Positions 1 to 32,016 of a DNA stretch of 32,016 bases are shown piece by piece. The stretch is from a virus, in IMG/VR virus record IMGVR_UViG_3300034122_001633, positions 1-32,016 of that record; one strand, 5' to 3'. Each line of letters begins with the position of its first letter. Position 1 is the stretch's first letter. The position numbers were made by a program, and so were the translations under genes. Under the pieces are notes generated by a model. That model was not told where the DNA came from. It searched no databases and saw only the letters and a list, made by a program, of their open reading frames with translations.

Positions 1-599
1 TTTAGACCACTAATAAAGTTTTCAGCAATTTGTGTCTTAATTCCTTGTTCAACGGCAACAGCATTATCTGTCATCCATTCTTCAACGACATAATCAAGAT
101 AATCATCAACTTTTTCTACAAGAGCTTCAGTTAAATTATCAAGATATTGTTTTACATTTTGGTCGGCGGATTCAGAAATTACTTCAACGACTTTTTGAAC
201 TCTATCTGCAATCGAAGCCTCAAAAATAGCTTCAAGTTTTACAATTAGATCTTCGTTAATATTTTCTTCACCGAGAAGAGAAACGAGAGCGTCGCGGAAT
301 TCTGCGCGAGCTTCTTCTTGCATTTCTTCTTCGCCTTCTTCGGTTTCTTCGGTTTCTTCACCTTCTTCTTCGGGCGAAGAATTGGCCATTTTTTGACCCC
401 CACCCATTGAAAGTTGTGCTGACATAGGGACAACTGGAGCACCGACTGGAGTTGTCGATGGCATTCCGGTTACGACTGGTGACGCTGACATAGAACCTCT
501 GCCTGTAGCATCATAATCTGGCTTTCCGTCAGAAACAGCACCCAAGCCCATTGCTTGTGCTACTGCTTCGGAAATTGTTTTTTTGTTTGTATTTTTCAT
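1..599 (-). CDS. gp22: Prohead core scaffolding protein gp22 (partial, C-terminus off left edge)
   Basis: Open on the minus strand from an ATG at 599 to the window edge, about 199 codons with no stop, so the gene continues to the left. An AAAGGA ribosome binding site lies just upstream of the ATG. The first 75 residues are low-complexity and Gly/Pro/Ser/Met-rich, then comes a strongly acidic stretch rich in Glu (about residues 75-95), then long amphipathic helices. The visible end reads VEEWM..N..AVEQGIKT..AENFISGL, which I recognise as the conserved C-terminal part of T4-family gp22. gp22 forms the inner scaffold of the prohead and is degraded by gp21 during maturation. Its position, after gp21 in transcription order and with gene 23 expected next, agrees. 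A late-promoter-like element lies 27 bases upstream. Confidence 0.88.
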   Translation of the reverse strand, partial: MKNTNKKTISEAVAQAMGLGAVSDGKPDYDATGRGSMSASPVVTGMPSTTPVGAPVVPMSAQLSMGGGQKMANSSPEEEGEETEETEEGEEEMQEEARAEFRDALVSLLGEENINEDLIVKLEAIFEASIADRVQKVVEVISESADQNVKQYLDNLTEALVEKVDDYLDYVVEEWMTDNAVAVEQGIKTQIAENFISGL

Positions 600-626
600 A
601 AAAAGGATCCTTTAATCGATGTAAAA

Positions 627-633
627 TATTTAG
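627..633 (-). promoter_or_regulatory. Late promoter element (CTAAATA) for gp22
   Basis: The minus strand reads TTCTAAATATTTTACAT 28 bases ahead of the gp22 ATG, resembling the T4-type late -10 box TATAAATA. The same CTAAATATT core recurs ahead of gp18, the gp48-like gene, gp4 and the 21660 gene. The leader leaves room for the AAAGGA ribosome binding site. Confidence 0.6.
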
Positions 634-645
634 AATAATTTAAAA

Positions 646-1320
646 TTATGGTGTTGACCCCATTGGTGGTGACGAGGAAGGGGATGGGGTTGGAGGTGAT
701 TTAGGTGTTTTTGGTTTTGCTTTTTTTGAATTATTTTGGTTTTCTAAATCCTCTAAAGATGGAACTGATTTTGATTTTGGTATCAAAATTGGAGCAAACG
801 GTTTACCCATTCCGCCAAGAACATTTTGCATATTTGCGTTTGCAATATTTCCTAAATTAATATTTACAAAATCATAACCGGAAAGTTGTTTCAATTGTCC
901 TAAAACATTCCCAGCAAAAGCTTTTCCAATAGATCCACCAAAATTTTTAGTTAATCTATCGGCAAAAGATTCTGCACCAGAGACAACATGGGGTCCCAAC
1001 AAATCACCGATACCACCAGCAGCATACATGCCAGCAGCAGCAGCTTTATCCATGTTACTCATATCACCAAACATAACACTGTCTTTTTTTTCTTTTGTCG
1101 GTGCACCTGAACCCGAACCAATTGGACCAAAACTTGTTTTTGGTGGAGTTGGTTTGGAAGTTGTTAATACAGAACTTGATGATGCTTCATTTATATAATG
1201 ATTTTCTGGAAAAAGAATAGAATAATTTTTTATTTTATAATTTGAATCATTATTTTTTTCAATAGATTCATTGATGCTGTACATCAAATACTGAAATTCT
1301 TCTTTTCCTATAAATCTCAT
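646..1320 (-). CDS. Unrecognised protein between gp21 and gp22; possible internal head protein
   Basis: 224 residues, not a family I recognise. It starts 2 bases after the gp21 stop, so it is co-transcribed with the prohead genes. Residues 1-45 are charged; 46-80 are Ser/Thr/Pro-rich; about 90-175 are Gly/Ala-rich and mildly hydrophobic (MYAAGG, FAGNVLGQ); the last 45 residues are Lys/Pro/Ser-rich and probably disordered. Two sites fit the gp21 cleavage pattern (Ile/Leu-x-Glu before Ala/Ser/Gly): INE-S at residues 16-19 and INE-A at 43-46. T4 has no gene between 21 and 22. Position plus cleavage-like sites suggest a protein packed in the prohead and trimmed by gp21, but this is inference. Confidence 0.8.
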   Translation of the reverse strand: MRFIGKEEFQYLMYSINESIEKNNDSNYKIKNYSILFPENHYINEASSSSVLTTSKPTPPKTSFGPIGSGSGAPTKEKKDSVMFGDMSNMDKAAAAGMYAAGGIGDLLGPHVVSGAESFADRLTKNFGGSIGKAFAGNVLGQLKQLSGYDFVNINLGNIANANMQNVLGGMGKPFAPILIPKSKSVPSLEDLENQNNSKKAKPKTPKSPPTPSPSSSPPMGSTP

Positions 1321-1322
1321 TT

Positions 1323-1967
1323 TTATAAATTTTTAAAGTAATTTTCAAATATCTTTACAATATTTTTATTTAAATTTCTAGAAGAAGAATTTTTAATAGT
1401 TTTAATTGATTGTTCATGCATTCTTTCGGACCAAATTCCATTATTAAAAATCCATTCTCTTCCTTCCATAATGCCATTGACAAAAGCATTTGGTGCAGAT
1501 GGGTCAGCAACAATGTCTATTGCTGCCAACATAAAATCTTCTTGAACTTCTTGAAATCCATTTTTGGATTTCAATGATCCCATTCCACGTGTAGATACAC
1601 CGAGTTGGGCTCCTTCATCGATAAGATTTTTTACAATTTTTCCCATCGGAGTATCAAGAACTTTTGCTCTTCCTACAATATTATTTCCGTCTTCGTGAAG
1701 TTCTTTTACGATATGCGATACTCTATCCAAATTTACGGTAGGACCGGTTGGATGGTTTAATTCTCCTAAAGCGCGCCCCTTTGCAACGTATTCATTAATG
1801 TATCTTTTGCATTCTTTTATTAATGTATTTTGTGGATAAATTCTTCCGTTGCGATTTTTTACTCCGGCTTGCATAAAAACGCCATCAATATAATAATTTT
1901 TATCGCCGTTTCCGACGTTTTCTTTGATGTATTTTATGTCTTCAGTTAATTCAGTTATTAGTTTCAT
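1323..1967 (-). CDS. gp21: Prohead core protease gp21
   Basis: 214 residues, close to the T4 length of about 212. The maturation protease sits in the prohead core and cleaves scaffold and capsid proteins before DNA packaging. Visible family motifs are GELNHP with the catalytic His near residue 72, the central GVSTRG with the catalytic Ser near residue 125, and a downstream DIVADPSAP with candidate acidic residues at 151 and 155. The N-terminal FMQAGVKNRNGRIYP is also typical of T4-like prohead proteases. Its start overlaps the 3' end of the small gene at 1951-2124 by 17 bases. The local order portal, two core proteins, protease is the T4 order 20-67-68-21. Confidence 0.93.
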   Translation of the reverse strand: MKLITELTEDIKYIKENVGNGDKNYYIDGVFMQAGVKNRNGRIYPQNTLIKECKRYINEYVAKGRALGELNHPTGPTVNLDRVSHIVKELHEDGNNIVGRAKVLDTPMGKIVKNLIDEGAQLGVSTRGMGSLKSKNGFQEVQEDFMLAAIDIVADPSAPNAFVNGIMEGREWIFNNGIWSERMHEQSIKTIKNSSSRNLNKNIVKIFENYFKNL

Positions 1968-2124
1968 TTTCTTTTCTCATGAAAGCTTTCTTAGAAATTT
2001 CTTTATATTTGGTTTCTAATTTGCTGCCAATTTTTTCATATAAAACTTTTGAGGTTTTATTTTTAAATTCAATGGCATTTTCTTCTATGATATTTTTTAA
2101 CATGTATCTGATGTCGTTTTTCAT
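1951..2124 (-). CDS. Small prohead-core-like protein (57 aa, gp67/gp68 position)
   Basis: A 57-residue frame starting at an ATG whose last bases overlap the stop of the preceding gene (ATGA overlap at 2121-2124) and ending with TGA inside the gp21 start region, a 17-base overlap. It is short, Lys/Glu-rich and predicted helical (middle: IEFKNKTSKVLYEKIGSKLE). It fills what would otherwise be a 153-base gap, and both ends couple to neighbours, which argues that it is translated. T4 carries two small prohead core genes, 67 and 68, between 20 and 21; this is the positional match for one of them. I do not claim sequence-level identity with either. Confidence 0.65.
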   Translation of the reverse strand: MKNDIRYMLKNIIEENAIEFKNKTSKVLYEKIGSKLETKYKEISKKAFMRKENETNN

Positions 2125-2534
2125 ATTATTCCTTTTGCTTCTTGAGAAAATTTAATATGTTCTTTAAATTTTTCTGGTGTCTCAAAAATTTCTTTAGCCA
2201 TTAATTTTCTGTTTTTTGAATTTAAAGATTCAAATAAACTTATTAAATTTTTTACCTCGGATTCTGTAATATTTATATTCATTCCATTTTTAAAGGTATA
2301 TTTTCCTTCTTGAAAATTATTTATAAACTTAATAAAATTTTTTATATTATCTTCATTTTCTGTTAAAGATTCAGAATATAACAGTTTAGTTTGAACTTCT
2401 TTTTTGATTTGTTTTAAAGATTCATTCAATTTATATGCAATAGAATCTACAACATTTGTTTTAAAATATTCTTGATCTTCGTAGACTAAGCCTATTATTC
2501 CCTTTTTAAGCAAAATTTGTGTTATGTCTTTCAT
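2121..2534 (-). CDS. Prohead core protein (gp67/gp68-like by position)
   Basis: 137 residues, helical and charged, overlapping the portal stop by 4 bases (ATGA) and the 57-residue gene by 4 bases. It has the size of T4 gp68 (141 aa) and the same place in the order 20-67-68-21. It contains LNES (near residue 37) and LTEN (near 57), which resemble gp21-type cleavage sequences. T4 gp67 and gp68 are scaffold-core components that set head shape and are processed at maturation. The assignment rests on position, size and composition; the sequence alone would not identify it. Confidence 0.7.
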   Translation of the reverse strand: MKDITQILLKKGIIGLVYEDQEYFKTNVVDSIAYKLNESLKQIKKEVQTKLLYSESLTENEDNIKNFIKFINNFQEGKYTFKNGMNINITESEVKNLISLFESLNSKNRKLMAKEIFETPEKFKEHIKFSQEAKGII

Positions 2535-4090
2535 TGTTGCTCTTGTCCCATATTTTGCTGTGCTTGTTGCATCATTGCTGCCATTTGTTCTTGACGCATT
2601 CGTTCACGGTCAACTTCCATTTCTTTATCCATATCTTTCATTTCTTCTTCTGTTTGTCTGAGAACATTTTTTCTGACATATGCTGAAGAAAAATATTTTC
2701 CAATATATGGATCAACAAAAGAAAGCATTTTAATTCGTTCTGCTAAAATTTCTGCTTCTTTTAAATCCCAGAAATAGTTGTCTGTGTTAAAAATTACTTT
2801 AATCTGAGAACGAAGTTCATGCCAATCGTCATCAGTCATTATTCCCTTTAAAAGTAATTGAACTCTAAGGGTGTCTAAAAATAGTTTAGAAAATTGATGA
2901 CGAAGTCTTTCTACAAATTTATAGAACTTAATTTCCTCTCTGCTAATCTCGCTGCTTCTTCCCATATTAAATCCAGTGGAATCGGAAGTCAGTCTGCTGA
3001 TAGGTACGTTCAGTGCATTCAATAATTTCTTTTTAAAGAATTCTACGTCATCTATCTGAGACATGGCTTGACCGCCGGGAAGAGTTGAGATTTCGGTTCC
3101 CCGTGAACCCTCTCTTCTCGGTAACCAATAGTCTTCTAAAATTGAAAGATGATTTCTCTCATCTCTAACTTCACCTGTTGCCTGATTATAGATTAATTTA
3201 TTTCTAAATCGGCTCATCATATCTCTAATATATTGTTCTGCTTTTTGTTTTGGTAATTGACCAACGTCTACGTAAAACACTCTTCTTTCTGGTGCTCTAG
3301 CAACACGATAAACCAATAAAGCATCTTCTAATTGTCTTAACATGTTTAACGGTCTTATTGCTTTATGCAAATAACCCAAAACGCGTTTAGTATTTAAATC
3401 AAGAAGCCCGGATGGAACATATACTACACTATCTAAAGATAATTGCAATCCACCCGGACCAGTCATCATATAAGTTTCTTTATCCGTATTTGTATACTGA
3501 TAATATTCTTCTATATCCTTAATTAAGGAAACTGACTGCCCATCAACCCGTTCCATTTCTTTTTTAATTTTTCTTACCTTTTTAATTTTTAAAGGATCGA
3601 TAGGAATAAGTTCTTTAATACCCTCTGTAGGCAGATCTTTATCAATTACAATATTATAATAAACTTTAGAATCAATATACCATCTTCTAAAAATTTCATA
3701 TGATTTGGAATTAAAATCCATTATATGTAAAATATTATCAAATTCTTTATATATTTTAACTTTAATATTTTCTGATAAAGGAACTTCTGCCAAATCAATT
3801 TTTACTGGTTTTCTATCTGTGCCAGAAACAATAGAAGCATTTACTATTTCATCTACAGCATTATCTACTTCCGGATAAACCGACATATTTCGGTATTGAA
3901 TTACTGAAGAATTCTCATCACGCATATTTGATGCGTAATCAAGTGCAGTTCCAAAAAATCCTCCAGCTTCAACAGTTACAGTTCCATCAAATAACTCGGG
4001 GGCGGCAAAAGCTTGTAAAGCTTTTTTTTCTGTAGTTTCTTTTTTCTTTGATTCGGCGCCAAACTGAAAGCCAAAAACTTCAATTTCCAT
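2531..4090 (-). CDS. gp20: Portal vertex protein gp20
   Basis: 519 residues against 524 in T4. The portal is a dodecameric ring at one head vertex, the start point for capsid assembly and the channel for DNA entry and exit. Clear family features are the central SGLLDLNTKRVLGYLHKAIRPLN region (about 229-251), the RVARAPERRVFYVDVG motif (about 262-277), and LLNALNVPISRL (about 357-368) ahead of the FNMGRSSEISREE stretch. The C-terminus is Met/Gln/Glu-rich. An AAGGAAA ribosome binding site precedes the ATG at 4090. Its stop overlaps the start of the next prohead-core gene. Confidence 0.96.
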   Translation of the reverse strand: MEIEVFGFQFGAESKKKETTEKKALQAFAAPELFDGTVTVEAGGFFGTALDYASNMRDENSSVIQYRNMSVYPEVDNAVDEIVNASIVSGTDRKPVKIDLAEVPLSENIKVKIYKEFDNILHIMDFNSKSYEIFRRWYIDSKVYYNIVIDKDLPTEGIKELIPIDPLKIKKVRKIKKEMERVDGQSVSLIKDIEEYYQYTNTDKETYMMTGPGGLQLSLDSVVYVPSGLLDLNTKRVLGYLHKAIRPLNMLRQLEDALLVYRVARAPERRVFYVDVGQLPKQKAEQYIRDMMSRFRNKLIYNQATGEVRDERNHLSILEDYWLPRREGSRGTEISTLPGGQAMSQIDDVEFFKKKLLNALNVPISRLTSDSTGFNMGRSSEISREEIKFYKFVERLRHQFSKLFLDTLRVQLLLKGIMTDDDWHELRSQIKVIFNTDNYFWDLKEAEILAERIKMLSFVDPYIGKYFSSAYVRKNVLRQTEEEMKDMDKEMEVDRERMRQEQMAAMMQQAQQNMGQEQQ

Positions 4091-4103
4091 AATATAAATT
4101 TCC

Positions 4104-4649
4104 TTATGTTATTTTTGTAATAAATGCACCATCTGGACCGAGTAATTCAATATAATCATAAACAATGATCACGTTAAAAGTATTTAACAAGTTGTTTGAA
4201 GTCATATTCAAACCAATTGGATCTATTGATGTTGGCCAGCAACCATGCATTACATATTGTTTTAATGGATTACCAGAATCATTTAAATTTAAATGTTTTA
4301 TTTTCCAGTTATCTGCTTTATAAGAATTTGTGGAATTTAAAATATAAGATTGATTGGTATCATGCTTATTAATTAAATTTTGCCATGTGTGAAATGCTGA
4401 CCACAAATCTTTTCCGGATCCAGTATCATCCAAAACACTGAAAGACCAAGTTGAATACTGTTTTTCCCCGGGATAATAAAATTTTCTTCCAAAGTGAGAA
4501 TATTCTAATGTAGTGGATGACAGCTGTGGAACTTGAGTAGATCTTACATGAAATTTTGTAAAACTGCCGCCACCGGGTATAATTCCCGTAATTTCAAAAC
4601 GATTTGCTCTAGTTCCACCTTGAAAATTGCTTTTGAATTGATTAAGCAT
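4104..4649 (-). CDS. gp19: Tail tube protein gp19, copy 1 (promoter-distal)
   Basis: 181 residues. The N-terminal FKSNFQGGTRANRFEI is the hallmark opening of T4-like tail tube subunits, and the last third has the family's CWPTSIDPIGLNMTSNN pattern followed by a beta-strand ending (FNVIIVYDYIELL). Tube subunits stack as hexameric rings inside the sheath and form the DNA channel. Its ATG overlaps the stop of the second gp19-like gene by one base, so the two are coupled. The sequences are clearly paralogous (shared GGTR.NRFE, a YxGxR/K.Y strand and C-terminal strand) but diverged, so this is not a recent duplication. Which copy makes the main tube cannot be told from sequence. Confidence 0.88.
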   Translation of the reverse strand: MLNQFKSNFQGGTRANRFEITGIIPGGGSFTKFHVRSTQVPQLSSTTLEYSHFGRKFYYPGEKQYSTWSFSVLDDTGSGKDLWSAFHTWQNLINKHDTNQSYILNSTNSYKADNWKIKHLNLNDSGNPLKQYVMHGCWPTSIDPIGLNMTSNNLLNTFNVIIVYDYIELLGPDGAFITKIT

Positions 4650-5200
4650 TATATTTGTGCTCCGTTTCTTAATCCAGAAACAATTTCCATGTGATCAAAA
4701 GTCAACGAAACATTAAAAGCCACAAAATTGGTTTCACCCATATTTAAAGAGATATCGCCAATTACGTTGGGCCAACACTTATATAAATTTATTGTTCTTA
4801 ATATATTTCCATTAAGACCCAATTGTTTTACTGTCCAAGTTGTTTGTAAATTTGAATAACTATAATCATTATTGGCAACTTTATGATTATAGTGACCATC
4901 CAATGCTTCTTTCCATTGATTTAAAGCGCGCCATGTGCTAGCCGATTCTCCATCATCATATATACCGACAATCCATGGCTCATAACTTCTATCTCCGGCA
5001 TAACTTATAGTTCTTCCACGATATGGAATACCTATTGTGTTTATTTTTGCTCTAGGCAAAGAAGCCGATACTACTTTGAATTTAAAAGATTGTCCGGGTC
5101 TTGATGTTACCGCTGACGGCCAAGTGGCAAAAACTTCAAACCTATTTGGCCTTGTTCCACCATTAAATGAATTTTTAAAATTTATTAGTGAATTTGTCAT
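4649..5200 (-). CDS. gp19: Tail tube protein gp19, copy 2 (promoter-proximal)
   Basis: 183 residues, opening with FKNSFNGGTRPNRFEV, the same signature as its neighbour and as T4 gp19. It has the central YAGDRSYEPW strand and the C-terminal CWPNVIGDISLNMGETN followed by FNVSLTFDHMEI. The gene starts one base into the sheath-gene stop (TAATG overlap), so it is in the same transcript as gp18 behind the late promoter at 6514-6520. Tandem diverged tube genes suggest either two tube ring types or a tube plus a specialised terminal ring; the window does not settle this. Confidence 0.88.
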   Translation of the reverse strand: MTNSLINFKNSFNGGTRPNRFEVFATWPSAVTSRPGQSFKFKVVSASLPRAKINTIGIPYRGRTISYAGDRSYEPWIVGIYDDGESASTWRALNQWKEALDGHYNHKVANNDYSYSNLQTTWTVKQLGLNGNILRTINLYKCWPNVIGDISLNMGETNFVAFNVSLTFDHMEIVSGLRNGAQI

Positions 5201-6492
5201 TATTGTGTGAGATTAATGTCTATGGTAAATGACTCCACACCGAGAAGGGGTTTTATAATTACTTTGATGTTTAAAATAGAAGAATTATCTGTATTATTTG
5301 AAGAATCGCATATAATTTGTGTTGCACTTGGTTGTAAGTATGGGTTATATGGTTCTAAAGATGTTTGAATTTCTGAAGTAATTGCTTCTCTTGTTGTAGC
5401 ATTGTTAATATCGAAAGAATATTTTAAACCGATATCGGTTATTTTTTTCGTCAATTCCAATTTCATTCTTGCTGGGCCAATTCTGTCACCAACTGTAACA
5501 GTTGTGCCAGCTGTAGCGCCAACTAAATCGGACCCCAAGAACCTTGGGGTATAAGTCACAAAGAAATTTACTCTAGCATTTCTGAGAGTTGTTTTGGTAG
5601 AACTGGACCAATCAACAGCATCGTTGATGGTTCCATTTATTGCAACCGCTCTATCCAAACCACCAATTGTAAGATATTGTTCATTTCTGTCTTTTGCTCT
5701 AGCAGCAAATCCAGCAACGTCTGTTGCGGTAGTTATAGTATAGGAAAGAGATCCATTTTCATAAAGAGAGCTTATATTATAATTTGATCCTTCTGTTGTC
5801 GTTGATTGGCTTTTTGTTCCATAGATATTAAAAATTCTTTTACCATAATCTCCAAGCAAAGATGCTCCTGCGGCCAAAGAACTAAAATCTCTCATAGATT
5901 GTGAGGATCCTGTCAGACCATTGGTTGTTTGTGTTGGAAAAATACCAATGCAATATGATTGATCGTTCATCCAAGAAGCAATAGAACTTTCTCCATCTTT
6001 TGCAATAATAACATCAAGATACTTTCCTGTTTGTGATTGGAAAGTATTAAATCCAGCAGTTTCTCCAGCAATAACTAAACTGCCACCGTAGGCCAAATAA
6101 TTTATCGAATGTAAAAAGTCATATCCAATTTTTGTTGGTGTTATTTCGGAACCAATATTTGTAAAAATTGCGGCAGATGCTCCTGTATTCGAAGATAAAA
6201 GACAGTTTGTAATCCCAGAAAGTTTATTTAAATCGTTTACTAAATCTCCAGAATTTGTATAAACGATATATTTATCTGTGGTAAAACCCTTTGCCGGATT
6301 AAAATAAGCAGTATTGCTTCTTGAATATAAAAGAAGACCAAAAAGACCACCCGGATCTTTATTTGGACCATTTGCGCCAGTAAAGGATGCGTTAGAATAA
6401 GTAGCACCACAAATCATTCCTGCTAAAAATTCTGTACCTAAAGTTTGTCTTGTATAGTGACTTGGATTAATAAAGGAACTTAATGATGCCAT
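5200..6492 (-). CDS. gp18: Contractile tail sheath protein gp18 (short form)
   Basis: 430 residues, well short of T4 gp18 at 659, so one or more of the outward-facing inserted domains of the T4 protein are probably missing while the contractile core remains. The C-terminal 100 residues carry the typical sheath pattern: VTYTPRFLGSD, a region setting conditions (RIGPARMKLELTKKI), then the last beta strands with VIIKPLLGVESFTIDINL, which link neighbouring subunits. The central part is Gly/Ser/Thr-rich. It lies between the terminase large subunit and the tube genes exactly as in T4. A CTAAATATTAC late-promoter element and an AAAAGG ribosome binding site precede the ATG. Confidence 0.9.
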   Translation of the reverse strand: MASLSSFINPSHYTRQTLGTEFLAGMICGATYSNASFTGANGPNKDPGGLFGLLLYSRSNTAYFNPAKGFTTDKYIVYTNSGDLVNDLNKLSGITNCLLSSNTGASAAIFTNIGSEITPTKIGYDFLHSINYLAYGGSLVIAGETAGFNTFQSQTGKYLDVIIAKDGESSIASWMNDQSYCIGIFPTQTTNGLTGSSQSMRDFSSLAAGASLLGDYGKRIFNIYGTKSQSTTTEGSNYNISSLYENGSLSYTITTATDVAGFAARAKDRNEQYLTIGGLDRAVAINGTINDAVDWSSSTKTTLRNARVNFFVTYTPRFLGSDLVGATAGTTVTVGDRIGPARMKLELTKKITDIGLKYSFDINNATTREAITSEIQTSLEPYNPYLQPSATQIICDSSNNTDNSSILNIKVIIKPLLGVESFTIDINLTQ

Positions 6493-6513
6493 TGATATAC
6501 CTTTTCTATGTAA

Positions 6514-6520
6514 TATTTAG
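6514..6520 (-). promoter_or_regulatory. Late promoter element (CTAAATA) for the gp18-gp19-gp20 run
   Basis: The minus strand reads TTCTAAATATTACAT in the 32-base gap between gp17 and gp18, 22 bases before the gp18 ATG. Identical core to the element ahead of gp22. It would give sheath and tube genes their own strong late transcript. Confidence 0.62.
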
Positions 6521-6524
6521 AAAA

Positions 6525-8180
6525 TTATAACGGGCTCCAAATCGCACCATCACTGATAAAATCATCATCTTCATCTAAATTTTTGCTATCAAGCATAAAC
6601 AATGTATTGTCGTCTTCAGGTTTTTTGGCATCTTCATAATTAAATTTAGCACTTTCAATCAAATCTGCATAATATTCTTGACGACACAACCAAGCAAAAA
6701 ATACTAAAGTCATAACTAAATCATCATTATGCCCTTCTTCGGCTTTATATGTGTTTGATTTAGAAACAAACGCCATCAATTCTTGAATTATTCTTTCATC
6801 ATTTAAATAAATTTTATCTTCTTCTATTAAACGTTTTAAAATAGCACAGCCTAGTTTTTTAGTTTGTGCTGTAGTTCTCAAACCCATCTCGCTCTTACTG
6901 CTAGCAAAACCTTGTGATAAAATTTGACCCTTTCTTCCCATTATTCTTGTCATCAATAAATTTTCATATTCTAAGTCATTATAAAGAATAGACGAAACCT
7001 GGGCACCTATATCATTTGTTTCAACTAAAATATAAGCATTATTGTATTTTTCACCAATTTTTTTCAAAACAGTTGGAAAATTAAATGGACTTATTGTGTT
7101 ATTTTTAAAAGTAGCAACTACTTTATATGGGCTTGAAGTTCCATCGATGACAGTAAATGCAGAATAATCTGAACCTTGCCCCCTAGACACATCGGCCATA
7201 ACAAAATATATTTTGTTTATATTAGGCTCTTCAAAAATTTTAAGACCCTCTTTATCTTCGCTCAAACATTCCTCTGATGCTAGAACACTTAATTTGCTTG
7301 ATGATATTAAAGTATTCGAAGAACCCAAAAAATTGCAACCATATTCTTGTTCGAATTGATCTGCACTGGTGTTTGCAATTTGTTCTTGTGCCCATACATC
7401 ATCTCTCAGTTTTGGAGTTCCCGGACTTATTGGGGTTTCTCTCCAACTAACTTCTACGGGAATAAATTTATTTTTTAATTTATGCCCATCCGGTCTTTTT
7501 GCGTCTACCCACAATTTATGGAAATGGTTCATTCCATTTGGTGTAGAAACTATGATTAATTTTGTAGTAGTACCCGCTGAAATTGTAGGGTACGTTGATG
7601 TGTAAAATTCTTCTGCCAAATGGCTTGCCAAGAATGCATACTCGTCTAACAGCAATAGGTTATAAGAGCCGCCACGGATCGCTGTAGACGATGTTGCGTC
7701 GCACATGACCCTAGACCCGTTTTCGAGCTTAAAGCTCGTCTTATTCCATTCTACAACTCCTTGTTGAAGAAAATGTGGTAAATTTTCATATGCAAGTTGA
7801 AGTTTTGAGAATAATTCTTCTTTTGCAGTTTTTAAACGGTTTGCCAGAATTGCGACATTTACACTTTGATTAAAGGTTATATAATGGCATATATAACTGG
7901 TTACACACGTAGATTTACCACACTGACGAGGCCATTTAGAAATTACAAATCTATTTTGATCTATTGCGTTTATAAACTTTTTTTGATAAGGATATAAATC
8001 AAAAGGAACTATACCCCTGTCCAGAGTTTTTACTTTTACATATTTTTCACAAAAATATACGGGATCTTTTGCGCATTTTATATATTCTTCAAGTTCTTCT
8101 TTTGTATATTGTAATTCAACTCCGGGGAGTTTTAAATTTGGGTTATTTCTATAACCTTGTACATCATTCCCTTTTCTCAT
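6525..8180 (-). CDS. gp17: Terminase large subunit gp17 (packaging ATPase-nuclease)
   Basis: 551 residues from the ATG at 8180, which has GAGGTGA at ideal spacing; a TTG two codons earlier is less likely. The protein pumps DNA into the prohead through the portal and cuts the concatemer. The ATPase domain shows the Walker A PRQCGKST (residues 84-91), Walker B LLLLDE (175-180) and coupling motif STPNG (212-216). The C-terminal RNase H-fold nuclease shows its acidic triad at D330 (VMADVSRG), E387 (ILVETND) and D486/D487 (GHNDDLVM). It overlaps the gp16 gene by 17 bases, as small and large terminase genes often do, and is slightly shorter than T4 gp17 (610 aa). Confidence 0.96.
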   Translation of the reverse strand: MRKGNDVQGYRNNPNLKLPGVELQYTKEELEEYIKCAKDPVYFCEKYVKVKTLDRGIVPFDLYPYQKKFINAIDQNRFVISKWPRQCGKSTCVTSYICHYITFNQSVNVAILANRLKTAKEELFSKLQLAYENLPHFLQQGVVEWNKTSFKLENGSRVMCDATSSTAIRGGSYNLLLLDEYAFLASHLAEEFYTSTYPTISAGTTTKLIIVSTPNGMNHFHKLWVDAKRPDGHKLKNKFIPVEVSWRETPISPGTPKLRDDVWAQEQIANTSADQFEQEYGCNFLGSSNTLISSSKLSVLASEECLSEDKEGLKIFEEPNINKIYFVMADVSRGQGSDYSAFTVIDGTSSPYKVVATFKNNTISPFNFPTVLKKIGEKYNNAYILVETNDIGAQVSSILYNDLEYENLLMTRIMGRKGQILSQGFASSKSEMGLRTTAQTKKLGCAILKRLIEEDKIYLNDERIIQELMAFVSKSNTYKAEEGHNDDLVMTLVFFAWLCRQEYYADLIESAKFNYEDAKKPEDDNTLFMLDSKNLDEDDDFISDGAIWSPL

Positions 8181-8610
8181 TTTCAATCACCTCAGCATCA
8201 ACAACATCTTTATTGGTGCTTCTTTCTTTATTTAATAAATTTTGTAAATCTTTTGTTGAACCAATAAAAACAGAATTATTTGTTTGTTTTACTTCTACTT
8301 TTGAACTGGTAGTATCTTTTGCTTTTTTGTGTACATCTAAAACATTATTGTTTAAGTCAGCCATGGTTTTTAAAAGTATTGCAACGACCTCAAATGCTCT
8401 TGGACTATCTGATTCGGTAGCTACCTTTAATGCAGTTTCTAAAGCAACATTTCCTGTCCCTATTAAAGATTTTAAATTTTCTTGTACTAGTTTGTAATCT
8501 TTTTCAAAATTATTAAAATCAAAAGTACCCCCCTGTAAATTTTTATTTTCACTTGAGATTTTATTTTCTGGAACTGAAAAAAAATTAGCCAAATTTTTAT
8601 TAATATTCAT
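8164..8610 (-). CDS. gp16: Terminase small subunit gp16
   Basis: 148 residues (T4: 164). The core SPRAFEVVAILLKTMADLNN..LDVHKK (about residues 69-96) is the conserved segment of T4-like and cyanophage small terminases: Ser-Pro-Arg-Ala followed by a helix and a His-Lys-Lys end. The ends are polar and probably flexible. gp16 forms rings, recognises phage DNA and regulates gp17. The gene overlaps gp15 upstream by 11 bases and gp17 downstream by 17 bases, so the neck-to-terminase block is one tight transcript. Confidence 0.88.
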   Translation of the reverse strand: MNINKNLANFFSVPENKISSENKNLQGGTFDFNNFEKDYKLVQENLKSLIGTGNVALETALKVATESDSPRAFEVVAILLKTMADLNNNVLDVHKKAKDTTSSKVEVKQTNNSVFIGSTKDLQNLLNKERSTNKDVVDAEVIENEKRE

Positions 8611-9286
8611 CTGTTATTCCAAATGTTACACCCAATCCCTCAATAGAAACGGATAAACTATTATAAGTAGTAGTCGGAATAAGTTTACCAAAAATATATG
8701 CTTTTGCTACAAAACTGAAAGAAGCAATATTTATTCTTCTAGTTGAAAAATCACCATCAAATCTTTCACTCAAATTATTGGGTCCCATTGTAATGGGTAT
8801 GTTTACGTTTTTAATTACTTCATTGAAATCTATTTTAATTATATGGTCTGGAACAAAATATGGCATAATCTGTTCCACGATTTGCATCGTATCATCTGTA
8901 TGTCTAGTATAGATGTATAAATTAAAATTTATATTTATTGGTATTTCGTTGGCTACTTGATAACCAGAAGGAACACAAGTTCCAGAACTTCCATCAACAG
9001 GACTATATGGATTTAATCTTCCTCTTTTTCTAGAAGAATCGGGAGAAATTCCACTTATTATATAACTCATTCTAGGTAGCTGGTTTTCAATTCTAGTTCC
9101 TTCAGTAATAGAAGAAGGATTTAAATATCTTTGAATAAATTTTTCTTGTGATGCATATGCAAGTGGTACTCTTATTTGTTTAAAAGTTCCATCATCATTT
9201 TTATGTCTGACATCAATATTATTAAATAATGATCCAAAAGCAATCACTATTTTTTTTAAATTTTCACTGTAAGTGTAATCAAACAT
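8600..9286 (-). CDS. gp15: Tail completion / sheath stabiliser gp15
   Basis: 228 residues (T4 gp15: 272). It opens with MFDYTYSENLKKIVIAFGSLFNNI, the typical start of T4-like gp15, followed by the RVPLAYASQEKFIQR motif and PRMSYIISGISPDSSRKRG, both conserved in the family. gp15 caps the tail tube and sheath and joins them to the neck. It lies between gp14 and gp16, as in T4. An AAAGAA sequence precedes the ATG. Confidence 0.93.
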   Translation of the reverse strand: MFDYTYSENLKKIVIAFGSLFNNIDVRHKNDDGTFKQIRVPLAYASQEKFIQRYLNPSSITEGTRIENQLPRMSYIISGISPDSSRKRGRLNPYSPVDGSSGTCVPSGYQVANEIPININFNLYIYTRHTDDTMQIVEQIMPYFVPDHIIKIDFNEVIKNVNIPITMGPNNLSERFDGDFSTRRINIASFSFVAKAYIFGKLIPTTTYNSLSVSIEGLGVTFGITDEY

Positions 9287-9302
9287 TTTATTCTTTCTTT
9301 AT

Positions 9303-10166
9303 TTAATCAAATGGATTGTTTATATCAAAATTCAATTCATCCGCTTCTTCTTTAAGATTATCATTAATTCCAGCCGTGGTTCCCAAAATATTATTTTTAG
9401 GAATTGTATAATTCTGTATACTTGAATAGCATACTCCCGGGTTAGAATTACTATACACAACATAAGAAGTATTTCCAGCATAACCAAAAGTACCTGTTAT
9501 ACCAGATAATTTTATTACATTGTCATTAATATATGAAACAGTACCTTCACCTATTACAGTAATACCAGATTGAAGTTTTATAATATTTCCAATCATAAAA
9601 CTTCCAGTGCCTCCAGACAATATATACTGACTATCATCTTGAGATATTGTATAAACTGTATCAATATTATTATTTTTAGTATTGATTTTTTCATAACTGT
9701 AGGTGAAGAGTTCAGCAGTTATGACATATGAATATAATTTTCCCAGAGGATATAATGGATTTTCATGTTCTACAAAATTTATTTCAAATAATGATTTTGA
9801 AAGAGGGAAATATATTAAATCTCCTTCTCTTGGCCTTGAAATAGTATTATCATAATTTGAAATTTGTTGTTTAAATCTTCTTCTCGCAACTAACAAATTT
9901 ATTTTATCTTTAATTTCAACGCCAAACTGTGTAATTATATCTGTTCCCTCAAATCCTTTAAAAGATAAGATATACATCTCTACAGTATATGTTTTTTCAA
10001 ATGAAGATGCCGGGTCTTCTCCAAAAATTCTATCAATATTAAAATATTTTCTTGGAATGTATAAACAATCTTGGCCCGTAGCTTTAATTAATTCAACAGT
10101 AATATCCTCAACCAAATCTTGTTCGGAATGTCTATTAGTTAAATTTAGATACGGATTTGTTGCCAT
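9303..10166 (-). CDS. gp14: Neck protein gp14
   Basis: 287 residues (T4: 256). The N-terminal half has the family pattern: NRHSEQDLVEDITVELIKATGQDCLYIPR, then DRIFGEDPASSF and a strand-rich region ending in RPREGDLIYFPLSKSLFEI. The extra length lies in a Gly/Ser/Thr-rich insertion at about 170-245 (ILSGGTGSFMIGN, ITGTFGYAGNTS), which looks like a small beta domain; cyanophage gp14 proteins can carry such additions. The C-terminal tail (DELNFDINNPFD) is conserved. gp13 and gp14 form the neck ring between portal and tail. Start and stop are spaced 3-16 bases from neighbours. Confidence 0.92.
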   Translation of the reverse strand: MATNPYLNLTNRHSEQDLVEDITVELIKATGQDCLYIPRKYFNIDRIFGEDPASSFEKTYTVEMYILSFKGFEGTDIITQFGVEIKDKINLLVARRRFKQQISNYDNTISRPREGDLIYFPLSKSLFEINFVEHENPLYPLGKLYSYVITAELFTYSYEKINTKNNNIDTVYTISQDDSQYILSGGTGSFMIGNIIKLQSGITVIGEGTVSYINDNVIKLSGITGTFGYAGNTSYVVYSNSNPGVCYSSIQNYTIPKNNILGTTAGINDNLKEEADELNFDINNPFD

Positions 10167-10169
10167 TTA

Positions 10170-10997
10170 TTAACCTATTAGTGGATCGACGGGCAATTCT
10201 TGTGTTCTTAATAAAGTATTTTCAATTTCTGCTAATTCTTTTGTAGCATCAGACATCATCGCAGCCGCGTTTATTTGAGCACCACCCGGTAGCGGAATAC
10301 CATTAAATTTAATTAAATTTTGAGCCCATTGTTTTTTCAATAAAGCTGAAAAGTATAATTTAAATACACGGTCATTCCATATTTGCGTATATTTTGTAGA
10401 ATCAATTTTTACATAAGTTTCAAGTAAAATATATTTTGTACTAGTAAGTTTTGAATAATCTGTTTCCAAAAATAATCTATTTGTTGTTTTTGTATACGTA
10501 TACGACATTGGATAATTGAAAATATTATCAACATCATTTATATAAGACATAGCTTCAATATAAGAAGCCAGTGGTGCCATTGGATAACCGGTTTGATTAA
10601 AATAAATGCCAAAAAAATCAAATAAAGTCATTTGATATCTCAGATCAAACATGTAATCTCCGATTGGATGGCTCGGGGCATATACTTTGCTAACTGTTCT
10701 TATGTCTTGTGCGGTTGGCCAATAACCAGTAGTACCATCTGCTAGAGTTCTTTGTTGCGCGCCTATTGCATTGCCAAATGTAGAAACATCAAAAAATCTT
10801 TGAGCAATTTCTTGATCTGTTACCTGATGTGCAAATAAAGCCCTTTGGTTAAAATCAAAATGCCTATCATACATATATTCCAGAGCTTCATCCAAACGAT
10901 CTTCGATCTGTTGGCTGTCTATATTTATTTGTATTACCGGGTGACCCAAATGCCTTAAGGTATAGTCTATAAATTCTTGTCTGGATGATATGGCCAT
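10170..10997 (-). CDS. gp13: Neck protein gp13
   Basis: 275 residues (T4: 309). It starts MAISSRQEFIDYTLRHLGHPVIQINIDSQQIEDRLDEAL, the conserved T4-like gp13 opening, and has the internal YPMAPLASYIEAM and long aromatic-rich helices typical of head-closure adaptor proteins. gp13 docks under the portal and is needed to seal the packaged head and join the tail. It is the first gene of the gp13-gp14-gp15-gp16-gp17 block. A CATAAATA sequence ends 5 bases before the ATG. Confidence 0.93.
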   Translation of the reverse strand: MAISSRQEFIDYTLRHLGHPVIQINIDSQQIEDRLDEALEYMYDRHFDFNQRALFAHQVTDQEIAQRFFDVSTFGNAIGAQQRTLADGTTGYWPTAQDIRTVSKVYAPSHPIGDYMFDLRYQMTLFDFFGIYFNQTGYPMAPLASYIEAMSYINDVDNIFNYPMSYTYTKTTNRLFLETDYSKLTSTKYILLETYVKIDSTKYTQIWNDRVFKLYFSALLKKQWAQNLIKFNGIPLPGGAQINAAAMMSDATKELAEIENTLLRTQELPVDPLIG

Positions 10998-11002
10998 ACA
11001 AG

Positions 11003-11010
11003 TATTTATG
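11003..11010 (-). promoter_or_regulatory. Possible late promoter element (CATAAATA) ahead of gp13
   Basis: The minus strand has CATAAATACTTGTATG immediately before gp13, one base from the T4 late box TATAAATA. Transcription would start about at the ATG, giving an almost leaderless message. The fit could be chance in such AT-rich DNA. Confidence 0.35.
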
Positions 11011-11028
11011 AATTTTTATTGGATTTGT

Positions 11029-11424
11029 TTAGGTGTTCGGGATTCCGTTTATTGTGACTTCAACAAATTTTATTTCTTCTGGGTCCAACTTTTCTATTTG
11101 TTCTTTTCTTGGATTTTTGATACCGGGATCGTAATTACTAAATCCCGGCATACTTAAAGGACAATTTAGTTTTGGATAATCAAGTTTTGAATATCTTTCA
11201 GCACTTTTTACTAACCAAGTATGTGGAAAGTCACCACAACCACATTTACCACAATAATTCATTCCCTCAACAAGTTTACTGTTAATCAAAAATTCACATT
11301 TTGGTATATCTTTATAACCAAAACATGAAATTGCTCTTAATTGTTTTGTTTCTAAATCTATTTTTTTATTATTAATTCCTCTAGAAGCAATAGACATTGC
11401 CAAAGATACAACTTTATCTATCAT
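11029..11424 (-). CDS. Cysteine-cluster protein A, putative zinc-binding
   Basis: 131 residues, not an annotated family I can name. Six cysteines are arranged as C34, C43, then C58-x2-C61-G-C63 (YCGKCGCGD), and C88-Pro, which fits a zinc-ribbon or similar metal site. Surroundings are Lys-rich and Pro-rich at the C-terminus. The same architecture, aromatic-C-x2-CGC followed 20-25 residues later by CP, recurs in the 218-residue protein at 25618-26274, so the two look like paralogues. It lies between the gpI-like baseplate gene (2-base gap) and gp13, in the same transcript, with a GGAGTG ribosome binding site. A role in tail assembly is inferred only from position. Confidence 0.8.
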   Translation of the reverse strand: MIDKVVSLAMSIASRGINNKKIDLETKQLRAISCFGYKDIPKCEFLINSKLVEGMNYCGKCGCGDFPHTWLVKSAERYSKLDYPKLNCPLSMPGFSNYDPGIKNPRKEQIEKLDPEEIKFVEVTINGIPNT

Positions 11425-11426
11425 GA

Positions 11427-12062
11427 TTATACACTCCTATAAATTATTACAACTCCTGCTGGATAAACATAATTCTTTAAAAAAGCATCGTAGGTCAATA
11501 AATTATTATATTTTGATGTGTTCACTTCTATGGTTATAGTTCCCGATGAACCAGTACTAACATATACATCAGTCCAAGATAATCCCAACAAAGTACATAT
11601 CAAATACTTTATAGCTTCCGGAGTTCCTTTTTTATCAATATATTCTGATTTTGCTTTTATTGAAAACTGTCTTATGTTATTTAAAACATTGGAAAGTGGA
11701 GCCTGAGAAAAATCAGCACCATCAAAATAGAAATCTGCAAATGCTTCTAAAAATATAGAATTTGAATATAAAGGAACTCTAATATTTTCCCATTCAAGTT
11801 GTGCGCCATATCCATAATCAATACTAAAAAGCCAACGTAAATAATTCTTAACAAGAGAAACTACTAAAACGTTTTGCGGATCAGATTCATATTTTTTTAT
11901 AATCCAATAAGGAAAAAGAGATTCCACTGTCAGATCGTCGCCCAACCACCGTTTTCCATCCACATCAAAAAAATCAGAATAATATAAAGATTTGGCCTTT
12001 TCGACCATTTTTTCTATTTTATAACTTTCACTTACTGGTAAATTATTAAAAAGTAAAATCAT
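11427..12062 (-). CDS. Baseplate wedge protein, gp7/P2 gpI-like
   Basis: 211 residues. Position immediately after a gp6/gpJ-like gene (4-base overlap) and size match phage P2 gpI, the minimal counterpart of T4 gp7. The C-terminal half supports this: a region GTPEAIKYLICTLLGLS (about 145-161) followed by beta strands (TITIEVNTSKYNN) and an ending YVYPAGVVIIY, the layout of gpI-type tail proteins that bind the gpJ dimer. T4 gp7 is over 1000 residues, so if correct this is a much reduced wedge. The alternative is an unrelated wedge accessory protein. Confidence 0.6.
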   Translation of the reverse strand: MILLFNNLPVSESYKIEKMVEKAKSLYYSDFFDVDGKRWLGDDLTVESLFPYWIIKKYESDPQNVLVVSLVKNYLRWLFSIDYGYGAQLEWENIRVPLYSNSIFLEAFADFYFDGADFSQAPLSNVLNNIRQFSIKAKSEYIDKKGTPEAIKYLICTLLGLSWTDVYVSTGSSGTITIEVNTSKYNNLLTYDAFLKNYVYPAGVVIIYRSV

Positions 12063-13129
12063 AGACTATACTTTACGCTGATTCCTGCTGGTGTTTTATC
12101 TGAAAGATATAATAACAATTGATTCTGTAAAGACGTTCCTAATCCAGTAACATAAACTTTAACTTCTCCCAAAAGACTGCTAGTTACAGATATTTTTGTA
12201 ATATCATCAGTACCGGATATTCCAGAATTTAATATTGCATTTTTATAATCTGCAATCGTAACACATCGCTCTGTAGAAGATGCTTTGAATTTTAATTTTG
12301 TTTTTGCCTGAGCTACACTGATTAAATCATAACCACCAGATGGTAATTCAGAGGTACCAAACGAAACATATGATGGAGCGTTTATTGTTGCACTATTTGC
12401 AGAACTACCGTTCGATTGTATAGCAGTTATTGTTACTTTATACTGTGTTGTTATATTTTTTGCAGTTGGTATATTTGTTGTTAAAATATAACCTAAATTT
12501 CCATTTATAACACAATAATGTTTATTATTTGAAGATGATATTTTTGAAATATTTGAAACTTCCGTCCATGTTTCAGTAGTATTTGTATTAGTATCGGTAA
12601 CTTTAAATGTTATTGTTTCTGGATCTATTGTGTATGGTATTTCTATAGAATTTGTTGTATAATCATATTCTGTATAAACAACAACATTTCCAGAATAAAG
12701 TTTTATTGATTTTGAACTATTACTGTCTATAGATTCTTTATTATAAAAATAAACTTGTGAACCTTTTGTAGTAATTGCAGTGAATGCTGTATATGATTCT
12801 AATGTTGTTCCTCCAATTATAAGAGTTCTAACACAACTTGCTGTTTTTGTCGGTTCAAGTAATACAGATGAATTTGAAGCAATACCAAGTAAACCATTTA
12901 ATGTGGTTGCAGTAGTTGAAAAACTATTTAAATAGCCATATTGTGCATAAATTCCATTATAGGCTGTAGCTGTAGCAAGTATGTTTATTAACATGCTTAT
13001 AGCACTAGCTGGATTATCATAATCTAAATCACCAACATCTTCTTGTTGTTTATAAAAATTAATCAAAGAATCTTTAATATCAGTAAAGTCTAAAGAAGCA
13101 ACATTTAATTTTTTTAAATCATATGCCAT
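12059..13129 (-). CDS. gp6: Baseplate wedge protein gp6 / J-like (short form)
   Basis: 356 residues against 660 in T4 and about 300 in P2 gpJ. The N-terminal region DFTDIKDSLINFYKQQ..DLDYDNPASAISMLINILATATAYNGIYAQYGYLNSFSTTATT (residues about 14-75) is the conserved opening of the gp6/J family. Near the C-terminus, ERCVTIADYKNAIL (about 281-294) is the second conserved block, followed by a short ferredoxin-like beta-alpha ending. Between them is a Thr/Ser-rich beta domain. gp6 dimers form the ring that ties the baseplate wedges together and triggers sheath contraction. It is preceded by gp25, as expected for the conserved W-J-I order. Confidence 0.82.
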   Translation of the reverse strand: MAYDLKKLNVASLDFTDIKDSLINFYKQQEDVGDLDYDNPASAISMLINILATATAYNGIYAQYGYLNSFSTTATTLNGLLGIASNSSVLLEPTKTASCVRTLIIGGTTLESYTAFTAITTKGSQVYFYNKESIDSNSSKSIKLYSGNVVVYTEYDYTTNSIEIPYTIDPETITFKVTDTNTNTTETWTEVSNISKISSSNNKHYCVINGNLGYILTTNIPTAKNITTQYKVTITAIQSNGSSANSATINAPSYVSFGTSELPSGGYDLISVAQAKTKLKFKASSTERCVTIADYKNAILNSGISGTDDITKISVTSSLLGEVKVYVTGLGTSLQNQLLLYLSDKTPAGISVKYSL

Positions 13130-13542
13130 TATATTTCTACCTCAATATAACAAGTTGAATCGTTTTGATTTCCTATCTTGTTAGTTGTCGTGTAATCTAC
13201 TTTGAACTCTAACATAGAATTAGTAAAATTTATCAAAGTTACTTTTGTTTTCAATAAATAATAAATTTTTGATAATATGTCAGCAGCAAGTTTTATTTCA
13301 ATTTCAGATTTATATATCTGACCATCAAATATATAAGTAAAGTAATCTGAACCGAGTTCTTTATCTGCTGGCAATTCGCCTTTTTGGGTTTTTGAAATGT
13401 TTTCTATATACTGGGAAATTGCATTAAATTCCGTAACAAATCCAACATCTTTTTTTGATGAAGATGTTTGTATTTTTTTAAATGTTATTTCAAAATCTTT
13501 AATAGCCATCAAAATATTTATATCAGATATAATCTCTTCCAA
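13129..13542 (-). CDS. gp25: Baseplate wedge protein gp25
   Basis: 137 residues, the T4 gp25 size (132). The core EFNAISQYIENISKTQKGELPADKELGSD (about 38-66) is the gp25/gpW signature: an Asn/Ala-rich helix followed by Thr-Gln-Lys-Gly-Glu-x-Pro and a Gly-Ser turn. The Glu of the QKGE motif is conserved in lysozyme-unrelated gp25-like proteins of all contractile systems. gp25 sits in the inner baseplate and nucleates sheath assembly. A GGAAGAG ribosome binding site precedes the ATG; the first 20 bases overlap the preceding gene's end, and its stop overlaps the gp6 start. Confidence 0.85.
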   Translation of the reverse strand: MEEIISDINILMAIKDFEITFKKIQTSSSKKDVGFVTEFNAISQYIENISKTQKGELPADKELGSDYFTYIFDGQIYKSEIEIKLAADILSKIYYLLKTKVTLINFTNSMLEFKVDYTTTNKIGNQNDSTCYIEVEI

Positions 13543-14314
13543 TATCTCCTATTTGTGATAAAGATAGTGATGTTTCATGACTAGATGCAGTACAAACATG
13601 TTTGATTCCAACTATGTAATAGTATCCATTCATGATAGAATTTGTTGTCATATAAGGATATCCGCTCGCAGCATTCATATTCAAATAAATTAAATCTCCT
13701 AATTTTAAAGAAAAATCTCCAGCAACAGTAACATCTATTTTTTTAGCATATTTTATGGCATCTAAAAATTCTGCTCTGTTTACTGGTGTTTCTTTTGGAG
13801 TGTTCCAAAATGTAGCATTATTTAATCTAAATTTAGCATATGAATCAAACATCGGTCGAATATCTGGACAAGAACAGCTGTAATCTGCAGCCGGAGATCC
13901 CCATATGCATCCCTGCCAATCTGCTCCAAGTTTTTCTGTTATTTGTTCACATTCTTTAGAAGGAGAATCAAAAAAAGAATCAACGCCTTCAGTATAACTA
14001 ATATCCATATCAGGTATGCTTGTGGCACCCTTCCACAAAACATATCCACTATAACCAGATGAACCACAAGAACCGGGGGAACCAGTTGTTGCTCCTATTG
14101 TTTTTATAAAACCCAATTGTTCTGCTATTGCTTTAATTGTTGGAAATTTTTTAAAACAATCATTAATAGTATTCGGAATTGCGGTCGCACCTCTATTTAA
14201 AAATGCATTTGCACACTCATAAGTGCCTTTAGAATTTAAAGGATAAAATGCTTCTTGGGAATAATTTGTCCCATATGTTTTTATTTGTTTAGACTCTGCT
14301 TTTTTTGTATTCAT
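13523..14314 (-). CDS. Putative C-terminal half of a split baseplate hub protein
   Basis: 263 residues. The C-terminal block from about 192 to 255 (KIDVTVAGDFSLKLGDLIYL, then GYYYIVGIKHVCTASSHETSLSLSQI) looks like the last domain of gp27/gpD-type hub proteins, where strands of this kind bind the tube. The N-terminal 180 residues are unlike T4 gp27: a Gly/Ser/Thr collagen-like patch (ATTGSPGSCGSSGYSG, 75-90) and a cysteine group (C122, C136, C147, C149). The preceding gene carries what looks like the N-terminal hub domains, so the hub function may be divided over two chains. It is AT-rich with no obvious Shine-Dalgarno. The hub call is moderate. Confidence 0.55.
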   Translation of the reverse strand: MNTKKAESKQIKTYGTNYSQEAFYPLNSKGTYECANAFLNRGATAIPNTINDCFKKFPTIKAIAEQLGFIKTIGATTGSPGSCGSSGYSGYVLWKGATSIPDMDISYTEGVDSFFDSPSKECEQITEKLGADWQGCIWGSPAADYSCSCPDIRPMFDSYAKFRLNNATFWNTPKETPVNRAEFLDAIKYAKKIDVTVAGDFSLKLGDLIYLNMNAASGYPYMTTNSIMNGYYYIVGIKHVCTASSHETSLSLSQIGDIGRDYI

Positions 14315-14343
14315 TTTAATTAAATTAATAATTTTTTATATTT

Positions 14344-16284
14344 TTATGGATTTCCACCAGTAGGACCAGTAGGACCAGTATTTCCAATAACAGTTCCGTC
14401 GCAACATCCATCTACAACATTTTCTACTGTAAAATAATAAACAAAATTTTCTCCGTCAGAATATTTGCAAAGTTTTACTATATGAAATATATCTTCCTCT
14501 GGTAACAGATTTGGTGTCTTGGCTCCAACAGGTCTAAAATAAAAACCATCAGGAAGACAAACATCAACCCATCCGGGCGGCAAATATGTTCCAGTTATGC
14601 CTCTTTCATTTAAATTTATGGCCCAGGTTTCATCCTGAGTGTCTGAAGATTTTAATGAATCGTCTAATAACCATTTTTCTATTTGATGGTAATATGTAAA
14701 TCCTGTAGAACCAGTTGCTCCGGGTGCTGGAGGAGAAGAACCAGTTGCACCCGATGCTCCAGTTATACCACTGTCATAATAAAGTTTATTCCATTTATAA
14801 CGATATTTTTTAGCATTTGCTTTTGTTGTGTTGGTCGGTGATACGTTATCTATTTCATATTTTTGCAATAGAGCAAAAAAACAATCTTCTCGGTTTCCCA
14901 TACAACATAAAGAATAAAATATAAAATTTTGTAATTCTATATCTCTTATTTTAGTTAATTTATCTTGAACATTGTTTATTTTTGATTTAAAAGATTCATA
15001 TCTTATATCTAAAACTTTTGACAAATACATATCAGACGCTATAGTAACCCCACTAATATCAGGATAATTAGGATGAATCTCAGTCATATCAAACATATTT
15101 TTCCACATGTCAGCCGTATCTACATACGGCATTACACCAGTAAGGCCCATCAAAGGTAATTCTGAATAAGGTTTATCTAAACCAAATTGTTGACCTATAT
15201 GATTTAAATAATTTTCTGCATTTACTGCGTCCAAATCACTATAAAATCCCCAGTGTGAATCATAAACAAGTTGTTCCGCACCCGGTATTCCTTGGGTGGC
15301 TCCTCCACTGGAAATAAGTTCTATATTATATTTTTCACCTTCATCTTGAAATTGAAATGTTAATGCTTTTATTGAATAATTTGGATCTGCACTGACGCCA
15401 CTGGGAACAACATCCAAAAACTTTGGTGTTTTTTTGATATAATAATAATTTTTTGAAACATATTGAAAAGCGGGGTTTGATAAAATAGCATATGCTTTTC
15501 TGTATTTTTTACCATCAGGAAGTTTTCTTATAACATCATCACCTTCAAAAACACCAACTCTTCTAAAATCATTATCTACTGTACCATATGAAGGATCCTT
15601 ATCTGGATCTCTATGAAAATATTTAAAATTAAATTTTCCAGTTAAATCAGTCCAAAAGAAAAAATTTGGTTTTTTATCAACTTCATCTACAGAAAATGAA
15701 GCAAGATAATTTAAATATTGAATTGTATCACCAGAAGGATTATGTTCTCTTGTTGATAACGCATTTAAAGGTTTATATAAAACAAAATTTGAAGTTTTAT
15801 CAACAATTCCAGTAGAAAAACCAGTTTTTGTTACAATTTCTTGAACAAAGGAATCTATTTTTTCTAATACAGGTTTGACGTAAGAGAGATCTTTTATTAA
15901 TGATGTATTTTGTACTTTTTTATAAACTTCCGTAGTAAAAAATATTCCGATAAAATTTTCTTCAGTATCTGAGGATGCGTTATTTAAATAACTTACAGAA
16001 GTAATATTAAAAGTAAAATTTGGATTATTGGATCCATACAAAACTATTGATATTTTTGTTATTTCAAATTGTAAAATTCTAGATACTATATCTTTTTTAT
16101 CTTGAACTACTAAAACACCATTTGGGAAAACATCATTAATTGTTTCCACCATTTCAATTCTTTCAAATAAACATTCTGTATTTTGTTTTGCAATATCAAC
16201 AGATTCGCTTCCATCTGAATTTTGTAAAAAAATACTTTTTATATTAGAGTAAGCTGGATTAAAATTTGACTGAGTATTTGGCAT
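14344..16284 (-). CDS. Baseplate hub protein, gp27-like N-terminal domains with added collagen-like region
   Basis: 646 residues versus 391 in T4 gp27. About residues 1-130 fit the first hub domain (NGVLVVQDKKD, ISIVLYG, FNITSVSYL, FIGIFFTTEVYKK), and the segment near 205-220, KPNFFFWTDLTGKFNFK, is the typical second-domain motif of hub proteins. After about residue 500 the chain is different: a Gly-x-Thr/Ser collagen-like tract (506-529), a folded segment with several Cys (TYYHQIEKWL to CCDG), and a final GPTGPTG tail (638-645). These additions face the outside or distal baseplate in my reading. It lies between gp53 and the putative hub C-terminal gene. Confidence 0.62.
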   Translation of the reverse strand: MPNTQSNFNPAYSNIKSIFLQNSDGSESVDIAKQNTECLFERIEMVETINDVFPNGVLVVQDKKDIVSRILQFEITKISIVLYGSNNPNFTFNITSVSYLNNASSDTEENFIGIFFTTEVYKKVQNTSLIKDLSYVKPVLEKIDSFVQEIVTKTGFSTGIVDKTSNFVLYKPLNALSTREHNPSGDTIQYLNYLASFSVDEVDKKPNFFFWTDLTGKFNFKYFHRDPDKDPSYGTVDNDFRRVGVFEGDDVIRKLPDGKKYRKAYAILSNPAFQYVSKNYYYIKKTPKFLDVVPSGVSADPNYSIKALTFQFQDEGEKYNIELISSGGATQGIPGAEQLVYDSHWGFYSDLDAVNAENYLNHIGQQFGLDKPYSELPLMGLTGVMPYVDTADMWKNMFDMTEIHPNYPDISGVTIASDMYLSKVLDIRYESFKSKINNVQDKLTKIRDIELQNFIFYSLCCMGNREDCFFALLQKYEIDNVSPTNTTKANAKKYRYKWNKLYYDSGITGASGATGSSPPAPGATGSTGFTYYHQIEKWLLDDSLKSSDTQDETWAINLNERGITGTYLPPGWVDVCLPDGFYFRPVGAKTPNLLPEEDIFHIVKLCKYSDGENFVYYFTVENVVDGCCDGTVIGNTGPTGPTGGNP

Positions 16285-16287
16285 TTT

Positions 16288-17139
16288 TTATTTAAACTTT
16301 GCTGTTATAAAAAAACTTTTTGCTTTTCCAAAAAAAGAATTTGTAAAACTTTTTATAGTTTTTGATGAAGTGTTTATAAAAGATTCAACCGTTACATTTG
16401 ATCCATTATCACCTGTAGTACCATAATTAAAATTTATAGATTCAATTTTATTTGAATCAAATTTAGATTCTCCAGTAGCTGTTATTTTAGATGTTACTGT
16501 AAATTTACCATTAGGTTTATCATAAAAATATAAAGTTTTTTCTTTTGAAGTTTTAACTTCTTGTGTATAAAGTAGTTTTTGTATGCTATATGATCCCCCA
16601 GAATTTGGATATATTAATACATAAGAACTGCCAGTGACACCAGAAACAAATAAAGTTCCATTTTTTTCTTTTTTGGTAATCATATCACTTGTTCCATAAA
16701 ATTCATCATCAATTAAAGAAAAAGGACCATCGATGTTAAAATTTCCAACAGAAGAAAATGAAGCTGAATTACCACTATTTGATTGATATGGAAGAATTAT
16801 ACTTCCTCGGGGAAACACATAAGATGTTGTGCCAGAAAGATCTCCCGTCAAAGATATGTCATATTTTCCTTCTTCATTTTTATTAAAAATATTTGCATTT
16901 GGTGGTAGTATTTTTAATGGATTTATTTTTTTATTTGCTATAATAAATGACCAAAAACTGTCAGGATTATTATAAATTTTACTAGCCGCTTCAATTAAAG
17001 TACTTTTATCATCTAAATCTATAGTATTGGTATTTTCTTTTACTTTTGAAAAATCAATATAAGTAAAAAAATCAGATATAGTAAAGGAACCGATGGTACT
17101 TTCAAATTTTGTTTTTGGTAAATTTTCAAAATATTTCAT
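16288..17139 (-). CDS. gp53: Baseplate wedge protein gp53
   Basis: 283 residues. The N-terminal 85 residues match T4 gp53, the LysM-like wedge subunit: MKYFENLP at the start, FTYIDFSKV, DDKSTLIEAASKIYNNPDSFWSFIIANKKINPLKILPP (about 43-80). This is the recognisable Tyr/Trp helix pair followed by Asn-x-Ile-Asn-Pro. The rest is Ser/Gly/Thr-rich beta structure (GVTGSSYVLIYP, ITATGESKF) not present in T4 gp53 (196 aa). gp53 completes each baseplate wedge and contacts gp25. It is separated from the tube-cap gene by 8 bases and from the hub gene by 3. Confidence 0.78.
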   Translation of the reverse strand: MKYFENLPKTKFESTIGSFTISDFFTYIDFSKVKENTNTIDLDDKSTLIEAASKIYNNPDSFWSFIIANKKINPLKILPPNANIFNKNEEGKYDISLTGDLSGTTSYVFPRGSIILPYQSNSGNSASFSSVGNFNIDGPFSLIDDEFYGTSDMITKKEKNGTLFVSGVTGSSYVLIYPNSGGSYSIQKLLYTQEVKTSKEKTLYFYDKPNGKFTVTSKITATGESKFDSNKIESINFNYGTTGDNGSNVTVESFINTSSKTIKSFTNSFFGKAKSFFITAKFK

Positions 17140-17147
17140 AATATTCT

Positions 17148-17972
17148 TTAAATTGAATTGGCTGATATTTCTGATTTCGAATAAATTCCACCAGCTGCAT
17201 AACCATCCGAACCACCGGGAACATATGTTCCTGTTTCAAATTCTGTAAATTGTAAACCTAAAAGTGTTACCGCCGAAGTGCCATTAGGCAACAATCTGAT
17301 AACTGAATCGGAATTATCGTTTCTTTTTACCATAACAGTATTTAATACACACACTAACGGCGATCCAAGCCAATCTGCTGTAAGATCTCCTTCATCACCA
17401 AATCCAGTAGGTGCATTTCCTTTAGTAATTTTCATAGCCCATAAACTTTGGGGATAAGACCTTTCAGGAAGATCTGAAGCTTGTGTTGGATATGATGATT
17501 TATTAAATGAACCGACTATTTGTTCAATTATTTTAGCTTCTTGTGCATTTTTGGGAACTAAAACATATTGAAAAAAGTATTGTTTTCTTGCTTCTGAAAT
17601 CATCGACATTTCAGCAATATTACTAAAACGTCTATAAGTTGTAGTAGCAAATACTCGTTCATAATATGACATGGCTGGCGCGGCCATTCTTTCCAACTGT
17701 CTTAAGGTTCCACCAATACCACCTCCTGCATTGGCTATGGCTGCTTTTGTTAATATGGGGCCAACCGGATTGCTATTACTTTCACCAAACTCATGTTGGA
17801 CAACATAACCGGGTTCTTTGGGTAGAGGCAATTTAATATGATTAAAAGCTCTAGATATGACTCCAGCTCTAGTTCTTTGCGTATTTATTAGAGAATAATC
17901 AGCAGCATAAAAATTTAACCATAGAGGTTGTTCGGCTGCATAAGATCCCAGTGGAAATTGATAGAAGGCCAT
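17148..17972 (-). CDS. Baseplate tail-tube cap protein, gp48-like
   Basis: 274 residues. The region TTYRRFSNIAEMSMISEARKQYFFQYVLVPKNAQEAKIIEQIVGSFNKSSYPT (about 110-163) resembles the conserved part of T4 gp48, in which a beta strand leads to a helix of the form (K/E)EA..I..I...F. The later VLNTVMVKRNDNSDS and LGLQFTEFET strands fit a tube-like fold. gp48 sits on the hub and, with gp54, starts tube polymerisation; gp48 and gp54 are similar folds, so the assignment to gp48 rather than gp54 relies on the better gp54 candidate at 18419. First gene of the leftward run, with a CTAAATA element 6 bases before the ATG. Confidence 0.6.
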   Translation of the reverse strand: MAFYQFPLGSYAAEQPLWLNFYAADYSLINTQRTRAGVISRAFNHIKLPLPKEPGYVVQHEFGESNSNPVGPILTKAAIANAGGGIGGTLRQLERMAAPAMSYYERVFATTTYRRFSNIAEMSMISEARKQYFFQYVLVPKNAQEAKIIEQIVGSFNKSSYPTQASDLPERSYPQSLWAMKITKGNAPTGFGDEGDLTADWLGSPLVCVLNTVMVKRNDNSDSVIRLLPNGTSAVTLLGLQFTEFETGTYVPGGSDGYAAGGIYSKSEISANSI

Positions 17973-17978
17973 TTTAAA

Positions 17979-17985
17979 TATTTAG
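17979..17985 (-). promoter_or_regulatory. Late promoter element (CTAAATA), leftward, ahead of gp48-like gene
   Basis: The minus strand reads ATCTAAATATTTAAAATG with the last base of the box only 6 bases before the gp48-like ATG. Paired with a rightward copy at 17995-18001 in the same 34-base divergent gap. A T4-like start 6 bases downstream would fall at the start codon, so the transcript may be leaderless. Confidence 0.55.
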
Positions 17986-17994
17986 ATAAATTAC

Positions 17995-18001
17995 CTAAAT
18001 A
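17995..18001 (+). promoter_or_regulatory. Late promoter element (CTAAATA), rightward, ahead of gp4
   Basis: The plus strand reads ACCTAAATATTTTGATG; the box ends 5 bases before the gp4 ATG at 18007. It is the mirror of the leftward copy at 17979-17985, so both directions of the divergent gap carry the same box. No Shine-Dalgarno fits between the box and the start codon. Confidence 0.55.
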
Positions 18002-18006
18002 TTTTG

Positions 18007-18426
18007 ATGGCATACAAAACTAAATACAAACCCGAAAATAAACAAAAATATGTCGGAGATGTTGATAATATAGTTTGTAGGTCTTTATGGGAAAGATCTG
18101 TATGTAAATTTTTAGATCAAAATCAAAATATATTGAAATGGTCTTCCGAAGAAATACAAATACCATATTTGAATCCATTTGATAATAAAATGCACAACTA
18201 CTATCCAGATTTTTTGGTGCAATTTAAAGAGGGGACATCTTTAAAATGTTGGTTGATAGAAATAAAACCAAAAAAACAAACGTATTTAAAAGAAAATGCA
18301 TCAAAGAAAGAAAAAATAACTTGGGGCATTAATCAAGCAAAATGGAATGCTGCAAAAAATTATTGTGATAAAAATAATTTTGAATTTAAAATACTAACAG
18401 AAAAAGAACTATTTACCAATGGCTAA
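18007..18426 (+). CDS. gp4: Head completion nuclease gp4
   Basis: 139 residues from the ATG at 18007; a TTG one codon earlier is less likely because T4-like gp4 begins MA(Y/R). Motifs are NKQKYVGD (residues 11-18), RSLWER, YYPDFLVQ with a candidate metal-binding Asp at 68, and LIEIKPKKQT with Glu-x-Lys at 85-87, then TWGINQAKWNAAKNYC. This is the PD-(D/E)xK nuclease layout of TnsA-type enzymes. In T4, gp4 (also called gp50 or gp65) acts in completing the filled head before tail joining. It overlaps the next gene by 8 bases. Confidence 0.9.
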   Translation: MAYKTKYKPENKQKYVGDVDNIVCRSLWERSVCKFLDQNQNILKWSSEEIQIPYLNPFDNKMHNYYPDFLVQFKEGTSLKCWLIEIKPKKQTYLKENASKKEKITWGINQAKWNAAKNYCDKNNFEFKILTEKELFTNG

Positions 18427-18979
18427 TCCACAAAATTCAATTTTTGAAATTAAAAATTTTTTTGGTAGGCATCAAGGTCTACAAAGAGATAATAGATATA
18501 GTATTTCCTTTGAAAATTTGCCTCCAGAGGTTCCTGTGTGGTCGGAGCAAGATCTTTATTCAATAACTGCTGCAGCGGGAGCAAGAGGAATCGATGCTAT
18601 TGCTGATAATCTTTCTGGGTATGGCCCGGGAAGAATTGTACCTAGATCTCAAAAATTTGTTGGTGGAGTATTACTGACATTTCCAATAACGAATGATAAT
18701 TTTATTGTAGATTTTTTTAATAAATGGTTTAATTCAATTTATTCTGGTGGAAGAAATGCAAATAATAAACCTTATCTTGTTCAATATTATGACACCCACG
18801 TTTATAATGTAAAAATGAGATTAAAAATATTAGATCCAAATGGAAATATAAACAAAACTCTTTTGTTTCATGAAGTGTTTCCAGTCGAATGTATTCCTTT
18901 TGAATTTAATATGGCACAAGCAAATGAATATTTAAAATATCAAGTATTGATGAATTATCGTGAATTTACTTTAATTTAA
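18419..18979 (+). CDS. Baseplate tube-initiator-like protein (gp54-like)
   Basis: 186 residues. The N-terminal FEIKNFFGRHQGLQRDNRYSISFENLP and C-terminal HEVFPVECIPFEFNMAQANEYLKYQVLMNYREF have the tail-tube fold pattern: an Asn-Arg-(Tyr/Phe) strand at the start and a final strand ending in Tyr-Arg-Glu-Phe. In T4 the baseplate proteins of this kind are gp48 and gp54, which sit between hub and tube. The gene lies between gp4 and gp26 and about 450 bases from the divergent gp48-like gene, so gp54 is the best call. It is shorter than T4 gp54 (320 aa). It could instead be a third gp19-type tube protein. Confidence 0.6.
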   Translation: MANPQNSIFEIKNFFGRHQGLQRDNRYSISFENLPPEVPVWSEQDLYSITAAAGARGIDAIADNLSGYGPGRIVPRSQKFVGGVLLTFPITNDNFIVDFFNKWFNSIYSGGRNANNKPYLVQYYDTHVYNVKMRLKILDPNGNINKTLLFHEVFPVECIPFEFNMAQANEYLKYQVLMNYREFTLI

Positions 18980-18980
18980 A

Positions 18981-19655
18981 ATGGAATATCAAATGGATTT
19001 AGCAAAAGAAATAAACAATTTTTTACCAAAATATAAAACTACATTGCCCTTTTCAAAAAAGGATGTAACGTTCGTACCATTTAAAGTAAAAGATGCAAAA
19101 AATATTGCTACTATTTTACAAGAAAATAACAGATATCTTGCTTTTAATGCTATGGTAGATATTTTAAAAAGAAACGTAGAAGGAGTTAATCTTAATGATC
19201 TTTGTTTAGCGGATGCAGAATTTTTATTTTTACAAATAAGATCAAAAAGTGTTGATGAAATGTTAAATTTGGTATACAATAAAGAAAAAATACAGATTAA
19301 TATATCCGAGATAAAGGCAACAAATAGTCTACAAAATGAACAAATATCAGTTGGAGAAAATTTATCAATTATTGTAAAAACACCAAGTATTAAAGATTTG
19401 CTAAAAATAAATGGCACAGAAAAAGAAGATTTCATCAAAGCATCAATAAAAAATGTTTTATTAAAAAATGAAATATATGATTGTTCAAAATTTATGCCAG
19501 AAGAAATAAAAGAAGTAATGGCAAATTTGCCTTTAAATATCATAACAAAACTTGATGATTTTTTGAAAAAAGAACCACAATTATATTTGTCAGTTGAAAC
19601 TAGTGAAGGTAAAAAGGAGGTCTCCGGGTTACTTAATTTTTTTATCTATCGGTAA
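18981..19655 (+). CDS. gp26: Baseplate hub assembly protein gp26 (zero-frame product)
   Basis: 224 residues (T4 gp26: 208). The region TLPFSKKDVTFVPFKVKDAKNIATIL (about 20-45) and ADAEFLFLQIRSKSVDEML (about 79-97) are the conserved gp26 blocks: a Leu-Pro opening, a strand ending in Pro-Phe-x-Val-Lys, and the Leu-Phe-Leu-Gln-x-Arg-x-Lys-Ser-Val motif. gp26 helps assemble the central hub and is not in the mature particle in quantity. The gene begins 1 base after the previous stop, without a clear Shine-Dalgarno; a second Met at residue 5 is possible. Codons 220-221 (Phe-Phe) are the slippery site described below; without slippage only three more residues follow. Confidence 0.85.
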   Translation: MEYQMDLAKEINNFLPKYKTTLPFSKKDVTFVPFKVKDAKNIATILQENNRYLAFNAMVDILKRNVEGVNLNDLCLADAEFLFLQIRSKSVDEMLNLVYNKEKIQINISEIKATNSLQNEQISVGENLSIIVKTPSIKDLLKINGTEKEDFIKASIKNVLLKNEIYDCSKFMPEEIKEVMANLPLNIITKLDDFLKKEPQLYLSVETSEGKKEVSGLLNFFIYR

Positions 19656-19696
19656 AGTTTTTTGATTTGGCTGATTATTTTTCAACTAACTTTACC
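19637..19696 (+). promoter_or_regulatory. Programmed -1 frameshift signal: T-TTT-TTT heptamer plus downstream stem
   Basis: Seven consecutive T at 19637-19643 in the frame T-TTT-TTT, the correct register for a -1 slip on two Phe codons. After a 7-base spacer, GGTAAAGTT at 19651-19659 can pair perfectly with AACTTTACC at 19688-19696; TTGA at 19662-19665 with TCAA at 19682-19685 extends the stem. The gp26 stop (19653-19655) lies inside it. The -1 frame has a TAA at 19634-19636, immediately before the heptamer, and is open from there to 19844. Confidence 0.75.
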
Positions 19697-19846
19697 ATGA
19701 TTAGCAAATACAATTGGAGAATATCTGATATTGAAATGTTGGCACCTTGGGAAAGAGAAATATATATTACATTAATTGCAGCCAACGAAGAAAGAAAAAA
19801 AGAACAAAACATGCAAAATTCAATGATGCAAGGAAATAATTTTTAA
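19637..19846 (+). CDS. gp51-position tail/hub assembly frame, expressed as a gp26 fusion by -1 frameshift
   Basis: In the -1 frame 67 codons are open from 19643 to a TAA at 19844-19846. A fusion of gp26 residues 1-221 with these would have 288 residues. The extension contains KYNWRISDIEMLAPWEREIYITLI, an aromatic/acidic helix of a type seen in tail-assembly chaperone extensions, then a Gln/Asn/Met-rich end. The only internal ATG (19697) has no Shine-Dalgarno. T4 gene 51, the hub assembly catalyst, directly follows gene 26, so this is the gene 51 position; I do not claim sequence similarity. The logic mirrors lambda G/GT and P2 E/E' chaperones. Its stop overlaps the next ATG (TAATG). Confidence 0.72.
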   Translation, partial: FFYLSVKFFDLADYFSTNFTMISKYNWRISDIEMLAPWEREIYITLIAANEERKKEQNMQNSMMQGNNF

Positions 19847-20409
19847 TGAATGAAGAAAATAATATTTCAATGGATTTTGAAGCAGAGAGACAATTAATGT
19901 CTCCAATTATTAATGTTTTTAATGAAGAAATTTCTACTACAAACAATGTTTTATTTGATCCAAAATTACCAGAGTCTGATTTAATTCAAAGTTTAGAATC
20001 TACAGAATTGCCACAAACACAATTTATTGTTTCTTCAAAAACAAATGAAACAAATTTTGTAGATAATTTATTACCCGAATCACAACCAATATCTCAAAAT
20101 TTTGGTGTGGAGTTGCCTGAAGCATCTTTTATGATTCCAACAGAAACTACAGATTCTTTTAGTTCCCAGATGCTAGAAGCACAATTTTCAAAAACAATAA
20201 CGCCAACAAATATTGAAAGTGATGTTGATTCTTTGTATCAAAAAACTAAATCTTTAGAAGAAAGTATTATGAATTTACAAAATAGAGGTGATGGTTGGTT
20301 AAAAACAAAAGAACGAGATTCTTTTGAAGAAAGACCTACAGTAGAACCAACAAATTTGGTATTTGAACAAAGAAAAATGCGGTCAAGCACCATTCCAGAA
20401 TGGGCATAA
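19846..20409 (+). CDS. Acidic low-complexity protein, coupled to the gp26/gp51 frame
   Basis: 187 residues, unrecognised. It starts on the last base of the preceding stop (TAATG), so its translation depends on ribosomes that read the shifted frame, or at least is coupled to them. The sequence is acidic and polar, with few aromatic residues, and shows degenerate repeats built on Leu-Pro-Glu-Ser/Ala (LPESDL near 42, LPQTQF near 55, LPESQP near 75, LPEASF near 90). The last 20 residues (EQRKMRSSTIPEWA) end in a conserved-looking basic then Pro-Glu-Trp-Ala. It may be a tail assembly factor; it is too short for a tape measure of the T4 tail. The terminator at 20411-20430 follows. Confidence 0.8.
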   Translation: MNEENNISMDFEAERQLMSPIINVFNEEISTTNNVLFDPKLPESDLIQSLESTELPQTQFIVSSKTNETNFVDNLLPESQPISQNFGVELPEASFMIPTETTDSFSSQMLEAQFSKTITPTNIESDVDSLYQKTKSLEESIMNLQNRGDGWLKTKERDSFEERPTVEPTNLVFEQRKMRSSTIPEWA

Positions 20410-20410
20410 A

Positions 20411-20430
20411 AAACCCCCTTTCGGGGGTTT
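20411..20430. terminator. Strong bidirectional hairpin terminator between convergent genes
   Basis: AAACCCCC at 20411-20418 pairs with GGGGGTTT at 20423-20430, loop TTTC; on the minus strand the loop is GAAA. It sits between the convergent ends of the 19846-20409 gene and gp32, with A-runs on the left and TTTTCTTT on the right, so it can serve both strands. Confidence 0.85.
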
Positions 20431-20433
20431 TCT

Positions 20434-21291
20434 TTAATCATTCTCCATTTCGGAAAAATATTTTAGAGGATCTTTTTCCTCCACATCTTCCACAACTGAA
20501 GTCTCTTCAACATCATCCTCAATGCTCTTACTTTCAGCAAACTGAGCACGGATGTCGTCTCCGACAGACTTCTTGAATCTGGCATTCAACTCGTCAAAGC
20601 TCTTAAACTGACTCTTGTCAACGAAGGGCTTGAGCGGGTACTGCTTCTTCCAAATTTCCTCAAGCTTCTTGTCCTCGCCACCAAACAAAGGTGCTGGTGT
20701 CGCAAACTCGCTTCGGTCGTAGTTTACATATCCACCGACATTGCGAATCTTGATTTTGAAGTCTGCTCCAGTCCAGAAGTTGAAAGGATCTACCGCAACT
20801 TCATCTTGGAATTCTGGATGAGCAAGGCTCTGGATCTTTTGGAAGATCTTAGTACCATACTGATAAAGGAAGACCTTTCCCTTATTCTCTGGATTAGCAG
20901 GATCTTCAATAACCAAGATATTGGAAATGTAAGTCAGCTTACGCTTACGATTACGTGCAATGTTTTTATCATCCTCAATACCACTGTTCCACAATTCCGT
21001 ATTTGCTGCACACACCGGGCACTTTTCACCAATGGTAGTTGGGCAGTTTTCATAGAACCAGCCACCCTTGCCCTTGAAGGTATGGCTATAAACCGCCACA
21101 AATGGGCTATCTTCATTTTCTATTTCTGGCAGAAAACGAATTACAGCGTATCCATTTCCCGCTTTGTCAATTCCGGGTTTCCACATTCTTTCATCTTTAT
21201 AACTTTCTTTAGAAGTCATCTTATCAAGACGCTCAGTTAAAGATGCGACCGAATTTTTACTCTTCTTTTTAAAATCTGAAAAATTTCCCAT
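20434..21291 (-). CDS. gp32: Single-stranded DNA-binding protein gp32
   Basis: 285 residues from the ATG at 21291 (MGNFSDFKKKSKNSV); T4 gp32 has 301. A longer frame reaches 21348 but its N-terminus is not gp32-like. The N-terminal basic stretch drives cooperativity; the zinc site is His70, Cys83, Cys91 and Cys94 (YSHTF, ENCPT, EKCPVC); the core continues with IARNRKRKLTYISNILVIEDPANPENKGKVFLYQYGTKIF; the C-terminus is acidic (DDVEETSVVEDVEEKDPL), the protein-interaction tail. It coats single-stranded DNA in replication, recombination and repair. Codons are noticeably richer in C and G than in the flanking structural genes, as for a highly expressed gene. A hairpin lies just upstream of its start. 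Confidence 0.97.
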   Translation of the reverse strand: MGNFSDFKKKSKNSVASLTERLDKMTSKESYKDERMWKPGIDKAGNGYAVIRFLPEIENEDSPFVAVYSHTFKGKGGWFYENCPTTIGEKCPVCAANTELWNSGIEDDKNIARNRKRKLTYISNILVIEDPANPENKGKVFLYQYGTKIFQKIQSLAHPEFQDEVAVDPFNFWTGADFKIKIRNVGGYVNYDRSEFATPAPLFGGEDKKLEEIWKKQYPLKPFVDKSQFKSFDELNARFKKSVGDDIRAQFAESKSIEDDVEETSVVEDVEEKDPLKYFSEMEND

Positions 21292-21303
21292 ATTATTCTT
21301 TCC

Positions 21304-21320
21304 CCAAGGATCTACCTTGG
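21304..21320 (-). promoter_or_regulatory. Leader hairpin immediately upstream of gp32
   Basis: On the minus strand CCAAGG, TAGAT, CCTTGG forms a 6-bp stem with a 5-base loop, ending 12 bases before the gp32 ATG and next to GGGGAAAG, the likely ribosome binding site. T4 gp32 represses its own translation through a leader structure, so this could be an analogous operator. That role is inferred. Confidence 0.45.
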
Positions 21321-21334
21321 CCTTGTTGTTTATC

Positions 21335-21340
21335 AGTATA
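21335..21340 (-). promoter_or_regulatory. Possible -10 box (TATACT) for a separate gp32 transcript
   Basis: The minus strand has TATACT with a start expected about 35-40 bases before the gp32 ATG, inside the gap after gp33. The upstream -35 match (TTTGCC, 18-bp spacing) is poor and no MotA box is clear. The higher GC of gp32 fits separate, strong, earlier expression. Confidence 0.28.
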
Positions 21341-21348
21341 CAATACAA

Positions 21349-21582
21349 TCAATCAATAGGCAAACGTTTTGTTTTTGTTTTTTTTAAAAAATTTAAATCT
21401 ACCGCTTCAATTTCAATTTTTTCTATAAGAGGTTTTGTTAACAATTTTCCAGCAGCATTTGGTTCAATATTCATTTCTTCTGCCAATTCTAATACACAAT
21501 CCATAAATGGCAATTTTGTAGTTTTTACTCTCTGTAAAACTTTATTTGAAAAAATTTCTTTGGCAGAATCATCAATATACAT
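21349..21582 (-). CDS. gp33: Late-transcription coactivator gp33
   Basis: 77 residues (T4 gp33: 112). The block FMDCVLELAEEMNIEPNAAGKLLTKPLIEKIEIEA (residues 26-60) and the end NFLKKTKTKRLPID are the pattern I recognise from T4-like gp33, including the Ala-Gly-(Lys/Arg)-Leu-Leu-x-Lys-Pro motif that contacts the RNA polymerase beta flap, and a hydrophobic C-terminus as used for sliding-clamp binding. gp33 links host RNA polymerase to the clamp and, with the gp55 sigma factor, activates late promoters. It is directly upstream of gp32; in T4 genes 33, 59 and 32 are clustered. Start at 21582 with TGGAG upstream. Confidence 0.85.
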   Translation of the reverse strand: MYIDDSAKEIFSNKVLQRVKTTKLPFMDCVLELAEEMNIEPNAAGKLLTKPLIEKIEIEAVDLNFLKKTKTKRLPID

Positions 21583-21628
21583 AACTAATCATACTCCAGT
21601 TTTATTGAAAAGCAATATTAAAATCTAT

Positions 21629-21635
21629 CTAAATA
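21629..21635 (+). promoter_or_regulatory. Late promoter element (CTAAATA), rightward, ahead of the 21660 gene
   Basis: The plus strand reads ATCTAAATATTCTAG, 24 bases before the ATG at 21660, with TAGAGGA as ribosome binding site between. Same core and spacing as ahead of gp18 and gp22. Confidence 0.6.
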
Positions 21636-21644
21636 TTCTAGAAC

Positions 21645-21651
21645 TATTTAG
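21645..21651 (-). promoter_or_regulatory. Possible CTAAATA element, leftward, towards gp33
   Basis: The minus strand reads CTCTAAATAGTTC 62 bases before the gp33 ATG. It faces the rightward copy at 21629-21635 in the same divergent gap. It lacks the extended TATT end of the better matches, so it may be a chance hit. Confidence 0.35.
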
Positions 21652-21659
21652 AGGACAAA

Positions 21660-22643
21660 ATGCCAGCAGACATAGACCCAAATCTTGTTATAGAAACTTC
21701 AGGACTTACCGCAGCAGTCGCAACAGATACTGTTGTATTTTCTGGCACAACGGCACACTTTCAATTAATAAAATTAGCTTATGGCTTGACTGGTGCTGCC
21801 ACTATAGTATCTCCCACCAACCCATTACCAGTTTCTGTTTCTTCTGGTATGACTGCTACTATTTCGGGATTTACTGGCACTTTGGCTGTAGAAGGTGTTG
21901 TAGGGGGAGAACCCTTAACTATAACCGGCACAGTAATTGCAACAGGAAACACATCTGCACCAGTATATATTTCTCATATAAGCGGTTCCCCGGTGGAGGT
22001 TACCGGAGGGAGAATTTTAACAAAAAGTACCGATGCTATTTCTGTTTTCGGGCCAGCGGGAAATACGTGGATATACACTAATCTAGTAAATTCATCTGGA
22101 AATGCAATTGGCAACACTTCAAATCCTTTAATAGTACAACTTAGTGGGGTTACAGTCAGTGCTACACTCAGTTCTACCGTGGGAGTAACAAACGACAGTG
22201 CAACTAGTGGTTTGCGTGTACAAGGTCTTTCTGGTGGAACATCTTTAGCAGTCACTGTAGGTAATACTGTCGGTATAAATGATACACAAATTTTAAATTC
22301 TCTTAGCGGGATTTCTTCACAACTCGGAACATTAAATACAAATCTTTCTACTCTCGGTATTTCAGTTCCTTCATCATTTAAAACAGGAAGAGTATCTGTA
22401 ACATCTTCTTCGGTAGTTCAAATGGATTCTTCTGGCTATACTTGTGAAAATGGGATAACAGTAAAAGCAATAAATGCAAATACCAATGTTGTTTATATGG
22501 GAAATACATCAGGACTGGTTGGAACTTCTTTTGGTCACGCTTTATATGAAGGTGATGAAATTTTCTTAAAATTAAATAATACAAATAAAATTTATTTGAT
22601 AGCATCCTCAGGAACACAAATAGTTACATACGTAGCATCTTAA
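21660..22643 (+). CDS. Beta-rich virion protein with repeat fibre region and C-terminal decoration-like domain
   Basis: 327 residues. Residues about 1-240 are Gly/Ser/Thr/Val-rich strands with recurrent SG-x-T and NPL(P/I)V motifs (NPLPVSVSSG, SGSPVEVTGG, SNPLIVQLSG), as in repetitive trimeric fibre or beta-helix proteins. The last 85 residues (GRVSVTSSSVVQMDSS, ENGITVKAINANTNVVYMGNTSG, GHALYEGDEIFLKLNN) look like the small beta domain found at the ends of many phage virion proteins. A heptad-like segment (LNSLSGISSQLGTLNTNLSTLGIS, about 211-234) could be a short coiled coil between them. It has its own late promoter. The precise role, fibre, whisker or head decoration, is unknown. Confidence 0.8.
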   Translation: MPADIDPNLVIETSGLTAAVATDTVVFSGTTAHFQLIKLAYGLTGAATIVSPTNPLPVSVSSGMTATISGFTGTLAVEGVVGGEPLTITGTVIATGNTSAPVYISHISGSPVEVTGGRILTKSTDAISVFGPAGNTWIYTNLVNSSGNAIGNTSNPLIVQLSGVTVSATLSSTVGVTNDSATSGLRVQGLSGGTSLAVTVGNTVGINDTQILNSLSGISSQLGTLNTNLSTLGISVPSSFKTGRVSVTSSSVVQMDSSGYTCENGITVKAINANTNVVYMGNTSGLVGTSFGHALYEGDEIFLKLNNTNKIYLIASSGTQIVTYVAS

Positions 22644-22644
22644 A

Positions 22645-23931
22645 ATGAGTACATCTTCGTTAAACCAAGTAAAAACCATGTCAAATTATGGTTTTTACGT
22701 TTCTGGAAATACTTTAGATCCTATTTTTGCTAAAGGAAAGATAGAAAGCAAACCATCTATATCTTTTTATGGATCTTCTCTATACATAGATTATTCAAAT
22801 ACATCTAATATTTCAGATTTAGTATACCTAAAAAAAACTTTTGGTTCTTTTACTGCTGGTGTAACATTTTATATTCCACCTGTTCAATATTATGATGGAA
22901 ATAATAATATACAAACTACTATTGGTGGAACGGCATATTTTAATAAATTAATAAATGGAGACCGTGTTGTTGTTGCTAACATTATTAGTGGATTTACTAC
23001 TCCTACAAATTATAGTTTTTTTGAAAAAAATAATTTTATTAAAAACATAGAATACAATTTTTCTACTAGCCAATCTCTTACTGGATATTTTTTAGTAAAT
23101 TCTATGCCAAGCATGAGTCCCAATAGATTTAAAGGATTGGGAATCATAGGGAGTATATTTAATTTTGAAGAATATGTATCTTTGAATGGTGGAACTGCAG
23201 AAAATGCAGATAGATTAAAGGTATATGGTTATTGTGAATTAAAAGACGGTCAAGAAGTAATATATTTTGAAAGTGGCGGAACAGCACAAAATTTAATAGA
23301 AACCAATTCTGAAATTAGTTTATATGTTCGAGGAGATCCAGATTTAATAACTGCACCAAAATATTCTTCAGTGCCTGTAGTATTAATATTAAAAGTTAAA
23401 AATTCAGGCTCTGTTATTTCTTGTTTTGAAAATCAAAGTTTCAATCAAGCAATACTAAGAAAAAATCAATTTGGTGCTGCTAGCTATGCTTACGCAATAA
23501 TTGATAATTGTGCGTCGTGTATTGATGCAAATTATTCGGATCCTGTTAATGGATATAAAAATGATATTGGTGAATTTTTTAATAGTTTGATTTTTATCAA
23601 ATTAACAAATTCATCTGTTGCATTTGCAACTTCAGCTTTTTCTGCAACACTGAATGTAGCATCAAATCCTAATATTATTATCGGTGGCGCAAATAATAGC
23701 ATTATAAAAATTGATATAAGCCATCCATCGCTGATTGGTTACGATTTATTGATATATTCTGAACCAACAAGAAAAACTTTATTAAATATAAATCAATTTG
23801 AAAAATTTGGAAAATTGGGTTATATAAATTCTTTCGCTATATTAAAAAATTATATAACAAGTAGTACATTATATTGCACTTTACAAAATTCACAAACTTC
23901 GGCAGAAGTACAGTTTACCATAAAAGTATAA
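22645..23931 (+). CDS. Unrecognised structural-type protein
   Basis: 428 residues, beginning 1 base after the preceding stop. Rich in Asn, Ser, Phe, Tyr and Ile with predicted beta strands and almost no charged helices; Cys at a CASC pair (near 289) and few others. No signal peptide or membrane segment is apparent. It shares composition with phage fibre and adsorption proteins, and is co-transcribed with the beta-rich protein before it, so a partner in the same appendage is likely. I do not recognise the family. A terminator immediately follows. Confidence 0.8.
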   Translation: MSTSSLNQVKTMSNYGFYVSGNTLDPIFAKGKIESKPSISFYGSSLYIDYSNTSNISDLVYLKKTFGSFTAGVTFYIPPVQYYDGNNNIQTTIGGTAYFNKLINGDRVVVANIISGFTTPTNYSFFEKNNFIKNIEYNFSTSQSLTGYFLVNSMPSMSPNRFKGLGIIGSIFNFEEYVSLNGGTAENADRLKVYGYCELKDGQEVIYFESGGTAQNLIETNSEISLYVRGDPDLITAPKYSSVPVVLILKVKNSGSVISCFENQSFNQAILRKNQFGAASYAYAIIDNCASCIDANYSDPVNGYKNDIGEFFNSLIFIKLTNSSVAFATSAFSATLNVASNPNIIIGGANNSIIKIDISHPSLIGYDLLIYSEPTRKTLLNINQFEKFGKLGYINSFAILKNYITSSTLYCTLQNSQTSAEVQFTIKV

Positions 23932-23952
23932 ACCCCTCTTTTGGAGGGGTTT
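23930..23952. terminator. Hairpin terminator after the 21660-23931 operon
   Basis: AAACCCCTC at 23930-23938 pairs with GAGGGGTTT at 23944-23952, 5-base loop. It overlaps the stop codon of the upstream gene and lies between convergent genes; the U-tract is short on both strands, so efficiency may be moderate. Confidence 0.72.
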
Positions 23953-23960
23953 GATACCTT

Positions 23961-23973
23961 CGTATTTAATACG
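23961..23973. repeat. Short palindrome CGTATTTAATACG
   Basis: A perfect 6-bp inverted repeat around a single T, 8 bases after the terminator and 11 bases before the end of the minus-strand gene at 23985. May be part of the termination region or a protein site; no other copy was noticed. Confidence 0.4.
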
Positions 23974-23984
23974 TAAGTAAATTT

Positions 23985-24221
23985 TTACCGACTTCGGTTT
24001 CTAACCACACGGTAATATGAACGCCCATTTCGGGTTTCGCGTGTGATAGCGTAGTTCATATCAAAGCGATTAAATGCTTCACGAAGGTCATGCATCGTTG
24101 CGCGCATGTTGCTTACACGGAAACGCTTCCGTGCTTCACCTGCTGTGAGGGGAGTACCCGAACGCATGTAATCAAACACTCTCTGAATCTTAGTAGGACG
24201 ATCAACTGTAGTAATTTCCAT
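23985..24221 (-). CDS. Small basic protein, probable winged-helix/HTH DNA-binding
   Basis: 78 residues from the ATG at 24221, chosen because AAGGAA lies just ahead; a longer frame runs to 24326 but crosses a promoter. The sequence KIQRVFDYMRSGTPLTAGEARKRFRVSNMRATMHDLREAF (about 11-50) reads as a helix-turn-helix with recognition helix NMRATMHDLREAF, followed by a strand pair (YAITRETRNGRSYYRVV) like a wing. It is strongly Arg-rich and its codons are richer in G and C than those of neighbouring structural genes. It is transcribed from a sigma70-like promoter that overlaps an oppositely directed one, so it may regulate itself and the metallopeptidase gene; inference. Confidence 0.75.
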   Translation of the reverse strand: MEITTVDRPTKIQRVFDYMRSGTPLTAGEARKRFRVSNMRATMHDLREAFNRFDMNYAITRETRNGRSYYRVVRNRSR

Positions 24222-24252
24222 ATAAATTTCCTTTCTTATAAGAAGTGCCCAT

Positions 24253-24280
24253 AATATAGCACCCATTGCTTGACTGTCAA
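24253..24280 (-). promoter_or_regulatory. Sigma70-type promoter, leftward (TTGACA-16-TATATT)
   Basis: On the minus strand TTGACA (24280-24275), 16 bases, then TATATT (24258-24253), 31 bases before the HTH gene ATG. A consensus -35 is unusual in this late region and suggests early expression by unmodified host polymerase. Confidence 0.68.
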
Positions 24281-24281
24281 G
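24269..24281. promoter_or_regulatory. Palindromic operator candidate CTTGACTGTCAAG
   Basis: A perfect 6-bp inverted repeat around one T. It contains the -35 boxes of both divergent promoters, so a dimeric regulator bound here would block both directions. Confidence 0.5.
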
Positions 24282-24299
24282 TAATATCCTAAATAATAT
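24270..24299 (+). promoter_or_regulatory. Sigma70-type promoter, rightward (TTGACT-18-TAATAT)
   Basis: On the plus strand TTGACT (24270-24275), 18 bases, then TAATAT (24294-24299), 19 bases before the metallopeptidase-like ATG at 24319, which has a GAGGAGA ribosome binding site. CTAAATA at 24289-24295 overlaps the -10, so a late start is also possible. Confidence 0.55.
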
Positions 24300-24318
24300 G
24301 GACTGAGGAGACTCCACC

Positions 24319-24915
24319 ATGAGCAAGCGGAATCGTCAGTTTGTCAGACATGTGAAAAATCATCTGGCAGAATATGGTATGAACCTTGTCATTGGGCGTG
24401 GAAAACGGGTAAACGTCGGGGGATACCGCTGTGTTGGATATTTCGATGAAGGTAAAAAAGTTATAAAAATTGCAAAAAATTCACCAGAATTTATGTCCAC
24501 TCTGGTCCATGAATATTGCCATTTTTTACAATGCATCAAAAATTGTAAAATTTTTAGAAAATCAGATATAGCTGGAATTATTATAGATGAATGGTTTAAT
24601 GGAAAAGAATACTCAGAACAAAAATTGAAAAGAGCATTCTTTCTTGTTCGCGCCATGGAACGCGACTGCGAAAAAAGAGCAGTAAAAATTATTAAAAAAT
24701 TTAATCTTGAAATTGACAGCAAGATGTATGCAAAGAAAGCAAATTGCTACATCTATAGTCATTTTTTGATGGAGAAGACTCGAAAATTTGACTCATACAA
24801 AAAGAGTCCCTATCGAAGTCCTATTGTTCTTAAAGTGATGCCATCTACAATGGCAGTTTTAAGTCATCGAAACATTCCACCAAAAATATATTCAATACTA
24901 GAATCATTCATTTAA
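24319..24915 (+). CDS. HExxH zinc-metallopeptidase-like protein
   Basis: 198 residues. The motif TLVHEYCHFLQ places a zinc-binding HEYCH at residues 64-68; MERDCEKRAV (113-122) offers the third acidic ligand as in small gluzincin or SprT/ImmA-type peptidases. Preceding strands (GGYRCVGYFDEGKKVIKIA) fit the minimal metallopeptidase fold. The C-terminal half is Lys-rich with Tyr/Ser. No signal peptide, so it acts in the infected cell. The first third has higher GC codons than the rest. It has a strong ribosome binding site and its own early-type promoter. Substrate unknown; a regulator or host-takeover factor cannot be told apart. The last 12 bases overlap the convergent gene. Confidence 0.82.
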   Translation: MSKRNRQFVRHVKNHLAEYGMNLVIGRGKRVNVGGYRCVGYFDEGKKVIKIAKNSPEFMSTLVHEYCHFLQCIKNCKIFRKSDIAGIIIDEWFNGKEYSEQKLKRAFFLVRAMERDCEKRAVKIIKKFNLEIDSKMYAKKANCYIYSHFLMEKTRKFDSYKKSPYRSPIVLKVMPSTMAVLSHRNIPPKIYSILESFI

Positions 24916-25248
24916 TGGTGGATGTTCGTTTACAAATTTTTTAAATGGTTGTTCTCCGTAGGGCCATCTGTCGTCTTTGTCCATAAACTTATAATAGACT
25001 AAAGAATCAAGATAATCTGAAAGCATTTTCAGAGTTGTGTCGTCTATATTCCATTTCACATTGTCCTCTTCATTTATTGCTGGGGCATCTGCTGCATTGT
25101 GTTCTGCAACTGCAAGATCAGCAATCTTGGCAAGATTTCCAAGAATCTCTAAGGACTTGGCGCATTGAAAAAAAAGATCCTTTTTGAGAGGATCTTCTTC
25201 TTTGCGAGCCAAGTTACGAATTTCGTAAACTAACTCTGAAATTTTCAT
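24904..25248 (-). CDS. Unrecognised helical protein (114 aa)
   Basis: 114 residues from the ATG at 25248, chosen for AAGGAG at ideal spacing, which overlaps the stop of the preceding gene; a frame extending to 25314 has no ribosome binding site and overlaps that gene. The protein is acidic and helical (LARKEEDPLKKDLFFQCAKSLEILGNLAKIADLAVAEHNAADAP), then a more polar end with WPYGEQPFKKFVNEHPP. No motif recognised. It is the last gene of the leftward run from 32002 and converges on the metallopeptidase-like gene. Confidence 0.78.
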   Translation of the reverse strand: MKISELVYEIRNLARKEEDPLKKDLFFQCAKSLEILGNLAKIADLAVAEHNAADAPAINEEDNVKWNIDDTTLKMLSDYLDSLVYYKFMDKDDRWPYGEQPFKKFVNEHPPLNE

Positions 25249-25258
25249 AATTGTCTCC

Positions 25259-25621
25259 TTACGACAGTGTGAGGAGATACCTGGTTTTCTGGACAAGTGC
25301 AAGCATCTCATCACGTATATTTAACAGAGATGTGTGGTCAATTGTTTTTTCTTTTTGTATTTCTTCTGAAAGATATTCTTCAAAAGATTTAAGAACAAAA
25401 TCTGCAGTAGTTTTTTTTGGTCCATTGAATGTTAGAGAACTAATTTGAAATACTTCTTCCCGACCATTGATTCCAACATATGCCTCCGTAAATGCATCCA
25501 ATAAAGGATCTAATCCTTCGTAAAGAGTTCCCAACGCAATATGGGCTGAATACGAGGATGTACCCCAATGATGGAGACGAATTTCATTTTGAAAATTTAA
25601 AAGTGTTTGTATACAATTCAT
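25259..25621 (-). CDS. Small Dps/ferritin-like protein (DUF5856-like)
   Basis: 120 residues. LHHWGTSSYSAHIALGTLYEGLDPLLDAFTEAYVG (residues 16-50) resembles the first two helices of Dps: His18 in HHW, His27, then Asp42 and Glu46. The distances His27-Asp42 (15) and Asp42-Glu46 (4) match the Dps ferroxidase-site spacing. I associate this pattern with the phage family DUF5856, from memory. Only about 120 residues instead of the usual 160-170, so it probably lacks the full four-helix bundle or forms it by dimerisation. Function unknown: iron or DNA protection are possible. It overlaps its upstream neighbour by 4 bases. Confidence 0.72.
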   Translation of the reverse strand: MNCIQTLLNFQNEIRLHHWGTSSYSAHIALGTLYEGLDPLLDAFTEAYVGINGREEVFQISSLTFNGPKKTTADFVLKSFEEYLSEEIQKEKTIDHTSLLNIRDEMLALVQKTRYLLTLS

Positions 25622-26274
25622 GTTATTCCTTTTTGTTCTTCAATAGTATTTACAATTGCTTTTGCAGCACCTTTTATAGAATTTAAAGCATCCTTTGTAT
25701 TAAAACCTGTCCCTGAAGATTTACCAAATTTTTTAATTGGGCATTCGAAAGAAGGCATCCATAATTTATTTGTTAATGCTGCTCTAGGATTTTTTGAACT
25801 ACAACCACATTTAGTACACCAACCCAGTTCTTCTTGATCTGGTTTTGGATTTACTTTATTTGGACACTCTTTACAAATATTTTTTCTTTCTTCATATATC
25901 TCAAGAGAAACTTTTCCATTAAAAAATTGAGATCCTTCTGCTTTTCCATATGAAAGAGCTTTTTTAAGAAAAGATTCACTTTCACCATTTTCTTCGTCAA
26001 CTTTTTCATTTATAGAAGGATTGTATATGTTAGTTTGAGGAAGTTTTGATTTTAATTCTTGTAACGATGGTCGCAAAAATCCCGGAATATCCGGTGTTAT
26101 ATTTTTTCTTAATTCACATTCACTGCACTTTTTAATATTAGTTTCTTCATTTTTTAATGCACAAAATGAAGAACATTTGTTATTAATTTGCCAATATACG
26201 CAATTAATTTTTTTATGTACAATTTTATTATTAGTTGTACATCTTTCGAATTGTGGTAAAACAATATTATTCAT
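25618..26274 (-). CDS. Cysteine-cluster protein B, coupled to the giant cysteine-rich gene
   Basis: 218 residues. Its ATG shares one base with the stop of the 1272-residue gene (TAATG). The N-terminal third has C12, C25, C34, C38, C50 and C53 (KCSSFC, KKCSEC); the central part is Glu/Lys-rich; the C-terminal third has C134-x2-C137, then WC153-x2-C156-G-C158 and CP at 178. The last block matches cysteine-cluster protein A at 11029-11424 (YC-x2-CGC, then CP). Two or three metal sites are likely. The conserved coupling suggests it assists folding, metal loading or assembly of the giant protein, or binds a tail component, as protein A may do next to gp13. Inferred. Confidence 0.8.
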   Translation of the reverse strand: MNNIVLPQFERCTTNNKIVHKKINCVYWQINNKCSSFCALKNEETNIKKCSECELRKNITPDIPGFLRPSLQELKSKLPQTNIYNPSINEKVDEENGESESFLKKALSYGKAEGSQFFNGKVSLEIYEERKNICKECPNKVNPKPDQEELGWCTKCGCSSKNPRAALTNKLWMPSFECPIKKFGKSSGTGFNTKDALNSIKGAAKAIVNTIEEQKGIT

Positions 26275-29200
26275 TATCTACTTGGACCTTTAGCCGTAAT
26301 TATAATATGACTTCTGTTTATTGCAAGTGAATCTCTATTTGGATTTGGCTGGTATGTAGTATCAAAAGGCAAAAATCCTCTATCATTTTCTTCTACTTCA
26401 TATTTTTTAATAGTAATGTTTAATCCCGGTGCTTCTGAGGCGCACACCCTACCACAACCTAATTGAGGCCAAGGATTTATTGGAACATTCAAAGGCTCTA
26501 AACTCCAACATTGCGCATCACTGGTATACCAAGCATACCTACTCCAACCAGACAAAGAAGCATAATCTATGCTTATTCCATTTTCTGGGCAATTTATATC
26601 TTGGCTTTCTATTTCTATTTCTAAATTTTCAATAAAATCTGGAGTTTGTAGTTTTCCTTCTTTTGTTCTTTGTTGACATAAATATTTTCTCCAATTTACA
26701 AATGATGGTGGGAATCCCCAACCATATCCTGCTCCAAGAGGACCACACGTTTTAAATTGATAACCATACTGACAGCCCGCCCCACTGGGACAATCAGGAG
26801 TTGCAGTTTTTGTCCATAAACAATCTGCTCCGGGACCAGAATATTTTTGACAATTTGCTCCAGACTTTAGTGCATCAATTGCTAATTGTCCATCACAACC
26901 ACATGCATGATATTCTTGACAATTTTCAGACATACATTCTGACAAATAAGTTGCAGTAGAATTGGCGCCCCCTGTCTGTAAGTATATTCTTTCAGTATCA
27001 AGTCCAAAATATTTTGGAGCAATCGAACAACTTGATAAGTAACATACTTCTGCAACTTCTCCTCTACTAACTAATTTTTCATCACCACAATCTTCACAAA
27101 ATTTAGAAATTCCAACTCTAGCCTTTGGGCCCATAACATTTTGACCACAAGACCAGTAACCAGACCAAGTTTTATCTGATCCAGCAACACCCTGTTCTAT
27201 AGCAGAAGATTCTCCGGGGCAAGGTACTTCATTGCTTGAACCTTTACAAAGTATAGTATCTTCACCAGTGCATTTATTGCATCTGCAAGAACTTTTACAT
27301 TCAGGACAATCGGGCTCACACCCATCTCCATCTGGAAAACAACAGGCATCAGCCCCATTGAAGGTTCCTAATGGATTTCCATCTTCATCAAGATCTTCTG
27401 GAATACAATTTCTAGGAACACCAGAATATGGATTGTAACAGCCTCCAGGACAGAAACCTTGTGAACCACCACACGGATCTGGTTCATTTATTTGACAAAC
27501 TGCATCTTGTTCATCACAGGCACACAAAGAACATTCAACTGCACACATATATTTTGGTGCATTGGTGGGAAATGGGGTTTCATTAAACACGGGATATTGA
27601 TTCATGTAATAACTATCCCTGCGGTATCCTTCTGCATCACCTATTGAACAAGTTGAGGATATCCATTCACAAGAATATTCTCCGTATAAAATACCACAAT
27701 CATATGGTTCAAATCCCCTTGTAACTAATTCTTTTGCGTCTGAAATTGCATCGGGGTGAACTTTTAATCCAATATAAGAATTTCTATATCTGCATCCTTC
27801 TCTGTCAACAAAACTTGACATGGGGGATCCCGGATTTCCAGATGCGAATGGTATATCTGCATTTGCTCCAGTCCATCTTTTTGAATGTTCTGCCATTACA
27901 CTGGATGCATTTCCCGGATCAATTACATCATCATTTTGATCTACATAAACAACGGGGCAGGATCCAAAACTTAAATAAGGTAATAGTTTATTTGTTAATC
28001 CAAATACACAATTATCTCCTGTAGGCCAAGGAGCTGGAGTTCTAAATTGCACCTCTTGATTTGCGCAAAGATTTACCTGTGATGGCATTGGCAATCCTTT
28101 GCTGTGGATTATCATTTTTAATCCACCGCTAGTTTCATTTGTTGAACCACCGGGCTGCGAATCACAATTGCAATTTGGATCACTTGAAGAACTACTACAT
28201 ACAATGCACGACATTGCTTTTGTTTCTACTTTTACATCTAAAACAATAGGTCCTCTTTCTGCAAAAGATATTTTTCCTCCTATTTTATTTGTCATGCAAT
28301 GTAAAAATGGATCTACTGGAAGAGGGTCCATAAATCCTCCACCCTCTAACCGTATTGGACAACCTGTTACACATTCGTCACAAGAAGAAGGTAATATTCT
28401 TTCATATCTTCCTGTATTTCCAGTTCCACTAGATCCTGTTGGGCCACTGTCACCATAACATGGATAATGTGCTACAGACGATCCTGTAGGTCCAGATGAT
28501 GCTGTAGGTCCAGATGATGCTGTAGGTCCAGATGATGCCGTAGGTCCACATGATCCAGAATTGTTTGTTGATGGTGTTTTATTTTTATAACCAGATGGAC
28601 AATCGCAACCAAGACTAGAAAAATGAGTTTCTGTTAATTTTTGAGTAACAGTTATTTTAAATTTTTTTTCGTCTGGTGTTCCTTCTTTAAATACTTTTTC
28701 TAAAGAATTTATTTGAACATCCCAATCTCTGAACACTCTCCAGACTTTTCCTTGATCTATATCAGAATGATCTAAAGTAAAAAGCACTCTAAGTGCATTT
28801 GTTGGTGTTTTATTTATCCACAGACCATCATCTTCGGGGCCAGCAGACCATTCAAATCCAGAAGCTTCTAATAATTCTATTTCACCATTTATGGCTTCAC
28901 AATCCATACCAAAAGACCATTCACCAAAACTTCTTGCCTGTTCGCTATAAGTGGGTCTACAAAAATCTCCATATATACCACCAAAACCGTCAAAATCATA
29001 ATCTGGCGGCGGGCCATCTTCCAATTCTTGCGCAAAAAATTTGGTTGGTACTACAACGTGAATACTAAATTTTCTCGGAAGCTGGCCTGAATTTGTTTTA
29101 TCATAAACATCCCATTCTGGGGTTGTATATCTATGTGCCGGATCCCACCAACAAAAAAATCTTCTCTTTTCTTCTGCGGTATTATAATTTGAAAGTTTTT

Positions 29201-30092
29201 CACATGATTCGGGAACATCTTCCCAGCCAAATGGAGTTCCATTTGGATCTAATTCATAACATATTTCATCATTAGAACAATAAGATTTTAAACATCTCTG
29301 TGGGTTTTCATTTTCACAGGGATCTTCGCTTTCCCCATCGCCAGTATTTGTTTCATCGTTACATGTATCATTAGAAAGACTATTTTGTTCTGCGTATTTA
29401 AATCTGTATGGCCATGGGCCTCTGGGCATTTTTGCAAAACTTTTATTACAACCTTCATTACCTAATAAATCAACAAATGCATAACATTCTGTCAACTCTT
29501 CCCAATTTATTTTTTCACTTTCATTTACATGATAAGATCCAACTGCATCTGGATGCGCTCTTAAATTTTTTGTTTTTCCATTAATATTTAAATTTATAAC
29601 TTCTTGGTAAGAACCATTTACTTCTTTTTCAATTTTTAAATTAAATAAAATATCAAAAAATGAATCATCATCATTTTCGATATTTGTCATATTAAGGCCG
29701 TTGAACCAACACGGATATATTTCACCATAATATAATGCATCACCCCAAACATAACTTTGTTCTTTTAAAACATCTGAGGGGGTTCTAAAATTTATATAAG
29801 TATCTAAATTTTTTACTTTTTTACATTCCCAACAAGAATTTTCATCATATGTTCCATAACCTATTGCTGTTTCTAATGTGCCATCTTGTGAACATATGAA
29901 ATTGGTCATCACATGACCAACACTGGGTATATCGGTTGTTAAAGTTCCTATTGGATTCCAATTAGGTTGCCCACATTGTTCTAAATTACCTTCATTAGCA
30001 AATAAATCATAACGATTATACCAATTTGCTCCAGAAAAATCATGGTCGCACCAACCTTCTTTAATATCACAACAACAAGCTTTTGTAGGCAT
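26274..30092 (-). CDS. Giant cysteine-rich protein (1272 aa), putative tail or adhesion component
   Basis: 1272 residues, unrecognised. By my count about 77 Cys (6 percent), densest at about 848-960 (CAVECSLCAC, ACCFPDGDGCEPDCPEC). It opens MPTKACCCDIKEGWC. Also seen: a collagen-like tract of four GPTASS/GPTGSS units (516-539) with more Gly-x-Ser/Thr at 550-561; many Trp and Tyr; an HPDA motif at 180-183 and again at 779-782 in similar surroundings, suggesting an internal duplication; an Asp-rich loop DLDEDGNPLG (900-909) like calcium-binding loops. No signal peptide or membrane segment. TATAAATA and a GAGGTGA ribosome binding site precede it, so it is expressed late and is probably a virion protein. 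Cysteine-rich repeats of this kind are extracellular-type; fibre or receptor-binding is a guess. Confidence 0.85.
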   Translation of the reverse strand: MPTKACCCDIKEGWCDHDFSGANWYNRYDLFANEGNLEQCGQPNWNPIGTLTTDIPSVGHVMTNFICSQDGTLETAIGYGTYDENSCWECKKVKNLDTYINFRTPSDVLKEQSYVWGDALYYGEIYPCWFNGLNMTNIENDDDSFFDILFNLKIEKEVNGSYQEVINLNINGKTKNLRAHPDAVGSYHVNESEKINWEELTECYAFVDLLGNEGCNKSFAKMPRGPWPYRFKYAEQNSLSNDTCNDETNTGDGESEDPCENENPQRCLKSYCSNDEICYELDPNGTPFGWEDVPESCEKLSNYNTAEEKRRFFCWWDPAHRYTTPEWDVYDKTNSGQLPRKFSIHVVVPTKFFAQELEDGPPPDYDFDGFGGIYGDFCRPTYSEQARSFGEWSFGMDCEAINGEIELLEASGFEWSAGPEDDGLWINKTPTNALRVLFTLDHSDIDQGKVWRVFRDWDVQINSLEKVFKEGTPDEKKFKITVTQKLTETHFSSLGCDCPSGYKNKTPSTNNSGSCGPTASSGPTASSGPTASSGPTGSSVAHYPCYGDSGPTGSSGTGNTGRYERILPSSCDECVTGCPIRLEGGGFMDPLPVDPFLHCMTNKIGGKISFAERGPIVLDVKVETKAMSCIVCSSSSSDPNCNCDSQPGGSTNETSGGLKMIIHSKGLPMPSQVNLCANQEVQFRTPAPWPTGDNCVFGLTNKLLPYLSFGSCPVVYVDQNDDVIDPGNASSVMAEHSKRWTGANADIPFASGNPGSPMSSFVDREGCRYRNSYIGLKVHPDAISDAKELVTRGFEPYDCGILYGEYSCEWISSTCSIGDAEGYRRDSYYMNQYPVFNETPFPTNAPKYMCAVECSLCACDEQDAVCQINEPDPCGGSQGFCPGGCYNPYSGVPRNCIPEDLDEDGNPLGTFNGADACCFPDGDGCEPDCPECKSSCRCNKCTGEDTILCKGSSNEVPCPGESSAIEQGVAGSDKTWSGYWSCGQNVMGPKARVGISKFCEDCGDEKLVSRGEVAEVCYLSSCSIAPKYFGLDTERIYLQTGGANSTATYLSECMSENCQEYHACGCDGQLAIDALKSGANCQKYSGPGADCLWTKTATPDCPSGAGCQYGYQFKTCGPLGAGYGWGFPPSFVNWRKYLCQQRTKEGKLQTPDFIENLEIEIESQDINCPENGISIDYASLSGWSRYAWYTSDAQCWSLEPLNVPINPWPQLGCGRVCASEAPGLNITIKKYEVEENDRGFLPFDTTYQPNPNRDSLAINRSHIIITAKGPSR
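28477..28548 (-). repeat. Four tandem 18-bp repeats coding GPTASS
   Basis: Four adjacent 18-base units, GATGATGCTGTAGGTCCA on the plus strand with one to a few changes. The middle two are identical, which suggests recent slippage-type expansion. They lie at codons 516-539 of the giant gene. Confidence 0.9.
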
Positions 30093-30108
30093 AAGTCACC
30101 TCAAATAA

Positions 30109-30116
30109 TATTTATA
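30109..30116 (-). promoter_or_regulatory. Late promoter (TATAAATA) for the giant cysteine-rich gene
   Basis: An exact T4 late box TATAAATA on the minus strand, 16 bases before the ATG at 30092 and next to the stop of the upstream gene. A start about 6 bases downstream leaves a short leader with GAGGTGA. Confidence 0.72.
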
Positions 30117-30118
30117 TG

Positions 30119-31045
30119 TTATGTGAGAGGAGTCGGATCTATTTTATATGGTCTTTCATCATCCACACCAAAACCGATTGTACTAGCTATATCTGTTCCT
30201 AATCCACCTTGTGAGACTATACTATTAGGTGCATTTACATAATTTATAAAATAATTATCCGCCGTTTTACCGGAAGAAGGGGTATTTGAAATATTTAATC
30301 TTCTGATAATAGTATAGTATGGTGGATTTGGACTTAAACTAACTGTATCAGCCGGACCAATATTGTTAGAAGGTTTACATGGATTTTCAATTACTATATC
30401 ATTGCCACCTAATGTCATGCCTGTTCCCGCACCAGGTCCTTGAGTTATCTGGTAAGTAAATCCGATTGCAAGCTTCATTCTCCAAACAATTTCTTTTTCA
30501 TTTCCGGGATTATTGTTAACTAAGTAGTAATGATATAATCCAGTATAACCTGTAGTTGGGGCAGTATCTCCCATTTTGAACCCCATACAAAAACCGTACT
30601 CAACTGGAAATCCAAAAGTACTTCCGGGTCTTGGAGAATTTGCGGGTGTTCCTATAGTTCCACCTTGTGTAAATTTTCCTGCTGCAACTATTGTTTCTCT
30701 GGTTGTAGAATCATCTGTGGATGACTGATCTACTAATTTATAATATAGAGTTAACCCAGCAGAAGAAAGCTGTGCAACCGTTTTTGGATTATTTGTTGCT
30801 TCTTCTAATGTTAAAACTAAAGTTGTAACTTTTGTCGGAAATCCTTCAGCTATATCTGGTGGAACTCTTTTATATGCTGGAGTCCAAGAAACAAAATTTG
30901 ATGTTCCATTACCAAATGGTGGCAAATGCATGTAAAGATCATTTATTCTTGGTTGATAATATATCGAACCCGTATTGTATTCGCCAGCAGAACCACCAAC
31001 TTCAGTAGTTCTAGTACTGGGAGTTCCAAAATTTTTGTATGTCAT
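30119..31045 (-). CDS. Unrecognised beta-rich structural-type protein
   Basis: 308 residues, rich in Gly, Thr, Pro, Asn and Tyr, with few charged helices. Starts with a short polar segment (FGTPSTRTTEVGG) and has Gly-rich stretches such as GPGAGTGMTLGG (about 203-214). Only two Cys. No signal or membrane segment. It overlaps the gene before it by 4 bases and precedes the giant cysteine-rich gene, so it belongs to the same appendage cluster. Family unknown; composition resembles fibre or baseplate-periphery proteins. Confidence 0.8.
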   Translation of the reverse strand: MTYKNFGTPSTRTTEVGGSAGEYNTGSIYYQPRINDLYMHLPPFGNGTSNFVSWTPAYKRVPPDIAEGFPTKVTTLVLTLEEATNNPKTVAQLSSAGLTLYYKLVDQSSTDDSTTRETIVAAGKFTQGGTIGTPANSPRPGSTFGFPVEYGFCMGFKMGDTAPTTGYTGLYHYYLVNNNPGNEKEIVWRMKLAIGFTYQITQGPGAGTGMTLGGNDIVIENPCKPSNNIGPADTVSLSPNPPYYTIIRRLNISNTPSSGKTADNYFINYVNAPNSIVSQGGLGTDIASTIGFGVDDERPYKIDPTPLT

Positions 31046-31365
31046 AATTCTTCTCCGATATAATTAAATTTATATTTTGTCAATTCTTCATTTGTTGTAG
31101 AGTTTTTTAATACTAAATTAAAATTTTCTTGTACACTATTAAATATTACTTTTAATTTAAAACTAAAAAAAGAATCAATTAAAATTTCATTATTCATTAA
31201 TATCGGTTCTTCGTTCTTGATTAAATAAACTTCTACATTAGAAGCATTTTGATCTTTTACTAATGTTAAATAAAATATTTCTGAATTTTCATTTCCAGAA
31301 AAACCCACTGTATATAAAAATTCTCTACTATTAGAATAATTATATGTTGTTATACAATATTTCAT
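31042..31365 (-). CDS. Unrecognised small beta-rich protein (107 aa)
   Basis: 107 residues, alternating hydrophobic and polar residues as in a small beta-sandwich (FLYTVGFSG, IFYLTLVKD, VEVYLIKN, FKLKVIFNS, FNLVLKNS). One Cys. It starts 4 bases after the stop of the upstream gene and overlaps the next start by 4 bases (ATGA). Probably an accessory of the neighbouring structural proteins; nothing in it points to an enzyme. Confidence 0.75.
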   Translation of the reverse strand: MKYCITTYNYSNSREFLYTVGFSGNENSEIFYLTLVKDQNASNVEVYLIKNEEPILMNNEILIDSFFSFKLKVIFNSVQENFNLVLKNSTTNEELTKYKFNYIGEEL

Positions 31366-31369
31366 TTAA

Positions 31370-32002
31370 TTAAACATCTGTAATATTAAAAGTAGCTACG
31401 GTTGCATTTGGTGAAACTGATGTATTTTTCACTACAAATGATACCGGATATGGTTCAGGACCATCACTATAATCTTCAAGTGCTACTATTTTAAATCTTA
31501 AATTACCTGGGCCCAACGTTACTAATGCTAATTCTAATGTAGTAGAATCTGTTATATCGATATAAGACCCACCTTGATTAGAATATTGAAATTTATAATC
31601 AACCAAAGAAGAGAAACTGACACCTGTGGTGCCATTGAATACTCCAAATGAAAGTGTTACGGGACAACTATTTCCAGATAAAGTGGTAGCTGCATCAGGA
31701 AACAATTCTGCATCGGGTGCTGTGTAATCTGTAAACAAAATGTTTACAGGGTTTCCTGAGTTTAATACACCAATGGTATAATTACATGGAATAAGTTTTT
31801 CTCTGCTATCGCCACTTAAAGTTTCATAACCAATTAATAATAAATCTTGCATAGAAATATTGGGCAAACGAAAACCATTGTTTACGTTCACCCAAGATTC
31901 ATTGAGTTGGTCCCATTTGAATGGGCCCATTGCAGTATTAATAATTTTTTCACCTGTTTTTGAAGGTAAACCTGATTGCATACCTTCAAAAAATGTATTC
32001 AT
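31370..32002 (-). CDS. Unrecognised structural protein with fibre-type N-terminus
   Basis: 210 residues. The N-terminal segment GEKIINTAMGPFKWDQLNESWVNVNNG (about 17-43), followed by LPNISMQDLLLIGYETLSGD, resembles attachment regions of phage fibre or collar proteins; I know the pattern loosely and cannot name the family. The rest is beta-rich with Gly/Ser/Thr, ending in an immunoglobulin-like pattern (VDYKFQYSNQGGSYIDITD, GPGNLRFKIVALEDYSDG). The ATG at 32002 has a weak AAAAGA ahead and only 14 bases remain to the right edge, so any promoter or upstream gene lies outside. Confidence 0.78.
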   Translation of the reverse strand: MNTFFEGMQSGLPSKTGEKIINTAMGPFKWDQLNESWVNVNNGFRLPNISMQDLLLIGYETLSGDSREKLIPCNYTIGVLNSGNPVNILFTDYTAPDAELFPDAATTLSGNSCPVTLSFGVFNGTTGVSFSSLVDYKFQYSNQGGSYIDITDSTTLELALVTLGPGNLRFKIVALEDYSDGPEPYPVSFVVKNTSVSPNATVATFNITDV

Positions 32003-32016
32003 TGTCTTTTTTACGC

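Follow-up and report, generated by a model that had tools for sequence, protein, structure and literature searches.

We find that the gp26 gene of a T4-like virus very probably ends in a programmed −1 frameshift, by which one tail assembly chaperone (TAC) gene would yield both a short and a long chaperone; from comparison of related sequences we put the probability of this reading at about 0.93. The window, that is, the whole 32,016-base virus record analysed (IMG/VR IMGVR_UViG_3300034122_001633), carries T4-type portal, terminase, neck, sheath, tube, protease and head-completion genes. A preliminary description of this DNA had proposed a −1 frameshift joining gp26 to a gp51-like extension, and the proposal is strongly supported by a slippery heptamer present in every distinct locus of two samples of relatives (90/90 and 99/99), by selection on the −1 frame and by a match of the extension to the PHROG family of gp51.

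The features of the locus are collected in Table 1. The gp26 product matches Pfam T4_baseplate (PF12322) with 96.3 bits against a curated cut-off of 24.5 (E = 2.8e-27) and PHROG 150 with E = 1.7e-27. Its gene ends AAT TTT TTT ATC TAT CGG TAA, and the 0-frame codons AAT (19635-19637), TTT (19638-19640) and TTT (19641-19643) confirm that T_TTT_TTT lies in the right register. The −1 frame, shut by a TAA immediately before the heptamer, is then open from 19637 to 19843 (69 codons, 67 of them after the two Phe codons), and its stop overlaps the ATG of the next gene; both this layout and the 288-residue fusion (221 + 67 residues) are as first described. The extension matches PHROG 634, the baseplate hub assembly catalyst or gp51 (E = 3.5e-15, profile positions 62-116 of 121). 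The tryptic junction peptides predicted for the window phage are EVSGLLNFFIYR for the short form and EVSGLLNFFYLSVK for the long form.

Table 1. Features at the 3' end of the gp26 gene, in window coordinates.
Feature	Position	Strand	Evidence or remark
gp26 homologue, putative short tail assembly chaperone (TAC-N), 224 aa	18981..19655	+	Pfam T4_baseplate, PHROG 150
AAGGAGG, Shine-Dalgarno-like, inside gp26, candidate stimulator	19614..19620	+	16 nt 5' of heptamer
TAA closing the −1 frame just 5' of the heptamer	19634..19636	+	sequence; upstream −1 open length 0
Slippery heptamer T_TTT_TTT, gp26 frame	19637..19643	+	X_XXY_YYZ in register
−1 frame extension including stop, predicted gp51-like part of the long form (TAC-NC)	19637..19846	+	PHROG 634; pN/pS
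5' stem arm, GGTAAAGTT	19651..19659	+	7-nt spacer after heptamer
gp26 stop TAA	19653..19655	+	9 nt past heptamer, within 5' stem arm
3' stem arm, AACTTTACC	19688..19696	+	perfect 9 bp with 19651-19659
Next gene, 187 aa	19846..20409	+	ATG 19846-19848 overlaps extension stop TAA 19844-19846

Taken alone, the signals in the window sequence are only moderately unusual. The 33 window genes listed contain 185 in-frame X_XXY_YYZ heptamers in which Y is A or T, and the −1 frame of 14 of these genes runs at least 50 codons beyond the stop. Two genes have both such a long −1 frame and a heptamer at their end: gp26 and the head maturation protease gene (PHROG 207; 1323-1967, minus strand), which has an in-frame A_AAT_TTA right at its stop. 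The −1 frame of the protease gene is the next gene (646-1320, minus strand), and this arrangement is probably an ordinary gene junction. It is the comparative evidence, not the single sequence, that lifts the case for frameshifting at gp26 beyond chance.

A tblastn search with the extension matched 589 phage records at E ≤ 10, and the match began at residue 1, the slippery Phe, in all 60 rows taken at even steps through the list. Our first sample of 102 loci consisted of the window, one IMG/VR contig with a 76% identical gp26, 20 named phages and 80 IMG/VR relatives (the best 80 of 596); 12 duplicates were dropped, leaving 90 distinct loci. The named phages, hand-picked from the hit lists for spread, include Kyanoviridae, Aeh1 and phiAS5 (Straboviridae), Atu_ph04 (Pootjesviridae) and vibrio-, rhizobium-, caulobacter-, pelagibacter-, stenotrophomonas-, desulfovibrio- and pseudomonas phages. 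Left out were L001-L006, which have the same heptamer, and L008, an incomplete locus. All 90 distinct loci carry T_TTT_TTH in the gp26 frame (last base T in 57, C in 29 and A in 4), with at least 194 open codons 5' of the heptamer and the gp26 stop 0-9 nt after it. Their −1 extensions are 54-71 codons long, and in none of the 90 do both parts share one frame.

A match beginning with the Phe-Phe of the −1 frame had served to find and place the 80 IMG/VR relatives and 12 of the 20 named phages. Because a match that starts there favors T at the site, we assembled a second sample by searching with gp26 only. It comprised 113 loci, including the best 80 of 598 relatives, from which one incomplete locus and 13 duplicates were dropped to leave 99. 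The gp51-like −1 frame starts at T_TTT_TTC in 81 of these loci and at T_TTT_TTT in the other 18, and grouping at 70% identity places the heptamer in 31/31 groups. The two samples have contigs in common and neither is a census. Within the first sample, gp26 also recovered 8 of the 20 named phages and L007; the heptamer is present in each of these nine, as it is in five loci added later (L114-L116, L117 and L118, the last scanned for the T-run). The conservation of heptamer and −1 open frame that the preliminary description had set as a check thus holds in every distinct locus of both samples; by the same counts, the arrangement is not special to this phage. The loci L114, L115 and L116 lie on contigs filed in bacterial MAGs (Bacteroidetes, Sphingobacteriales and Porticoccaceae), and are probably phage contigs within those bins.

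Codon choice at the site was examined in 30 groups of the first sample formed at 50% identity. Ahead of Phe-Phe stands a codon for Asn, Ser, Asp, Gly or Ala, which has T as its last base in 30/30 groups; the first Phe is TTT in 30/30. From each gene's own codon usage, the products of the chance probabilities are 10^-8.9 for the T-ending codon and 10^-10.8 for TTT, values that take the groups as independent and carry the anchoring caveat given above. In the 31 groups anchored through gp26, T-ending codons have a mean background of 0.64 and TTT one of 0.71. The second slippery position varies among the 30 groups (15 TTC, 13 TTT and 2 TTA), as the X_XXY_YYZ rule predicts.

The extension could instead be a separate small gene 51, re-initiated after the gp26 stop at TTG 19667 or ATG 19697, and it is so annotated in several cyanophage records. 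These two in-frame starts do exist in the window, so that the statement of the preliminary description that the frame has no usable start stands only in part: their anti-Shine-Dalgarno energies are −3.0 and 0 kcal/mol, that is, weak or absent. Neither start is conserved among the relatives. The first 30 codons lack an ATG in 34 of the 90 loci, no start codon (ATG, GTG or TTG) occurs 5' of the heptamer or within those codons in 21, and a start there with an anti-Shine-Dalgarno energy of −5 kcal/mol or better is found in only 3. Purifying selection also acts on codons ahead of the ATG position. For the stretch from the gp26 stop to the position of ATG 19697, the −1 frame of the window's clade (42 members) has a pN/pS of 0.197, versus 0.94 and 1.14 in the other two frames; beyond that position the values are 0.296 versus 1.07 and 1.35. 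These ratios argue that the −1 frame is translated from the heptamer onward. A separate gene would moreover leave the invariant T_TTT unexplained, and we consider it very unlikely.

Slightly less probable still is transcriptional slippage on the T-run, which would produce mRNAs longer or shorter by one base and the same fusion. The window does have a run of 7 T. Transcriptional slippage usually requires about 9 T, whereas 33 of the 90 loci have just 6 T and no locus has more than 8. The register of the run and its free last position suit a ribosomal heptamer, and slippage by the polymerase would leave the stem arms and the Shine-Dalgarno-like motif described below without a role. An assembly error or a decayed gene, in which one original frame lost a base in a homopolymer of the kind where errors are frequent, is negligibly probable given that the frame relation is the same in all 90 and all 99 distinct loci, which come from numerous assemblies and from sequenced isolates, and that both frames are under purifying selection. 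We set all three readings aside on conservation, selection and T-run length.

Downstream of the heptamer, the perfect 9-bp stem first described at a distance of 7 bases was found again. By itself this stem is unremarkable in the window (z = −1.53, with 12 of 200 shuffles folding equally well; z = −1.81 against shuffles synonymous in the −1 frame). In the clade alignment, which covers 36 of the 42 members, 99.7% of the 324 stem cells are paired; covariation there is weak, with 7 of the 9 pairs invariant and one pair changed on both sides, and 69 to 90 of 500 shuffles match the observed values. Codon usage gives a background of 0.17 for AAG in the 5' arm, which is present in 42/42 clade members, and of 0.25 and 0.11 for AAC and ACC in the 3' arm, present in 33/42 and 37/42. 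The arms are thus kept in the clade beyond codon usage, in support of a programmed shift. Over the 30 groups, downstream folding exceeds that of synonymous shuffles (mean z = −1.34 versus −0.40 for 90 control segments of gp26, p = 1e-4); in 40-nt windows there is no excess. Conservation of the stem, also raised as a check, is mixed: it is kept in the window's clade, but 8 of the 30 groups have no stem of at least 5 bp starting 4-14 nt downstream. Other hairpins occupy the same position in several groups, for example those of L010, L018, L021 and L033.

Upstream, an AAGGAGG inside gp26, overlooked in the preliminary description, is likely to be a third frameshift signal. It occurs once in the window, counting both strands. 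The Shine-Dalgarno-like strength is far beyond that of synonymous shuffles in the window (z = −6.2) and across the 42 clade members (mean z = −4.1); 36 members have the exact motif, 4 have GGAGG or GAGG and 2 have neither. Outside the clade, a Shine-Dalgarno-like stretch about 10 nt upstream is common, weaker, and coincides with conserved codons. Enrichment over all 30 groups is modest (mean z = −1.09), and 3 of 29 groups lack any such stretch. The E. coli dnaX gene has the same three-part signal, an upstream Shine-Dalgarno-like motif, a slippery heptamer and a downstream stem. It slips on A_AAA_AAG with a Shine-Dalgarno spacing of roughly 10 nt; the window locus has T_TTT_TTT and a longer spacing of 16 nt. 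A strong internal Shine-Dalgarno motif at this distance offers a testable case of spacing effects. In the available portions of PMC10885494 and PMC12846349 we met no counterpart to AAGGAGG at 16-nt spacing or to the nearly invariant stem of this clade.

We propose that most ribosomes would terminate at the gp26 TAA, giving the 224-residue short form (TAC-N), while a minority would slip by −1 on T_TTT_TTT, presumably through tandem tRNA-Phe slippage, aided by the downstream stem and probably also by pairing of AAGGAGG with 16S rRNA. Shifted ribosomes would pass the gp26 stop and add 67 gp51-like residues to give the 288-residue long form (TAC-NC). By analogy to lambda gpG/gpGT, the tape measure protein would be bound by many copies of the short form and a few of the long one, the latter of which would bring in tail tube subunits.

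Gp26 most likely acts as the short tail assembly chaperone and the fusion as the long one, like lambda G and GT. The predicted structure of gp26 (mean pLDDT 91.3) was compared with the PDB, where HK97 chaperone 2ob9 gave Z 7.0 and rmsd 5.0 over 80 residues in the N-terminal portion, a score that lends support but that unrelated folds may also attain. An equal Z of 7.0 was obtained for 3fgx, making it joint best, and the third-ranked match had Z 3.5. Foldseek found no PDB match to the model at E ≤ 0.001, and profile searches of PDB sequences with alignments of gp26 and of the extension returned nothing meaningful. When the model was compared with predicted viral structures, the top named hits were T4-type baseplate hub chaperones and subunits. 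In T4 reviews, gp26 and gp51 are placed among the chaperones of hub assembly (PMC3004832, in the text available).

The E/E' pair of phage P2 likewise adds a C-terminal domain through a −1 frameshift late in the short gene. The heptamers of lambda and P2 differ from T_TTT_TTT, and the likeness to our locus is one of arrangement, with no sequence similarity claimed. Lambda gpG/gpGT resembles the window locus in gaining a C-terminal domain by a −1 frameshift close to the 3' end of the short chaperone gene (PMC5009743); the accessible part of that paper calls tail chaperone frameshifting widely conserved 'except T4'. According to the accessible text of PMC12846349, the TAC of the Vandenendeviridae phage Adele is alike in having a conserved GTTTTT and a −1 open frame routinely missed in annotation, but belongs to another phage family and has GTTTTT rather than T_TTT_TTH. 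Short and long chaperone forms also occur in Bacillus phage 0305phi8-36 as gp143/gp144, which differ in being two paralogous genes without a frameshift, like T4 26/51 (PMC2147016, as far as its available text goes).

T4 has 26 and 51 as two separate, divergent genes, and so do phiAS4 and AM101; these three were set apart from the samples as two-gene phages. Residues 1-201 of T4 gp51 match the gp26 family (E = 3.9e-52). The protein covers positions 13-280 of 282 in PHROG 150, near the end of that profile, and also matches PHROG 634. These matches make T4 gp51 a gp26 paralogue that carries the extension in the same frame. The profile comparison with T4 gp51 suggested earlier was thus positive, as the extension and T4 gp51 both match PHROG 634; a BLASTP comparison of the extension with T4 gp51 gave nothing meaningful (E = 2.6). 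T4 gene 26 keeps the Phe-Phe but encodes it in G_TTC_TTT, without a heptamer, and T4 has no need of the shift. In a tree of 26 rows, gp51, T4-type gp26 and frameshift-type gp26 separate (excluding L010, whose annotated start is late, and L028, which lacks annotation). The tree is consistent with a duplication in the T4 lineage, read with an arbitrary root (midpoint, with two very long branches). Frameshifting at the window locus and gene duplication in T4 would be two solutions to one need. Tentatively, and at somewhat short of even odds, frameshifting could be the ancestral and commonest arrangement for T4-like TACs, T4 26/51 having arisen by duplication and in-frame fusion with loss of the heptamer, and the window's clade having a new three-part variant of the signal with a near-perfect Shine-Dalgarno motif 16 nt upstream.

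The frameshift arrangement also accounts for two features of earlier comparisons. In the available part of PMC3037559 (Sullivan et al. 2010), cyanophage gp51 is given as 'only ~20% of the length' of other gp51, without the first ~200 residues, and Aeh1 is scored as without gp51; both are expected from frameshifting. The short 'gp51' annotated as its own gene in S-PM2, S-SM1 and S-CAM7 is the −1 extension. At these and other loci, including Aeh1, the "missing" part is gp26 itself, joined by the frameshift, so that some records show a separate small gene, or none, where a long protein is likely.

The preliminary description had regarded a gp26-gp51 fusion made in this way as undescribed, which is doubtful. 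The available portions of PMC10885494 and PMC12846349 credit Vladimirov, Gautam and Davidson (2022) with T4-like TAC genes, and the latter also credits them with poly-T slippery sequences in the TAC-N genes of T4-like phages; the kind of system is therefore known. As cited in PMC10885494, some T4-like phages have a short gene and a fused longer gene without frameshifting. The chaperones of Vladimirov et al. 2022 (Virology 566:9), so far as the record of that paper extends, are gp26/gp51-type with short and long forms, as at the window locus, while the emphasis of its title is on a route that does not involve frameshifting (two genes, like those of T4). Our literature search, in which Vladimirov et al. 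2022 was represented by its title and by citing statements, found no gp26/gp51 frameshift named in the sources it covered, and we make no claim of absence from print.

Around the locus, three window genes match the tail tube family PHROG 45 (4104-4649 and 4649-5200, minus strand; 18419-18979, plus strand), the last of them directly 5' of gp26. No tape measure gene was identified in the window, and the 187-aa product of the next gene has best PHROG matches of only E = 0.018 and 0.073. In HTVC008M and Cr30, an annotated tape measure gene lies 3' of the extension with one small gene in between. Five other loci (L013, L014, L017, L027 and L117) have a large hypothetical gene directly 3' of the extension, which by its position may be an unannotated tape measure gene. 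At 20410-20435, 3' of gene 19846-20409, we noted by eye a terminator-like C5/G5 hairpin followed by a T-rich stretch; some relatives have more tail genes at this point instead.
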